From NCBI GenBank assembly GCA_008638415.1, contig VWVT01000001.1:186001-250000 (forward strand): a stretch of 64,000 nt of DNA. The letters are read 5' to 3'. Below the pieces are notes generated by a model, which had not been told where the DNA came from, made no database searches, and was given only the letters and a program-made list of their open reading frames with translations. Positions within the stretch are counted from its first letter, which is position 1. Each line of letters opens with the position of its first letter. The DNA is from Nocardiopsis sinuspersici. Lineage in GTDB: Bacteria; Actinomycetota; Actinomycetes; Streptosporangiales; Streptosporangiaceae. Shown here one piece after another: positions 1-64,000 of the stretch. The position numbers were made by a program, and so were the translations under genes.

Positions 1-1
1 G

Positions 2-121
2 CTGGTCCTGACCATCCTCGGCATGGTCGTCAAAGGCCTGCTCTGGCTCGCCTTCATCGGCGCCGCCCTGTTCGTGGCCACCGCCGTGTGGGGCAGGATC
101 CAGAGCCGGAAGCGCGCCTGA
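2..121 (+). CDS. C-terminal end of a small membrane protein (partial)
   Basis: Only the last 39 codons are in the window; the reading frame is open from the left edge to a TGA. The visible residues are almost all hydrophobic (one membrane span, including GLLWLAFIGAALFVATAVWG) and end in a basic tail, QSRKRA, which would sit on the cytoplasmic side by the positive-inside rule. Nothing identifies a family. The gene converges on the minus-strand gene that ends at 144, with 22 bases between the two stop codons. Confidence 0.55.
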   Translation: MVLTILGMVVKGLLWLAFIGAALFVATAVWGRIQSRKRA

Positions 122-143
122 GCACCCCGGCGGCACGCGGCCC

Positions 144-494
144 TCAGGACTCCAGGATCCTGCCGTCGCCGCCGAGTCCGGCGACGATCCTGCGGGCACG
201 GGTCTCATCGACGCCGACGCGGTCGCGGACCATCCGCACCGCCTCCTCGCCCCGGTCCAGGGCGACCAGGTCCCGGACCCGGGCGCACGTGGCGGGCGGC
301 AGCCCGTCGGACTCGCGGGGCGCGGGAACGTATCCGCCCACCTGCGGTTCCGGCTCCACCTGCGGTTCGGGCACCGGGAGATCCGCCGCGGCCGTCCCGT
401 TCCTGCGCGCGAGGATCCAGCGCAGCGCGTAGGAGCCACCGCCCAGCACCAGAAGGGCCCCTGATAACGCGAACAACATGAACATCAAGCTCAT
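144..494 (-). CDS. Small membrane protein with ribosomal L7/L12-like C-terminal segment
   Basis: A 116-residue protein. Residues 5-27 form one membrane span ending near RWILARR. A Pro/Glu-rich linker (residues about 40-60) follows, and then a segment (about 66-112) with the pattern EEAVRMVRDRVGVDETRARRI. That pattern resembles the helix-loop-helix of the ribosomal protein L7/L12 C-terminal domain, which recurs in small actinobacterial membrane proteins of unknown role. The start is the ATG at 494; a second Met three codons later could also serve, and no strong ribosome binding site precedes either. It lies downstream of the tRNA-Thr gene on the same strand. The domain similarity is inference from pattern only. 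Confidence 0.7.
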   Translation of the reverse strand: MSLMFMLFALSGALLVLGGGSYALRWILARRNGTAAADLPVPEPQVEPEPQVGGYVPAPRESDGLPPATCARVRDLVALDRGEEAVRMVRDRVGVDETRARRIVAGLGGDGRILES

Positions 495-613
495 ATCGTG
501 CGCCTACCCACGTTTCCGGCGGTACACATCCGACGACCGGTACATGGACAGCGTCCCCCGGGGGACGTACCCCGAGACGTCGCCGACGGGAGCGGGAGAG
601 CCCGGAAACGCCG

Positions 614-643
614 CAGGCCCGCCCGGATGACCGGGCGGGCCTG
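614..643 (-). terminator. Hairpin terminator after tRNA-Thr
   Basis: A perfect 13-bp stem (arms 614-626 and 631-643) with the loop ATGA. It begins a few bases downstream of the tRNA-Thr 3' end on the minus strand. No T-tract is visible, as is common for terminators in high-GC actinomycetes. Confidence 0.6.
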
Positions 644-650
644 GTGTCTG

Positions 651-723
651 AGCCGCCTGTCGGAATCGAACCGACGACCTATTCATTACGAGTGAATCGC
701 TCTGCCGACTGAGCTAAGGCGGC
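651..723 (-). tRNA. tRNA-Thr (anticodon CGT)
   Basis: The reverse complement folds into a full cloverleaf. The 7-bp acceptor pairs GCCGCCT with AGGCGGC, the D-stem is GCTC/GAGC, the anticodon stem is ATTCA/TGAAT around the loop CTCGTAA, and the T-arm is GTCGG TTCGATT CCGAC. Anticodon CGT reads ACG (Thr). The discriminator base is T and CCA is not encoded. Confidence 0.97.
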
Positions 724-805
724 GCCGCGCCGCGTGTCACCCGCGGCGAAGCGGTCACCAGTCTAGCGCCTCAGCGGAGTGCCGGGTACATGTCCGTGGC
801 CCCGG

Positions 806-2365
806 TCAGGCGCAGACCATCCCGTCCTCGGGCACGGCGAGGTCGATCAGGTAGGCGTCCACGGTCTCGTCGATGCACCGGTCGCCCATCCGGTAACCGG
901 TGTGGCCGTCGCCGTCCCGGGTCAGCAGGAAGCCCGAGTCCAGCTGCTCGGCGAGCGCCTCGGCCCACGCGTACGGGGTGGCCGAGTCCCGCGTGGTGCC
1001 CACCACCATGACGGGGTCGGCCCCCGCCCCGTCGAGCTCGGTGGAGGGGGCCACCGCCTCCTCCGGCCAGTACGCGCACGGCAGCGCGCCCCACGCCAGC
1101 GCGGGGCCGAAGATCGGCGCCTCCTCGGCGGCCTCGGCGGCGGCGTCGGCGTAGGCCTCCACGTCGCGCGGACTGGGCGAGTCGGAGCAGTTCACCGCGA
1201 TGAGCGCCGCCGTGGAGTTCTCGTAGGCGGCCGTGTCCCCGCGGCTGTACAGGTCGTCGGCGAGCTGCATCAGCATGGTGCCGTCACCGTCGCCCATCGC
1301 GGCGGTGAGGCCCTCGCGCACGCGCGGCCACCAGTCCTCGGTGTACAGGGCCGCGAGCACGCCCAGCTCCGCGCGGGCCCGGTTGACCTCGCGGTCGTCC
1401 ATGCTGTTGGACAGGGGGTTCTCGGCGGTGTCCGCCAGGAAGCCGCTCAGCGCCCCGACACCGTCGTCCACGCTGTCGCCGGAACCGCCGAGGGGGCAGG
1501 CCGGCCGGGCGAGGCAGTCCTCCACGAAGGACCGCAGGGCGGTCCTGAAGCCGTTCGCCTGCTGCACGCTGAGTTCGAGCTGTCCCTGGCTGGGGTCCAT
1601 GGCTCCGTCGAGCACCAGAGCGCGCACCCGGTCGGGGAACTGCTCGGCGTACTGGGCTCCGATGTGGGTGCCGTAGGAGGCGCCCAGGTAGGTGAGCCGC
1701 TCGTCGCCGAGCAGGCCGCGCAGGATGTCCATGTCGCGGGCGACGTTGGCGGTGCCCATGTGCAGCATGAGCTCGGGAGCGTTGGCCTCGCAGGCCTCGA
1801 CGAAGCCGCGGCTGTCCTCCTGCAACTCCTTCAGCTCCGCGTCGCTCACCTCGGCCATGTCGCCGTCGCCCTCGACGCCGTCGATCCCGCCGAGGAAGTC
1901 GTCGATGCCCCCGGCCTCCAGACAGGTCAGCGGTGAGCTGCGCCCGACCCCGCGCGGGTCGAACCCGACCACGTCGAACTTCTCGCGTACCGCGTCGCTG
2001 ACGATGTAGGGGGCGTGGTCGGCGAAGTCGTACCCGGATCCGCCGGGTCCGCCGGGGTTGACCACCAGGGAGCCCAGGGCGTCGCCGCCCTCGGCGGGGA
2101 ACCGCTTGACCGCGATCTCGATACGCTCGCCCCCGGGGGCGTCGTAGTCCATGGGCACCTCGTAGGTCGCGCACTCGGTGCCGGGCGCACCGCTGTCGCA
2201 CTCGCCCCAGTCGAGCTCCTGGTCGGCGAAACCGGCCAGCACGTCCGCGGCCTCGGTGACGCCGTCCTTCCCCGCCGGCTCCCGCGGAGCCGCCGTACAC
2301 GCCGTCGCCAGCAGCACGGCCCCGGCGAGCACAGCCGCCCACGGCCCTCGAACCCTCGTCCCCAC
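806..2365 (-). CDS. Secreted lipoprotein alpha/beta hydrolase, TAP-like aminopeptidase family
   Basis: A 519-residue alpha/beta hydrolase of the tripeptidyl-aminopeptidase (SlpD/SlpE-like) family. These are secreted actinomycete enzymes that remove short N-terminal peptides or act on esters outside the cell. I chose the GTG at 2365 because GGAGGGCGG lies just upstream and it gives a compact lipoprotein signal ending in the lipobox LATAC. A TTG at 2434 would add 23 unlikely residues. Catalytic signatures are visible: the nucleophile elbow GASYGTHIG, a later Asp in GTTRDSATPYAW, and a C-terminal His in DGDGHTGYRM, which lies in the TAP C-terminal domain. Substrate specificity cannot be read from sequence. 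It is transcribed alone, downstream of holB on the same strand. Confidence 0.88.
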   Translation of the reverse strand: MGTRVRGPWAAVLAGAVLLATACTAAPREPAGKDGVTEAADVLAGFADQELDWGECDSGAPGTECATYEVPMDYDAPGGERIEIAVKRFPAEGGDALGSLVVNPGGPGGSGYDFADHAPYIVSDAVREKFDVVGFDPRGVGRSSPLTCLEAGGIDDFLGGIDGVEGDGDMAEVSDAELKELQEDSRGFVEACEANAPELMLHMGTANVARDMDILRGLLGDERLTYLGASYGTHIGAQYAEQFPDRVRALVLDGAMDPSQGQLELSVQQANGFRTALRSFVEDCLARPACPLGGSGDSVDDGVGALSGFLADTAENPLSNSMDDREVNRARAELGVLAALYTEDWWPRVREGLTAAMGDGDGTMLMQLADDLYSRGDTAAYENSTAALIAVNCSDSPSPRDVEAYADAAAEAAEEAPIFGPALAWGALPCAYWPEEAVAPSTELDGAGADPVMVVGTTRDSATPYAWAEALAEQLDSGFLLTRDGDGHTGYRMGDRCIDETVDAYLIDLAVPEDGMVCA

Positions 2366-2485
2366 CGGCGTCCGCCCTCCTGTTGCCGCCGACCCTGGCC
2401 GACGTGTCGTCAACGCCGCACCATTGTCCACCAACGGCGCGGTCCCCGCTCCCGTAACACCGACGGACGGCCGGTCGGCCGAGGT

Positions 2486-3658
2486 CTAGCCGGCCAGGAG
2501 GGCGGAGGTCATGGCCTCCATGGCGATCTGGGGGTGCACGTTCGCGGCGATACGCTCACGGCACTGCATGATGGCGTCGATCCGGCGCAGCGTGGACTCG
2601 GGGGTGCCGGCGCGCGCGACGCGCTCCAGGTCGCCGGAGCGCTCGGCCGTGGACAGCTCCACCCGCGCCCCGAGCTGCAGGGTGAGCACGTCCCGGTAGA
2701 AGGCGGCCAGGTCGAGCAGGGCGCGGTCGTAGGAGTCGCGCTTGGTCCGGGTCGCGCGGCGCTTCTGCCGCTCCTCCAGGTCCTTCATGGCGCCCGCCGA
2801 GCCGCGCACCGCCTTGGCCACGCCCTTGCCCGTGGAGCCCTCGCCGAACGCGGCTCTGAGCTCACCCCTCTCCTTCTCGTCGAGTGCCGTGGTGAGGGCC
2901 TTGGACTCCTCCTCGGCGATCTCGTAGAGCCGTGCCGCGGAGGTGACGCACGCGCCGAGGCCGTCGAGCCGGACCGGGATGGACAGCACCTCCTCCCGGC
3001 GTCTGCGCGCCTCGGGGTCGGTGGCCAGCTGCCGGGCCCGGTCGATCCGCCCGGCGGAGGCGACCGCGGCCGAGCGCGCGGTGTCGGCGTCGATCCCGTC
3101 GCGCTGGACGAGGGCGTCCGCCAGCTCCCGGGTGTTGGGGGTGGCCAGGGCGACCGTGCGGCAGCGGGAGCGGATGGTGACGAGCATGTCCTCGGGGGTG
3201 GGCGTGCACAGCAGCCACACCGTGCGCGGGGAGGGCTCCTCCACCGCCTTGAGCAGGGCGTTGGAGGCGCCCTCGGTGGCGCGGTCGGCGTCCTCGAACA
3301 GGATGATCCGGAACCGCCCGCCGGAGGGCTTGGAGCCCGCGCGCAGCACGAGGTCGCGGGTGGCGCCCACGCCGAAGCTCAGGCCGCTGGGCCGCACGTA
3401 CAGCATGTCGGGGTGGGTCCCGGCGAGGGTCTGGTGGCAGGAGTCGCAGTGCCCGCAGCCGCCGTCGGCGCACTGGAGGGCCGCGGCGAAGGCCCGCGCG
3501 GCCTCCTCGCGCCCGGAGCCGGGCGGCCCGGTGAACAGCCAGGCGTGGGTCATCCCGGCGCCCCGGCCCCCGGAGAGGAGGTCGGCCGCACCGGCCACGG
3601 CCCGCTGGAGCTGGCCCACCGCTCCCTGCTGGCCGACGAGGTCGTCGAAGACCGTCAC
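2486..3658 (-). CDS. holB: DNA polymerase III subunit delta'
   Basis: A 390-residue clamp-loader subunit that, with delta and tau/gamma, opens the beta clamp onto primed DNA. The start is the GTG at 3658 (MTVFDDLVGQ), preceded by a GGGGGGAAGA ribosome binding site; the frame is open further upstream, but those residues are low-complexity. The N-terminal AAA+ module has a degenerate P-loop (GPPGSGREEA, Arg in place of the usual Lys), then the zinc-binding cluster CGHCDSC and the motif LLKAVEEPSPRTVWLL. A degenerate Walker A is normal for delta' proteins. The neighbourhood with tmk and topA matches the conserved actinobacterial order, which supports the assignment. Confidence 0.95.
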   Translation of the reverse strand: MTVFDDLVGQQGAVGQLQRAVAGAADLLSGGRGAGMTHAWLFTGPPGSGREEAARAFAAALQCADGGCGHCDSCHQTLAGTHPDMLYVRPSGLSFGVGATRDLVLRAGSKPSGGRFRIILFEDADRATEGASNALLKAVEEPSPRTVWLLCTPTPEDMLVTIRSRCRTVALATPNTRELADALVQRDGIDADTARSAAVASAGRIDRARQLATDPEARRRREEVLSIPVRLDGLGACVTSAARLYEIAEEESKALTTALDEKERGELRAAFGEGSTGKGVAKAVRGSAGAMKDLEERQKRRATRTKRDSYDRALLDLAAFYRDVLTLQLGARVELSTAERSGDLERVARAGTPESTLRRIDAIMQCRERIAANVHPQIAMEAMTSALLAG

Positions 3659-3976
3659 TCTTCCCCCCGGGAACCACCGCTGATGTCTGGACCTCCAGGA
3701 TAGGAGCCGGCACCGACGCGCGGGCCGTCGTCCACAGGCCCGTCCCGCCCGCTCGGACCGCACGCACGCCCCGCTCCCCTCCCGGGCCGACCGGAAGAGG
3801 GCGTTCACCGAGCGTGACGACGCGCGACTCCCGCCAAGGTTGCCCCAGGTCAAAAGGTTGTCCGCATCAGGCCAGAGGGCACATCGACGCGAACTCCGGG
3901 CGCCGTCCCCGGATCTCCCCATGTGTGACCGGGGAGACGGTCACGCGTACGGGGGAACGAACCAAGGGGGAAGACC
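3659..3976. promoter_or_regulatory. Divergent intergenic region holB / peptidoglycan-binding gene
   Basis: A 318-bp gap with no gene. It must carry the promoters of holB (leftward) and of the gene starting at 3977 (rightward). The one clear structure is an inverted repeat at 3925-3944, GTGACCG-6 nt-CGGTCAC, about 33 bases before the start at 3977; it could be an operator or a leader hairpin. A strong ribosome binding site, AAGGGGGAAG, lies directly before the ATG at 3977. Confidence 0.45.
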
Positions 3977-4453
3977 ATGACGAACACGCACAGCGAGACC
4001 AAGCGGAACACGGCGGTGGCCGCCGAGTGGCCCGAGCTGTCGGAGGGGCAGCGGACCTGGAGGGTCGCCGTCGTCGAGTACGTGCTCGCGGACCTCGGCT
4101 ACTACGGCCTCAGGACCGTCGACGAGCGGTTCGGCCCCGCGCTGACCGAGGCGCTCACCGCGTACCGGGCCGACCGCGGCCTGGAGGACGACACCGGCCG
4201 GATCGACGCCGCCACCTGGGAGCAGCTGACCGAGGACTTCGGCGTCGTCGTCCAGGGCCACGAGGGATCGAGGGTCCGGGCCGTGCAGTACGCGCTCAAC
4301 GAGGGCCACGGCGGCGGCCTGGCCGTGGACGGGATCTTCGGTTCGGCGACCCGTTCCGCGGTCGTGTCCTTCCAGAGGGAGGCCGAGCTCAGGATCGTCG
4401 ACGGCAAGGTCGGCCCGGAGACCTTCACGGCGCTGATCATCCGCGGGGCCTGA
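3977..4453 (+). CDS. Protein with two peptidoglycan-binding-type domains
   Basis: A 158-residue protein built of two tandem peptidoglycan-binding-1-like helical domains, roughly residues 25-85 and 95-156. The second shows the family pattern VRAVQYALNEGHGG...VDGIFGSATRSAVVSFQ, and the first has the weaker LADLGYYGL...FGPALTEAL version. Such domains usually target enzymes to cell wall or endolysin substrates. Here there is no catalytic domain and no recognisable signal peptide, so export is unclear. The start ATG has a good upstream AAGGGGGAAG. It stands alone between divergent holB and a rho-independent-type hairpin. Function beyond wall binding is inference. Confidence 0.82.
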   Translation: MTNTHSETKRNTAVAAEWPELSEGQRTWRVAVVEYVLADLGYYGLRTVDERFGPALTEALTAYRADRGLEDDTGRIDAATWEQLTEDFGVVVQGHEGSRVRAVQYALNEGHGGGLAVDGIFGSATRSAVVSFQREAELRIVDGKVGPETFTALIIRGA

Positions 4454-4463
4454 GTCCGGACCC

Positions 4464-4503
4464 GGCCGGGAGGGACGGTCGGCGCGCACCGTCCCTCCCG
4501 GCC
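4464..4503 (+). terminator. Hairpin terminator after the peptidoglycan-binding gene
   Basis: A perfect 16-bp stem (4464-4479 with 4488-4503) with an 8-nt loop. It begins 11 bases after the stop codon at 4453. Confidence 0.75.
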
Positions 4504-4543
4504 ACCACCGGAGCGGCCGACCGCCGCCGCTCCCGAAGGACGA

Positions 4544-4578
4544 GAAGGGTTCCCTCCCGCGGTGGGAGGGAACCCTTC
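4544..4578 (-). terminator. Hairpin terminator after MFS-tmk
   Basis: A perfect 15-bp stem (4544-4558 with 4564-4578) with loop GCGGT. It lies 37 bases beyond the tmk stop codon on the minus strand. With the hairpin at 4464-4503 it insulates the two convergent genes. Confidence 0.75.
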
Positions 4579-4614
4579 CGGTGTCCGTGCCGCTCGGTCG
4601 CTCCGGCCGCCCGC

Positions 4615-6726
4615 TCAGTCGTTCCTGATCACCGGGATCATGCCGGTGACCGCCTCCGCGCTGCTCGGGACCGGGTCGGGCAGCAGGGAGCGCACCCGGC
4701 GCTGGATCTCGCGGGTGGTCCTCTCCTTCGGCTCGCGTGCGTCGAGCACCAGATAGCGCTCGGGGTCGGCCTTGGCCAGTTCCAGGAAGCCCTTGCGGAC
4801 CCGGTTGTGGAACTCCGCCGACTCGCCCTCGATGCGGTCGACGGGACCGCCCAGGCGGGACAGGCCCTCCTCGGGGCGCACGTCCAGCAGCACCGTCAAG
4901 TCCGGCACCAGGCCCTGTGTGGCCCAGTCGCTGATGTCGCGGATGTCGTCCACCGACAGGTCCCGGCCGGCGCCCTGGTAGGCCAGCAGCGAGTCCACGT
5001 AGCGGTCGCTGATGACGATCGCGCCGCGCCGCAGCGCCGGCAGGATCTCCTGCTCGACGTGGTCGGCCTTGTCGGCCGCGTACAGCAGCACCTCCGCGCG
5101 CGGGGTGATGTGCGAGTTCTCCCGGTCCAGGAGCAGGCCGCGCAGGCGCATGCCGAGCTTGGTCGCGCCCGGCTGGCGGGTGCCGACCACCTCGAAGCCC
5201 TGGTCGCGCAGCCACACCGTCAGCTCGCGCACCTGGGTGGACTTGCCCGCGCCCTCGCCGCCCTCGACGACGATGAACGCGCCGGAGGGCCTGGACTCCT
5301 CGTCCTCGTCCTCCTCCGTGATCGCGACGCCGCGCAGAGCCGCGAACAGCTCGGGAAGCAGGCCGGGACCGGCCTCGGGGTCGTCCTTGCGGTTCATCTG
5401 GCGGTAGCAGACCAGGGCCACGACGACCGTGAGCAGGCCGGAGGCCATCAGCACGACACCGCTGCCGCGCAGGTCGTAGGTGAGCGGGCCGAGCGGGATG
5501 GCGTAGCCGCCGATGAATCCGGCGGCCAGGGGGGCGAGCACGGTCGCGCCCAGCAGGGCGATGCGGGCGGCGCCGTGCAGGAAGGCGAAGGCGGGACCCC
5601 GGTCCTCGTCCTCGGCCTCGTGGCCGAGCAGGGCCAGGCCGATCACCCAGGCGACACCGGCCCCCACGCCGAACAGGGCGGTGAGGACGGCGGTGAGCAC
5701 CATGTCGGCGACGGCGCCCGCGAACAGCAGGGCCAGGCCGGCGAGGGCGGCGCTCAGGCCGAACAGGCGCCTGCGGCTGAACTGCTTGAGCACCCGGGGC
5801 CCGGCGAGCATGCCCAGGGCCATGCCCGCGAAGACCGCGGCGAAGACCACACCGAACCCGGCGTTGCCCGCGCCCAGGTTCTCGACGTGGAGCCGGCCGA
5901 CGCCGATGGCGGCGCCCCCGGCGGCGAGGACGCTGAGCGTGCCCAGGACCAGGCCGCGCACGAGCGGTGATCCGCCCGCGTGGCGCCGGCCGGTCCGCAC
6001 CGAGCGCAGGATGGCGCTGTCGCGGGTGTCGCTCTCACTGTCCTTGGACGGCTTGTGCTTGGGAATCGGCAGACCGGCGACGACGACCGCCGCGACGAGG
6101 AAGGTCAGGCCGTTCAGGTAGAGGGCGACGTCAGCCTCGGGGCTGGCCATCGAGGGCAGTACCGCGCCGAGCACGTTGCTGGCGGAGGCGAGCCCGGCGA
6201 ACAGCAGCGCCGCGACGGGGGCGGTGCCGTAGGCGGTGAACAGGCCCAGCCGGTCGGCCTGCCCCAGCAGCTTGCGGGGCACCAGGTTGGGGACCGTGGC
6301 GTCCTTGGCCGGCGCCCAGAACAGGGCGACGACCTCGGCCAGGAAGCTGGCGACGAGCAGCCACTCCAGCGCGAAGCCGGGGAGGAAGAGGCCCGCGAGG
6401 GGGATGGAGACGTACAGGAGGGCGCGCAGGACGTCACCGAACACCATCGTCCACTTGCGGTCGAGGCGGTCGGCGACCATCCCGGCCAGCGGGCTCAGCA
6501 GGATCGACGGGGCGAGCTTGATCGCCACGACGCCGCTGACGGCCAGGTACTGGACGAGCTGGGAACCGTCGGCGGTGAAGATCACCGCCAGGGACATCAG
6601 GGCCAGCAGGCTCAGCCAGTCGCCCAGGCTGGAGAGGGCAAGCGAGACCCACAGCCTTCGGAAGGGTGTGATCGCGAGGACGTTACGCGCCTCGGACGGC
6701 GCTCCCGGTGATGCAGATCTGCTCAT
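4615..6726 (-). CDS. tmk: Fused MFS transporter-like / thymidylate kinase
   Basis: A 703-residue fusion. Residues about 20-460 are a 12-span major-facilitator-like module (it starts RRLWVSLALSSLGDWLSLLA). After a linker, residues about 490-700 form dTMP kinase, which phosphorylates dTMP to dTDP for DNA synthesis. Kinase motifs include the P-loop VVEGGEGAGKST and the DRYVDSLLAYQGAGR segment. The dTMP-binding motif reads TRQPGATKLG where most kinases have TREPGGT, a notable Glu-to-Gln change. I chose the ATG at 6726 because the open frame above it is Arg/Pro-rich noise. The same fusion is known in other actinobacteria. What the membrane half carries, if anything, is unknown. Confidence 0.93.
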   Translation of the reverse strand: MSRSASPGAPSEARNVLAITPFRRLWVSLALSSLGDWLSLLALMSLAVIFTADGSQLVQYLAVSGVVAIKLAPSILLSPLAGMVADRLDRKWTMVFGDVLRALLYVSIPLAGLFLPGFALEWLLVASFLAEVVALFWAPAKDATVPNLVPRKLLGQADRLGLFTAYGTAPVAALLFAGLASASNVLGAVLPSMASPEADVALYLNGLTFLVAAVVVAGLPIPKHKPSKDSESDTRDSAILRSVRTGRRHAGGSPLVRGLVLGTLSVLAAGGAAIGVGRLHVENLGAGNAGFGVVFAAVFAGMALGMLAGPRVLKQFSRRRLFGLSAALAGLALLFAGAVADMVLTAVLTALFGVGAGVAWVIGLALLGHEAEDEDRGPAFAFLHGAARIALLGATVLAPLAAGFIGGYAIPLGPLTYDLRGSGVVLMASGLLTVVVALVCYRQMNRKDDPEAGPGLLPELFAALRGVAITEEDEDEESRPSGAFIVVEGGEGAGKSTQVRELTVWLRDQGFEVVGTRQPGATKLGMRLRGLLLDRENSHITPRAEVLLYAADKADHVEQEILPALRRGAIVISDRYVDSLLAYQGAGRDLSVDDIRDISDWATQGLVPDLTVLLDVRPEEGLSRLGGPVDRIEGESAEFHNRVRKGFLELAKADPERYLVLDAREPKERTTREIQRRVRSLLPDPVPSSAEAVTGMIPVIRND

Positions 6727-6914
6727 AGCGCTCAAGATTATTCGGTGAGGGGAAAGGGGGATGACGGACCGCGGGTCCGCCTCAGATTCGGTGGGTACCT
6801 CTGGGGCCACACACGTTTCCGCATCCCCATCAGTTCCACCAAGCGTAGTACGGAAGACGCCTTCCGAACAGAGTGAGAACACGCCCACCCGGGGTGAAGG
6901 CGAGAGGCGGTGCC

Positions 6915-6947
6915 CACCCGGGCACCCCGTCGGGGCGTGCCCGGGTG
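6915..6947 (-). terminator. Hairpin terminator after topA
   Basis: CACCCGGGCA (6915-6924) pairs with TGCCCGGGTG (6938-6947), with an inner CCCC/GGGG stem. It lies 57 bases past the topA stop codon on the minus strand. Confidence 0.65.
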
Positions 6948-7003
6948 AGCCTACGCGTGAAGGGGGCGGGCGGCGAACCCGTGGGCCGGGCCGCCGCGCC
7001 CGG

Positions 7004-9811
7004 CTACTCCTTGGTGGAGGACCCGGGCGTACCGGTCTTCTTGGCGGGAGCCTTCTTGGCGGCCGTCTTCGTGGTGGACGCCTTCTTCGCCGTGGTCTTC
7101 TTCGCGGCGGGCTTCTTCGCCGCGGGCTTCTTCTTGGCGGGGGCCTTGGCCCGCCGCTCGGCCAGCAGCTCGGCGGCCCGCTCGTCGGTGATCGACTCGA
7201 CCTCGTCACCCTTGCGCAGGGAGGCGTTGACCTCCCCGTCGGTGACGTAGGGGCCGAACCGTCCGTCCTTGACCACCATCTTGGCGCCCGACTCGGGGTC
7301 GGTGCCCAGTTCGCGCAGCGGCGGAGCGGCGGCGCGGCGCCCGCGCTGCTTGGGCTGGGCGAACAGCGCCTCGGCCTCCTTCAGCGTGACCGTGAAGATC
7401 TGCTCCTCGGTCTCCAGGGAGCGGCTGTCGGTGCCCTTCTTCAGGTAGGGCCCGAACCGGCCGTTCTGCGCGGTGACGTCCTCGCCGTCGAGCTGGCCGA
7501 CCACGCGGGGCAGCGACAGCAGGCGCAGCGCGTCGTCCAGGGTGACGGTGTCCAGGCTCATCGACTTCAGCAGCGAGCTGGTGCGCGGCTTGGGCTTGGC
7601 CTTCTTGCCCTTGGACTTGGCCCCGCCCTCGGCGGCCTCCTCCGGCTCCTCGATCACCTCGGTGACGTAGGGGCCGAACCGCCCGGTCTTGGCCACGATC
7701 ATGCGCCCGGTCTCGGGGTCGGTGCCCAGCTCACGGTCACCGCTGGGCTGGGCGAACAGCTCCTCGGCCTTCTCCTTGGTCAGCTCGTCCGGGGCCAGGT
7801 CCTCGGGCACGTTCACCCGCACGCCGTCCCGGTCCAGGTAGGGGCCGTAGCGCCCCACCCTCAGCACGATGTCGGTGCCGGGCAGCGGCAGGGAGCTGAT
7901 CTCCTTGGGGTCGATCTCGGCGAGCTGGTCGCTCACCAGCTCCTTCAGGCCGGTCTCCCGCTGCCCCTCGGAGTCCTCGCCGCCGAAGTAGAAGCGGCGC
8001 AGCCACGGCAGGCTCTCGGCCTCGCCCCGGGCGATGGCGTCGAGCACGCCCTCCAGGCGCGCGGTGAACTCGTAGTCCACCAGGTTGCCGAAGTGCCGCT
8101 CCAGCAGCTGCACCACGGCGAAGGCCAGGAAGGACGGCACGAGCGCCGTGCCCTTCTTGAACACGTAGCCGCGGTCCAGGATGGTGCCGATGATCGAGGC
8201 GTAGGTGGAGGGGCGGCCGATCTCCCGCTCCTCCATCTCCTTGACCAGGCTGGCCTCGGTGTAGCGCGCGGGCGGACGGGTGCTGTGCCCCTCGGCCTCC
8301 AGGTTCTGCGCCTTGAGCGGGTCGCCCTCCGCCACCGGGGGCAGGCGGCGCTCGCGGTCGTCCAGGTCGGCGGCCGGGTCGTCGGAGCCCTCCACGTAGG
8401 CCTTGAGGAAGCCGTGGAAGGTGATGACCTTGCCCGACGCGCTGAACTCCGCGACCTCGCCGTCGGAGGAGGTGCCCTCCACGCGCACTGTGACGGACTC
8501 GCCGACCGCGTCCTTCATCTGGGAGGCGACGGTGCGCTTCCAGACCAGCTCGTAGAGCCGGAACTCCGGGCCGGACAGGCCGGTGGCGGAGGGGGTGCGG
8601 AAGGTCTCGCCGGACGGGCGGATCGCCTCGTGGGCCTCCTGCGCGTTCTTGACCTTCTTGGCGTACACCCGCGGCTTGTCGGGCAGGTAGTCGCCGCCGT
8701 ACAGGTTGCGCACCTGGGAGCGGGCGGCGTTGACGGCGCTGTCCGACAGCGTGGTGCTGTCGGTGCGCATGTAGGTGATGTAGCCGTTCTCGTACAACCG
8801 CTGGGCGACCTGCATGGTCTGCTTCGCGGACAGGCCGAGCTTGCGGGAGGCCTCCTGCTGGAGGGTGGTGGTGCGGAACGGCGCGTAGGGCGAGCGGCGG
8901 TAGGGCTTGCGCTCCACCGAGCGGACCGAGAACCCGGCACCGGTCAGGCGCTCGGCCAGCCCGCGGGCCGCGGCCTCGTCCAACTGGCGGACGGCGCGGT
9001 CCGAGCGCAGCGTGCCCTGAGTGGTGAAGTCGCGGCCGACGGCGACGCGGGTGCCGTCCACCGAGACCAGGGTCGCGGGGAAGGCCCCGGTCCCCTCGGC
9101 CGCACCGGCCTCGGTGGCGTCGAAGAGCGCCTTGAGGTCCCAGTACTCGGCGGAGGTGAACGCCATGCGCTCGCGTTCGCGCTCGACCACCAGGCGGGTG
9201 ACCACGGACTGCACGCGGCCCGCCGAGAGCTTCGGCATGACCTTCTTCCACAGCACGGGGGAGACCTCGTAGCCGTAGAGGCGGTCCAGGATGCGCCGGG
9301 TCTCCTGGGCGCTGACCAGGCGGGTGTTGAGCTCGCGGGTGTTGTGGGCCGCGCGCTGGATCGCGTCCTTGGTGATCTCGTTGAACACCATGCGGTGGAC
9401 GGGGATCCTGGGCTGGAGCTCCTCCATCAGGTGCCAGGCGATCGCCTCGCCCTCGCGGTCCTCATCCGTGGCGAGGAGGAGTTGGTCGGCCTCCTCCATG
9501 AGCTCCTTGAGCTTCCTGACGTGGGACTTCTTGTCGGTGTTGACGACGTAGAGCGGCTCGAAGTCGCCATCGACGTCCACGCCGAGCCGTGCCCAGGCCT
9601 GTCCCTTGTACTTGGCGGGGATCTCGGCGGCCTTGTTGGGCATGTCACGGATGTGGCCGATGCTGGACTCCACGACGTAGCCGCGCCCCAGGTAACCGGC
9701 GACGGTCTTCACCTTGGTAGGCGACTCGACGATGACGAGGGTGGTGCCCACCCCCTGTTGTCCGTTGTCCTTCGAGCCGTTCTTGCCGGCGCTGCCCTTC
9801 GTGGGTGGCAC
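7004..9811 (-). CDS. topA: DNA topoisomerase I (type IA)
   Basis: A 935-residue topoisomerase that relaxes negative supercoils by nicking and passing single strands. The TOPRIM domain opens with LVIVESPTKVKT (from residue 25) and carries the acidic triad region ATDEDREGEA (from residue 114). The active-site Tyr is in GYITYMRTDST, near residue 347. Instead of zinc fingers, the C-terminal third has several repeats of the actinobacterial type (GRFGPYVT / NGRFGPYLKKG). The tail is Lys/Ala-rich, AAKKPAAKK-like; this basic tail is typical of actinobacterial TopA and increases processivity. The start is GTG, with GGGGAAAA upstream. It is monocistronic, with a 647-bp upstream gap. Confidence 0.97.
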   Translation of the reverse strand: MPPTKGSAGKNGSKDNGQQGVGTTLVIVESPTKVKTVAGYLGRGYVVESSIGHIRDMPNKAAEIPAKYKGQAWARLGVDVDGDFEPLYVVNTDKKSHVRKLKELMEEADQLLLATDEDREGEAIAWHLMEELQPRIPVHRMVFNEITKDAIQRAAHNTRELNTRLVSAQETRRILDRLYGYEVSPVLWKKVMPKLSAGRVQSVVTRLVVERERERMAFTSAEYWDLKALFDATEAGAAEGTGAFPATLVSVDGTRVAVGRDFTTQGTLRSDRAVRQLDEAAARGLAERLTGAGFSVRSVERKPYRRSPYAPFRTTTLQQEASRKLGLSAKQTMQVAQRLYENGYITYMRTDSTTLSDSAVNAARSQVRNLYGGDYLPDKPRVYAKKVKNAQEAHEAIRPSGETFRTPSATGLSGPEFRLYELVWKRTVASQMKDAVGESVTVRVEGTSSDGEVAEFSASGKVITFHGFLKAYVEGSDDPAADLDDRERRLPPVAEGDPLKAQNLEAEGHSTRPPARYTEASLVKEMEEREIGRPSTYASIIGTILDRGYVFKKGTALVPSFLAFAVVQLLERHFGNLVDYEFTARLEGVLDAIARGEAESLPWLRRFYFGGEDSEGQRETGLKELVSDQLAEIDPKEISSLPLPGTDIVLRVGRYGPYLDRDGVRVNVPEDLAPDELTKEKAEELFAQPSGDRELGTDPETGRMIVAKTGRFGPYVTEVIEEPEEAAEGGAKSKGKKAKPKPRTSSLLKSMSLDTVTLDDALRLLSLPRVVGQLDGEDVTAQNGRFGPYLKKGTDSRSLETEEQIFTVTLKEAEALFAQPKQRGRRAAAPPLRELGTDPESGAKMVVKDGRFGPYVTDGEVNASLRKGDEVESITDERAAELLAERRAKAPAKKKPAAKKPAAKKTTAKKASTTKTAAKKAPAKKTGTPGSSTKE

Positions 9812-10160
9812 GCTTTTCCCCTACGTCTAGCCTTCTTGGTTTATCCGGCCGCGGTCCGTCGATGTCCCGTGGGAACCGACAGTAACCGAAACTCCAGGCA
9901 CTCCCCCGTCGGTGGGTGGGCGGCGGCCCCTCCCTCACGGACGGATGTCCCGTCGTCCTGGGCAGGCACCCGGCTCTCACCCACCGGCATCCGCAGAATA
10001 AGCGCTTCCCGTACCACTACCGGTCCGTAGCGTACGTGAGCCGTCCCGGCAACGCGGGTCGGTTCGCTGCCACCGGCTCTGACGAGCACCGACAACACCC
10101 CGCTCGGGTGACTTCGGTCACACTTGACTGCGGCTGTGCGTTACTTCCCCCAGAATGCGG

Positions 10161-10192
10161 CGAGTCCTCCCGGATATTCCCGGGAGGACTCG
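10161..10192 (-). terminator. Strong hairpin between chaplin gene and topA
   Basis: A perfect 13-bp stem, CGAGTCCTCCCGG (10161-10173) with CCGGGAGGACTCG (10180-10192), and loop ATATTC. It is 267 bases downstream of the chaplin stop codon. It may end a long chaplin transcript or insulate topA; orientation is inferred. Confidence 0.5.
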
Positions 10193-10232
10193 GCTCACGT
10201 CCTTGACTGGCGGCCCCCACCTTCGCGCTCCC

Positions 10233-10260
10233 CGCAGTCCACCGCGTTCCTCACGGAACG
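10233..10260. repeat. 28-bp direct repeat, copy 1
   Basis: Identical over 28 bases to 10370-10397. Each unit contains the small inverted repeat CGTTCC-TCAC-GGAACG. The copies start 137 bp apart. Confidence 0.8.
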
Positions 10261-10369
10261 GGGAGTACGGAAGGCGAGCGGCCCGGCCCAGTCGACGCGC
10301 ACGGCACTCGGGGTGCCGGTACGGGAGATCCCGTCCCGGGACACCGCCGCCCTGTGGTGTTCGGCACCT

Positions 10370-10397
10370 CGCAGTCCACCGCGTTCCTCACGGAACG
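10370..10397. repeat. 28-bp direct repeat, copy 2
   Basis: Second copy of the repeat at 10233-10260. It ends 61 bases before the chaplin stop codon at 10459, within that gene's 3' untranslated region. Function unknown. Confidence 0.8.
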
Positions 10398-10458
10398 AGG
10401 AGCCGTCCGTCCTCAGGGCCGCGCGGTCGCCCGCGGGCACGATCCCCCTGTTCGGTCG

Positions 10459-11625
10459 CTACAGGCCCACGCCCGCGGCGCCGAGAACCTCGCCGACCGG
10501 GTCGGCCACCTTCAGCGGCGCGGACTCGGGCAGCTTGTCGGCCTGCTCCGGGGCGTGCTGCTCGACGGCCTGCTCGGTGGTCTCGCTCACCTCGTAGGTG
10601 ACGGGCAGCATCTCCGAGACCGGGACCTCGGGCAGCTCGTTCACGAGCGGCATGGAGTCCAGCGCGCCGGCCTGGTGCTCGGTGGCGCTCTGGTGCACGA
10701 CCGCGGAGCCGTCGCCGGTGCTGCTGGCACCGGCCATGCCCGCGACCGCGGCGATGGCGTTGCCGGAGACGTTGACGGGAACGTCGCCGTCCACGACCAG
10801 CTGGTTGCCGCCGACCGCGGAACCGTTGCCGGAGGTGGCGATGTCCTCCTCTTCCTCCACGACCAGGGCGCCGGTGTCGGTCGAGGCCGCACCGGCCACA
10901 CCGCCGACGGCGCCGATCGCGTTGCCCGCGACGTTCACGGGCACGTCCAGGTCCACGACGGCCTGGTTCCCGCCCAGCAGCGAGCCGTTGCCCGAGGTGG
11001 CGATGGACTGGTGCTCGCGCTCCGCGGACTGGTGCTCGCGGGGAGCCGACTGGCGCAGGACTCCCGTGTCCACACCGGAGGTGTCGGGCAGCGGCAGCAC
11101 CTCGGCGTTGCGGGCGGCCTCGCCCACCAGGTCCATGGCCGTGTACTCGGCGGGCGCGGACTGGTGCTCGCGGTGGCCGTGGTGGTCGTGGTGGCCGTGG
11201 TGGTCGTGGCCCTCGTGCACCAGCGCGCCGGTGTCGGTGGCCGCGGCTCCCGCGACCCCGCCCACGGCGCCGATCGCGTTGCCCGAGACGTTGACCGGGA
11301 TGTCGCCGTCCACGACCAGCTGGTTGCCTCCCAGGAGGGAGCCGTTGCCGGAGGTGGCGACGTCCGGGTCGTGGTCGTGCTGGTGGATCACGGCGGCACC
11401 GGTGCCGGTGGCGCCGGCCCCGGCCGTGCCGAGCACGGCGCCGATCGCGTTGCCCGAGACGTTGACCGGGATGTCGCCGTTCACGACGGCCTGGTTGCCA
11501 CCGAGAACCGAGCCGTTGCCGCTGCTCGCGACGTCGCTGTCGGCGAAGGCCACGCCGCTGCCCAGCGCGACGAAACCCGCTGTCATCAGCACGGATTTCG
11601 CTGAGATGCTGGCCCACTTACGCAT
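10459..11625 (-). CDS. Four-domain chaplin-family secreted protein lacking cysteine
   Basis: A 388-residue secreted protein with a signal peptide (residues about 1-27, ending GVAFAD) and four chaplin domains. Each has the core SGNGS-LGGNQ-V-PVNVSGNAIGAV. Chaplins are actinomycete hydrophobins that coat aerial hyphae and spores with amyloid-like films. Unlike the gene upstream, none of the four domains contains the Cys pair; the usual VCGN reads VSGN or VAGN. Between domains 2 and 3 is a His-rich linker (HEGHDHHGHHDHHGHREHQ), and short REHQS repeats follow. The C-terminal 90 residues are acidic and have no sortase motif. The start ATG at 11625 has AAAGGACG upstream. It is probably surface-associated through self-assembly. 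Confidence 0.88.
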   Translation of the reverse strand: MRKWASISAKSVLMTAGFVALGSGVAFADSDVASSGNGSVLGGNQAVVNGDIPVNVSGNAIGAVLGTAGAGATGTGAAVIHQHDHDPDVATSGNGSLLGGNQLVVDGDIPVNVSGNAIGAVGGVAGAAATDTGALVHEGHDHHGHHDHHGHREHQSAPAEYTAMDLVGEAARNAEVLPLPDTSGVDTGVLRQSAPREHQSAEREHQSIATSGNGSLLGGNQAVVDLDVPVNVAGNAIGAVGGVAGAASTDTGALVVEEEEDIATSGNGSAVGGNQLVVDGDVPVNVSGNAIAAVAGMAGASSTGDGSAVVHQSATEHQAGALDSMPLVNELPEVPVSEMLPVTYEVSETTEQAVEQHAPEQADKLPESAPLKVADPVGEVLGAAGVGL

Positions 11626-11946
11626 GTGGGGCGTCCTTTCGGAGAGTGAGTATCGATGAGAAGGTGTGTGCTTGGGCCACAGGCCGTTCCACATCCCTGG
11701 ATGGGGTGCGGGCCCTCGGCCAAGGCCGGGGATCATCCGGTCGGCCTCGCACCTGGGCGGTGCGTGTCACCGGTTCTGGAGAGTGCGCCGCGGTCACGCT
11801 CCGCTGGTTGCGGGCGGACGCGCGCACCCCGTCGGTCAGCTCCGCCCCGGGGGCGGCGGCTGACGTGAACCCCGCGCACATGGCCTCGGCCGGTGCTACG
11901 GGACTCGCGTCAGCCCCCGGGCCGCGAGCGGCCCGGGAGGCCGACA
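11626..11946. promoter_or_regulatory. Intergenic region between the two chaplin genes
   Basis: A 321-bp gap on the minus strand. At its right end, just after the upstream chaplin stop codon, is the hairpin at 11916-11937. The left end carries the AAAGGACG ribosome binding site for the gene starting at 11625. The gap is long enough for a separate promoter, but I see no clear consensus, so whether the two genes are co-transcribed is open. Confidence 0.4.
11916..11937 (-). terminator. Hairpin after the LAxTG chaplin gene
   Basis: CCCGGGCCGC and GCGGCCCGGG lie head to head, two bases apart, 10 bases downstream of the stop codon at 11947. The two innermost pairs would open to make a loop. Confidence 0.5.
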
Positions 11947-12726
11947 TCAGGCGCGGGCGCGGCGGCGCCTGCCGGCGAGGACCAGGCCGACACCGGCCGC
12001 GATCGCGGCGGCGGCGGTGGCGAGCAGTCCGGACAGGGCGCCGCCGTCGGTCCCGGTGAGGGCCAGCTCGGGAGCCGGGGTCTCCTCGTCATCGGCGGGC
12101 GGGGAGGTGGGCTCCTCCGACGGCACCTCGTCACCGCCACCGGGGGTGTCCTCCTCCGGCGTCTCCCCGTAGCCCGGGTCCTTGGGCTCCTCGGGGTGCT
12201 TCGGCTCCTCGGGGTCCTTGGGGTCCTTCGGCTCCTCCGGGTGCTTGGGCTCCTCCGGGTCCTTCGGCTCCTCCGGGTGCTTGGGCTCCTCGGGGTCCTT
12301 CGGCTTCTCGGGGTGCTTCGGGTCCTCGGGCTCCTCCGTGACCCCGGCTCCGCTGTCGGTGCAGTTGGCACCGGCCGCGCCGACGGCGGAGACGGCGTTG
12401 CCGCAGGCGTTGACGGGGACGTCGCCTTCCACGACGGCCTGGTTGCCGCCCAGGACGGAGCCGTTGCCGGAGGTGGCGACGTCCGAGTCGCCGTGTTCGC
12501 TGACCTGGGCTCCGCTACCAGTGCAGTTGGCACCGGCCACGCCGAGCACGGCGATGGCGTTGCCGCAGAGGTTGACGGGGATGTCTCCGTCCAGGACGAA
12601 CTGGTTACCGCCCCCGAGGGAGCCGTTTCCGCTGGTCGTGGTGTCGGCGTAGGCGATGCCACCGGTGGTGGCGATGAATCCGGCGGCCACCAGGGCGGCG
12701 ATCCGGGCATGCGTGGTGTAGGTCAT
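11947..12726 (-). CDS. Long chaplin with LAxTG sortase-E anchor
   Basis: A 259-residue wall-anchored chaplin. The signal peptide ends near GGIAYAD. Two chaplin domains follow (about residues 30-70 and 80-120), each with the usual two Cys (NLCGNAIAVLGVAGANC and NACGNAVSAVGAAGANC). Then comes a Pro/Glu/Lys-rich stalk of about 10 repeats of the type KDPEEPKHPEEP, and a C-terminal LALTGT motif, hydrophobic span and RRRRARA tail. LAxTG is the class E sortase signal used for long chaplins, so this protein should be covalently linked to peptidoglycan and seed the hydrophobic layer. The ATG at 12726 has AAAGGAC upstream. No sortase gene is in the window. Confidence 0.93.
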   Translation of the reverse strand: MTYTTHARIAALVAAGFIATTGGIAYADTTTSGNGSLGGGNQFVLDGDIPVNLCGNAIAVLGVAGANCTGSGAQVSEHGDSDVATSGNGSVLGGNQAVVEGDVPVNACGNAVSAVGAAGANCTDSGAGVTEEPEDPKHPEKPKDPEEPKHPEEPKDPEEPKHPEEPKDPKDPEEPKHPEEPKDPGYGETPEEDTPGGGDEVPSEEPTSPPADDEETPAPELALTGTDGGALSGLLATAAAAIAAGVGLVLAGRRRRARA

Positions 12727-12888
12727 CACGTGTCCTTTGGTCAGCGAGAAGTAAGGCCGGGCGTCTACTCGTGGACCGCGGACGGAGAGCTTCGTGCTCC
12801 GGGGATGCCGGGGAGAAGGCGCGCCCGCCGGTGAGGCGGGGCGGCTGCGCACAGGGGCGCACGGACCGGCCGCGGTCGGATGACGCGG

Positions 12889-13923
12889 CTAGTCAGGCGA
12901 GAAGGTGGGGTCGTCCGCGGCGTCGCGGACGACCAGGGTGGGGTCGCCGGGAAGGGCGACCCGCTGGGCCCGGGGAGCCAGGTGGTCGGCCCGGGCCATG
13001 AGGAATCCGGCCGCGGCGGGCACGGGGAAGGACGGAGCGGCGGCGCCGGTGGCGTCCGTCGTCCCCGCCGGATGGTGCGCCCCACCCGCGATGAGGTGGA
13101 TGCGCTCCCCGGAGTCCTCGTCCGGGACCTGGTCGACGGCCTCGGCGGCGGCCGAGTGCCACACGGCCGGGTCCACGGGTGTGTGGACGGCCGCACCGGA
13201 AGCGGTACGGCCCCGTTCCTCCACGCGGTCGCCGGTGTCGGCGGTGCGCTTGTCCGCGGCTTCGGCCGGCATCCGGGTGAGTTCGTCGGAGGCGCCGAGG
13301 ACCGGCAGGCCGAGCGGTGCCGTGGTGTTCACGGCGTCGTCGATCCTGCCGTGGACGACGCGTGTGGAGTCGGCCAGCCCTTCGGTGACCGTGCCCACGA
13401 GACGGCTGTCGCGCAGCGACTCGTCGGTGGACTCCACGACGTCGTGACCCCTGCGGGCGAGACCGCCGACGAGGTCGCCCGCGCCGCGGGCGGTGCCGTC
13501 GACGGCCTGGGTGGTGTCCTCGACCATCCTGTTCGCGGCGGTGCCGGTCCTGGTCTCGCCGAGTGCCGAGGAGACACCGGTCTCGTGCAGGGCGCCGGCG
13601 GGAAGCGCGGCGGCCTGGGGCACGACGGTGTCGGTGAGCGACTCGGTGGTGGAGGCGGCACGGGCCGTGGCGTCGGAGAGGCGCGCCTCGCGCATCTCCT
13701 GGGCCGCGGCCTGTCCCGCGCCCTCCGCGCCCTCTCCGACCTCCAGGACGTGGTCGACCAGGCCCTCGGGGTCGAGGGCGGTCTCGCCGTGGGCGACACC
13801 GAACCCTCCGGCCAGCCAGGCGACGGCGACGATGCCGGACAGGAGCAGCAGCCGGGTGTAGGCACTACGGGACACGCGGACAGCGCGACTGCTGAACAGC
13901 CACTCCCGACCCGCGAGCACCAT
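12889..13923 (-). CDS. Unrecognised secreted or membrane-anchored protein beside the chaplins
   Basis: A 344-residue protein that I cannot place in a family. The start ATG at 13923 follows a GAGGGGGC ribosome binding site; the longer frame adds 18 residues without support. Residues about 20-45 (TRLLLLSGIVAVAWLAGGFG) are a signal peptide or anchor, ending near VAHGETA. The rest is helical, polar and Thr/Ala/Asp-rich (for example TARAASTTESLTDTVVPQA), with no Cys and no obvious catalytic motif. It lies upstream of, and in the same direction as, the LAxTG chaplin gene with a 162-bp gap, so a cell-surface role during aerial growth is possible; that is inference from position only. Confidence 0.7.
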   Translation of the reverse strand: MVLAGREWLFSSRAVRVSRSAYTRLLLLSGIVAVAWLAGGFGVAHGETALDPEGLVDHVLEVGEGAEGAGQAAAQEMREARLSDATARAASTTESLTDTVVPQAAALPAGALHETGVSSALGETRTGTAANRMVEDTTQAVDGTARGAGDLVGGLARRGHDVVESTDESLRDSRLVGTVTEGLADSTRVVHGRIDDAVNTTAPLGLPVLGASDELTRMPAEAADKRTADTGDRVEERGRTASGAAVHTPVDPAVWHSAAAEAVDQVPDEDSGERIHLIAGGAHHPAGTTDATGAAAPSFPVPAAAGFLMARADHLAPRAQRVALPGDPTLVVRDAADDPTFSPD

Positions 13924-14094
13924 GGATGCCCCCTCGCTTCGCTGCCACTGGACGGTCCCGTGCGGTGGTTCCGTCACGGTCGCACGGCGGTGTCGTGCCT
14001 GTTCCGCACCCGTGTGGGCGTGCGGAGGGCCACGACACCCTCGAACTCAAGGAAACCGTAGCATCACGCACGGTGATCATGGGCCGGATCGGCG

Positions 14095-14122
14095 ACCGTG
14101 CCGAGAAAGTTCTCGGCACGGT
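14095..14122 (-). terminator. Hairpin terminator after M20 peptidase
   Basis: A perfect 12-bp stem, ACCGTGCCGAGA with TCTCGGCACGGT, and loop AAGT. It starts 33 bases beyond the peptidase stop codon at 14155. Confidence 0.7.
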
Positions 14123-14154
14123 TCGCCACGAGGGCACCGCAAAGCGGTCCGAAG

Positions 14155-15477
14155 TCAGCTCAACCCGACGAAACGGTCAAGGACACGGACGCCGAACCGG
14201 AGGCCGTCGACGGGGACGCGCTCGTCCACCCCGTGGAACATGCCCGCGAAGTCCATCTCCGGGGGAAGCCTCAGGGGGGCGAAGCCGTAGTTGCGCACAC
14301 CGAGCCGGGAGAAGCTCTTGGCGTCCGTGCCGCCGGAGAGGCAGTAGGGGACGGCCTTGGCGCCGGGGTCCTCGGCCAGGAGGGACTCCGACATGGCGCT
14401 GACCAGCCCGCCGTCGAAGGTGGTCTCCACCGCGGGCAGGTGGTGGATGAACTCGCGGCTGACCTTGGGGCCCAGCAGGCGGTCGATCTCGGCGAAGTAC
14501 TCGTCCTCGGTGCCCGGCAGGAAGCGGCCGTCCACCTGGGCGGTGGCCTCGCCCGGGATGACGTTGGCCTTGTAGCCGCCGCCCAGCACGGTGGGGTTGA
14601 GGGTGTTGCGCAGGGTGGCGCCGATCATGCGGGCGATGGGTCCCAGGCGGGCGACCGTGGCGTCGACGTCCCCCTCCTCGAAGGGAATGCCGAACTCCTC
14701 GCAGATCTCCTCCAGGAAGGTCCGCACGGTCGGGGTGAGCTGCACGGGGAACCGGTGCTCACCGAGCCTGGCGACGGCCGCCGCCAGTTCGGTGACGGCG
14801 TTGTCGGAGTTGACCATGGAGCCGTGCCCGGCGGTGCCGCGCGCGGTCAGCTTCATCCAGGCGATGCCCTTCTCCGCGGTCTCCACCAGGTAGAGGCGGC
14901 GGTCGTCCCCGGCCGTGAACGAGAAGCCGCCGACCTCGCTGATCGCCGAGTCGCAGTCGGCGAACAGCTCGGGGTGCTCGTTCACCAGGTACTGGGCGCC
15001 CCAGGTGCCTCCGGCCTCCTCGTCGGCGAGGAAGGCCAGGACGATGTCGCGCGGGGGACGGCGCCCCTCGCGCAGGCGCTGTCGCAGCATCGCCAGGACC
15101 ATCGCGTTCATGTTCTTCATGTCGATCGCGCCGCGCCCCCACACGCAGCCGTCGGCGATCTCGCCCGCGAAGGGATGGTGGGTCCAGTCCTCCGGAGCCG
15201 CGGGGACGACGTCCAGGTGGCCGTGGACGAGCAGCGGGGGACGGCTGGAGTCCTCCCCCGCGATCCGCGCCACGACGTTGCTGCGTCCCGGGTGCTTCTC
15301 GTAGATCCTCGACTCGACGCCGACCTCGTCGAGTCTGGCCGCCACGTACTCGGCGGCCTTGCGCTCCCCGGGGCCCGAATGGTCGCCGTAGTTGGAGGTG
15401 TCGAACTCGATGAGCTCCCGGCACAGGTCGACCACCTCGACCTCGGCCGTGCTCAGGTCCCTGTCTGGCTCTGCCAT
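14155..15477 (-). CDS. M20-family metallopeptidase (dipeptidase/deacylase type)
   Basis: A 440-residue zinc amidohydrolase of the M20/M25/M40 family, cytoplasmic by absence of a signal. Metal-ligand motifs are all present: LVHGHLDVVP, the bridging Asp in GRGAIDMKN, the catalytic Glu pair in LADEEAGG, and a C-terminal SGGTDAKSFS. A dimerisation (lid) domain fits the middle third. Members cleave dipeptides or deacylate N-acyl amino acids; specificity cannot be told here. The ATG at 15477 has GGGAG upstream and beats an earlier in-frame Met at 15567. It is transcribed away from tRNA-Leu. Confidence 0.92.
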   Translation of the reverse strand: MAEPDRDLSTAEVEVVDLCRELIEFDTSNYGDHSGPGERKAAEYVAARLDEVGVESRIYEKHPGRSNVVARIAGEDSSRPPLLVHGHLDVVPAAPEDWTHHPFAGEIADGCVWGRGAIDMKNMNAMVLAMLRQRLREGRRPPRDIVLAFLADEEAGGTWGAQYLVNEHPELFADCDSAISEVGGFSFTAGDDRRLYLVETAEKGIAWMKLTARGTAGHGSMVNSDNAVTELAAAVARLGEHRFPVQLTPTVRTFLEEICEEFGIPFEEGDVDATVARLGPIARMIGATLRNTLNPTVLGGGYKANVIPGEATAQVDGRFLPGTEDEYFAEIDRLLGPKVSREFIHHLPAVETTFDGGLVSAMSESLLAEDPGAKAVPYCLSGGTDAKSFSRLGVRNYGFAPLRLPPEMDFAGMFHGVDERVPVDGLRFGVRVLDRFVGLS

Positions 15478-15621
15478 CTGACACTCCCGTCCAGCCACAC
15501 CTATTGCCCTACTGTCCCGTCCGACCCTGCCACGGTCTTCCCCGGCGGAAAAGCTGGTTCGTGCCACCTCAGACCTTTGCTATGGTTGATCTGTCCGACG
15601 CGAGAGCGCCGGACGTGCCCG

Positions 15622-15706
15622 GTCCGGGTGGCGGAATAGGTAGACGCGCTAGCTTGAGGTGCTAGTGGCCGTTAAGGCTGTGGGGGTTCAAGTCCCCCCT
15701 CGGACA
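15622..15706 (+). tRNA. tRNA-Leu (anticodon GAG)
   Basis: An 85-nt class II cloverleaf. The acceptor pairs GTCCGGG with CTCGGAC, the anticodon stem is CTAGC/GCTAG around TTGAGGT, there is a long variable arm (TGGCCGTTAAGGCTG), and the T-arm is GGGGG TTCAAGT CCCCC. Anticodon GAG reads CUC/CUU. CCA is not encoded. The 3' end overlaps the last codons of the recombinase relic on the opposite strand, so this gene is the probable integration site of the neighbouring element. Confidence 0.97.
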
Positions 15707-17122
15707 CGAACCCTTCCCCCACGGGAAGCGTTGAACTTGCGGTGCGGGTCGAGTCGAATCTCGGCCCGCACTTTGTTTTCCACTGGGTGGTAGCGCGTCC
15801 GCAGGCCCGGCCCCCGGTACAGACCGGCCTTGTCCTCCAGGTCAGCACCACCGAGTACAGCGGTGATGTCGCCCAGCGTGTGAACCATCTTCATCACGTC
15901 TTCCCCGTTGCTCTTCTCCGGTGACCGGCCTACGCGGGCCAGCCCTGCCTCAGCGGCCGACTTCTCGGCCTGGGTCTCCTTCATCCACTTCGTGACCTCC
16001 ACAGGATCGGCTCCGGCCTCCAGAGCGGCACGGTGCTGGGCGAGCTTGCGATCGCATGCGGACAGCTTCTCCCGAAGCCGTGCCATCTCGCGGGCCACCC
16101 CGGTGTCCCGTTCCTCGTCCGCTTCCATGAGGGCATCCACCGTGGTCGCGATCCTGCCTGGGGCGAACTCGGCGGCGATCCACCTGTCCAGTACTGGGAC
16201 CACGTCAGCCTCGCGCAGGTAGACATTGCGGGGGTGGTGGACCTTGTTGGCCAGCGCGTACTCCTCCGGGAACCGGCAGCGGTAGTACGCCTGACCGTGG
16301 GACCACTGCCCCTGCATCCTGCGGTCGCACAGGCAGCACTCGAAAGCTCCCCGGAACAGGTACGGGTTTCGGGTGCGGCGCGTCTTGCGCTCCCCGCCCG
16401 GGGTCCGCCCTCGCGAGCCCATCAGCGCCTTCGCCTGAGCGAAGTCCGCGTGCGTGACCAGCGGATCATGGACCCGGTCCCGGGACCACGCCCATTCGCA
16501 TCCTCATTCCACCGCAGCAGGGTCTGATGACCGAGCTGAACGCCGTTGACGTCGATGAGGACCTCGTCCTTGCGTTGCTTGGCCCACACCTGGTGACCGG
16601 TGTACCGGGGGTTCCTCAGAATCACCCGCACCGCGCCCTTGGACCAGGCGATACCGGAACGGTGCCGGTTGCGCTTCCGGTCGTGGGCCGAAGGCGAGGG
16701 GATGCCGTCACGGGCCAGCCCTTCGGCGATCGCGAAGATGCCCATACCGCTCAGGTACTCAGCGAAGATCCTTCGCACCACCCAAGCCGTCTGGGAATCG
16801 GGGGCCAGCCGGTGCAGCCTCTTGCCGTCAGCAGCTCTGGACGGGTTGGGATGCGGGCCCGCGTCCACGAGCCTGTATCCGTACGGCGGCGCCCGCCCAA
16901 GTACCGGCCTTCCAGGAGAGCCTGGGCTGTCATGGCAGCGCGGACCCGGGTCCTGATGCGGGTCCGTTCACCTTTGGAGATGCCGCCGTACATCGACATG
17001 ATCAGTTCGTGGGCTTCGTCGGCCGGGTCGATGGGACCACCGATCTCGGGCACCCACAGTTGCACGCCGTAGTGCTCGAACACCGGTGACGTCATCGTGA
17101 ACTGGCTGCCGAACGGGATCGG
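15688..17122 (-). pseudogene. Decayed large serine recombinase (integrase)
   Basis: Remnant of a large serine recombinase, in three frames. Read leftward from 17122 there is the end of the resolvase domain (FGSQFTMTSPVFEHYGVQLW, then MYGGISKGERTRIRTRV). A one-base shift near 16890 within the GGRPPYGYRL-type region is followed by the recombinase domain (HRLAPDSQTAWVVRRIFAEY). A second one-base loss near 16500 is followed by the zinc-ribbon domain (FECCLCDRRM...YYRCRFP) and coiled coil. The N-terminal catalytic Ser segment is missing, and a TGA at 17123-17125 lies in frame just upstream. The 3' end runs into tRNA-Leu, and the final TGA is supplied by the complement of its T-loop. Such enzymes integrate conjugative or phage elements; this one should be inactive. 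Confidence 0.88.
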
Positions 17123-18317
17123 TCAACCGCGCCGCCACGGCGGAATTCCCCGACTGCGGAAGTACCCCCCGTCGCTGTACTCCGGCGCCTCCGACGGCGA
17201 CTCCTTCGGCAACGGCCGGTACCGGTACGGCCCGTGGGGACTCCAGTCCCCGACGAAGGGGCGCGGCTCGTCCGGAGTGGGAACTGCGTCGAAGGACTGG
17301 CTCCGCAGTCCTGAGTCGGATCGGCCGGGGTCCCGGCTTCGGGCGGTTTCCTCTCCCCACTGCGCCCACTGCCTCAGCCGCTCGGCGTGCTCAGGATCGG
17401 CGCAGCCGCCGGCCTCCTCCTCCAACTCCCGACAGAACCGCCGGATCCCACCGACCGTGGTCCACGATTCCACCGCATCGCGGAAGAGCGCGTTGCGTTT
17501 CGCCACGACGGCCCGGCTTCGGGCTTCGGCCATCGCCTTCTCCCACGCGGCGCGCTTTTCACGGTCCCGGCGCTCCTGTTCCTCTTCCCGCTCCCTGAGC
17601 CGGCGCTCCGCTCCAGTCGGCGCATTCGGCGTACGTCTCCGGTGAGGCCCCGAGTCGCAGCCGACCGGTCCACCTGTGCTCGTACTCCGGCGGGTGCCGC
17701 CGATAGCGGTCGCCTGAGCGCCTGAACCCCGAGGGCGTCGGTTCCCCCACCCGCTCCTGGTCCTCCGTGACGGTCAGGTCATACTGGTGACCGTCGACCG
17801 TGACGAACAGGCCGGTGTTTCGGGGCTTCCTGGTCAGCACAAGCCGGTAGTCACCCTTGCTCACCGCGGTGCCGACAGCCTCGACGACAGCTATCGCGCG
17901 AGGCAGCATCTGCTCGGGCACCTGAACCATCGAAGGATCACGACGGAGCTCGTCCACGATCGCCGCTGTCCCTGTACAGGTAGTGCCGGCGCTACCCCGG
18001 ATCCGGTTCCACTCTGTCTCGCCGCCGTTGGCCGGATCGATCAGCTGGATGATCAGGTCTTCGGAACTGCGCCCGGTGTGCCGGAGCGATTTACCCGCCG
18101 GGACGAGCCCGTCCCGCTTGGCGCGATCGAGTGCCCTGCGGTGACGGGCCCGGGTCTCGGGATCCGGGTTCTCGATGTGCAGACCGCCTTCGGCCGCGTT
18201 CGACTGCTCGATCAGCTTCGCGGCGTCGCTCCCAGCACTGGCCTGCAGGCTCTCAGTCTTTGCCTGCTTTGCGCTGGCGGAAGGTGTCCGTCGTCGGCGG
18301 GATGACGGCCGGGGCCG
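17123..18317 (-). pseudogene. Frameshifted hypothetical gene of the integrated element
   Basis: A gene of an actinomycete mobile-element family without known function, broken by a frameshift near 17605. The upstream part (frame open from 18317) reads AGKSLRHTGRSSEDLIIQL and later DYRLVLTRKPRNTGLFVTVD. The shifted downstream part continues RREREEEQ-like, then WEKAMAEARS and DEPRPFVGDWSPHGPYRY. The central part is a charged coiled coil, and the C-terminal region has the WSPHGP motif seen in similar proteins. No clear start codon is visible and a TGA stands at 18318-18320, so the N-terminus is probably lost too. Its terminal TGA is in the same frame as the recombinase remnant that follows, which suggests a deletion fused the two genes. 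Confidence 0.65.
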
Positions 18318-18337
18318 TCAAGAGGTGAGTGCGACGC

Positions 18338-18916
18338 TCATGCAGGTCGAGGCCCCCATGCCGCGTAACCGATCACCCCCGCGGCGGCGAACACGAGTGC
18401 GGTGGTCATCGCCGCGGCGCTGTCCGCGGGCTGCACCAGCCAGGTCAGTACCCGCAGCGCATCCGAGTCCGCCTCGATCGGCACGTTCGCCAGTACGGTT
18501 GCCCCGAAGGGAAAGGACCAGCCGAACGAACCGCCGGCCAGGGCCGCGCCGACCCCGGCCAGACCGACCAGGCCAACGGCGTCTCTGACGATCACTTCGG
18601 TCTGCAGATGGGAATCGGCCAATACGTCCACCACAAGGGGGCCGGCCGCTGCCATCGCGGCGAGGGCGACCAGGTGCGCGGCACGCCGTGGCGGCCAGGT
18701 GAACGAAGCCGTACGCTCACATGCGGCATCGAACCCGCACAGACCGGCCGAAGCCGCGGCCACCCCCAGTACCATCGTCACGCTCATCAGTCGGCTACCG
18801 GTCTGGTCGGCCCCCCACCAGAGGGTGAGTCCCCACAGAAGGACGGCTCCGGCCAGGAACACGAGCAGTACGATCGGTAGCTGCCGGGACCGCGTATAGA
18901 GGGTCAACCATCTCAT
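18338..18916 (-). CDS. Membrane subunit, last gene of the ECF-ABC operon
   Basis: A 192-residue integral membrane protein with about six predicted spans (starting LPIVLLVFLAGAVLLWGLTL). It looks like a compact ABC-2-type accessory permease. The ATG at 18916 overlaps the TGA of the upstream permease (ATGA), so the two are translationally coupled; the longer open frame upstream of this ATG is ignored. There are no catalytic motifs. It probably pairs with the 468-residue permease and the ATPase to form one exporter. The substrate is unknown. The gene ends only about 20 bases from the first stop of the mobile-element relic. Confidence 0.78.
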   Translation of the reverse strand: MRWLTLYTRSRQLPIVLLVFLAGAVLLWGLTLWWGADQTGSRLMSVTMVLGVAAASAGLCGFDAACERTASFTWPPRRAAHLVALAAMAAAGPLVVDVLADSHLQTEVIVRDAVGLVGLAGVGAALAGGSFGWSFPFGATVLANVPIEADSDALRVLTWLVQPADSAAAMTTALVFAAAGVIGYAAWGPRPA

Positions 18917-20319
18917 TGAGGGTTCACCCCTTGGGTGAGGAGATCGAGCTGGTCGCTCTCGCAGGTGAGTCCGGCCTCGCGCACGGCGGCGACCCGGCGT
19001 ATCTGCTCCTCGCGCGGTAGGGACCGCAGCGTTTCCCAGGCCGGGCGCACCATTTCCTGATAGGCGGAGCCATCCTCGGAGATCCACGGGTACAGGATCG
19101 GTATCGGCTGCAGTTCCGCACCCAGCAGCCAGTTGGCCGTGACGATGCGCGCGGAGATCTCCGTCTCCTCAACGCCGCAGGCCGGGGTTCCGGCGCCGGC
19201 GAGGAGTGCCATAAGCAGGCCGTCCGCACCATCGGACTCCCCTTCTCCACTCTGCTCGAACTGCATCAGTATGTCGGAGCTCACCGAGACCGTGTCCGCG
19301 GTCCGTGGCAGCGAAGCCCGCTCCTCATTACCGAAAACGGGTACTTCCTCCACCGAGGTCGGCGCTTCCGGCAGGACTGCGAGCTTGGCGAGCGCCTGCC
19401 TGGCGGTACCGGCGAAATCGTCCAGCAGGTGCTCGTGCGCCCGGGTTACGCACACCCGCGGCCCGTCCTCGTCGCACACCAGCGCCGCCGCTTGGGTGTC
19501 GTGGGGGTAGGCCGCGCTCGCCTGGCCCGGTAGCAGGACCATGGCCAGCACACCGCCGAGGAGACCGGGCACCGCTGAGGCGATCCTTGTCCAAGAATCC
19601 CGCGCTGCCAGCAGGATGAACCCGGTCGCGGCGATACCGAGGAACCACAGCGCCTGGGCAAGGCTCACCTGGTGGGCCACCAGCCTGTAGGCGCTCTCGG
19701 CACCGTCGAGTCCCGGTGAAAGCAGCGCTGCTTTCATGCGCCACGGGTCGGGATCGGCCTCTACGGAAATCTCGATATTCAGCAGCAGCATGACCAGCGC
19801 GTAGCCGCCGGCCGCCACGAGCGGCGGCGTCACCATATACGGCAAGAGGTGGCCGAGCCCCATTCCCAGCAGGCTCCCCGCGACCAGCGCGAGAACACCG
19901 ACGGCGAACACGGCCAGCCAGGAGAGCGAGAAATAGCTGGTGGCCGAGGCCACCTGCGCCGCCCCCACCGCGAATATCGCTGTGCAGGCGACGGTCAAGC
20001 CGATCGCCACCGCTGCCGCGAGCACCGCCGAGCGCTGCCACGAGGATCGCGGCGTGCTGGAAAGTACCTCGTCCATCCGCGAACGGCGCTGCCGAGTGCC
20101 CTGCCAGGCACCGAGGCCGACCACCACCGGCCAGGTGAGCATGAGCATGGACCGCTGCCATTGCGCGAGTCCCTGCCACTGCTGGTCCCATGCGCCGGTC
20201 CCCTTGCCCCAGGGGCCGGGGAGCAGGTACAGCAGGGCCAGTGTGAGCACGGCCAAGGCCAAGCAGATCCACGGTGCGGTTGAGCGGCGCAGCTCGGTGC
20301 GCAGAATCCTCGTGCTCAT
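18913..20319 (-). CDS. ABC transporter permease with extracytoplasmic C-terminal domain
   Basis: A 468-residue protein. Residues 15-255 hold about six membrane spans (LALAVLTLALLYLLPGPWG onward). From about residue 270 to the end is a soluble domain, likely outside the membrane, with Cys at LVCDEDGPRVCVTRAHEH, TPACGVEE and LTCESDQ. Five Cys in an exported domain suggest disulfides. The domain matches nothing I can name with confidence. The start ATG at 20319 overlaps the ATPase stop (ATGA). A permease carrying such a domain could sense or modify a peptide-like substrate; this is inference. Codon use is less GC3-biased than in flanking housekeeping genes. Confidence 0.82.
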   Translation of the reverse strand: MSTRILRTELRRSTAPWICLALAVLTLALLYLLPGPWGKGTGAWDQQWQGLAQWQRSMLMLTWPVVVGLGAWQGTRQRRSRMDEVLSSTPRSSWQRSAVLAAAVAIGLTVACTAIFAVGAAQVASATSYFSLSWLAVFAVGVLALVAGSLLGMGLGHLLPYMVTPPLVAAGGYALVMLLLNIEISVEADPDPWRMKAALLSPGLDGAESAYRLVAHQVSLAQALWFLGIAATGFILLAARDSWTRIASAVPGLLGGVLAMVLLPGQASAAYPHDTQAAALVCDEDGPRVCVTRAHEHLLDDFAGTARQALAKLAVLPEAPTSVEEVPVFGNEERASLPRTADTVSVSSDILMQFEQSGEGESDGADGLLMALLAGAGTPACGVEETEISARIVTANWLLGAELQPIPILYPWISEDGSAYQEMVRPAWETLRSLPREEQIRRVAAVREAGLTCESDQLDLLTQGVNPQ

Positions 20320-21125
20320 CGTGTTCCCTCCCCGGTGGCGTGGTGGCGGGCCAGCAGGGCCGAATACCCCCGCTCGCTCGGGCTGTCACCGGAATCGGTG
20401 CCGCTGCCCGCAGCGGCGAGATCGGCCGCTCGCCCTTGGAACACCAGGCGCCCCTCATCGACAAGTGCCACGTCGGTGCACACGGTGGCGACGTCCTCCA
20501 CCAGGTGCGTCGACACCACCGTGCAGGTGTCCTCGCTCAGCCCGCGCAGCAACTGCCTGAACTGCATGCGCTGCGATGGGTCCAGGCCCGCGGTCGGCTC
20601 ATCGAGCAGCAGGATCCGCGGGCCGTTCACGATGGCCTGGGCGATTCCGGCCCGGCGCGCCATGCCGCCAGAGAGCGTTTTCATCCGGTCATCGGCCCGG
20701 TCTGCCAGACCGACTTTTTCGATGGCATGCTGCACCGCATCGGCTATACCGCTCTTGGGTACCTCCTTGAGCCATGCCATGTACTCGACGAACTCGCGGA
20801 CGGTGAACCTGCGGTAGAAACCGAAGTCTTGCGGCAGGTACCCGATCTGGCGCCGTATGCGGCGCATATCGACGCGCCCGCTGACGGACTCGCCGAGCAG
20901 CTCCAGTCCACCGCCTGACGGGCGCAGTACCGTGGCCAGCGCCCGAATCAAAGTGGTCTTGCCCGCCCCATTGGGACCCAGTAGGCCATGCACTCCCGTG
21001 CCGAACGTCAGATCGATCCCGTCCACGGCCATCCGCCGCCCGGCGGCGACCCGCAGCCCTTCGGCGCGGATCTCCCAGGCATGGTTCGCCGGGGCGGTCT
21101 CGGCCGCCCCCACCACGCGTGCCAT
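20316..21125 (-). CDS. ABC transporter ATP-binding protein
   Basis: A 269-residue ABC ATPase of the ABC-2/CcmA-like exporter class. Walker A is GLLGPNGAGKTTL, the Q-loop region is IGYLPQDFGFY, the signature is TLSGGMARR, Walker B is ILLLDEPTAGLD and the H-switch is VSTHLVED. The start ATG at 21125 has AGGAGAG upstream. Its stop overlaps the next permease start. Upstream, a 68-bp gap containing 12-bp tandem repeats separates it from the anti-sigma gene, the only sizeable gap in the operon. It should drive the two membrane proteins encoded downstream. Confidence 0.93.
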   Translation of the reverse strand: MARVVGAAETAPANHAWEIRAEGLRVAAGRRMAVDGIDLTFGTGVHGLLGPNGAGKTTLIRALATVLRPSGGGLELLGESVSGRVDMRRIRRQIGYLPQDFGFYRRFTVREFVEYMAWLKEVPKSGIADAVQHAIEKVGLADRADDRMKTLSGGMARRAGIAQAIVNGPRILLLDEPTAGLDPSQRMQFRQLLRGLSEDTCTVVSTHLVEDVATVCTDVALVDEGRLVFQGRAADLAAAGSGTDSGDSPSERGYSALLARHHATGEGTR

Positions 21126-21157
21126 CACATCTCTCCTGTCTTCTCCACCTGCTGGGT

Positions 21158-21189
21158 TTCCGGCTTGAATACCGGCTTGAATTCCGGCT
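21158..21189. repeat. 12-bp tandem repeat in operon gap
   Basis: On the minus strand, AGCCGGAATTCA, AGCCGGTATTCA and a partial AGCCGG follow one another between the anti-sigma stop and the ATPase ribosome binding site. They may be a slippage product or a post-transcriptional element. Confidence 0.7.
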
Positions 21190-21193
21190 GCTC

Positions 21194-22003
21194 TCACATC
21201 CGGACGAACGACCTGGCGCGCAGCATCAGCACCGCGGCTGCGACCGCGAAGACCGCGCCCCACACCGGAACGGCCACCGGGGCGACCGCTACCGGCAGTT
21301 GCGACGTCAGCAGGCCGGGGGCGAGCACACCCAGCGACCACAGCGTCACGACCACAGCGGCAGCGCGCTCCAACCTGATGACGCTGCCGAGCGCGAGGGT
21401 TACGGCCGTGCAGGCCAGACACGGCAGTAACCAGACCACCGATGACGTGCCTGTGGTGAGGCCCGCGACGACCAGCACCGGCATCACCACCGCCAGCACG
21501 GCTACCGTGCGCCGCAGCAGCAGATAAAGCCCTGCTCGCGGGGTCGCGGTCACCAGCTCATACGCCGGATCGAGACTTCTCGTCCATACCGCGGCGATGC
21601 CGAGCACCGGAATGACCGGGGCCAGCAGCAGCACCAGCGGACGGCCTCCGGGGACAGCGAAGAACGAATCGACGGCCACAGCCAGCACTGCCACCAGTGC
21701 CGCGCCAACGACCCACGGAAGCATCGCCGGCGAGGTCCAGCCCGCCAACCGTGCCAGCCGCCCCCGGCGGGGTACGGGCGGGCCGGTGGTCAGGGACGGT
21801 GCCAGTGCTTCCCAGGTTCGATCGACTAGCGCCGCCGTCCGGGGCGCCTGGCCGGGCACTTCCTCGGCGAGGCGGGCGCGACAGGACGGGCAGGATTCCA
21901 GGTGCGATTCCAGCGACCACAGCACCTCGCCGGCGATCGCGTCAGCGCGCGCGTAGCGGCGGATCAGCTCGATGGAAGCATGCGTCTTGTGCTGGTCGTT
22001 CAT
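21194..22003 (-). CDS. Zinc-finger anti-sigma factor with membrane domain
   Basis: A 269-residue protein. The N-terminal anti-sigma domain has the zinc motif ESHLESCPSCRARL (His-x3-Cys-x2-Cys, near residues 33-40), and about six membrane spans follow from residue 95. Family knowledge: such proteins hold an ECF sigma at the membrane and release it on a redox or envelope signal. The start ATG at 22003 overlaps the TGA of the sigma gene. Polytopic rather than single-span architecture is less common and suggests sensing within the bilayer. The genetic coupling makes the sigma factor encoded upstream its partner. Confidence 0.87.
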   Translation of the reverse strand: MNDQHKTHASIELIRRYARADAIAGEVLWSLESHLESCPSCRARLAEEVPGQAPRTAALVDRTWEALAPSLTTGPPVPRRGRLARLAGWTSPAMLPWVVGAALVAVLAVAVDSFFAVPGGRPLVLLLAPVIPVLGIAAVWTRSLDPAYELVTATPRAGLYLLLRRTVAVLAVVMPVLVVAGLTTGTSSVVWLLPCLACTAVTLALGSVIRLERAAAVVVTLWSLGVLAPGLLTSQLPVAVAPVAVPVWGAVFAVAAAVLMLRARSFVRM

Positions 22004-22569
22004 GACAGTGCCTCCCGCATGATGGTCCGCGCCCGGCGCGCCCGAGTCTTCACGGTTCCCTCCGGCAGTCCCAGCAGCACGGAGGTCTCCCGCACCGACA
22101 GCCCGTCGAGCACCATGGCCTGCAGCACCTGCCGCAGTTCGGGTGCCAGCGTGTTCAACGCGCTTCCCAATTCGCCGCTGACCGCTCCGGCTAGCGCTTC
22201 GTCCTCCGCGGCTGGGGCGGCCACCGGTTCGGCGGCTTCCGGAGGCGGATGCAGATACCGCGCACGGCGCCGGAACGCGTCCACGAGCCGGCGCGCGGCG
22301 ATGGTCCACAGCCACCCCGCGGCGCTGCCGTCCACCGCTGTCCCGGCAAAACTTCCCGCCGCCCGCCATACGGCGAGGTAGGACTCCTGCAGCACCTCGG
22401 CCACGATCTGCTCATCGCTGCATCGGCGCCGCAAACGTAGGGCCAGCCATGGCGAGGTCCGGCGGTACAGCTCCTCGAAAGCCGCCCGGTCCCCCTTGGC
22501 AACCAAGCGGACGAGGCCGGCCTCGTCGGCCGACTCGATCGCTCCCCGAGTTTTTCTCACGCTTGGCAA
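22000..22569 (-). CDS. ECF-type RNA polymerase sigma factor
   Basis: A 189-residue sigma-70 family, group 4 protein. Region 2 spans about residues 27-95 (FEELYRRTSPWLALRLRRRC ... SAAGWLWTIAARRLVDAFRRR). Region 4 spans about 135-185 (LAPELRQVLQAMVLDGLSVRETS). The start is probably TTG at 22569 or GTG at 22560; neither has a strong ribosome binding site. It heads a five-gene operon with its anti-sigma and an ABC exporter, so it likely activates its own promoter. An 18-bp inverted repeat lies about 100 bases upstream. The operon is flanked by integrase and IS relics, which suggests horizontal acquisition. Confidence 0.9.
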   Translation of the reverse strand: MPSVRKTRGAIESADEAGLVRLVAKGDRAAFEELYRRTSPWLALRLRRRCSDEQIVAEVLQESYLAVWRAAGSFAGTAVDGSAAGWLWTIAARRLVDAFRRRARYLHPPPEAAEPVAAPAAEDEALAGAVSGELGSALNTLAPELRQVLQAMVLDGLSVRETSVLLGLPEGTVKTRARRARTIMREALS

Positions 22570-22669
22570 GACGTGGCGGATCCGCGATCGGTTCTCACAA
22601 AAAGGTGATGCGGGTCACATTGCTATTGCTCGTGCCGCATCGGTCACGGTTCTCCCCGCCGCGGCGTGG

Positions 22670-22748
22670 TTCATCGAGCTGGGGAAAATCGGGATCACGA
22701 CCGGGGCAGATCGGACGCGGAGACCCTCACTTTCCCCAGCTCGATGAA
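22670..22748. repeat. 18-bp perfect inverted repeat upstream of sigma gene
   Basis: TTCATCGAGCTGGGGAAA (22670-22687) and its exact complement (22731-22748) enclose 43 bases. It lies between the sigma gene start and the IS5-type relic. It could be ends of a tiny non-autonomous element, a paired operator or a transcript hairpin. Confidence 0.75.
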
Positions 22749-22830
22749 AACCGGTCAGGACAGGGCAGCCCCTGAGAGTTCATCTCGAAAGCCCAGCGAA
22801 GTAGCTCTGCGCCTGGCATGAGCACACTCT

Positions 22831-23165
22831 GTGATTGATGTGTTGCCCGACGGGCTCTGGGAGATCGTCCAGCCGCTACTGCCCCCGCCACCGAAGACCG
22901 GTCGCCCCCGCGCCGACCAAAGAGCGTTACTCACCACCGTGCTGTTCTTCCAGGCCTCCGGCTGTTCATGGGAGAAGGCCGACGGCCTCTTTGGCGTCAC
23001 CCGCGCCGCCCACCGCTGGTTGAAAGACCTGGACCGAGATGGGCCTGTGGCCCAAGATCCACCGCACAATCCTGGACGAGCCGGGCAGACGCGCCCTGCT
23101 GGACTGGTCCCGCCGGCGGAGTTCGAGGAGAGCTTCTATGGGCAGCGGGTCGGGTCAACAGAAGG
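22831..23165 (+). pseudogene. IS5-type transposase fragment
   Basis: The N-terminal third of an IS5-family DDE transposase. The first frame reads VLPDGLWEIVQPLLPPPP and FQASGCSWEKADGLFGVTRA. A shift near 23030 moves the match to another frame with MGLWPKIHRTILDEPGRR and LLDWSR. The catalytic DDE region is absent, so it is dead. The sequence GAGAGTTCATCTCGAAAG near 22772 may be part of the left end. It abuts the FMN-reductase relic, consistent with an old insertion that truncated that gene. Confidence 0.75.
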
Positions 23166-23430
23166 CGAAGCGTTGGTTCCGAGCCTCCAATAAACCCGGC
23201 ACGAGACACCGGTGCCGCCGCGACCAGGAGGCCGGCCTCCCCGGCGGGTCGGAGCACGGCCTCGGCCCCGGGCGTGACGCCGTCGCGCCCGGCCGCTCCG
23301 GTGAGCCCCGGACCCAGGCGGTACACGTCGGTCCGGGACGTCTCCGGGGAAGGCGCCCCCGCCAGCGTGTCGAGGACGACGTCGACGAGGCTCATCGCCT
23401 TGGACGGCCGGCGGCCGGGCCCGTTGGCCG
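23166..23430 (-). pseudogene. Relic of an NADPH-dependent FMN reductase
   Basis: Read on the minus strand, a short frame shows GPGRRPSKAMSLVDVVLDTL and later AGEAGLLVAAAPVSRAGF. Both pieces align by eye with the MsuE/SfnE-type FMN reductase patterns GGTxRPSRT...LVEALLxAL and ADLLVVATPVYRxSYTG. The N-terminal strand and the whole C-terminal half are missing. The end abuts the IS5-type fragment. I rate this as likely but not certain, since the match is short. Confidence 0.4.
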
Positions 23431-23566
23431 GAAACCGTATGCGCGGGCGAGTAAGCCCTCGGACGACGCGGGCATGCCCCGCCCTGCGGTGTCGGCAGGT
23501 GGGCGCCCCGAGGCACCTGCTTCCGGGGCCACGCGTTCCGAAGGCGCACTCCGGGCAGCGGATAGC

Positions 23567-24046
23567 ATGCCCCCCATGGCGACCGAAGGCTTGCGAGACC
23601 TCGAACAGGAGGCGTGGAGAGGGTTCCTGCTCACCCATGACCGGCTCTGGCGCGCGCTGGAGGCGGGGCTCGCCTCCCTGAACGTGAGCATGGCCGAGTA
23701 CAGCGTGTTGGCCACGCTCGACGCCGCCGGACCGAACGGCATGCGGATGTCGGATCTCGCCCAGAGCCGCCTGATGTCCAGCGGCGGGTTCACCCGCCTC
23801 GCCGACCGGCTCGAGAGCCGCGGACTGATCGAACGGCGGCGTTCGGCCGTCGACGGCCGCGGCTTCGACGCGGTCCTGACCGACAGCGGACGGACGTGCC
23901 TGCGTGAGGCGCGGCGCCGGCACCACGGCGATCTGCGCGAACTCTTCTTCAGCCGACTCGACGACGACCACCTCCGCGACCTCGTCGACGTCTGGAACCG
24001 CCTCGATCCCGCGGTCGGCGCCGACGACGAGGACACCCCCTGCTGA
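23567..24046 (+). CDS. MarR-family transcriptional regulator
   Basis: A 159-residue winged-helix regulator. The N-terminal dimer helix is followed by a helix-turn-helix (MRMSDLAQSRLMSSGGFTRL) and the wing (ESRGLIERRRSAVDGRGFDA). The start is the ATG at 23567 or the one at 23576; both give a complete domain. It converges on an MFS exporter gene ending at 24372, and such pairs often form a sensor-efflux unit, but convergent rather than divergent order makes direct control unproven. The ligand is unknown. Confidence 0.87.
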   Translation: MPPMATEGLRDLEQEAWRGFLLTHDRLWRALEAGLASLNVSMAEYSVLATLDAAGPNGMRMSDLAQSRLMSSGGFTRLADRLESRGLIERRRSAVDGRGFDAVLTDSGRTCLREARRRHHGDLRELFFSRLDDDHLRDLVDVWNRLDPAVGADDEDTPC

Positions 24047-24371
24047 AGTGGGACGACGCCCCCTCCCCGGCGTCCTGAACCCCGGGTTCCCCCTGGGACG
24101 CGTTGCTGGGGCGTGTACGGCGGATACTCACCCTGCTGCGCGACGCCCCGGCGGCACCCTCGCCGCGTTCTCATCGGTCGACAGCCGAACCAGGAGGGCC
24201 CCGCCGTGCGACACCGCCGAGCTCGCGAGGCAGGCACAGTAGGGGCACTCCTTCCTCGGCCTTGCGAGGCCACCACCGGATACGCCCGCCCGTCTCCCTC
24301 CCACCGCCCTCAACGGTCGCACTTCGCGCGCAGCACCCTCCAAACCACGGGCGGCACCCACCACACACGCC
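24047..24371. other. Convergent intergenic region MarR / MFS
   Basis: A 325-bp gap without a gene I can support. A weak 6-bp stem, GACGCC-8 nt-GGCGTC, lies at 24055-24074 just after the MarR stop. I see no strong terminator, repeat or promoter in the rest. Confidence 0.4.
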
Positions 24372-25574
24372 CTAGGGGCGCCCGTGCGCGACCGGCACCA
24401 CCGCGACGGCGGCGGCGGAGAAGACCGCGGCCACCGCGAAGACGGCGGGCAGGCCCGCGAGGGTGATCACGGCCGCCATGAGTACCGGGGTCAGCGTCGT
24501 GCTGATGGCCTGGAGCCAGTTCTGCACGGCCAGGGCCCTCCCGGCCCAGGAGGTGCCCGCGATCTCCGCGACGGCGGTGAAGGTCAGACCGTTGTGCCAC
24601 ATCGTCAGGACCAGGCAGAGCAGGACCATCGGCACCGCCGTCCAGGCCCAGGCGTTCGGCAGCGCGGTGAGCAGGACCAGGCAGGTCCCGGAGGCGACCG
24701 CCAACCACCGCACCGGCCGCATCCGGTTCCCGGTCCGGTCCGACCGGACGCCGAGCAGCAGTCGCCCGGCGGCCCCGGGCACCTGTGCCGCCGCGACGAT
24801 CGCGCCCGCGGCGGGCGCGCCCCACCCCTGCTCCTGGACCAGGTAGATGACCGCGTAGGTCATGAGGGTGATCTGCGGGACCCCGAGCAGCATGCTCACG
24901 CCGTGTACCCGCCAGACGGCCCCGTGACGGTAGGGCGATCCGGCCGGGGAGGCCGGCGCGCGCTCCGTGTCCCCCGCCCCGTCCGGCGCCGGGGCGCGCA
25001 CCGGGGCGTCCACGGGCGGCTCCGCGGGCATCATCAGCACGAGCGCAACCGCGAGGAGCGCGAGCACGGCCGGGATCGTCATCGCCCCGACGAACCCCCA
25101 CGCCTCGGCCGCTCCGGGGAGCACCAGGCCGGAGACGCCCACGCCCAGGGGCAGCGCCGACTGCCGGACGCCCATGGCCAGACCGCGCTCCCCCGCCGGG
25201 AACCAGGTCAGCACCAGCCGCCCGCTCGCGGCGTTGACCGGACCGCCGACCGCTCCCACCAGCAGCAGGACCACGGCGGCGCTCCACAGGTGCGAGACGG
25301 ACCAGAGCAGCCCGAGCGCGCCCGCCGTGAGGACCAGGCTCAGCGCCATCGTCCACCGCTCCCCGGCCCGGTCGATCACCAGTCCCCAGAACAGGAGCGT
25401 GAGCAGCAGCCCGAGCGACGGCAGCCCGGCCAGCACCCCGGCCTGCGCCGTCGTGACCCCGAAGGCCTCCCGCAGCTGCGGCAGCACGACGGGCACGCCG
25501 AACATCGCCGACACACTGGCCACCTGCGCCACCATGCTGACGGACAGGACGGCCCAACGGCTGCGCACGAGCAT
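24372..25574 (-). CDS. MFS transporter
   Basis: A 400-residue major facilitator with 12 predicted spans and a cytoplasmic central loop at about residues 185-215. The loop 2-3 motif appears as GLVIDRAGERWTM (variant of G-x3-D-R-x-G-R), and a second RLLLGVRSDRTGNRMRP lies after span 8. Overall it resembles the cyanate/monocarboxylate-like branch. Substrate and direction are unknown. It starts at an ATG facing the GH13 gene on the opposite strand with 166 bp between. Confidence 0.87.
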   Translation of the reverse strand: MLVRSRWAVLSVSMVAQVASVSAMFGVPVVLPQLREAFGVTTAQAGVLAGLPSLGLLLTLLFWGLVIDRAGERWTMALSLVLTAGALGLLWSVSHLWSAAVVLLLVGAVGGPVNAASGRLVLTWFPAGERGLAMGVRQSALPLGVGVSGLVLPGAAEAWGFVGAMTIPAVLALLAVALVLMMPAEPPVDAPVRAPAPDGAGDTERAPASPAGSPYRHGAVWRVHGVSMLLGVPQITLMTYAVIYLVQEQGWGAPAAGAIVAAAQVPGAAGRLLLGVRSDRTGNRMRPVRWLAVASGTCLVLLTALPNAWAWTAVPMVLLCLVLTMWHNGLTFTAVAEIAGTSWAGRALAVQNWLQAISTTLTPVLMAAVITLAGLPAVFAVAAVFSAAAVAVVPVAHGRP

Positions 25575-25740
25575 CCCGACAGCCTAGGGAGGGGAGGGAC
25601 ACCGCCGGCGGCGGGGCCGGCCCGGCGCATCCGGGCCGGAGGGCCGGAGGCCGCCTCACCTCCCGCCACCGGTACGTGTTCGCTCCGTCGACCGTGGGCA
25701 GTGCTGACTACGTCTTCGGGGATCGGTATTGGAGAGTGAG

Positions 25741-27369
25741 ATGCAGCCACTGTGGTACCGCAACAGCGCCGTCTACGCCGTCGACCCGGTCCTGTTCAAC
25801 GACTCCGACGGCGACGGCTGGGGCGACCTGCGCGGTCTGACCCAGCGGCTCGACCACGTGCGCGGGCTCGGCGCCACGTGCCTGTGGCTGCTGCCCTTCT
25901 ACACCTCGCCGTTCCGCGACGGGGGATACGACGTCAACGACCACCTCGCGGTCGATCCGAGGCTGGGCGACCTCCCCGACTTCGTGGAGCTGCTGGAGAA
26001 GGCCGAGGAGATCGGTCTGCGGGTCATCATCGACCTCGTCTTCCAGCACACCTCGGACCAGCACCCGTGGTTCCAGGAGGCGCGCCACGACCGCACGTCC
26101 CCCTACCGGGACTACTACGTGTGGGCGGACGAGCCGCACGAGACCGACGTCGAGCCCATCTTCCCCACGGTCGAGGACGACGTCTGGACGTGGGACGAGG
26201 AGGCGCAGCAGTACTACCGGCACGTCTTCTACCGCCACGAGCCCGACCTGAACCTGGCGAACCCGCGGGTACGCGAGGAGATGTACAGGGTCATGGCGTT
26301 CTGGCTCCGGCTCGGCGTCTCCGGGTTCCGCGTCGACGCGGTGCCCTACATGGTCGAGCGGGCGCGGGAGGCCGACCCGGCCGAGGACGGGCGGTGGCTG
26401 CTGCGCGAGATGCGCGACTTCGTGTCACTGCGCCGGCCCAACGCGGTGCTGATCGGCGAGGTCGACGTTCCGATCGGCGAGTACGACGACTACTTCGCCG
26501 ACGGACAGGGCCTGACGATGCTGCTGGACTTCTGGCTCAACAACCACCTCTTCCTCGCGCTCGCCCGCTCCGACGGCGAGCCCCTCGCGCGGGCGCTGCG
26601 CGAGCAGCCGCCACCGCCGAGGTTCGGGCAGTACGCGAACTGGCTGCGCCACCACGACGAGCTCGACCTCGAACGCCTCGGCGACGCGGACCGCGAGGAG
26701 GTCATGCGCGCCTTCGCCCCCGAACGGTCGATGCGCGCCTACGGACGCGGCATCCGCCGGAGGCTGGCCCCCATCCTCGGCGGCGACGAACGCCGGATCC
26801 TGATGGCGCACGCCCTGATGCTGTCGCTGCCCGGCACCCCCCTGCTGTACTACGGCGAGGAGATCGGCATGGGCGACGAGCTGGCCCGTCCCGAACGCCT
26901 GGCCGTGCGCACGCCGATGCAGTGGTCCGACGACGCCGGCGCCGGCTTCTCGACGGCGCCCCCCGAACGCCTGGCGGCGCCGCTCATCACCGGCGGACGC
27001 TACGGCCACGAGCGCGTCAACGTCTACGCCCAGACGCTGCGCCACGACAGCCTGCTCTCGAAGACCGGCAACCTGGTGCGCACGCGTCTGGGGCTGCGCG
27101 AGCTCGGGCTCGGCCGGACCCGCGTCCTCGACGTCGGCCGCCGTGCGGTGCTGGCGCTGCGCCACGACCACGAGGGGTCCACCGTCATCACGGTCGTCAA
27201 CCTCTCCGCCGACGACGTCGAGGTGAAGGTCCCCGAGGGCGAGGGCGACGGCCTGGTGGACGTCCTCGCCGACACCGGCTATCCGCCGTTCGACGCCGGC
27301 ACCCGGACGCTGGGGCTGAGCGGTTACGGCTACCGCTGGCTCCGGCCGCGCCAGCACCTGGTCGGGTGA
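25741..27369 (+). CDS. GH13 alpha-amylase family protein, trehalose synthase-like
   Basis: A 542-residue glycoside hydrolase family 13 protein. It resembles maltose alpha-D-glucosyltransferase (trehalose synthase), which interconverts maltose and trehalose in the cytoplasm. The N-terminal signature WYRNSAVYAVDPVLFNDSDG is close to TreS. The catalytic triad is visible: Asp in GFRVDAVPYM, Glu in AVLIGEVDVP and Asp in LRHHDELDLERL. The C-terminal beta domain ends LSGYGYRWLRP. The start ATG at 25741 has GGAG seven bases upstream; a TTG twelve bases earlier is less likely. Related enzymes also act as alpha-glucosidases, so exact activity is unproven. It stands alone. Confidence 0.87.
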   Translation: MQPLWYRNSAVYAVDPVLFNDSDGDGWGDLRGLTQRLDHVRGLGATCLWLLPFYTSPFRDGGYDVNDHLAVDPRLGDLPDFVELLEKAEEIGLRVIIDLVFQHTSDQHPWFQEARHDRTSPYRDYYVWADEPHETDVEPIFPTVEDDVWTWDEEAQQYYRHVFYRHEPDLNLANPRVREEMYRVMAFWLRLGVSGFRVDAVPYMVERAREADPAEDGRWLLREMRDFVSLRRPNAVLIGEVDVPIGEYDDYFADGQGLTMLLDFWLNNHLFLALARSDGEPLARALREQPPPPRFGQYANWLRHHDELDLERLGDADREEVMRAFAPERSMRAYGRGIRRRLAPILGGDERRILMAHALMLSLPGTPLLYYGEEIGMGDELARPERLAVRTPMQWSDDAGAGFSTAPPERLAAPLITGGRYGHERVNVYAQTLRHDSLLSKTGNLVRTRLGLRELGLGRTRVLDVGRRAVLALRHDHEGSTVITVVNLSADDVEVKVPEGEGDGLVDVLADTGYPPFDAGTRTLGLSGYGYRWLRPRQHLVG

Positions 27370-27439
27370 GCGGCGGACGGGGCACACCCCACCGCTCCCA
27401 GCACGGACGCCGCACGTCCACGGCCGCCTCGGCGACCAG

Positions 27440-28211
27440 CGGCACGGTCACCGGGCCGCGGCCTTCGAGCTGCCCGGTGAGCGCGCGTACGAGGCCGGGG
27501 TGACCCTGGAGACCGGGCGCACGGTGGCCTCGGTGGAGGACACCGAGGACACCGCGTACACGCACCTGGCCGACGGCACCGTGGTGGAGAGCGACGTGGT
27601 CATCGCCGCCGACGGCCTGCGCTCCGTCGTGCGGGAGCAGGCCATCGGTGATTCCACCGTGGACTCCGGCTACGTCGCCTACCGGAGCGCCCTGCCCCTG
27701 CCCGAGGGGAGGAGCCCGCGAACGAGGTCGTGGCCCGGATCGGCCCCGGCTGCCACTTCGTCCGCTGTCCCCTGCGCCAGGGGAACATGCTCAACTTCGC
27801 CGCGGTCCTCCGCAGCCCCGCCTTCGACCGCGGCGAGACCGGGTGGGGAGGTCCCGAGGAGCTGGACGCCGCCTTCGCCGACTGCTGCGACGCGGTGCAC
27901 TCGGCCATGGAGCACCTGTGGCGGAACCAGTGGTGGCCGATGGCCGACCGGGAGCCGATCTCCGGCTGGGTGGACGGACGCACCGTCCTGGTCGGCGACG
28001 CCGCCCACCCCGTGCTCCAGTACCCGGCGCAGGGCGCGTGCCAGGCGCTGGAGGCCTTCGCCGAACGGCGGACGCCCCGTACCGAGCGGGTGCGGCGCAC
28101 CGCCCGCGTGTGGGGCGAGATCTGGCGCGTGGACGACGTGGGCCGGACCCTCGCAACGAGCTCTTCCAGACGCGTGACGAGTCCAGCTACAAGTACACCG
28201 ACTGGCTGTAG
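27440..28211 (+). pseudogene. Broken FAD-dependent aromatic monooxygenase
   Basis: Remains of a flavoprotein hydroxylase of the 3-hydroxybenzoate 6-monooxygenase/salicylate hydroxylase type. The first segment reads VTLETGRTVASVEDTED and ESDVVIAADGLRSVVRE. A frameshift near 27720 leads to the second, ARIGPGCHFVRCPLRQG and the FAD motif VLVGDAAHPVLQYPAQGACQ. An internal deletion removes the part after GACQALE. A last shift near 28150 gives the end NELFQTRDESSYKYTDWL. The N-terminal GxGxxG dinucleotide fold is missing. At least four lesions make it inactive. Confidence 0.85.
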
Positions 28212-28234
28212 GCCTCGTAGCGGACGGGAGCACC

Positions 28235-28286
28235 GACGGCCCGGCGGCGCGGGTTCCCCGAGGGGAGTCCGCGCCGCCGGGCCGTC
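28235..28286 (+). terminator. Long hairpin after the monooxygenase relic
   Basis: A perfect 18-bp GC stem (28235-28252 with 28269-28286) encloses a 16-nt loop that can itself form TCCCC/GGGGA. It is followed by TTCC. It begins 23 bases after the relic's stop codon. Confidence 0.75.
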
Positions 28287-28442
28287 TTCCTCGCCGAACG
28301 CGGACCTCATCGGGGAAACGACCTGTTCCGTGTCCGACCGCCCCTCACCCCGTTGTCAGCGTGTTCGCGCCGACATACCTTCGCGTGGCCAGCAGTGACC
28401 AACGACGGACCGTCCGTGTTGGTACGAACGAAAGGCACCGCA

Positions 28443-29834
28443 GTGGCTACGAAAGCGCACCGCCTCACCACGGTCACCGCCCTCGGAGTCAGCGCCGCAC
28501 TCGGGATCAGTACCGCACTCGCCTCCCCCGCCGCGCTGGCCTCCCCCGCCGACGACGCCCTGCTCCCGGTCCCCGTCCCCGAGATCGAGGGCCCCCTTCC
28601 CGGAAGCGTTCCCGGCGACCCCCTCGCCGACGACGTCGAGGACACCTACCCCTTCTTCTCCACGACCGAGAACCTCGACCTCTACGACTACGTGGAGGAG
28701 GAGTTCGTCATCTCCGGGACCGCCAACCGGTACTCCGGCGGGGAGGTCGTCTCCGAGCACCCCTACCGGACCCGGGTCGTGGTCCGCCGCCCCGACGATC
28801 CGCGCGACTCCAACGGCACCGCGCTCACCGAGTGGCAGAACGTCAGCGCGGGCAGCGACCTGGACGCCCTCTGGGGGCCCAGCGCCAAGCACATCATGCG
28901 CTCGGGCTACACCTGGGTGGGGGTGTCCGCGCAGAACGTCGGCGTCTCCCATCTGACGGAGTGGAGCCCCGCGCGCTACGGCCGGCTGGACGTCACGGAC
29001 GGCGGCACCGTCGGCGGCGACCAGCTCTCCTACGACGTCTTCTCGCAGGCGGCGCAGGCCCTGCGCTCCTCCGGCGACCTCACCGGCGGGATCGGGATCG
29101 ACCAGGTCCTGGCCATCGGGGCGTCGCAGTCCGCGGGCCGCATGACGGTCTACTACGAGGAGGTCCTTCCCCACATCGAGCCGGTCTTCGACGGGTACGG
29201 CTTCGTCGTGGGCACGGCCCCCGAGGCCGACCGCACCGAACCGGTGTTCCAGGTGCTGTCGGAGACCGACGTCGCCTGGATCGGTCCGGCGGAGGACACC
29301 GGGACCTTCCGCCGCTGGGAGGTGGCGGGCACCGCGCACTCGGGCTGGGCCGGAAGGCGGGCGCGTGCGGAGATCGAGGAACGCGACTTCGGCCGGCAGT
29401 CGCAGTACGACTGCGTCGAGCCGCCGTTCAGCCGCGCGCCGCTGCACCACGTGCTCAACGCCTCCTACGACCACCTCAGTGCGTGGGCCTCGGACGGGAC
29501 CCCGCCGCCGAGCGCGGAGCCGATCGCGCGCACCGGCCAGGGGGAGATCGTCCGGGACGGGGACGGGTTCGCCGAGGGAGGCATCCGTCTCTCCCAGGTG
29601 GAGGTGCCCACGGCGCTGAACACCGGCGACAACGCCCCGGCGAACCCGGAGGACTACTTCTGTGTGCTGTTCGGCTCGCACGTCCCCTTCGACGAGGACG
29701 AGCTGGTGGAGCGCTACCGGAGCCACGCGCAGTACGTGTGGGAGGTCAACCGCGTGGAGAACGAGAACGTGCGCGAGGGCTACGTCACGCGTGCCGACTC
29801 CCTGCGGACCAGGCTGGAGGCCTCGCGCCGCTGA
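28443..29834 (+). CDS. Secreted alpha/beta hydrolase domain protein
   Basis: A 463-residue exported protein. The GTG start at 28443 has GAAAGG upstream and gives a clean signal peptide (VTALGVSAALGISTALASPA). The mature part matches a family usually annotated as alpha/beta hydrolase domain, with the nucleophile elbow AIGASQSAGRM and a likely catalytic His in VAGTAHSGWAG. A second conserved stretch is LHHVLNASYDHLSAW. Substrates of the family are poorly known. It is transcribed alone and followed by a hairpin and a degenerate palindromic repeat. Confidence 0.82.
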   Translation: MATKAHRLTTVTALGVSAALGISTALASPAALASPADDALLPVPVPEIEGPLPGSVPGDPLADDVEDTYPFFSTTENLDLYDYVEEEFVISGTANRYSGGEVVSEHPYRTRVVVRRPDDPRDSNGTALTEWQNVSAGSDLDALWGPSAKHIMRSGYTWVGVSAQNVGVSHLTEWSPARYGRLDVTDGGTVGGDQLSYDVFSQAAQALRSSGDLTGGIGIDQVLAIGASQSAGRMTVYYEEVLPHIEPVFDGYGFVVGTAPEADRTEPVFQVLSETDVAWIGPAEDTGTFRRWEVAGTAHSGWAGRRARAEIEERDFGRQSQYDCVEPPFSRAPLHHVLNASYDHLSAWASDGTPPPSAEPIARTGQGEIVRDGDGFAEGGIRLSQVEVPTALNTGDNAPANPEDYFCVLFGSHVPFDEDELVERYRSHAQYVWEVNRVENENVREGYVTRADSLRTRLEASRR

Positions 29835-29844
29835 CCGAACGTGC

Positions 29845-29876
29845 GGCCGGACGGGAGGGCACCTCCCGGTCCGGCC
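29845..29876 (+). terminator. Hairpin terminator after secreted hydrolase
   Basis: GGCCGGACGGGAGG pairs with CCTCCC-GGTCCGGCC around a short loop, with one bulged G. It starts 11 bases after the stop codon. Confidence 0.65.
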
Positions 29877-29885
29877 CACTCCAGC

Positions 29886-29940
29886 GTGATCCTGTACTCA
29901 CGGCGGGGCCGGGCGGGACGCGCTACAGGTACGGGACCGC
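29886..29940. repeat. Degenerate copy of the galE-galK palindrome
   Basis: The left arm, GTGATCCTGTACTCACGGCG, matches the left arm at 50732 with scattered changes, and the right arm, CGCTACAGGTACGGGACCGC, matches 50770-50789. Nearly all differences are transitions that replace A/T with G/C here. In RNA, many changed pairs remain Watson-Crick or G-U. Confidence 0.6.
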
Positions 29941-30167
29941 CGCGAAGGAGACCTCCTGGTTCACACCGGCGACGCCTCCGGCCGGTCCACCGACCGGTGG
30001 GGCCGAAGATCCCGCCCTCCTCGACGGCAAGGGCACATCGTCGACGGCGGCCTTCTCCCCGTGGCGCTCGTGCGGGTTCCCGGCGTCGGTGGTCGGCGTG
30101 TCCCGGGCATCGCCCGGAGGGGTGTCCCGCGGACCGCCCGCACGGCCACGGGACCGGCGGATCGCGC

Positions 30168-30189
30168 GGGCCGACCGATCGGTCGGCCC
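30168..30189. promoter_or_regulatory. 22-bp perfect palindrome upstream of MFS gene
   Basis: GGGCCGACCGA followed by TCGGTCGGCCC, with no spacer, 126 bases before the MFS start. The symmetry suits a homodimeric repressor. The cognate regulator is not identified. Confidence 0.5.
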
Positions 30190-30314
30190 GCCCCACCGAT
30201 CGGCCCGGGGGCGGACGCCGCGGCTCGGGGCCGGGACGGGACAATGGGCCCGATGACCGACAGGACCCGCCCCCACGCGCCGACACCCGTCTCCTCCCCG
30301 CCGGAAGGCGCCCG

Positions 30315-31778
30315 GTGAAGCCGACCGGGAGCCCCGCCCGCACGGCCCCCTCACCCGCACGGGTCGTGGCCGCGTCCGCGCTGGTCCTGGCGCTGAGCGG
30401 TCCGGGACAGACCGCGGGTGTCTCCGTGTTCGTCGACCACCTCGTCACCGACCTGGACGTCAGCCGCTCGGCCGTCTCCCTCGCCTACATGTGCGGCACG
30501 CTCAGCGGCGCGCTCGCGCTGCCCTGGCTGGGGCGGGCCGTCGACAGGTTCGGGGTCCAGCGGGTCCTGGCCGCCGTGGCGCTGGGTTTCGGCGGGTTCC
30601 TGGTCCTGCTGGCCTGCGTGCAGGGCCTGGTGGGGCTGACCGCCGGCTTCGTCGGGGTGCGCGCCCTGGGCCAGGGCGGCATGTCGCTGATCGCCAGCAC
30701 CGCCGTCGCGATCTCGGTGACCCGCGGCCGGGGCACCCTGCTCGGGCTCACCACCTCGGCGGGGAGCGCGGGGATCTCGCTGTTCCCGCTGGTCGCCGAG
30801 CAGGTGGTCTCCGTGCTGGGCTGGCGGTACACCTTCGCCGCCGAGGCACTGCTCATCTGGGTGGTCGTGCTGCCCCTGGCGTTCTGGGGCCTGCGCGGGG
30901 TCGCCCGGGTGCCCGAGCGGACCGGGGAGCCCGCGGAGCCCGGGAGGTCCGGGGAAGCCGGGGAGCCCGGGAGGTCCGGGGAAGCCGGGGAGCCCGGGAG
31001 GTCCGGGGAAGCCGGGGAGCCCGGGAGGTCCGGGGAAGCCGGGGAGCCCGGGAGGTCCGGGGAAGCCGGGGGGCCCGGGAGGTCCGGGGAAGCCGGGGGG
31101 CCCGGGAGGTCCGGGGAGCTGGAGGAGCCCGTACACGCGGAGCCGGCCGCGACCGCCGAACCGGAGTGGCCGCTGCGGGCGATCGTGCGCACCTCCGTCT
31201 TCTGGGCGCTGACCGGGGCGGTGGCGTGCAGCGGCCTGGTGTCCACCGCGGTGTTCTTCCACCAGATCGCCGTGCTGGGTGAGCAGGGGCTCACCCCGAC
31301 GCAGGCCGCCGCCAACTTCCTGCCCCAGACCGTCGCCGGACTGGGTTCGGCGCTGCTGTTCGGCTCGGCCGCCGACCGGGTGTCCCCCAAGGCGCTGATG
31401 TGCGCGGCCATGGCCATGCACGCTCTGGCGCTCACCCTGTTGCCGCTGGTCTCCCCGGGCCTGGCCGCGGTCCTCTACGGGATGGCGCTGGGCGCCGCGG
31501 CCTCCGGGGCCCGCGCGGTGGAGAACGCCGCGCTGCCCTTCTACTTCGGCACCGCCAACCTCGGCTCCCTGCGCGGGGTGACCCAGTCCGTCGCGGTCGC
31601 CTCCACCGCGGTGGGGCCCATCCTGCTGTCCCTGGCCCACGAATGGGCGGGGTCCTACCGCCCCGGCGTCCTGGGGCTGGCACTGCTCTGCGCGCTGATG
31701 GCGGTCGCGGTGTGCTTCGCCCGGCGGCCCGTGTCCCCGCGCCGGCGCGCGGCAGGAGCCGGACACCGGCGTTCCTGA
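30315..31778 (+). CDS. MFS transporter with collagen-like repeat in central loop
   Basis: A 487-residue major facilitator of the oxalate/formate- or monocarboxylate-antiporter-like type. The GTG at 30315 follows GGAAGG. The first six spans run to about residue 195. The central cytoplasmic loop (about 200-275) is then expanded by seven copies of the nine-residue unit GEPGRSGEA, encoded by a perfect 27-bp tandem repeat. Spans 7-12 follow ([20 protein letters not shown] onward). The motif [16 protein letters not shown] sits between spans 2 and 3. The loop repeat is probably a slippage expansion and unlikely to affect the core fold. Substrate unknown. Confidence 0.87.
30936..31118. repeat. 27-bp tandem repeat, about 7 units
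   Basis: Units start at 30936, 30963, 30990, 31017, 31044, 31071 and 31098. The first five are near identical, and the last two carry an A-to-G change (GEP to GGP). It keeps the MFS reading frame at any copy number. The complement reads as Gly-Pro-Pro collagen-like triplets, a by-product of composition. Confidence 0.95.
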
Positions 31779-32387
31779 CGGGCACGGGGACGCGCGACGG
31801 CGTTCGGTACGAGACCGTGGAGACACACGGGAGCGGCGGTACGCGGTTTACAGAAAGCCCGCACCCGACACATACAGTGGCGAAGGTGGCGGCAGGGGTT
31901 CCTGGTAACCCTGGGGATCCTTTACGCTACCGGTTAGTAACGTCCAAATATGTCCACACTTCTGTTACATTGCCACGACGTACACGCGAGGAAGGGATCG
32001 GATCATGCGAGCGGTGAAACGATCGCCATCCGCTCCCCGTGCGGCGTTCACAGCCGCCCGGACCGTGGACGGACACTGAATCCGGAAGAAGAGAACGAGG
32101 CAGCGATGAGGGATCCCGCCAACCTCGGCACTGCCGGAGGGACGGCACGTCCGCTTCCCTCACCCCGAACCGCAGAGGGGCCGCCGTGCCCGCGGTGACC
32201 TGAGGACCGATCCTCACACGCGGCACCCGGCACGACGCACGCGGGACCGGCACCGTCGGCCCCGCGCGGAACCGGCGGGCACACGTCTTTCGCCATTTCC
32301 AGGATAGTCACTCTCAGTATCCACGTTGTCGTGGTGTGTGCGCCCCCGTGGTGTTTCCCCTCCCGCAACCCCGATTGGAGGCTTCCT
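31779..32387. promoter_or_regulatory. Intergenic region before the globin gene
   Basis: A 609-bp gap. It is unusually AT-rich near 31920-31975, so a promoter may lie there. A short inverted repeat, GGATA-11 nt-TATCC, at 32302-32322 lies 66 bases before the globin start. A 30-codon frame at 32106-32198 lacks coding character. I see no RNA gene. Confidence 0.4.
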
Positions 32388-33068
32388 TTGTCTCCCCGTT
32401 CCATCAAAGAGGTTCCGCTTCCCGCCCCGGCCGTCATCGAAGCGGTCCGGCACTCCTGCTCCTCCTTACCGCCCGGGTCGACCCGCCTGGCCGAGCGCTT
32501 CTACCAGAACCTGTTCTCCATGGCGCCCGAGGTCCGGGCGATGTTCCCCGAGAACATGCGGACCCAGAAGGAGCGCATGGCCTTCGCCCTGCTGGAGGTC
32601 GTCCACTACCTCGACCAGCCCGACGAGGTGGCCGGTTACCTACGGCAACTGGGCGCCCAGCACAGGCGCGAGCTCGCCGTCGAACCCGAGCACTACCCCT
32701 ACGTGGGCCGTGCCCTGGTGCGTGCGGTCAGCGAGATCTCGCCGACCTGGTCCTCCTCCATGAGCTCGGCCTGGGTGATGGTCTACGAGTGGATCACCGC
32801 CAACATGCTCGAGGGCGCGCGCGACGCCGACGCCGGCAGGCCGGCGAAACGCAGCCGCCACGCGGCCGCGCCCTCCGAGTCCCGGCCGGACCAGCCCGCC
32901 CGTTCCGACCGGTCCACCCAGTCCGACCAGCCCGCCCGTTCCGACCGGTCCACCCAGTCCGACCAGCCCGCCCGATCCGACCGGCCCGCACCGCCTGACC
33001 GGCCCCACCGGTCCGACCGGTGGTTCGAGGCACCCGAGGCGACCGGCACCTCCTCGCCGGTCCGCTGA
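32388..33068 (+). CDS. Single-domain globin with repetitive hydrophilic tail
   Basis: A 226-residue protein. Residues about 12-140 form a globin fold (AERFYQNLFSMAPEVRAMFP, then HRRELAVEPEHYPYVGRALV and WVMVYEWITANM), similar to bacterial haemoglobin domains that bind O2 or detoxify NO. There is no FAD/NAD reductase domain. The remaining 80 residues are a disordered Asp/Arg/Ser/Pro-rich tail with the 12-residue repeat DQPARSDRSTQS. The start is TTG at 32388, with GGAGG six bases upstream. The next gene encodes a PPOX-fold flavoprotein, which could be the electron donor; that pairing is inference. Confidence 0.85.
   Translation: MSPRSIKEVPLPAPAVIEAVRHSCSSLPPGSTRLAERFYQNLFSMAPEVRAMFPENMRTQKERMAFALLEVVHYLDQPDEVAGYLRQLGAQHRRELAVEPEHYPYVGRALVRAVSEISPTWSSSMSSAWVMVYEWITANMLEGARDADAGRPAKRSRHAAAPSESRPDQPARSDRSTQSDQPARSDRSTQSDQPARSDRPAPPDRPHRSDRWFEAPEATGTSSPVR
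32889..32984. repeat. 36-bp tandem repeat in globin tail
   Basis: Units start at 32889, 32925 and 32961 (the last is partial and diverges). They encode the 12-residue tail repeat in frame. Confidence 0.85.
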
Positions 33069-33178
33069 CCCGCCGGCCCACGGACCACCCCGGCACCACC
33101 CCACCCTGACTTACCTCCCAGGGCCCACTGCGGTATCGCAGACCCCATCAGCCCCTTTAGTCCCAGTGAGAGGCAGTG

Positions 33179-33856
33179 ATGCGCGAGACCTCCCCACGAC
33201 ACGCACCCGGCAGTGCGGGCGAGCGCCGCGTCCAGGAGATCACCGGCACGAGCGAGCGCGCCGAACGCTTCTACCGCGACCAGATGCTCGACCACCTGAA
33301 TCCGCGGATGCGCGAGTTCGTCGCCCGGCAGGAGATGCTGTTCGTCGCCACCTCGGACCGCCACGGCGAGTGCGACTCCAGCTTCCGCGCGGGACCGCCC
33401 GGCTTCGTCCACGTGATCGACGAGCACACCCTGACCTACCCGGAGTTCCGGGGCAACGGCGTGTTCGCCAGCGTGGGCAACATCCTGGAGAACCCGCACG
33501 TGGGGCTGATGTTCATGGACTTCGGACGCGACCGCATCGGGCTGCACGTCAACGGCCGCGCGACCCTGTTGGAGGACGTGGAGCTGCGGCGCCACATCCC
33601 CGGTCTGCCCACGCCCGAGATTCCCGGGCAGCGTGCGCTGATGTGGACCGTGGTGCACGTGGAGGAGGCCTACATCCACTGCCGCAAGCACATCCCGCAC
33701 CTGCGCAAGGTCGACCGGGACGAGTCGTGGGGCACCGACGACACCCTGCGCAAGGGCGGTGACTTCTTCGCCGCCAAGGAGACCTCCAAGCCGTGGGACG
33801 CGCCCTCCGCCCCCGCCCGTACCGAACGCCCCGCCCACCCCGCCTACCCGGGCTGA
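33179..33856 (+). CDS. Pyridoxamine-phosphate-oxidase-fold flavoprotein
   Basis: A 225-residue protein of the PPOX/flavin-reductase-like split-barrel family, which usually binds FMN or F420. Core strands are visible at MLFVATSDRHGECDSSFRAG, LTYPEFRGNGVFASVGNILE and PHVGLMFMDFGRDRIGLHVNG. The pattern resembles COG3576-type oxidoreductases. The start is the ATG at 33179, directly after an overlapping GTG, with GAGAGG upstream. It lies 110 bases downstream of the globin gene in the same direction and may be co-expressed with it. Whether it reduces the globin or a separate substrate is unknown. Confidence 0.85.
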   Translation: MRETSPRHAPGSAGERRVQEITGTSERAERFYRDQMLDHLNPRMREFVARQEMLFVATSDRHGECDSSFRAGPPGFVHVIDEHTLTYPEFRGNGVFASVGNILENPHVGLMFMDFGRDRIGLHVNGRATLLEDVELRRHIPGLPTPEIPGQRALMWTVVHVEEAYIHCRKHIPHLRKVDRDESWGTDDTLRKGGDFFAAKETSKPWDAPSAPARTERPAHPAYPG

Positions 33857-33909
33857 CCCCGCGGCGGCGGAGGGGACGCGGGACCCGCCCGGACGTGCGG
33901 CCCCTCCCC

Positions 33910-35127
33910 TCAGCCGATGACGCGTCGGCGTTCGGGGACCCCGGCCAGCACCGTCTTCTGGAGGGCCTCTAGCGGGCCCGTGCGGAAGCGGCGCAGCCAC
34001 AGCGTCGACGCGGTCAGGAGCAGGGCGCACACCGACGCCCACAGTCCCATCACCCACCACGGGCCGGCGCCGGCCAGGCGGGAGGCCAGGCCCAGGCCGA
34101 AGCCGTAGCACACGAGCACGCAGACGACGTTCTGCGCCACGTAGCCGCTCATGGCCATGCGTCCCAGGGAGGACACGGCGGTGACCGCGCGTCCGGCGGG
34201 GTCGGCCCGGTCCACGATCCAGCCGACGGCGCCGACGAGGCCGAGCCCCACGACGGGGGCCGCGACGTAGCGGTCCAGCATGAACAGGTCGGATCCGGCC
34301 AGGGACGCGGCCAGGTTGACCGGCACCCCGATCCCCAGCCCCCAGACGAGCAGGCGGCCCCGGATCCGGCGGCCGGTGTCGTCGTCACCGAAGGTTCCGG
34401 CTCGGAAGAGCCGTACGCCCAGCAGGAACATGAACACCATCAGGGCGAAGGTGATGATCGGTTCGGCGCGGAACAGGAGCGCGTTGTCGAGACGGAAGGC
34501 GACCTGCTCCAGGTAGCCGCCGTCGGCGTACAGCTCCACCGCCCCGGGCGGGACCTCGGCTCCCCGCGGGTCCGGTTCGGAGAGGAGAGCGGCCGTGACC
34601 AGGCCGACGAAGGCCAGGTGGAGGGCGGCGGCCGTCCACATGACCGCGTTGCGCACCCTCGGGGCACGGCTGAGCAGCCAGGCCACCGCGATCGAGGCCA
34701 CCGCGTACCCCATGAGCACGTCCGCGGCGAAGACCAGCGTGAAGTGCACGAGCCCCTCCGCGAACAGGAACAGCGCCCGCCACTTGTAGGGGCCGGGCCA
34801 GCGCCCGCCGCGCCTGGCCGCGGAGCGGAACTGGATGGCCAGGCCCACGCCGAAGAGCAGGGTGAGCAGGGCCAGGAACTTGCCGTTGGCGGCGAAGGCG
34901 AACAGGCCCTGCGCGAGGGTCGCCGCCGACGGGTCCTCACGGAAGGCCGTCATCGGGCCGATCGTGTCCGGTACGAAGATGATGCCCGCCTCGGCACCCG
35001 GCGCGGCGAACAGCCACACGTTGGTGCCCAGGGTGCCCATGACGGCGACGCCGCGCAGGACGTCGAGAAGGGGGAGCCGGGCGCCGGACCGGGCCGGCGC
35101 GGGGGTCTGCTGGTTCGTGCTGGTCAT
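33910..35127 (-). CDS. DUF418 multi-span membrane protein
   Basis: A 405-residue membrane protein of the DUF418/YeiB-like family with about ten spans. The N-terminal family signature is LPLLDVLRGVAVMGTLGTNVW, and the C-terminal DUF418 half includes SLGRMAMSGYVAQNVVCVL. The biochemical role of the family is not established. It lies 31 bases downstream of a TetR gene on the same strand, so the two form an operon, and the regulator probably senses something this protein handles. Confidence 0.9.
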   Translation of the reverse strand: MTSTNQQTPAPARSGARLPLLDVLRGVAVMGTLGTNVWLFAAPGAEAGIIFVPDTIGPMTAFREDPSAATLAQGLFAFAANGKFLALLTLLFGVGLAIQFRSAARRGGRWPGPYKWRALFLFAEGLVHFTLVFAADVLMGYAVASIAVAWLLSRAPRVRNAVMWTAAALHLAFVGLVTAALLSEPDPRGAEVPPGAVELYADGGYLEQVAFRLDNALLFRAEPIITFALMVFMFLLGVRLFRAGTFGDDDTGRRIRGRLLVWGLGIGVPVNLAASLAGSDLFMLDRYVAAPVVGLGLVGAVGWIVDRADPAGRAVTAVSSLGRMAMSGYVAQNVVCVLVCYGFGLGLASRLAGAGPWWVMGLWASVCALLLTASTLWLRRFRTGPLEALQKTVLAGVPERRRVIG

Positions 35128-35158
35128 ACGGCCGCCTCACGGTCGTGCCGGTGTGGGG

Positions 35159-35776
35159 TCACGGGCTCTCGGGGACCGGGAGGAGCCGGTCGAGGTAGGT
35201 GTCGAGCGCGGCACGGACGGCGTCGTCGGAGTAGACGCCGCCGGTGACGAGGCGGTGCAGGGTCAGGCCGTCCACGAACGCGACCAGGTCGGCGGCCTCC
35301 GTGCGTGCGTCGGCGTCGGGTGTCAGCTCTCCCCCGCGCCGGGCCTCCTCCAACGCCTGCGTGAACATGTCCACGAGTGCGCCGGTGGTGTCCCGGTGCA
35401 GGCGCGACATCTCCGGGTCGGACATCGTGGTCGGGAGGAACTCCAGCCAGACGGTCAGCTCCGCACGGCGTTCGCCGTCGAGTGGCAGGAGGGTCTCGGC
35501 GGCGCGGAAGACCCAGTCCCGGACCGAGGCGACCGGGAGTCCGTCGCCGCCCACCGCCCGGAGCCGGTTCTCACCCTGTTTGTAGAGGTACTCCACACCG
35601 AAGCGCAGCAGCTGCGACTTGGTGCGGAAGTAGCTCTGGACCAGGCCGATCGAGACGCCCGCCTGGTCGGCGACGTCGGCGAGGGTGGTCCGGGCCAGTC
35701 CCCGCTCCCCCACCGCGCGCAGGAGCGCCTCGGCGACCTGCCTCCTGCGCTGTTCGTGGTCCGCTGTCCGTGCCAT
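35159..35776 (-). CDS. TetR/AcrR-family regulator
   Basis: A 205-residue repressor. The N-terminal helix-turn-helix reads ARTTLADVADQAGVSIGLVQ SYF (residues about 30-52), followed by an all-helical ligand domain. The ATG at 35776 lies almost inside an AT-rich inverted repeat, which would make translation short-leadered and autorepression likely. It is the first gene of an operon with DUF418. Confidence 0.92.
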   Translation of the reverse strand: MARTADHEQRRRQVAEALLRAVGERGLARTTLADVADQAGVSIGLVQSYFRTKSQLLRFGVEYLYKQGENRLRAVGGDGLPVASVRDWVFRAAETLLPLDGERRAELTVWLEFLPTTMSDPEMSRLHRDTTGALVDMFTQALEEARRGGELTPDADARTEAADLVAFVDGLTLHRLVTGGVYSDDAVRAALDTYLDRLLPVPESP

Positions 35777-35779
35777 GAA

Positions 35780-35800
35780 AAAATAATACCGAACTATTTT
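35780..35800. promoter_or_regulatory. AT-rich inverted repeat at the tetR start
   Basis: AAAATA and TATTTT arms separated by nine bases, immediately upstream of the TetR start codon. In this GC-rich genome such an AT block is conspicuous. It likely contains the -10 region (TATTAT on the minus strand) and an operator. Confidence 0.5.
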
Positions 35801-35869
35801 TATGCGCGCGAGGGACCCCGAGGACCCGGCCGGGCGGTGTGCGCCGCCCGGACCCTCGGCCGATGTACT

Positions 35870-36592
35870 TCAGCCGCCGGCCGGCACCGTTCCGTTGATG
35901 CTCGCGACGCGGTGGAGGTCGTCGAAGTCCACGGTCGCTCCGAAGCCCTGGGCCCCGAGGGTCAGCCGCCTTCCCCGGGCGTCGAACACCGGGTTGAACC
36001 CGCGCATGGTGGCGTAGCTGTACAGGGCGCGCCGGTGGTCCGACAGGGGCAGCTCGGCGAGGGACTGCTGGAGCAGGCGCATCGTGCGGGCGGGGGAGGG
36101 CGGCGGCAGCAGGAACGCCGGGTGCTCGATGAGGAAGGCGACTCTGGTGCCGCCTCCGGCCTCGCCGGTGTAGGAGGTCCAGGTGCCGGTCAGGACCTTG
36201 GCCGCCTCGGTGAGGACGGCGGCCGCCATGACGGGGTCCCCCGAGGCGTGGGGCAGCGCGTCGATGGGCACCTCGGGGCTGGAGAGCTCGGCGATCCCGT
36301 ACTGGTGGCCGAGGTCGCGGACCTTGGCGGAGAGCGCGGTGAGCTCCGCGGGGAAGCCGGAGGGGTTCGCCCAGGCCCACATCCACGATCCCGGACCGGG
36401 TGCGGCGCTGCCCAGGAGGTGGAACCGCTCACAGGTCAGGGTCCGCTCCCCGGTGAACTCGAAGACGGGGTTCTGCAGGTCCACGCGCCAGTCGTGCTCC
36501 CCCAGCACCTCCGAGAGGTGGATCTGGTGTTCGAGCGAGAGGATCGCCGCGTCGTCGAGGATGTCGGTGAGGGACTGTGGAGTGTTCAACAT
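35870..36592 (-). CDS. DUF6882-type hypothetical protein
   Basis: A 240-residue cytoplasmic protein. It resembles proteins annotated as DUF6882, with the conserved aromatic stretch GSWMWAWANPSGFP and the motif LGHQYGIAEL. No enzyme motif is visible. The start is the ATG at 36592; no strong ribosome binding site is seen. It lies downstream of an unrelated 384-residue gene on the same strand (74 bp gap). Function unknown. Confidence 0.75.
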   Translation of the reverse strand: MLNTPQSLTDILDDAAILSLEHQIHLSEVLGEHDWRVDLQNPVFEFTGERTLTCERFHLLGSAAPGPGSWMWAWANPSGFPAELTALSAKVRDLGHQYGIAELSSPEVPIDALPHASGDPVMAAAVLTEAAKVLTGTWTSYTGEAGGGTRVAFLIEHPAFLLPPPSPARTMRLLQQSLAELPLSDHRRALYSYATMRGFNPVFDARGRRLTLGAQGFGATVDFDDLHRVASINGTVPAGG

Positions 36593-36666
36593 CCATGGAT
36601 GCTACCCCCGACGATCCGACCCCGGCGGGCGCCGGGGCGGCCCCCGTCCGGCCCGCCGGGTCCCGC

Positions 36667-37821
36667 CTACATCAGGGCGTTGAGCAGCGGGCCGAACTCC
36701 TGGTCGTCGGTGTACAGCGAGACCGACCGGGTCTCGTGGTCCACCTCGGCCGCCACGGCGCTCAGGCGGGGCACGTCCGCCTCGGCGCCGGAACCGGGCC
36801 GCCACCAGTACAGCCGCGAGCTGACGGGCTTGTCGGCGTCGGCCACGAACCGCTCGGCGAGCTCACGGAGGCGCCCCATCGCCGTGACCGGGTGCCCCTG
36901 GCCCAGCGGGTGCGCCAGGACCGCCTGCGGCACCGGGAAGGCGACGAGCGCGCCGTGCGGCGCCTCCCCCAGGTGGCGGCCGAGGACGTGCACCCGCGCC
37001 GAGACGTAGGGGTGCCGGCCGCCGACGTGGACGATCCGCACCCCGTCGATCTCGTGCTCGCTGGTCTCCACCGGCTCCTCCAGGGTGTGGGCCACGGCCT
37101 CGGCGAAGGCCTCCTCCGTGGACCGGCCCGACCTTTCGTGGGCGTGGCGGCTGAGCGGCTGCACGCTGTCGGGGCGGTCCACCGCCACGGCCTGCCACAG
37201 CCCGGGGGCGAGTTCGCGGGCCACGAGCTTGTCGATCACGCCCTCGGGGAAGGCGCTGTCGGGGTAGAGCCGGACCCGCAGCCGCTCGGCGGGGACGGAC
37301 TCCTGCTCCCGCGAGCGCTCGATCTGCCGGGACACCGCCCGGGCGAAGCGGCCCGCCTCGTCGAAGGCCTCGTCCACGGAGGCGTTCTCCACCTCGGCCA
37401 GGTAGGCGCTGACGTCGGTGGTGGCACGCCCCTCTCCGGGTACGGGCAGGCTCAGGACCTGTGGTGACTCGAAGCGGGCGTCGACACCCATGTGCTCGAA
37501 GACCGCGATCAGGGCGCCCCGGCCGTGGTCGTCGGAGCGCGGCGGGTAGTGGGTGCCCAGGGGCAGGCCCCGCTCACGGAACATGCGCGTCGTGGCGCGG
37601 ACGACCTCGTCGGCCATCCGCGGGTACTGCTCGACGGGATGGGCGCGGGCGCGCTCGGCCGCCTCCCCGTAGTCGGTCTCCAAGGGTTCGGCGCCGGGAA
37701 GGGGGACGCGTACCCCCGTGGCGGACAGCCGCTCGGCGCGGATGCCCGCGCGGTGGTAGGCCTCCACCACGAGTGCGACGAAGTCCGTGTCCCGGCCCCC
37801 GGGGTTCGATGTCCGTGCCAT
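36667..37821 (-). CDS. Unrecognised 384-residue cytoplasmic protein
   Basis: I do not recognise the family. The ATG at 37821 has GAGGAG seven bases upstream; the longer frame is not supported. The protein has no signal or membrane span. Notable pieces are FVALVVEAYHRAGIRAERL near the start, VIDKLVARELAPGLWQAVAV in the middle and SRLYWWRPGSGAEADVPRL near the end. Composition is that of a normal soluble alpha/beta protein. It is divergent from the kinase gene at 38073, sharing a promoter region of about 250 bp. Confidence 0.75.
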   Translation of the reverse strand: MARTSNPGGRDTDFVALVVEAYHRAGIRAERLSATGVRVPLPGAEPLETDYGEAAERARAHPVEQYPRMADEVVRATTRMFRERGLPLGTHYPPRSDDHGRGALIAVFEHMGVDARFESPQVLSLPVPGEGRATTDVSAYLAEVENASVDEAFDEAGRFARAVSRQIERSREQESVPAERLRVRLYPDSAFPEGVIDKLVARELAPGLWQAVAVDRPDSVQPLSRHAHERSGRSTEEAFAEAVAHTLEEPVETSEHEIDGVRIVHVGGRHPYVSARVHVLGRHLGEAPHGALVAFPVPQAVLAHPLGQGHPVTAMGRLRELAERFVADADKPVSSRLYWWRPGSGAEADVPRLSAVAAEVDHETRSVSLYTDDQEFGPLLNALM

Positions 37822-38072
37822 ATGTGGCTCCTCGCTCACGTCCGCGGTTCGCGGGTCGCGGAGGGTTCGCACGTTCCGGATCCGCTCCGGATACCGGCGT
37901 TCCCCCGGTCCTGTCCCGCAACCCTTCGCCGCGCCCGTCCGACCATGGCACACGCCACGCGCGGCCGGGATCTCCCGTCTGCCCGTTGTGGTGCAATTGT
38001 CTACGGGTACGCGGAACCGTGAGGACCCACGTGGCCCGCAACAGCACATCGACAGAGGGGGGTTGGTGCCCG

Positions 38073-38873
38073 ATGACCAACCGCGCGTACGTGATCGCAG
38101 GGTCGGAGGCCACCGGCGGCGCTGGTATCCAGGCCGATCTCAAGGCCTTCCAGGAGCTGGGCGTCTACGGCATGGGGACGATCACCTGCATCGTGTCCTT
38201 CGATCCGAAGAACGACTGGGGCCACCGCTTCGTCCCGATCGCCCCGGACGTCATCGCCGACCAGATCGAGGCGGCGACCTCCTGCCACGACCTGGACGTG
38301 GTCAAGCTCGGCATGCTCGGCACCCCGGACACCATCGACGTGGTCGCCGAGGGGCTGCGCCGCCAGCCGTGGCGGCACGTGGTCCTGGACCCCGTGCTGA
38401 TCTGCAAGGGGCAGGAGCCGGGGGCCGCGCTGGACACCGACAAGGCGCTCACCGCTCAGATCCTGCCGCTGGCCACCGTGATCACGCCCAACCACTTCGA
38501 GGCGCGCACCCTCGCGGGCATGGAGAGCATCGAGACGGTGGACGACCTGGTCGAGGCCGCCCGCCGCATCCACGCGCTGGGTCCCCGGCACGTCGTGGTC
38601 AAGGGCGGTGTGGAGCTGCCCGGCCCGGACGCGGTGGACGTGTACTTCGACGGCGAGGAGGCGACCGTCCTCAGCGCGCCCAAGATCGGTGACGCGCGCG
38701 TGAGCGGCGCGGGCTGCACCTTCGCCGCCGCGATCACCGCCGAGCTCGCCAAGGGCGGCGACGTGGGCAGGGCCGTGGACGTGGCCAAGGCGATGGTGCG
38801 CGAGGGCATCGACCAGCGGGTGACCACGCACGCCCCGTTCGCCTCGGTGACCACGGCCACACCTGGTTCCTAG
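38073..38873 (+). CDS. Pyridoxine/hydroxymethylpyrimidine kinase (ThiD/PdxK type)
   Basis: A 266-residue ribokinase-fold kinase. It phosphorylates pyridoxine/pyridoxal or HMP, feeding B6 or thiamine synthesis. The N-terminal signature AGSEATGGAGIQADLKAFQ and the C-terminal anion-hole motif GDARVSGAGCTFAAAI are both present, with PNHFEA in the middle. HMP kinases usually have GGAGIQAD and GTGC; here SGAGC replaces the latter, leaning towards the actinobacterial PdxK-like branch. The start ATG at 38073 has a GGGGGG run about 12 bases upstream. Confidence 0.9.
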   Translation: MTNRAYVIAGSEATGGAGIQADLKAFQELGVYGMGTITCIVSFDPKNDWGHRFVPIAPDVIADQIEAATSCHDLDVVKLGMLGTPDTIDVVAEGLRRQPWRHVVLDPVLICKGQEPGAALDTDKALTAQILPLATVITPNHFEARTLAGMESIETVDDLVEAARRIHALGPRHVVVKGGVELPGPDAVDVYFDGEEATVLSAPKIGDARVSGAGCTFAAAITAELAKGGDVGRAVDVAKAMVREGIDQRVTTHAPFASVTTATPGS

Positions 38874-38998
38874 GATCCTGACCCGCGTCGGACCTGCATA
38901 TTGTCCGTTATGCCCAGATTTACGGCGAGAAGATGATTGCGGCTCCCACTCGGCGGTTACGGGTGCGGGTAGGACCTGACACCGACCAGGGGGTGGGT

Positions 38999-39190
38999 AT
39001 GTCCGATCGCGACCAGGCCGGCCACAAGGCCGAGGAGTTCAAGGGCAAGGCCAAGGAGGGCCTCGGCAAGGCCACGGACAACGAGCAGTGGCAGGCCGAG
39101 GGCAAGACCGAGAAGAACACCTCGAAGCTCAAGCAGGCCGGTGAGAAGGCCAAAGACGCCCTGACCGGGGACCGCAAGCACGACAAGTAG
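38999..39190 (+). CDS. CsbD-family stress protein
   Basis: A 63-residue, highly charged, helical protein of the CsbD family, widespread and often induced by general stress. The KAEEFKGKAKEGLGKATDN and KLKQAGEKAKDAL patterns are typical. The ATG at 38999 directly follows GGGGGTGGGT. Its biochemical role is unknown. A hairpin terminator follows 10 bases after the stop. Confidence 0.93.
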   Translation: MSDRDQAGHKAEEFKGKAKEGLGKATDNEQWQAEGKTEKNTSKLKQAGEKAKDALTGDRKHDK

Positions 39191-39200
39191 CGAGGTGGCT

Positions 39201-39232
39201 CGGGGAGGCCCCGACGCGTCGGCGCCTCCCCG
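39201..39232 (+). terminator. Hairpin terminator after csbD
   Basis: CGGGGAGGC (39201-39209) pairs with GCCTCCCCG (39224-39232), and the loop contains a further CGACGCGTCG palindrome. It separates csbD from the convergent beta-galactosidase gene. Confidence 0.7.
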
Positions 39233-39271
39233 TTCGCGTGTGCGCACCCGCTCCGGCCGCGTGCCGCGGGC

Positions 39272-44351
<5,080 letters not shown>

Positions 44352-44396
44352 CGGCTCTCCGGGTGTGAAGACCCCGTCCTCAGGCGGGGAAGGAAG

Positions 44397-44416
44397 GCCA
44401 CGGGGCGACCCGTGGC
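44397..44416 (-). terminator. Intercistronic hairpin between permease and alpha-galactosidase
   Basis: GCCACGGG pairs with CCCGTGGC around loop GCGA. It sits within the operon between transport and hydrolase genes. It may cause partial termination or protect the upstream transcript. Confidence 0.45.
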
Positions 44417-44482
44417 GGGGCCCAGGCCCCGAACCAGCGGTAGGTGGTTCCGTGGTCTCCCTCGTTCGTGAGGGAGAAGAAG

Positions 44483-45382
44483 TCAACCCTTGCTCGCTCC
44501 CAGGGTGAGTCCGGCGACGAAGTGGCGCTGTAGCAGGAAGAACACGACCAGAGTCGGCAGGGCGACGATGACCGACCCCGCCGAGAGCAGGTTGTAGTCG
44601 ACGAAGAAGGCGCCCTGGAGGTTCTGCAGGGCGGTGGTGATGGGCAGCTTGTCCCCGCTGGACAGCAGCGCCAGCGCCCAGAAGAAGTCGTTGTAGATCC
44701 AGGTGACCAGCAGTGTGGCCAGGGCGGCCAGGCTGGGGCGGCACAGCGGGAGCACGACCCTCCAGTACTGCTGGAGGACCGACGCCCCGTCCACCTTGGC
44801 CGCCTCCAGCAGGGAGTCGGGCATGGCCTTCATGAAGTTGCTCAGCACGAACGTGCAGAACCCGATCTGGAAGGCCGTGTGGACCAGGATGATGCCGAGG
44901 TGGCTGTCGTAGAGGGAGCCGGACTCGCTGATCCAGTACGGCAGCGGGATGGAGGTGTAGAGCCGGAACAGCGGGACGAGCAGCGCCTGGGGCGGCAGCA
45001 GGTTCGCGGCCAGGAACACCGCGAGCATCACCAGGTTGAACCTGCGGGAGTAGCTGGAGAGCACGAACGCCGCGCAGGAGGACAGGAGCAGCGTCAGCAC
45101 CACGGCCGGAACGGTGATGACCACCGAGTTCCAGAAGTAGCCGGGGAGCTCGCCCTGGTTCCACGCGTTGGCGTAGTTGTCCAGGGTGAAGCCGCCCAGG
45201 GACAGGTAGCCGTGCACGGCGGTGTACCCGTAGTCGCGGAACGAGTTGACGAGCGCCCACAGGACGGGGAAGAACCAGGCCAGCGCCGTGGCGCCGAGGA
45301 AGGCGTGCAGCGCCACCCGGGCCGGGCGGATCCTGCGGCGGCGGTACCGCCGGGGGGCTTCGGGAAGGGTCGTGGCGGTCAC
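44483..45382 (-). CDS. Sugar ABC transporter permease (MalG type)
   Basis: A 299-residue CUT1-family permease with six spans. The EAA loop appears as LLEAAKVDGASVLQQYWRVV (from about residue 205), which docks the ATPase. The GTG at 45382 overlaps the stop of the other permease (GTGA). With the neighbouring lipoprotein and permease it imports an oligosaccharide, most likely an alpha- or beta-galactoside given the hydrolases downstream. Confidence 0.95.
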   Translation of the reverse strand: MTATTLPEAPRRYRRRRIRPARVALHAFLGATALAWFFPVLWALVNSFRDYGYTAVHGYLSLGGFTLDNYANAWNQGELPGYFWNSVVITVPAVVLTLLLSSCAAFVLSSYSRRFNLVMLAVFLAANLLPPQALLVPLFRLYTSIPLPYWISESGSLYDSHLGIILVHTAFQIGFCTFVLSNFMKAMPDSLLEAAKVDGASVLQQYWRVVLPLCRPSLAALATLLVTWIYNDFFWALALLSSGDKLPITTALQNLQGAFFVDYNLLSAGSVIVALPTLVVFFLLQRHFVAGLTLGASKG

Positions 45383-46362
45383 CGGTGGGCCCCTCTCAGC
45401 ATGGTGGACACGTAGACGATGATGAACACCAGCGAGATCACCAGCATGATCACGGCGAGCGCGGAGCCGAAGCCCACACGGCTGGCCTCGCCGATGACGT
45501 TGGAGGTCACCAGCGCCGATATCAGCTCCAGGCCGTTGCGGCCCCGGTTGATGATCCACACGATGTCGAAGGCGCGCAGCGCGTCGATGACGGTCACGAC
45601 GAGCACGACCAGGTTGATGGGCAGCAGGGCGGGGAAGACGACCCGGGTGAACGTGCGCACCGGCCCGGCGCCGTCGATGGCGGCGGCCTCGCGCAGGGAC
45701 GGGTCGACCGCCTTCAGCCCGGCCAGGTAGAGCAGCATGATGTAGCCGGTGTGGCGCCACCCGGCCGCGACCAGCACCGCGTACAGGTTGATGTCGGGGT
45801 CGCCGAACCAGTCCACGGGCGGGGCGTCGGCGACCACGGCGAGGAAGGCGTTGAGCAACCCCTGGTCGCGGGAGTAGATGAGCTGCCAGATGAACCCGAC
45901 CAGGGCCAGCGACAGCACGACCGGCATGTAGAAGACGCTCTGGTAGACCGATCCGCCGCGCAGCTCCCGGTCGAGCAGCACCGCCAGGAACATGCCGAGG
46001 ACGGTGGGGACCGCGAACAGGAACACCAGCCAGACCAGGTTGTGGCGCAGCGCCGGTTCGAAGGGCGGGTAGATCGTGAACGCGTCCACGTAGTGCTGCG
46101 TGCCGATCCACTCGATGGTCTCCAGGCCGCCGATGCCGTCCCAGCGGGTGAACGACAGGGCGACGGTGACCATCGCGGGCAGCCAGACCAGGCCCACCAC
46201 GAGCAGGGCGGGCACCCCCAGCATCAGTGCGAGGGTGATCCGGTCCGCTCTGCCGTTGCGCAGGCCCGTGCTCCGGCGCCGGGCCGCGCCCGGCCGGCGC
46301 GGCGGACCCTCTCCCGGCCGCGTGGCCCCTTCTCGGGGCGGTGAGGGGGCGTTCGACACCAC
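45379..46362 (-). CDS. Sugar ABC transporter permease (MalF type)
   Basis: A 327-residue CUT1-family permease with six spans after a basic N-terminal tail. The EAA loop reads LREAAAIDGAGPVRTFTRVV. The start is one of two adjacent GTG codons at 46362. It lies 18 bases after the lipoprotein stop and overlaps the next permease by four bases. It forms the membrane channel with its partner. No ATPase gene is linked. Confidence 0.95.
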   Translation of the reverse strand: MVSNAPSPPREGATRPGEGPPRRPGAARRRSTGLRNGRADRITLALMLGVPALLVVGLVWLPAMVTVALSFTRWDGIGGLETIEWIGTQHYVDAFTIYPPFEPALRHNLVWLVFLFAVPTVLGMFLAVLLDRELRGGSVYQSVFYMPVVLSLALVGFIWQLIYSRDQGLLNAFLAVVADAPPVDWFGDPDINLYAVLVAAGWRHTGYIMLLYLAGLKAVDPSLREAAAIDGAGPVRTFTRVVFPALLPINLVVLVVTVIDALRAFDIVWIINRGRNGLELISALVTSNVIGEASRVGFGSALAVIMLVISLVFIIVYVSTMLRGAHR

Positions 46363-46380
46363 ACCCTTCTCCCTTCTGGT

Positions 46381-47673
46381 TCAGTGACCGAAGATGGACG
46401 CCTTCTGGCGCTGGATGCTGGCGGTCAGGTCGGCGATGTCGTCCGGCTGCCGGATGAAGCGCTGGAGCGCGGGGATCATGACGACGGAGGCGAAGTCGGG
46501 ACGGGTGTCCCGGTCCATGTACTGGGTGAGTGCCCCGGCGTTGACGACCATGTCGTTGACCTTGGCGTCGAGGGCGCTGAACCCGCTGGTGTCGGCCTCC
46601 GTGTGGATGGGGAGCGCCTGCGGGTCGATCGCGGTGTAGATCTCCTGCGACTTCAGGGCTCCCATGTGCCCCACGAGCTCACGGGCGCCCTCGGGGTTGC
46701 GCGGCTCTCCGGAGAGCATGAACCCGTCGATGGGGGCCTCGACGGCGTCGGCCCCGATCTGGGCGTCGAACTCGGGGAAGGCGAAGCAGTCCAGGTCGTC
46801 CAGGTCCTCCTCGGGGAAGGAGTGCGCGATGAACATGCCGCACAGCATCATCCCGGCCTCACCCCGGACGAGCGCCGTCTGTGCCTCGTTGACGCCCCGG
46901 CCCAGGGGGTCGGCCTGGTGGTGGGGCAGCAGCTCGGCCCAGGCGCCGAAGACGCTCCTGACCTCGGGGGAGTCCCAGGAGTGGTCGCCGTTGAGCAGTT
47001 CCAGGTGGAACTCCGGGCCGTTCAGCCGCAGGTTGAGGTGGTCGAACGTGCCCATCGCGGGCCAGCCCTCGCGAACACCCGAGGCGAGGGGCGCGAGCCC
47101 GTCCGCGCGCATCCTCTCGCACAGCCCGACGAACTCCTCGCGGGTGGCGGGGACCTCGTAGCCCCTCTCCTCGAACAGGCTCCTGCGGTGGAAGACCGCC
47201 CAGGGCGCGGTGGAGTCGGGGACCATGTACTGCTTGCCGTCGTCGGCGGTGCACAGGTCGCGCACCTGGTCGGTGAAGGCGCCCCGGAGGTTGCGCTCCC
47301 AGACCCCGGAGACGTCGGAGATCAGGCCGCGTTCGGCGAAGAAGCGCATCCGATAGCCCGCGAACCAGCCGATGACGTCGTCCGGGGTGCCCTGGAGGTA
47401 GTTGTTGACGCTCTCCTGGAAGGCGGTGGACTGGAAGGTGTTGACCTCCACCGACAGCCCGGAGTCCGCCTCGAAGTTCCCGACGCTCTCGGCGATGGCC
47501 TCGCGCTGGGCGGGGTTGGCCCGGTTGGAGGCCATGGTGACCAGGTCCGGGTCATCACGCCTGCTCCCGCACCCGGCCAGGCCGGGCAGTGCCAGCAGTG
47601 CCCCGGCGCCGGCCATCCCGCGCAGCAGGGTGCGGCGCCGCGGGCCCGGTGGTCCCACAGGTCTGTGGTGCAT
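46381..47673 (-). CDS. Sugar-binding lipoprotein of the galactoside ABC transporter
   Basis: A 430-residue family 1 extracellular solute-binding protein. The signal starts RRRTLLRG (possible twin-arginine character) and ends in the lipobox LAGC near residue 35, so it is membrane-tethered outside the cell. The mature protein shows the usual two-lobe pattern, with FQESVNNYLQGTPDDVIGWF and MFIAHSFPEEDL. The ATG at 47673 has GGAGGAG upstream. It is the first gene of the leftward operon, facing the DeoR gene across about 200 bp. Substrate (galactoside) is inferred from context. Confidence 0.94.
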   Translation of the reverse strand: MHHRPVGPPGPRRRTLLRGMAGAGALLALPGLAGCGSRRDDPDLVTMASNRANPAQREAIAESVGNFEADSGLSVEVNTFQSTAFQESVNNYLQGTPDDVIGWFAGYRMRFFAERGLISDVSGVWERNLRGAFTDQVRDLCTADDGKQYMVPDSTAPWAVFHRRSLFEERGYEVPATREEFVGLCERMRADGLAPLASGVREGWPAMGTFDHLNLRLNGPEFHLELLNGDHSWDSPEVRSVFGAWAELLPHHQADPLGRGVNEAQTALVRGEAGMMLCGMFIAHSFPEEDLDDLDCFAFPEFDAQIGADAVEAPIDGFMLSGEPRNPEGARELVGHMGALKSQEIYTAIDPQALPIHTEADTSGFSALDAKVNDMVVNAGALTQYMDRDTRPDFASVVMIPALQRFIRQPDDIADLTASIQRQKASIFGH

Positions 47674-47873
47674 CGGCGGCTCCTCCGAACAGGTGTGAAT
47701 GCGGTCACACGGACGTTCCACACATGTTCGACATCCTGACTCTGCGTTGTCAACACTTACCAACGTTTTCCAACAGTTTTCCCGAGTGGAATCCCTCAGG
47801 ATTGACACCAGAGGGGAACATGCAAAACTGGAACCAACAGGTTCACACAATTTCGATCACGCCTGGGGGGCGG
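47674..47873. promoter_or_regulatory. Divergent promoter region of the galactoside locus
   Basis: 200 bp between the binding-protein gene and deoR. It contains GTTGTCAAC (47746-47754), then two near-identical direct repeats CAACGTTTTCC and CAACAGTTTTCC (47761-47782). AT content is high for this genome. These are candidate binding sites for the DeoR regulator encoded alongside, which would control both operons. Confidence 0.55.
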
Positions 47874-48668
47874 ATGCTGGCTGCGCAACGGCAGGAGCTG
47901 ATCCTCGAACAGGTGCGGCGCGCCGGGGCCGTGCGGGTCGCCGACCTCGTCGAGAGCCTCGCCGTGTCGGACATGACCGTGCGCCGCGACCTCGACGCCC
48001 TGGAGAGCCGGGGCGCGCTGCGCAAGGTGCACGGAGGCGCCGTCTCCTCGGACGGCGCCCGCACCGAGGAACCCGGCTTCGAGGCCAAGTCCACCCGCCA
48101 GGAGGACGAGAAGCACGCGATCGCCCGGGCCGTCGCCGAACTGGTCGAACCGCACAGCGCCGTAGGCCTGTCCGCGGGCACCACCACCGCCACCGTCGCC
48201 GGGTACCTCACCGACACTCCTGGGCTGACGGTGGTCACCAACTCCCTGCGCGTGGCCGAGGTGTTCTACCAGGCCGCCCGCCCCGACCAGACCGTGGCGC
48301 TCACGGGCGGCTTCCGCACGCCCTCCGACGCGCTCGTGGGCCCGCTCGCGCTCGCCTCCGTCCGCGGCCTCAACCTGGACACCCTCGTCCTGGGCGTGCA
48401 CGGCATGCAGGAGCGCGCCGGGTTCACCACCCCCAACCTCATGGAGTCCGAGACCAACCGGGCCCTGGTGGAGGCCGCCGCCTCCCTCGTGGTCGCGGCC
48501 GACCACAGCAAGTGGGGCACGGTCGGCATCAGCACCATCGCCCCGCTGAGCCGCTGCGACGTGCTGGTCACCGACTCCGGCATCGACCGGACCGCACGGG
48601 CCGCCCTGACCGAGCACGTGGGCCACCTGATGGTCGCCGACGTCCGACCGAGGAAGGAGGACGGATGA
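47874..48668 (+). CDS. DeoR-family repressor of galactose genes
   Basis: A 264-residue sugar-operon repressor. The N-terminal winged helix carries the family signature VRVADLVESLAVSDMTVRRD and RKVHGGAV. The C-terminal DeoRC sugar-phosphate-sensing domain has LSAGTTTATVAGYL and VVAADHSKWG. The ATG at 47874 has GGGGGGCGG upstream. Its stop overlaps the galT start (ATGA), so it is translated with the Leloir genes. A sugar phosphate such as galactose-1-phosphate or tagatose phosphate may be the effector; that is inference. Confidence 0.93.
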   Translation: MLAAQRQELILEQVRRAGAVRVADLVESLAVSDMTVRRDLDALESRGALRKVHGGAVSSDGARTEEPGFEAKSTRQEDEKHAIARAVAELVEPHSAVGLSAGTTTATVAGYLTDTPGLTVVTNSLRVAEVFYQAARPDQTVALTGGFRTPSDALVGPLALASVRGLNLDTLVLGVHGMQERAGFTTPNLMESETNRALVEAAASLVVAADHSKWGTVGISTIAPLSRCDVLVTDSGIDRTARAALTEHVGHLMVADVRPRKEDG

Positions 48669-49747
48669 GGAGGACCTCCGCGCGTCTGGCGGACGGCCGC
48701 GAGATCGTCTACTTCGACGAGGGCGACACCGTCCGCGAACCCGCACCGGACCTGCGCGACCTCCCCCCGTCCGCGACGGGCGCGGAGATGCGCTTCGACC
48801 CCCTGCTGCGCGAGTGGGTGGTCGTGGCCTCGCACCGCCAGGGCCGCACCCACCTGCCGTCCAGCCACGACTGCCCGCTGTGCCCCTCCGCGGACGGACG
48901 GCTGACCGAGGTCCCGGCCGCCTCCTACGACGTGGTCGCCTTCGAGAACCGCTTCCCGTCTCTGGTCGCCGACGACGGCCGGCCCCTGGAGGAGGTCGGG
49001 GAACTGGAGCCCTCCCGGCGCGTGGCCGCGGGCCGCTGCGAGGTCCTCGTCTTCGGCTCCGACCACGGCGCGTCCTTCGCCGACCTGTCCCCCGAGCGGG
49101 CGCGCACGGTCATGGCCGCCTGGGTCGACCGGACCGAGGCGCTGTCGGCGATGCCGGGTGTGGAGCAGGTGTACTGCTTCGAGAACCGGGGCCCCGAGAT
49201 CGGGGTGACCCTGCACCACCCGCACGGGCAGATCTACGCCTTCCCCTTCGTCACCCCTCGCACCCGGCGCGTGCTCGACTCCGCCGAGGAGTACCGCGAG
49301 CGCACCGGCGGCGACCTGTTCGCCGACGTGCTGCACGCCGAGCAGAAGGCCGGGATCCGGGTGGTCGCCCGGACCGAGCACTGGACGGCCTTCGTCCCGG
49401 CCGCGGCCCGCTGGCCCGTGGAGGTGCACCTGTACCCGCACCGCCGGGTGCCCGACCTGCCCGCGCTGTCAGAGGACGAGCGCGAGGACTTCGGCCACCT
49501 GTACCTGGATGTGCTACGCCGCTTCGACGCGCTCTACGACGCGCCCCTGCCCTACATCTCCGCCTGGCACCAGGCGCCCGTGCGCGACCGGCGCGCCCTC
49601 GCCCGCCTGCACATGGAGCTGTTCTCGGTGCGGCGCGCGCCGGGCAAGCTCAAGTACCTCGCCGGGACCGAGTCCGGCATGGGCGCCTTCATCAGCGACG
49701 TCGCGCCCGAGACCACCGCCCAGCGCCTCCGGGAGGCCGCACCGTGA
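48665..49747 (+). CDS. galT: Galactose-1-phosphate uridylyltransferase
   Basis: A 360-residue enzyme that transfers UMP from UDP-glucose to galactose-1-phosphate (Leloir step 2). The active-site His motif is TLHHPHGQIYAF. The zinc site includes CPLCPS near residue 72. Other signatures are VVAFENRFPSL and the late EVHLYPHRR. The start overlaps deoR and the stop overlaps galE, so the three form one coupled unit. Confidence 0.96.
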   Translation: MRRTSARLADGREIVYFDEGDTVREPAPDLRDLPPSATGAEMRFDPLLREWVVVASHRQGRTHLPSSHDCPLCPSADGRLTEVPAASYDVVAFENRFPSLVADDGRPLEEVGELEPSRRVAAGRCEVLVFGSDHGASFADLSPERARTVMAAWVDRTEALSAMPGVEQVYCFENRGPEIGVTLHHPHGQIYAFPFVTPRTRRVLDSAEEYRERTGGDLFADVLHAEQKAGIRVVARTEHWTAFVPAAARWPVEVHLYPHRRVPDLPALSEDEREDFGHLYLDVLRRFDALYDAPLPYISAWHQAPVRDRRALARLHMELFSVRRAPGKLKYLAGTESGMGAFISDVAPETTAQRLREAAP

Positions 49748-50706
49748 GACTGCTCGTCACCGGCGGCGCCGGATACGTGGGGAGCGTGGTGACCGCCCTG
49801 CTGCTCGGGGAGGGCCACGAGGTCACCGTGCTCGACGACCTGTCCACCGGGCACGCGGACGCCGTCCCCGAGGGCGCCCGGCTGGTGGTCGCCGACCTGC
49901 ACGAGGCGGCCGACGTGCTGGACCCGTCCGTGGACGCCGTCCTGCACTTCGCCGCGAAGTCCCTGGTGGGCGAGTCGGTGACCGCCCCGGAGAAGTACTG
50001 GCGCACCAACGTGTCGGGGACCCTGGCGCTGCTGGAGGCCGCGCTGCGCCACGGGGTGCGGCGGCTGGTGTTCTCCTCCAGCGCCGCCGCCTACGGCGAT
50101 CCCGGATCCGACGCGCCGATCGGCGAGACCGCCCCGGCGGTGCCCGCCAACCCCTACGGTGCGACCAAGCTCGCCGTCGACCACATGCTGGAGTCGTGGT
50201 CGGGGGCCCACGGACTGGGCGCGGTGAGCCTGCGGTACTTCAACGTGGCCGGTGCCCACCTGGGGGCGGGCGAGCGGCACGACACGGAGACCCACCTGGT
50301 GCCGAACCTGCTGCGGGTGGCCGCCGGCGGGGGCGGGAGCGCCAAGGTGTTCGGCACCGACTACCCGACCCGGGACGGGACGGCGGTGCGCGACTACCTG
50401 CACGTCGCCGACCTGGCCGAGGCGCACCTGCGCGCCCTGGAGCACGTGCGGCCGGGGTCCTTCCGCGTCCACAACCTGGGGACGGGCGGCGGGCACAGCG
50501 TGCGCGAGGTGATCGAGGCCGTCCGGCGGGTCACCGGCCGCCCGGTGCCCGTGGAGGACGCCCCCCGCCGCGCCGGCGACCCGGCCGTCCTGGTCGCGGC
50601 CAACGACCGGGCCCGCCGGGAACTGGGCTGGGAACCGGTGCGCACGCTCGACGAGACCGTCGCCGACGCCTGGGAGTTCGCCCTCTCACGCCGGGCCCCG
50701 GCCTGA
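49744..50706 (+). CDS. galE: UDP-glucose 4-epimerase
   Basis: A 320-residue extended short-chain dehydrogenase that interconverts UDP-galactose and UDP-glucose. The NAD motif is VTGGAGYVGS, the catalytic Tyr-Lys pair is in NPYGATKLAVDHML and the Ser is in FSSSAAAYG. It is slightly shorter than the 330-340 residues typical of GalE. The GTG at 49744 overlaps the galT stop. A long perfect palindrome begins 26 bases after its stop codon. Confidence 0.96.
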   Translation: MRLLVTGGAGYVGSVVTALLLGEGHEVTVLDDLSTGHADAVPEGARLVVADLHEAADVLDPSVDAVLHFAAKSLVGESVTAPEKYWRTNVSGTLALLEAALRHGVRRLVFSSSAAAYGDPGSDAPIGETAPAVPANPYGATKLAVDHMLESWSGAHGLGAVSLRYFNVAGAHLGAGERHDTETHLVPNLLRVAAGGGGSAKVFGTDYPTRDGTAVRDYLHVADLAEAHLRALEHVRPGSFRVHNLGTGGGHSVREVIEAVRRVTGRPVPVEDAPRRAGDPAVLVAANDRARRELGWEPVRTLDETVADAWEFALSRRAPA

Positions 50707-50731
50707 CGAGGAAACGGACCGGCGCCCCGGC

Positions 50732-50789
50732 GTGATCTTGTACTTATAGCGAGGTTCGGCGCCGAACCTCGCTATAAGTACAAGATCAC
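50732..50789. repeat. 58-bp perfect palindrome between galE and galK
   Basis: Two 29-base arms, starting GTGATCTTGTACTTATAGCG and ending with the complement, meet at 50760/50761 with no spacer and no mismatch. The outer part is AT-rich for this genome. As RNA it would form a very stable hairpin inside the gal transcript; as DNA it could form a cruciform. A diverged copy lies at 29886-29940. Confidence 0.95.
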
Positions 50790-50889
50790 CGCAGGCCAAA
50801 CCTCGCGTGTCACACCCGCAACAGTTGCGGCCAGCCCGGGACGACCGAACGAAGAACCGAACCAGCAGTCGAACAGGGAGACAGGACGC

Positions 50890-52029
<1,140 letters not shown>

Positions 52030-52058
52030 GCCCCGTGGCGTACGGGTCACCGTCCGGC

Positions 52059-52093
52059 CGCGCCGCGCCCCCGTTCCCCGGGGGCGCGGCGCG
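52059..52093. terminator. Bidirectional hairpin terminator after galK
   Basis: A perfect 15-bp GC stem, CGCGCCGCGCCCCCG with its complement, and loop TTCCC. It sits between the convergent galK and the gene ending at 52106. Confidence 0.75.
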
Positions 52094-52105
52094 CGGGCGG
52101 GCGGG

Positions 52106-52930
52106 TCACCACTCGGCGGTGGCGAGCACGTCCTCGGCCTCCGCCAGCCCGTAGCCGTCCACGACCAGGATCCCTGCGTCCTCCACCAGCCAGAGGCGCT
52201 GCTCGAAGTGGCGGAACCCCTGGGACTCCACGTCGTAGCAGATGGTGGGTCCGACGCCGTACCGGGCCGGCTCACCGCCGAGGTCGCGCTCCTCCACCTC
52301 CCAGGGGAGGAGTCCCGGGACCTCCTCCGTCCCGGTCGTGTGGGAGGGAACCCCCTCCGGGCAGGGATGGGGGTTGCCCGAAGCGGTGTAGGAGGTGTGC
52401 GAGCCGACGGTGTCCAGGTCGATCGGGCCGTACCCCGATCCGCCGTACCGGATACCCAGCGGTCCCAGGACCTTCAGGTGCCGGCAACCGGTGTGGTTGT
52501 CGGTCCAGGTCCACTCGTTGCCTTCGCATTCCGACTGGTCCCGCGGACGGAGGACCAGCCACTCCTCCTCGACGAGGTCCTCGGGAGGCCCGGACATGAC
52601 GCCGAATCCCTCCCGGACGGTCTGCGACGTCCAGCCCCCGGGCAGGGCGACCGACATGCCCCGGTACCCGACGCGTTCGCCCTCCGGGGAGGGTTCGGGA
52701 GAGGGAGCGGTGTCACCGGTGGTGGGAGCGGCGGCGCCGAGCGGCAGGACGGGATCGCCCGCGTACAGGCGTCCGCCGACCCAGCCGCCCGCGCAGACGG
52801 CGGTCACCAGCACGACGGCGCATGCCACCGCCAGGGCGGTCCCGCCCCGGGGCTTCGACGGAACGGGGCTCGGGGGAACGGGGTTCGGTGGGAGGGGGTC
52901 GGCACCCGCTGGGGGGTCCCTGGGCGGCAT
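52106..52930 (-). CDS. Membrane-anchored hypothetical protein
   Basis: A 274-residue protein I cannot assign. A Pro-rich cytoplasmic N-terminus ([20 protein letters not shown]) is followed by one membrane span (ALAVACAVVLVTAVCAGGWVGG, residues about 32-54) and an extracellular domain rich in aromatic residues and Cys (SECEGNEWTWTDNHTGCRHL; NPHPCPEG; TICYDVES). The ATG at 52930 has AGAGGAG upstream. It resembles generic actinomycete surface proteins of unknown role. Confidence 0.78.
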   Translation of the reverse strand: MPPRDPPAGADPLPPNPVPPSPVPSKPRGGTALAVACAVVLVTAVCAGGWVGGRLYAGDPVLPLGAAAPTTGDTAPSPEPSPEGERVGYRGMSVALPGGWTSQTVREGFGVMSGPPEDLVEEEWLVLRPRDQSECEGNEWTWTDNHTGCRHLKVLGPLGIRYGGSGYGPIDLDTVGSHTSYTASGNPHPCPEGVPSHTTGTEEVPGLLPWEVEERDLGGEPARYGVGPTICYDVESQGFRHFEQRLWLVEDAGILVVDGYGLAEAEDVLATAEW

Positions 52931-53035
52931 CCGTGGCTCCTCTGGTCGGATCGCGGGTTCACCGGACACCCGGTGAGAGCGTCCCGGGGGCCCGCCGGTT
53001 CGGCGCTCGCGGGGTCCGGCGCACCCGCCCCTCGC

Positions 53036-53053
53036 CATGGGAGCGCTTCCATG
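53036..53053. promoter_or_regulatory. LacI-family type operator
   Basis: CATGGGAGCGCTTCCATG is a near-perfect palindrome and close to the actinomycete LacI/CebR-type consensus TGGGAGCGCTCCCA. It lies 35 bases before the oxidoreductase start, in the divergent region. The repressor is not encoded in the window. Confidence 0.7.
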
Positions 53054-53088
53054 GACAATGGGCGGTGGTCGAGACTAGGGAGTACGGC

Positions 53089-54003
53089 ATGAGCCTCAGG
53101 TTCGGACTGCTGGGCACGGGCTACTGGGCGGCGGAGACGCACGCCGCGGCGCTGGACGCGCACCCCGGCGCCACCCTCGCGGGGGTGTGGGGACGCGATC
53201 CCGCCAAGGCCTCGGCGCTCGCCGAGCGGTACGGGATCCGCGCCCACGGCGACGTCGACTCGCTGCTGGCCGACGTCGACGCCGTGGCCGTCGCGCTGCC
53301 GCCCCACATCCAGGCGGAGCTGGCGCTGCGCGCCGCCCGGGCCGGAAAGCACCTGCTGCTGGACAAGCCGGTGGCGCTGTCGGCCGCCGCGGCCGACGCG
53401 CTGGTCGCCGAGACGGAGGCGCGCGGGCTGGCGTCGGTGGTGTTCTTCACCAACCGCTTCTCCGACAACGTGACGGAGTTCGTGGAGTCGGCCGCCGGAG
53501 AGGGCGGCTGGCACGGGGTGCGGGCGACGCTGTTCGCGTCGATCTTCCAGCCCGGCAACCCCTTCGGCGCCTCCCCGTGGCGCAGGGAGAAGGGCGGGCT
53601 GTGGGACGTGGGTCCGCACGTGCTGTCCCAGGTGCTGCCGGTGCTCGGGCCGGTCACGCAGGTGACGGCGCTCGCCGGGCCGCGGGACACCGTGCACATG
53701 CTCACCCGGCACGAGGGCGGCGCGGTCGGCTCGTTCGCGGTGACCCTGGACGCCGCTCCCGACGCGCAGACCTTCGAGGTCGTACTGCACGGCGAGCGCG
53801 GCTGGGTGCCGGTGCCCGGCGGCGACCGGAACCCGGTGGAGGCCTTCGGCGCCGCGGTCGACCGGCTGCTGGCGCAGGTGGAGGGCACGGTCGGCGACCC
53901 GTGCGACGTGCGGTTCGGACGGGACGTGGTGGCCGTGCTGGAGGCCGCCGAGGCCTCACTGCGCCTGGAGCGGACCGTGGGCGTGGACGGGGCCGCCGGG
54001 TAG
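53089..54003 (+). CDS. Gfo/Idh/MocA-family oxidoreductase
   Basis: A 304-residue NAD(P)-dependent dehydrogenase. The N-terminal Rossmann motif is RFGLLGTGYWAAETHAAAL, and the catalytic Lys motif LLLDKPVALS replaces the common EKPxA. Members act on sugars, inositols or related polyols. The ATG at 53089 sits just downstream of a LacI-type operator, which suggests carbohydrate-responsive control. Substrate unknown. Confidence 0.9.
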   Translation: MSLRFGLLGTGYWAAETHAAALDAHPGATLAGVWGRDPAKASALAERYGIRAHGDVDSLLADVDAVAVALPPHIQAELALRAARAGKHLLLDKPVALSAAAADALVAETEARGLASVVFFTNRFSDNVTEFVESAAGEGGWHGVRATLFASIFQPGNPFGASPWRREKGGLWDVGPHVLSQVLPVLGPVTQVTALAGPRDTVHMLTRHEGGAVGSFAVTLDAAPDAQTFEVVLHGERGWVPVPGGDRNPVEAFGAAVDRLLAQVEGTVGDPCDVRFGRDVVAVLEAAEASLRLERTVGVDGAAG

Positions 54004-54036
54004 GCGCCCGGCGGCCCGTGCCGGGGCGGGACCGCC

Positions 54037-54312
54037 TCAGGCGGTTCTGCCCCGGGTGCCCTTGGAGCCCTTGGAGTAGAGGCCGTCCGCGAGGTAGACG
54101 ATCGCGGCCGCCACCAGTACCTGAACGATCACAGTGATGATCAGGCTGCCGGTGAACATGGCGGCGAGCCAGCCACCGACGAAGGCCGCCACGATGCCCA
54201 GAAGCAGGGTCAGCCAGATCGGAAGATGCTGTTTGCCCGGGACGATGAGACGTCCCAGCGCGCCGATGATCAGTCCGACGATGATCGCGCTGATGATTCC
54301 GGTGATCTCCAT
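54037..54312 (-). CDS. GlsB/YeaQ/YmgE-family membrane protein
   Basis: A 91-residue, three-span membrane protein. The family pattern [21 protein letters not shown] is followed by [18 protein letters not shown] and a third span. These transglycosylase-associated proteins are often stress-induced, but their function is uncertain. The ATG at 54312 has GGAGGA upstream. It ends with a short basic tail. Confidence 0.92.
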
Positions 54313-54544
54313 AGGTTCCTCCGGATGTAGACGCCTTCTCCTCCTGCCCGCTCCGGAGGTGGGAAAACACCGGCGACACGCGCCTGGGGACAAGCCTTTG
54401 CCACTTATGGGGACACCCGTGGGCGGCGCTTCGGCCCCGGCCCGGTTCTGCCCCTCGCAGAAGGCCTGTGGACGGCTCCCCGTCGCGCGGCCCGCGGCGT
54501 ACGCTCGGGAGGAGACCGTCGCGCACGCAACCGTGGAGGCCCCG

Positions 54545-54949
54545 ATGTCCGACGTCCTACGTTCCCTGGACGAGGCCCGCGCGGGCGGGCGCGCCGAGGC
54601 CGAGGAGCCGGGGGACCCCCTCATGCGCGACCTCGTCGGCGACCTGCTGCGGCGCACCCGGACCGAGCAGGGCCGGACGCTGCGCGAGGTGGCGGAGGAC
54701 GCCCAGGTGTCCCTGCCCTACCTGTCCGAGATCGAGCGCGGGCGCAAGGAGGCCTCCTCCGAGGTGCTCGCCGCCGTCTACCGCTCCCTCGGGCTGAGGC
54801 TCTCCGACGTGCTGGGCGAACTGTACGAGCGGACCGTGGCGGTCGGGCTCCGGCGGACCGGCACCTCCCTCGGCGACTACCGTCCGGCGGGCGCCTCCCC
54901 CGCGTCCGTACCCGCCCACCGGGCACAGGTGCTGTCGCTGGCCGCCTAG
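54545..54949 (+). CDS. XRE-family regulator, ClgR-like
   Basis: A 134-residue regulator. The helix-turn-helix region [20 protein letters not shown] with [15 protein letters not shown] is characteristic of ClgR, the actinobacterial activator of clp protease genes. A short N-terminal extension precedes it. The start is the ATG at 54545. Two clpP genes lie 1.5 kb downstream on the other strand, which supports the role, but I could not confirm a ClgR box in their promoter. Confidence 0.85.
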
Positions 54950-55104
54950 GGAGCCGCGGCCTGCTCCCGAGATCGGCCGGGCCTTCCGCCCGGGCCCCCT
55001 GGGCGGGACCACCCGCACAGGCTTGGCCGGCCCCGCGGGAGCGGAGCCGGCGGGGCGGGGAGGTCGCCTCCGGTCCCACGCCCGGCGTTCGCCACGCCGC
55101 CGAT

Positions 55105-55792
55105 TCACACGGCCAGGCCGCTCCCTGGCCCGTGTGGCGTCTCCGTCGGCGGCTCGTTCCGTTCGGGGGCCTTCCGGAACGGCAGCAGTACCAGTGCGGC
55201 GACGAACGGTGCCGGCAGGGCACCTCCCGGGCCGATCGGCACGTTGACGTAGAAGAGGGCCAGCCGGGACCCTCGGTGAACAGGCGGCCCACCGTGACAC
55301 CGGCGACCGCGGCGACACCGCTGAGCGCGCCCGAGACGCCCAGCGCGCGGTTGCGTTCGGCCCCCTCCGCGAAGGCGTCGCGCAGCAGGCTCAGCGCCGC
55401 CGTGGCGATGAAGGCCGCACCGAGCCCCTGCACTCCGCGGGAGACGATCAGCATCATCGGGGTCAGGGCGAGTGCCGCGGTGGGGGAGGCCAGGGCGAAG
55501 ACCGACAGGCCGGTCTGGAGCATGAGACGGCGGCCGAACGTGTGGCCGGCCTCCCGCACAACAGGAGGAACCCGCCGAGCACCATGCCGTACGTCGTGAC
55601 GATGTGGGGAAGGTGTGTGGAGGGGACGTGGATTTCGTCCTCGATGGTGGGCGGGGCGACGTTCACGATCGACACGTCGAGGAATGTCATGAATCCGGCG
55701 GTGCTGAGAAAGGCCAGTACCAGTCCCGGCCGCCGCAGGCGGGGTTCCTCCGGCTCGGAGGTGGTTTCCGGCATGGGTTCTGAGGTGGACAT
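55105..55792 (-). pseudogene. Decayed EmrB/QacA-type MFS transporter
   Basis: Begins normally at the ATG at 55792 with GGAG upstream. Residues FLDVSIVNVAPPTIEDEIHV and TTYGMVLGGFLLLCGR belong to the first spans of a 14-span drug exporter. A frameshift near 55565 moves the match to another frame (TFGRRLMLQTGLSVFALASP and GLGAAFIATAALSLL). A further lesion near 55265 leads to FYVNVPIG and PAPFVAALVLLPFR, then a stop at 55105. Only about the first six spans remain. It is divergent from an intact HxlR regulator. Confidence 0.85.
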
Positions 55793-55948
55793 GGCGCTCC
55801 AGGGAAAAAAGGGAAAACACATTTGCGCGTCGAAAGGAACCGGCACCGAACAGATGGATCCGGTTGGTACGCCGATTTCTTCTTCGACGCTGGCACCGGG
55901 GATAAATTAGGTACCTGGAGGAAAGTGGCTTCCCCTGGATATACCGTT
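55793..55948. promoter_or_regulatory. Divergent promoter region MFS relic / HxlR
   Basis: 156 bp, AT-rich around 55805-55830 and 55900-55910. It contains the palindrome AGGTACCT (55909-55916) and a second GGTAC at 55866. HxlR-family proteins often bind short GTAC-centred repeats; this match is suggestive only. Confidence 0.4.
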
Positions 55949-56344
55949 ATGCCCCAGAGCGTGGAACACCCCTCACCGGCCGATTCGGAGCAGGCCTGCC
56001 CGATCGGCCCTGCGGTGGACATCGTCTTCGGCCGTTGGACCACACCGGTTCTGTGGACCCTCGACGAGTACGGAAGACAGCGGTTCGTCGAACTGCGGCG
56101 CCGCATCAGCACCATCACTCCCAAGGTGATGACCCAGCGCCTGCGGCAGTTGGAACGGGACGGACTCGTCCGCCGTACCTACCACCCCGAGGTGCCGCCG
56201 CGCGTCGAGTACGAGATCACCGACCTGGGGCGCAGCCTCGCTCCCCTCTTCTCCACCCTCGCCTCGTGGGCCTCGGGCCACCTGGAACAGGTCGAGGCGG
56301 CGCGAAGGGAGTTCAACGAAGCCGGGTCCGGCCGCTCCCTGTGA
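55949..56344 (+). CDS. HxlR-family regulator
   Basis: A 131-residue winged-helix protein. The family pattern CPIGPAVDIVFGRWTTPVLW near the N-terminus is followed by the recognition helix region TITPKVMTQRLRQLERDGLV and VEYEITDLGRSL. HxlR proteins respond to aldehydes, quinones or other electrophiles. The ATG at 55949 has only a weak ribosome binding site. Its apparent target, the divergent MFS gene, is broken, so the regulator may be orphaned or act elsewhere. Confidence 0.9.
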   Translation: MPQSVEHPSPADSEQACPIGPAVDIVFGRWTTPVLWTLDEYGRQRFVELRRRISTITPKVMTQRLRQLERDGLVRRTYHPEVPPRVEYEITDLGRSLAPLFSTLASWASGHLEQVEAARREFNEAGSGRSL

Positions 56345-56354
56345 CCCCGGACGA

Positions 56355-56387
56355 GCGGGGGACGCACCGGACCGGTGCGTCCCCCGC
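56355..56387. terminator. Bidirectional hairpin between HxlR and clpP
   Basis: A perfect 15-bp stem, GCGGGGGACGCACCG with its complement, and loop GAC. It serves both convergent genes. Confidence 0.75.
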
Positions 56388-56413
56388 CTCCGCCCGGGCT
56401 CCGGACGGCTCCG

Positions 56414-57034
56414 CTACGCGGCGCTCCCGACCGCCGGCGCGACCTCCCTGGTCGTGATGACCCCGTCCACCAGGCCGTACTCCCTGGCCTGCTCGGCGGT
56501 GAAGATCTTGTCCCGGTCGGTGTCGGCGCGCAGGCGCTCCTGTGTCTGCCCGGTGTGCCGGGCCAGGATCTCCTCCACCTGGGAGCGGACCCGCAGGATC
56601 TCCCCCGCCTGGATCTCCAGGTCGGCGGCGACCCCCTGCCCCTCTCCGGACGGCTGGTGCAGCAGCACCCGCGCGTGCTCCAGCGCCATCCGCTTGCCGG
56701 CCGTGCCCGCCGCGAGCAGTACCGCCGCCGCGGAGGCCGCCTGGCCCATGCACACCGTGGCCACGTCGGCGCGCACGAACCGCATGGTGTCGTAGACGGC
56801 GGTCAGTGCGGTGTTCGAGCCGCCCGGCGAGTTGATGTAGAGCTGGATGTCGGTATCGCTCGACTCGTGGTCGAGGTGGAGCATCTGCGCCATCACCACG
56901 TTGGCGACGTCGTCGTCGATCGGCGTGCCCAGGAAGATGATCCGCTCCGAGAGCAGCCTGCTGAACACGTCGAAGGACCGCTCGCCGTGGGGCGTGCGCT
57001 CCACCACCACCGGGACCGTGTAGCGCCCGCTCAT
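56414..57034 (-). CDS. clpP: ATP-dependent Clp protease proteolytic subunit (second of pair)
   Basis: A 206-residue ClpP serine peptidase. The catalytic Ser is in [15 protein letters not shown], where most ClpP have GMAASMG. The His is in [11 protein letters not shown] and the Asp follows in [12 protein letters not shown]. The substrate-loop motif YINSPGGSN is conserved. The ATG at 57034 overlaps the TGA of the partner clpP (ATGA). Actinobacteria often form mixed ClpP1P2 rings; the paired genes fit this. The unchaperoned cylinder needs a ClpX or ClpC partner, not encoded here. Confidence 0.94.
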
Positions 57035-57696
57035 CGCCGCCCTCCCCTCACCTGGGTGGCGAAACCGGGTGAGTCGGCGCCCAGCCGCAGACCGCCGCCG
57101 CCCATCTGCGCCACGGACTCGACCACGTGGTCGACGAACCCGTACTCCCTGGCCTCCTCGGCGGTGAACCACGCGTCACGGTGCTGGTCCCGGGAGATGA
57201 TCTCCTCGGTCCGGCCGGTGTGCTTGGCGATCAGCCGCACCATGGTCTGCTTGGTGTACGCCAGGTTCTCCGCCTGGATGGCGATGTCCGCGGCGGTCCC
57301 GCCCAGTCCTCCGGAGGGCTGGTGCATCATGATCCGCGCGTGCGGCAGGCTGTACCTCTTGCCCGGGGTGCCGACGCAGGCCAGGAACTGGCCCATGCTG
57401 GCGGCGAAGCCCATGACCAGCGTGGACACGTCGTTGGGCACGAAGTTCATGGTGTCGTAGACGGCCAGGCCCGCCGAGACCGACCCGCCCGGGCTGTTGA
57501 CGGCCAGCGTGATGTCCCTGTGCGGGTCCTCGTCGGCGAGCAGCAGGAGCTGCGAGCACACCCGGTTGGCGCTGGCCTCGTCGACCTGCGTGCCCAGCAG
57601 CACGATGCGGCTGCGCAGCAGGCGCGCGGCCAACTGGTCGTCGAAGGCTCCGCCCGAGCTCTCGTCCGGGGCTGCGAGCCGTTCTTGGATCAACAT
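57031..57696 (-). CDS. clpP: ATP-dependent Clp protease proteolytic subunit (first of pair)
   Basis: A 221-residue ClpP. The catalytic Ser is in [14 protein letters not shown], the His in [13 protein letters not shown] and the Asp in [13 protein letters not shown], with [12 protein letters not shown] for substrate binding. The ATG at 57696 has GAGGGAGAG upstream. It leads the clpP pair. Sequence differences from the downstream copy suggest a hetero-oligomer. This pair is not followed by clpX, so it is probably an additional clpP locus regulated separately, perhaps by the nearby ClgR-like protein. Confidence 0.94.
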
Positions 57697-57838
57697 GGCA
57701 CTCTCCCTCACCGGCCCCCTGTGCGGGGTGGTCGCCCGCCCGGCCGGTGGTCCCAGCCTGCGGCGGCGGACCGGGCGGCCGCCAGCGTTTCGGCCCGGGG
57801 CAGATCTGCCCATGGCAGACCCCGTGGCCACGCCGCCC

Positions 57839-58339
57839 TCAGGTCTCGTCCAGGGCCTCGCGGAGATCGCGCAGGAGGGTGAGCACCAGGGGGCGCAGTG
57901 ACGGCCTGATGGCGTCGAAGACCTGCCGCTGCTTGCCCTCCAGGTTCTTGCGGCGGACCGCGAGCGCCCGCTCGCCCTCCTCGGTGATGGCCACCACGGT
58001 GCTGCGCTCATCACGTTCGGAGCGACGGCGCGCCATCATGCCCTTGCGCTCGAGCTGTTGGATCATGCGTGTGGCGGAAGGAGAAGAAACACCGACAATC
58101 TGGGCGACCGAACCGACGCTGGGGTGGTCCATTCCGCGTACCGCCTCCATGAGGAGAGCCTGGGTGAGAGTGAGATCTTCGGCACCCCGGTGGCCGTGTC
58201 CGCTGCGGGAGCGGGCGTGGATCGCCGCGTTGATGAACTCGGTCCAGGCGCGCTGGAACTCCTCGAGTTCGACATCGTGCTGCTCAGCACGGGGTTCGTG
58301 AGTCTCGTCGGGCGCGCACTCGTGGGTCTCGTCGGGCAC
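57839..58339 (-). CDS. MarR-family regulator divergent from mrp operon
   Basis: A 166-residue winged-helix regulator. The DNA-binding region reads HPSVGSVAQIVGVSSPSATR and ERKGMMARRRSERDERST. The N-terminal 20 residues are acidic with a duplicated PDETHE. I chose the GTG at 58339; longer frames are not supported. It is divergent from mrpA with a palindrome in between, so it probably controls the antiporter operon and itself. Confidence 0.88.
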   Translation of the reverse strand: MPDETHECAPDETHEPRAEQHDVELEEFQRAWTEFINAAIHARSRSGHGHRGAEDLTLTQALLMEAVRGMDHPSVGSVAQIVGVSSPSATRMIQQLERKGMMARRRSERDERSTVVAITEEGERALAVRRKNLEGKQRQVFDAIRPSLRPLVLTLLRDLREALDET

Positions 58340-58412
58340 GGAACGGTCCTCGCATGCTGGGCGGACGCCGCGGGTCCATGACCGCGCGGTGGTTTGACGT
58401 TTGTGTAGTCTA

Positions 58413-58425
58413 GCTATTAGATAGC
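58413..58425. promoter_or_regulatory. Palindromic MarR-type operator
   Basis: GCTAT-TAG-ATAGC, a 13-bp palindrome in an AT-rich block (58400-58440) that also looks like overlapping -10 sequences. It lies 74 bases from the MarR start and 154 bases from mrpA. Confidence 0.55.
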
Positions 58426-58578
58426 CTTTGCACGCAAATTCACATACATCCTTGCCCCCTCCGAACCGTAGCGACACCCCGCCCACTGATCCGGTCGTGG
58501 ACGGGACGGACCGCTTCTGGGGGCAGTGGACGTCCGCCCGGGACCAGGGCGGGCCCGGGCCGGTCCGGGAGGGGCGCA

Positions 58579-61539
58579 TTGACCACTGTGCTGATCGCGC
58601 ATTTCGTCGCGGCTGCGATCGCGCCCTTACTGGTGCGCCAGTGGGGCCGCAACGCCTTCCTCGCGCTCGCCGTCGTCCCGGGCGCGTCCACCGTCTGGGC
58701 CCTCTTCCAGGTACCCGCCGTCCTGCGCGGGGAGACGCTCTCCTCCTCCATGCCCTGGGCCCCGGAGTTCTCGCTCCGCCTCGGCCTGTACCTGGACGGC
58801 CTGAGCCTGGTCATGACGCTCATCGCCGCGGGCGTGGGCGCTCTGATCCTGGTCTACTGCGCCCGCTACTTCGACGACTCCGAAGCCGGCCTCGGCCGCT
58901 TCGCCGGGGTGTTCGTCGCCTTCGCCGGGGCCATGCTCGGCCTCGTGCTGGCCGACGACCTCATCCAGCTCTTCGTGTACTGGGAGCTGACCACGGTCTT
59001 CTCCTACCTGCTCATCGGGCACAGCACCGAGCTCAAGGAGAGCCGGCGGTCGGCCATGACGGCCCTGACCGTCACCACCTTCGGCGGCCTGACGATGCTC
59101 GTCGGCATGGTCGTGCTCGGCCAGGCCGCCGGGACCTACGTCATCTCCGAGATCGTCGCCTCGCCGCCCAGCGGTACCGCGGTCAACGTCGCGCTCGTCC
59201 TGGTGATGGTCGGCGCGATGTCCAAGTCGGCCCTGCTGCCGTTCAGCCTGTGGCTCCCCGCCGCCATGCGCGCTCCCACGCCGGTCTCCGGCTACCTGCA
59301 CGCCGCGGCGATGGTCAAGGCCGGCGTCTACCTGGTCGCCCGGCTCACCCCCGCCTTCCACGACGCCGTCGTCTGGCAGTACACGGCGCTGTTCTTCGGC
59401 ACCCTCACGATGGTCCTGGCGGGCTGGAAGGCGCTGCGCCAGTTCGACCTCAAGCTCGTGCTGGCCTACGGCACCATCAGCCAGCTCGGCTTCCTCATCA
59501 CGCTGCTGGGAGCGGGAACCCGGGCCGGCGCCCTGGCCGGGATCTCCATGCTCGTCGCGCACTCGCTGTTCAAGGCGCCGCTGTTCCTCGTGACCGGCGT
59601 CATCGACCACGGCACCGGCACGCGCGACCTGCGCGAGCTCTCCGGTCTGCGCACATCCATGCCGGGGTCCTTCTGGACGGCGATCGTGGCCTCGGCCTCG
59701 ATGGCGGGCCTGCCGCCCACCCTCGGGTTCGCCGCCAAGGAACTGGCCTTCGGCGCCTTCGCCCACGGCGACGGCGTCGACACCGCGGTCCTGGTCGGCA
59801 TCACGTCGGGCAGCGTCCTCACCGTCGCCTACACCCTGCGCTTCCTGTGGGGCGCCTTCTCCGACAAGCAGGACGTCTCGCCCACGCCGGTCCACTCCCC
59901 CGGCCCGCTCTTCCAGGCCCCCGCCATGGTCATGGCCGGACTCGGACTCCTGGGCGGCCTGCTCTCAAGCCTGCTCGACCCCCTCCTCGCCGTGTACGCG
60001 GACACCGTTCCCGCCACCCCCGGCAAGGAGGAGAAGCACCTGGCCCTGTGGCACGGCCTCGAACTCCCGCTGCTGCTGTCGGCGGTGTGCGTCGTCGGCG
60101 GCCTGGCCATGTTCGGCCTCCGCCACCAGATCGTGTGGGCGGGGACCCGGACGGCGCTGCCCGACCCCAACCGGGTCTACCGCCGCATGCTCGCCTGGCT
60201 GGAGAACCTGGCCCTTCAGGTCACCGGCGGCACCCAGCGCGGTTCGCTGCCCATCTACCTCGGCACGATCCTGGTCGCCCTGGTCATCGCCGCCGGATGG
60301 TGGATGGTCAGCGGCCGGATCTGGAACGGCGACTACCCGCGGCTGCGCCTGTGGGACTCCCCCGTGCAGATCATCCCCGCCCTGATCGTCATCGTCACCG
60401 CCCTGTTCACGCTGTACGTGCGGCGCCGCCTGTTCGCGGTGGTCCTCGTCGGCACCAGCGGCTACGGCATCGCCACCCTCTTCTACGTGATGGGCGCTCC
60501 CGACATCGCGCTCACCCAGTTCCTCGTGGAGACCGTCAGCCTGGTGGTCTTCGTACTGGTGCTGCGCCGCTTTCCGCCCCGCTTCTCGGCACCCGCCCTA
60601 CGCGGCCGCCGGGTGTGGAACCTGGCCCTGGGACTGGCCACCGGCGTCGTGGTCTCCTCGATGACCTGGTACGCCCTGGCGGGCCGCCGGGAGCCGTCCA
60701 TCTCGGAGGGATACCCGGCCGCGGCGAAGGAGGCGGGCGGCGAGAACATCGTCTCCGTCCTGCTGCTCGACATCCGCGCCTGGGACACCATGGGCGAGAT
60801 CTCGGTGCTCGCCGCCGCGGCCGCCGGCGTGGCCAGCCTGCTGTTCGTGCGCCGCCGCGCCCAGCCCCGCAAGGCCCCGGGCGGCGTGATGGCCCTGTCG
60901 GTCACCCAGCCCCCCGAACCCGACGTCGGCCAGGACAAGGCCGACCTCGGCGGGGTCCGGATCGCACCGCAGAACATGCACCTCAAGCCCCGGTGGCAGC
61001 ACTCCTGGCTACCGGGCGCCGACGCCCTGCCCACCGAGCGCCGGTCGGTCATCTTCGAGGTCGTCTCGCGCTTCCTCTTCCCGGTGGTCATGGTGATCTC
61101 GGTGTACCTGCTGCTGACCGGACACGGCTCGGTCGGCGGCGGCTTCGCGGGCGGCATCGTCGCGGGCCTGGCGTTCACCGTCCGCTACCTCGCCGGGGGC
61201 CGTTTCGAGCTGTACGCCAGCGCTTGGATCCAGCCGGGCGCGCTGATCGGCGCCGGCCTGGCCGTGGCCACCGGCACAGCGCTGGGCGGCGCGGTCTTCG
61301 GCACCAACGTCCTGGCGGGCGGCCACGCCTACATCGACCTCTGGATCCTGGGCACGGCCCACGTCACGGTCTCCATGATCTTCGACATCGGCGTGTACCT
61401 GCTGGTCATCGGACTGATCCTGGACATCCTGCGCAGTCTCGGAGCACGTATCGACGAGCAGATCGAGCGGGACGCCGCACCCGGGGCGGCGGAGGACCGG
61501 AGCGAGGCACCAGGAGTCTCCGAGGAGGTCATCTCGTGA
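58579..61539 (+). CDS. mrpA: Na+/H+ antiporter subunit A with fused B domain
   Basis: A 986-residue Mrp (Mnh/Sha) complex subunit related to complex I NuoL. The antiporter core has LFVYWELTTVFSYLLIG and SKSALLPFSLWLPAAMRAPT. The MrpA C-terminal module (YVMGAPDIALTQFLVET) is followed by an MnhB domain (LFPVVMVISVYLLLTGHGSV, residues about 830-950), so subunits A and B are joined. The complex exports Na+ in exchange for H+. The start is TTG at 58579, with GGGAGGGG just upstream. Its stop overlaps mrpC (GTGA). Confidence 0.95.
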   Translation: MTTVLIAHFVAAAIAPLLVRQWGRNAFLALAVVPGASTVWALFQVPAVLRGETLSSSMPWAPEFSLRLGLYLDGLSLVMTLIAAGVGALILVYCARYFDDSEAGLGRFAGVFVAFAGAMLGLVLADDLIQLFVYWELTTVFSYLLIGHSTELKESRRSAMTALTVTTFGGLTMLVGMVVLGQAAGTYVISEIVASPPSGTAVNVALVLVMVGAMSKSALLPFSLWLPAAMRAPTPVSGYLHAAAMVKAGVYLVARLTPAFHDAVVWQYTALFFGTLTMVLAGWKALRQFDLKLVLAYGTISQLGFLITLLGAGTRAGALAGISMLVAHSLFKAPLFLVTGVIDHGTGTRDLRELSGLRTSMPGSFWTAIVASASMAGLPPTLGFAAKELAFGAFAHGDGVDTAVLVGITSGSVLTVAYTLRFLWGAFSDKQDVSPTPVHSPGPLFQAPAMVMAGLGLLGGLLSSLLDPLLAVYADTVPATPGKEEKHLALWHGLELPLLLSAVCVVGGLAMFGLRHQIVWAGTRTALPDPNRVYRRMLAWLENLALQVTGGTQRGSLPIYLGTILVALVIAAGWWMVSGRIWNGDYPRLRLWDSPVQIIPALIVIVTALFTLYVRRRLFAVVLVGTSGYGIATLFYVMGAPDIALTQFLVETVSLVVFVLVLRRFPPRFSAPALRGRRVWNLALGLATGVVVSSMTWYALAGRREPSISEGYPAAAKEAGGENIVSVLLLDIRAWDTMGEISVLAAAAAGVASLLFVRRRAQPRKAPGGVMALSVTQPPEPDVGQDKADLGGVRIAPQNMHLKPRWQHSWLPGADALPTERRSVIFEVVSRFLFPVVMVISVYLLLTGHGSVGGGFAGGIVAGLAFTVRYLAGGRFELYASAWIQPGALIGAGLAVATGTALGGAVFGTNVLAGGHAYIDLWILGTAHVTVSMIFDIGVYLLVIGLILDILRSLGARIDEQIERDAAPGAAEDRSEAPGVSEEVIS

Positions 61540-62366
61540 ACGAGTCACCCAGTCTGCTCGTCGTCATCGTCGTCGGCGTCCTCGTCGCGGTGGGCGTCGT
61601 GCTCCTGCTGGAGCGCAGCCTCACCCGCGTACTCCTCGGCTTCATCATGCTGAGCAACGGCGTCAACCTGATGATCCTGGCCATGGCGGGCGAGCCGGGC
61701 GGGCCGCCGATCCTGTGGCTCACGGAACCCGAGAACATGACCGACCCGCTGCCGCAGGCGATGATCCTGACCGCGCTCGTCATCACCCTCGGCATCACCG
61801 CCTTCCTGCTGGCCATGGCCTACCGGAGCTGGCAGTTGGAGGGCAACGACGAGGTACAGGACGACATCGAGGACCTGCGCATCTTCCAGGGCGAGGGCCG
61901 GCGCGCCGTGCGCCAGCGCTTCCAGAAGGAGCGGCGCAGGCTCCAGGCCGACATCCGCCGCCAGCGCGCCGAGCTCCAGGCGACCATCGCCGTCGCCGAC
62001 GCCCAGGAACTGGCCGAGCAGGCGCGTATCAAGGCCGAGATCGCCAGGGCACGGGCCGAGCTGGCCCGCTACGAACTGGAGGCCGAGGACAACGACCCCG
62101 ACGAGAAGTCCCAGGAGACCATGCGCCGCCTGAACGACCGAGCGGAGAGCATGACCGCCCAGGTCCAGGAGCTGCGCGGCCGGATCCGGCAGGGGCGGAA
62201 GCGGCTGCGCGAGCACCGGCGGGCCGACCGCGCCGCCGAGCGCGAACTGTGGCGCGAACTGCGACGCCGCGTCCGCTCGCAGCGGCGCCAGGCGCGCCAG
62301 ACCATGCGGGCCGAGCGCGAGCGCCTGGCCCGTGCCGAGGACAGCGACCTGCAAGGGAGCGAGTGA
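61536..62366 (+). CDS. mrpC: Na+/H+ antiporter subunit C with long coiled-coil tail
   Basis: A 276-residue protein. The first 105 residues are a complete NuoK-like MrpC (three spans; LLGFIMLSNGVNLMILAMAG, then ILTALVITLGITAFLLAMAY). Normal MrpC ends about here. The additional 170 residues are a very charged, helical, coiled-coil-like tail (RRAVRQRFQKERRRLQADIR and later RAERELWRELRRRVRSQRR), with no membrane span. It should lie in the cytoplasm. The GTG start overlaps mrpA. Function of the tail is unknown. Confidence 0.92.
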   Translation: MNESPSLLVVIVVGVLVAVGVVLLLERSLTRVLLGFIMLSNGVNLMILAMAGEPGGPPILWLTEPENMTDPLPQAMILTALVITLGITAFLLAMAYRSWQLEGNDEVQDDIEDLRIFQGEGRRAVRQRFQKERRRLQADIRRQRAELQATIAVADAQELAEQARIKAEIARARAELARYELEAEDNDPDEKSQETMRRLNDRAESMTAQVQELRGRIRQGRKRLREHRRADRAAERELWRELRRRVRSQRRQARQTMRAERERLARAEDSDLQGSE

Positions 62367-62368
62367 CC

Positions 62369-64000
62369 ATGGGTGTGGAAGACCTCGCCGGGATCCTGCA
62401 CTACCTCATCCCCCTGCCCGTGGTGCTCCCGCTGTTCACGGCCGGCGTCAAGCTGGCCCTCGGCATCCGCCGGCCCCGGCTACAGCAGTGGCTGAGCGTC
62501 ATCTCGCTGGCCCTGGTCCTGGTCATCGGCCTGGTCCTGATGCTGGGTGTGCACGAGTTCGGTCCGCTGGCCGTGCAGGTGGGCGGCTGGGAGGCGCCGA
62601 TCGGCATCACCCTGGTGGCCGACCGGCTGTCCGCGCTGCTGGTGACGGTGTCGGCGGCGATCACGCTGGCCGTGCTGGTGTACTCCATCGGCCAGGGCAT
62701 GGTGGGCAAGGCCGAGGTGGCGCCCCTGTCGGTGTACCAGCCGACCTACCTGATCCTGGTGGCGGGCGTGTCCAACGCCTTCCTGGCCGGCGACCTGTTC
62801 AACCTGTACGTCGGGTTCGAGATCCTGCTGACCGCCAGCTACGTACTGCTGACCCTGGGCGGCACGCAGTCCCGTATGCGGGCGGGCGCCACCTACGTCG
62901 TGGTGTCGCTGGTGTCGTCGGTGCTGTTCCTGATCGCCATCGCGCTGGTCTTCGGCGCCACCGGCACGGTGAACATGGCCCACCTCGGCGAGCGGCTGCC
63001 GGAGCTGTCCACCGACCTCAGGGCCACCCTGCAGATCGTGCTGCTGTTCGCCTTCGGCATCAAGGCGGCGGTGTTCCCGCTGGCCGCCTGGCTGCCCGAC
63101 TCCTACCCGACGGCGCCTGCGCCGGTCACCGCGGTGTTCGCGGGTCTGCTCACCAAGGTGGGCGTGTACGCGATCATCCGCACGCAGACCCTGCTGTTCC
63201 CCGGCGAGCAGCTCAACGGCCTGCTGATGTGCGTGGCGCTGGCGACCATGATCATGGGCATCCTGGGCGCGGTCGCGCAGACCGACATCAAGCGTCTGCT
63301 GTCGTTCACGCTGATCAGCCACATCGGGTACATGATCTTCGGCGTGGCCCTGGGCAGCGATCAGGGTATGGCGGGCGCGGTGTTCTACATCGCGCACCAC
63401 ATCACGGTGCAGACCACGCTGTTCCTGGTCACGGGCCTCATCGAGCGCCGGGGCGGGTCCACGTCCCTGGACCACCTGGGCGGCCTGGGGCGGATCGCGC
63501 CGGTGCTGGCGGTCCTGTTCTTCATCCCGGCGATGAGCCTGGGCGGCATCCCGCCGCTGTCGGGCTTCCTCGGCAAGATCGGCCTGATACAGGCCGGTGT
63601 GGCCGCGGGCACGCCGCTCGCCTACACCCTGGTGGGGACGTCGGTGCTCACGAGCCTGCTGACCCTGTACGTCATCGCCCGGGTGTGGAACTACGCGTTC
63701 TGGCGGAGACCGTCCGAGGGCATGGTGGCCGAGCCCGGTACCGTGCTGGAGGACGTCGAGGCCGACGACACCTCCACCGCGGCGCTCGGTCCCGGCGAGG
63801 CGGTCGGACCGTCCTCCCGGCTGAGGGACACCACGACCGCGGCCACGACGGTGGTCACGTCGGTGGTCCTGCCGAAGAGCATGGTCGGCGCCACGGTGGC
63901 GCTGGTGGCGTTCAGCGTCGCCCTGACGGTGTTCGCGGGGCCGCTGATCGAGTACTCCTACGACGCGGCCGTGGAACTCCAGGCGCGCACCCTCTACATC
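62369..64000 (+). CDS. mrpD: Na+/H+ antiporter subunit D (partial, runs off the window)
   Basis: 544 codons are visible and the frame is still open at the right edge. It is a NuoM/NuoN-like antiporter subunit. Signatures are YVGFEILLTASYVLLTLGGT with the conserved Glu, and GIKAAVFPLAAWLPDSYPTA with the conserved Lys. The TM12-like broken-helix Lys is in QTDIKRLLSFTLISHIGYM. A hydrophilic insert lies at about residues 450-485 (EDVEADDTSTAALGPGE). The ATG at 62369 is two bases after the mrpC stop. Genes for subunits E, F and G are expected beyond the edge. Confidence 0.94.
   Translation, partial: MGVEDLAGILHYLIPLPVVLPLFTAGVKLALGIRRPRLQQWLSVISLALVLVIGLVLMLGVHEFGPLAVQVGGWEAPIGITLVADRLSALLVTVSAAITLAVLVYSIGQGMVGKAEVAPLSVYQPTYLILVAGVSNAFLAGDLFNLYVGFEILLTASYVLLTLGGTQSRMRAGATYVVVSLVSSVLFLIAIALVFGATGTVNMAHLGERLPELSTDLRATLQIVLLFAFGIKAAVFPLAAWLPDSYPTAPAPVTAVFAGLLTKVGVYAIIRTQTLLFPGEQLNGLLMCVALATMIMGILGAVAQTDIKRLLSFTLISHIGYMIFGVALGSDQGMAGAVFYIAHHITVQTTLFLVTGLIERRGGSTSLDHLGGLGRIAPVLAVLFFIPAMSLGGIPPLSGFLGKIGLIQAGVAAGTPLAYTLVGTSVLTSLLTLYVIARVWNYAFWRRPSEGMVAEPGTVLEDVEADDTSTAALGPGEAVGPSSRLRDTTTAATTVVTSVVLPKSMVGATVALVAFSVALTVFAGPLIEYSYDAAVELQARTLYI

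Follow-up and report, generated by a model that had tools for sequence, protein, structure and literature searches.

The window, a 64,000-nucleotide stretch of the genome of Nocardiopsis sinuspersici that was analysed as a whole, contains the genes galT, galE and galK, all identified by NCBIfam models with scores above the cut-offs. A large inverted repeat and a conserved tail lie between galE and galK:

48665..49747, plus strand: galT (TIGR00209)
49744..50706, plus strand: galE (TIGR01179)
50732..50789, no strand: palindrome, the hairpin core (sequence, inverted-pair list and fold)
50784..50838, plus strand: conserved repeat tail, which includes the counterpart of the right-hand end repeat (tail model R1 and alignment to the tail consensus)
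50890..52029, plus strand: galK (TIGR00131)

A preceding sequence-only reading had described a perfect 58-bp palindrome at this position, and the re-examination confirmed it: the two 29-nt arms match without mismatch or spacer. The 4-bp overlap of galT and galE and the 183-bp gap between galE and galK are likewise as that reading had given them. The palindrome ranks first among the 19 inverted pairs found in the window, where the next-longest perfect palindrome has 16-nt arms, and its GC content is 48% compared to 72% for the window. Allowing up to three mismatches, the arm sequence matches nothing in the window but the two arms themselves, and it was found in none of 100 shuffles. Folded as RNA, the palindrome is predicted to form 27 pairs at -47.2 kcal/mol (z -14). 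A terminator U-tract, that is, a stem followed by a T run, was not found between 50500 and 51000, and the region scanned in this search contains no promoter match. Elsewhere in the window, positions 29886-29990 hold a second, decayed copy of the repeat, whose stem (GATCCTGTACTCACGGCG...) contains mismatches and whose tail scores 29.2 bits at 29949-29990.

Copies, anatomy and stem types of the repeat

The arm was searched in the source genome and in its relatives, and dispersed copies were found. In the source genome (6.15 Mb in 46 contigs), 15 occurrences of the arm with no more than three mismatches were found at eight places, seven of which are facing pairs, and a reversed-pattern control gave no match. 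Besides the window copy, three of these places are perfect palindromes, of 57 bp (with one unpaired centre base), 60 bp and 62 bp. Arms were detected in 10 of 60 genomes, the source genome included, all of them among the 37 that belong to the window's genus; the reversed-pattern control was again empty. A tail-only model yielded 36 matches in the source genome and at least 132 in one relative (G029), and at E <=0.01 it matched 26 of the 40 genus genomes, the source genome included. At E <=1e-5, 11 of 121 genomes of the order match, all within the genus, and under stricter filters the repeat was seen in none of the 92 order genomes outside it. Within the samples searched, the repeat is confined to the window's genus. 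All these assemblies are drafts, from which repeats are often lost.

In the named GTDB collection, a search for paired 14-nt arms retrieved 47 palindromes in 45 loci, hosted only by Nocardiopsis, Streptomonospora nanhaiensis and a strain filed as Glycomyces fuscus. The latter record (TRM 49117, NYMS010000xx, e.g. L048 and L054) matches the same-genus genome G003, and its filed name looks wrong. Perfect symmetry is the exception in the family, because just one of these 47 palindromes is perfect over at least 54 nt. The plasmid and phage collections contained no match to positions 50650-50900, and the four Rfam 15 matches to the region all fall below the curated gathering score. Among the literature matches listed, no description of the repeat family was found, and it apparently has no name as yet.

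Alignment of 44 copies together with their flanks revealed a polar unit consisting of an imperfect left end, a hairpin and a tail of about 50 nt; copies were excluded if their tail could not be recognised or a locus end was too close. The left end reads TAGYGCGGTGACCGGAAAGGTTC in the best copies and the tail terminates in its counterpart, such that complete copies are polar units of about 150 bp bounded by end repeats. The tail of the window copy is well kept and covers positions 1-55 of the 57 in model R1 (46.8 bits). Several stem sequences exist. A second one, GATCTTGCTCCCAGTGGCAC..., occurs in the source genome, and a third type, in which 28 of 29 positions pair, was found in G022 and G062.

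Covariation between the arms was assessed on 47 of the 86 tail matches, a set of chosen loci and not a random sample, from which duplicates and matches without a stem side had been excluded. In 32 of these 47 tail-anchored sites, at least 16 of the 22 outer positions pair. For type-1 stems (30 sites, selected on the left arm only), complementarity is preserved in 33 cells with a change on both sides, compared to a mean of 14.3 and a maximum of 24 in 2000 shuffles, a procedure that leaves the kinship between copies in place in this and all other compensated-change counts. Another 61 type-1 cells mismatch, and pairing amounts to 17.8 of 22 positions within copies and 16.4 across copies. The nine type-2 stems gave a compensated count of 8 versus 5.3, which is within chance (reached by 301 of 2000 shuffles), and eight sites fit neither type. 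The aligned sequences indicate that arm changes are compensated in type-1 stems.

Filled and empty sites in relatives

galK could be located in 37 of the 40 genus genomes, and the galE-galK junction was read in the source genome and in 30 of 36 others. In none of these 30 genomes does the junction carry the repeat or a comparable inverted repeat. The gap measures 51 nt in G019 and G017, and galE and galK overlap in several other genomes. The best empty site is that of G024, relative to which the window is longer by 143 nt, a segment containing the palindrome and the tail. The similarity between the two flanks leaves the precise edges of this segment ambiguous:

50706..50723, plus strand: left member of the imperfect direct repeat, identical to 50849-50866 at 14 of 18 positions
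~50711..50853, no strand: 143-nt segment, filled in the window and empty in G024 (G024 comparison)
50849..50866, plus strand: right member of the imperfect direct repeat (window versus G024)

Both members of the 18-bp direct repeat resemble one and the same stretch of the empty site. Since the left member aligns to the G024 sequence, it probably belongs to the host and is no end repeat. A direct repeat of this quality is equalled by 53 of 2000 shuffles; it is suggestive of a target duplication, which would be unlike the 2 bp of IS630, or of chance. A candidate left-end remnant at 50704-50733 (p 0.0035) was rejected, its bases matching the empty site of G024. In the comparison with G024, the window copy has neither a recognisable left end repeat nor a visible TA duplication around it. 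With its tail side kept and its left side unrecognisable, the window copy is best described as a truncated relative of the family and not as a complete MITE, and its mode of arrival is therefore deduced from the family. Close to the corresponding locus in G019 (L094, C1), a copy with a different stem sits just downstream of galK.

Ten copies of the source genome were queried, eight of which were examined in the relatives fetched (L006 and L300 were left out). L175 and L176 have no aligned left flank in relatives, and L299 and L008 are partly uninformative. L301 is absent from the matching site in G019, and L003 is common to both genomes. G003 and G029 retain a short tail-like piece at the L004 site, which therefore seems to reflect loss in these genomes and not a clean empty site. 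L008 is present at the matching position in G003 and, with compensated arms, in G001, the two among eight relatives in which both of its flanks align. G017 and G027 have a decayed stem at the L010 site; in G003, G004 and G019 the repeat was not seen there. From these two sites, individual copies may serve the host, an argument that does not extend to the gal copy. Arms lying 1.5 kb apart in G024 and G011 had been considered as the ends of one insertion sequence; this was rejected, each being a separate palindrome.

Ends shared with insertion sequences

A search with the left-end pattern retrieved two full elements that have the same ends as the repeat. One of them (L286 in G061) measures 1242 bp and encodes a 388-aa IS630-family transposase (NF033545, E 5.5e-53), and in the other (L285 in G001, 1244 bp) the transposase frame is split in two pieces. 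The ends are common to complete 154-bp copies of the repeat in G022 (L287) and G062 (L288). L285, L286 and L287, three of these four complete elements, are flanked by C-TA...TA-G, a pattern not present at L288, which has a T on the left. Among the 44 aligned copies, CTAG stands exactly at the left edge in seven and at the right edge in six, and it is missing at the edges of most. Within the source genome, L008 and L010 are hairpins without end repeats. Another genome contains a 123-bp unit (L289, G015:C112:10265-10387) that shares the IS630-type ends and lacks a palindrome.

According to the title of their 1991 work, Tenzen and Ohtsubo reportedly found that the IS630 transposon prefers the TA in CTAG. 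Relatives of the L286 transposase (E <=1e-20) were found in 10 of 40 genomes. None is present in the element-rich genomes G024, G003, G017, G004 and G019, G029 and the source genome contain fragments only, and thus no element-rich genome harbors an intact relative. Insertion at a duplicated TA is reported for an IS630-family transposase in an excerpt of PMC2170065. At the level of the family, an IS630-type MITE with a long hairpin core is likely a good explanation.

A second, longer form was found at five distinct loci. Here, the palindrome lies between 19-nt ends (GRGCGTCCGCCAGYAGGTG), with a total length of 197-212 bp. These ends also delimit a 967-bp IS5-family element (NF033580, E 4.4e-38) of which G003 has five contig-end copies, and close relatives of its transposase (E up to 1e-60) occur in one of 40 genomes, again G003. 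This IS5-family element wrapping the long form is unrelated to the IS630 type. Three of the five G003 copies border directly on a palindrome arm, each at the same point (GTACTTA / TTATAGC). The long form L246 occupies this point in another palindrome and has TTA on either side; in the other four long forms no clean duplication was seen. The records L246 (1212-1423) and L241, L242 and L243 (~968) thus have the long form or the IS5 element at the same TTA inside palindrome arms. Judged by sequence, the palindrome looks like a landing site of the IS5-family element. Further pieces interrupting palindromes in G019, G017 and G024 (L030 ~1520-1623; L387 ~1-110; L031 ~1530-1620; L177 ~1900-2067) resemble what we take to be the end of an IS30-type transposase gene.

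Placement, origin and known counterparts

Placement relative to genes was analyzed with gene calls from the author's own codon-score script. All 55 copies lie clear of the called genes. Leaving out three copies at contig edges, 28 of 52 have convergent neighbours compared to 79 of 356 background pairs (p 4.8e-6), and three of 52 have divergent neighbours compared to 70 of 356 (p 0.007). In 19 of the 47 copies from the named collection, a stop codon coincides exactly with the unit edge. Of the 47 stops near the copies 20 are TAG, versus 48 of 277 others (p 2e-4). The distances of 41-45 and 50-53 used in the placement tests were chosen after the data had been seen. The 15 CTAG sites of the window comprise two in coding sequence, five stop codons and eight intergenic sites. 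A transposase that targets CTAG would give rise to this placement. Selection acting against insertions ahead of genes would equally do so, as argued for pneumococcal repeats, whose convergent location is expected of tolerated mobile repeats (excerpt of PMC3049150). REPs as well lie mostly between convergent or unidirectional genes according to the part of PMC3733652 at hand.

The palindrome is probably the core hairpin of a repeat that is dispersed within the genus and limited to it. This repeat is likely a MITE of the non-autonomous IS630 type that inserted between galE and galK in this lineage. Counting against this reading are the missing left end repeat and TA duplication of the window copy, the lack of intact relatives of the L286 transposase in the element-rich genomes, the hairpins L008 and L010 with no end repeats and the many copies whose edges have no CTAG. 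The mobile palindromic element of the sequence-only reading thus gained support from the dispersed copies, the end repeats shared with insertion sequences and the repeat-free sites in relatives. An IS630-type transposase would move the family in trans, at the TA of CTAG. In DNA of 72% GC, CTAG sites would lie mostly outside coding sequence, some of them being TAG stops, and copies would consequently end up at gene 3' ends. The window copy would have inserted between galE and galK and later lost its left end. Where transcribed, the predicted 27-pair hairpin may separate the galE from the galK mRNA. It would do so through cleavage by RNase III or protection of the 3' end rather than classical termination, and galK is predicted to be translated from its own start site.

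Several other accounts were weighed against this MITE origin. A broader and rather unlikely one regards the hairpin as a self-preserving mobile module that is carried within two transposase frames unrelated to each other (IS630 with CTAG and IS5 with TTA) and serves as an IS5 landing pad; hairpin-templated copying would keep its arms alike, whole stems would turn over with self-complementarity kept, and settled copies would be co-opted as host 3'-end signals. Somewhat less probable still is a host terminator or mRNA 3'-end signal of any origin whose hairpin is kept by selection. The intergenic and convergent placement, the compensated changes in type-1 arms and the in-place recurrence of L008 in G001 and G003 argue for it. 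The lack of a U-tract, the relatives without a repeat at the gal site, the decay or absence of the L010 repeat in five relatives and the convergent placement expected of tolerated mobile repeats in any case argue against it. For the earlier proposal of a termination or processing signal, the clustering of copies at gene 3' ends speaks in favour and the missing U-tract against. The large operator proposed along with it found no support and was set aside, the copies adjoining many different genes.

Of similarly low probability is the arrival of the window copy by another transposase, for instance the IS5-family one of the long form, or by an untraced route. The long forms at five loci, one with TTA on both sides, together with the missing left IS630-type end and the imperfect 18-bp direct repeat of the window copy, would be in line with such a route; the window copy, however, has no IS5-type 19-nt end, the sole match to the end pattern in the source genome being C3:486441, and close relatives of the IS5 transposase are limited to G003. 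A REPIN moved by a RAYT (Y1) transposase is very improbable. The intergenic hairpin doublet with compensated arms is as in REPINs, as far as the excerpt of PMC3116915 goes, and the source genome has two Y1_Tnp matches. This reading is disfavoured by the IS630-type ends of complete copies and by the distribution of PF01797 (Y1_Tnp), which occurs in 13 of 40 genomes, the source genome included, and in none of the repeat-rich genomes G029, G003, G024, G017 and G019. A recent chance inverted duplication at one place had been named as the likelier origin if relatives lacked the repeat and the genome had no second perfect copy. The outcome was split: the 30 relatives read lack it, yet the genome has three more perfect copies. 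Because of these copies chance duplication is very unlikely, to the point of being negligible, and the recurrence of the arms in 10 genomes with an empty control refutes it.

An eye-catching palindrome is thus explained as part of an apparently unnamed repeat family, present in part of the genus with few to more than 100 tail matches per genome. CTAG targeting at TAG stops offers a possible reason for the occurrence of such repeats at gene 3' ends. The gal locus is a natural case of a known operon split by a strong predicted hairpin in one lineage, and since an empty relative is at hand, the effect on galE and galK is measurable.

Known systems resemble the repeat in different respects. RUP of pneumococcus, an IS630-Spn1-type MITE, is likewise short, non-coding and present in many copies, with IS630-like ends, a TA target and an excess between convergent genes (excerpts of PMC2229807 and PMC3049150). 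Sequence and host group differ, and the repeat described here has a long central palindrome that comes with several stem sequences, edges at CTAG, and another form bounded by IS5-type ends. The Correia elements or NEMIS of Neisseria share a size of about 107-155 bp, end repeats and a terminal TA (excerpt of PMC2229807), and they are bound and either cut or protected by RNase III (excerpt of PMC2649163). Their sequence is different, and RNase III cutting of the gal hairpin is inferred from them by analogy only. REPINs are intergenic hairpins with compensated changes too (excerpt of PMC3116915); the present family differs in its complete copies with IS630-type ends and in the lack of a Y1 transposase in five element-rich genomes. 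Finally, QMITE2 of Coxiella burnetii is a MITE whose palindrome is itself the target of an insertion sequence (excerpt of PMC10969869), the visitor being IS1111 there and an IS5-family element here.
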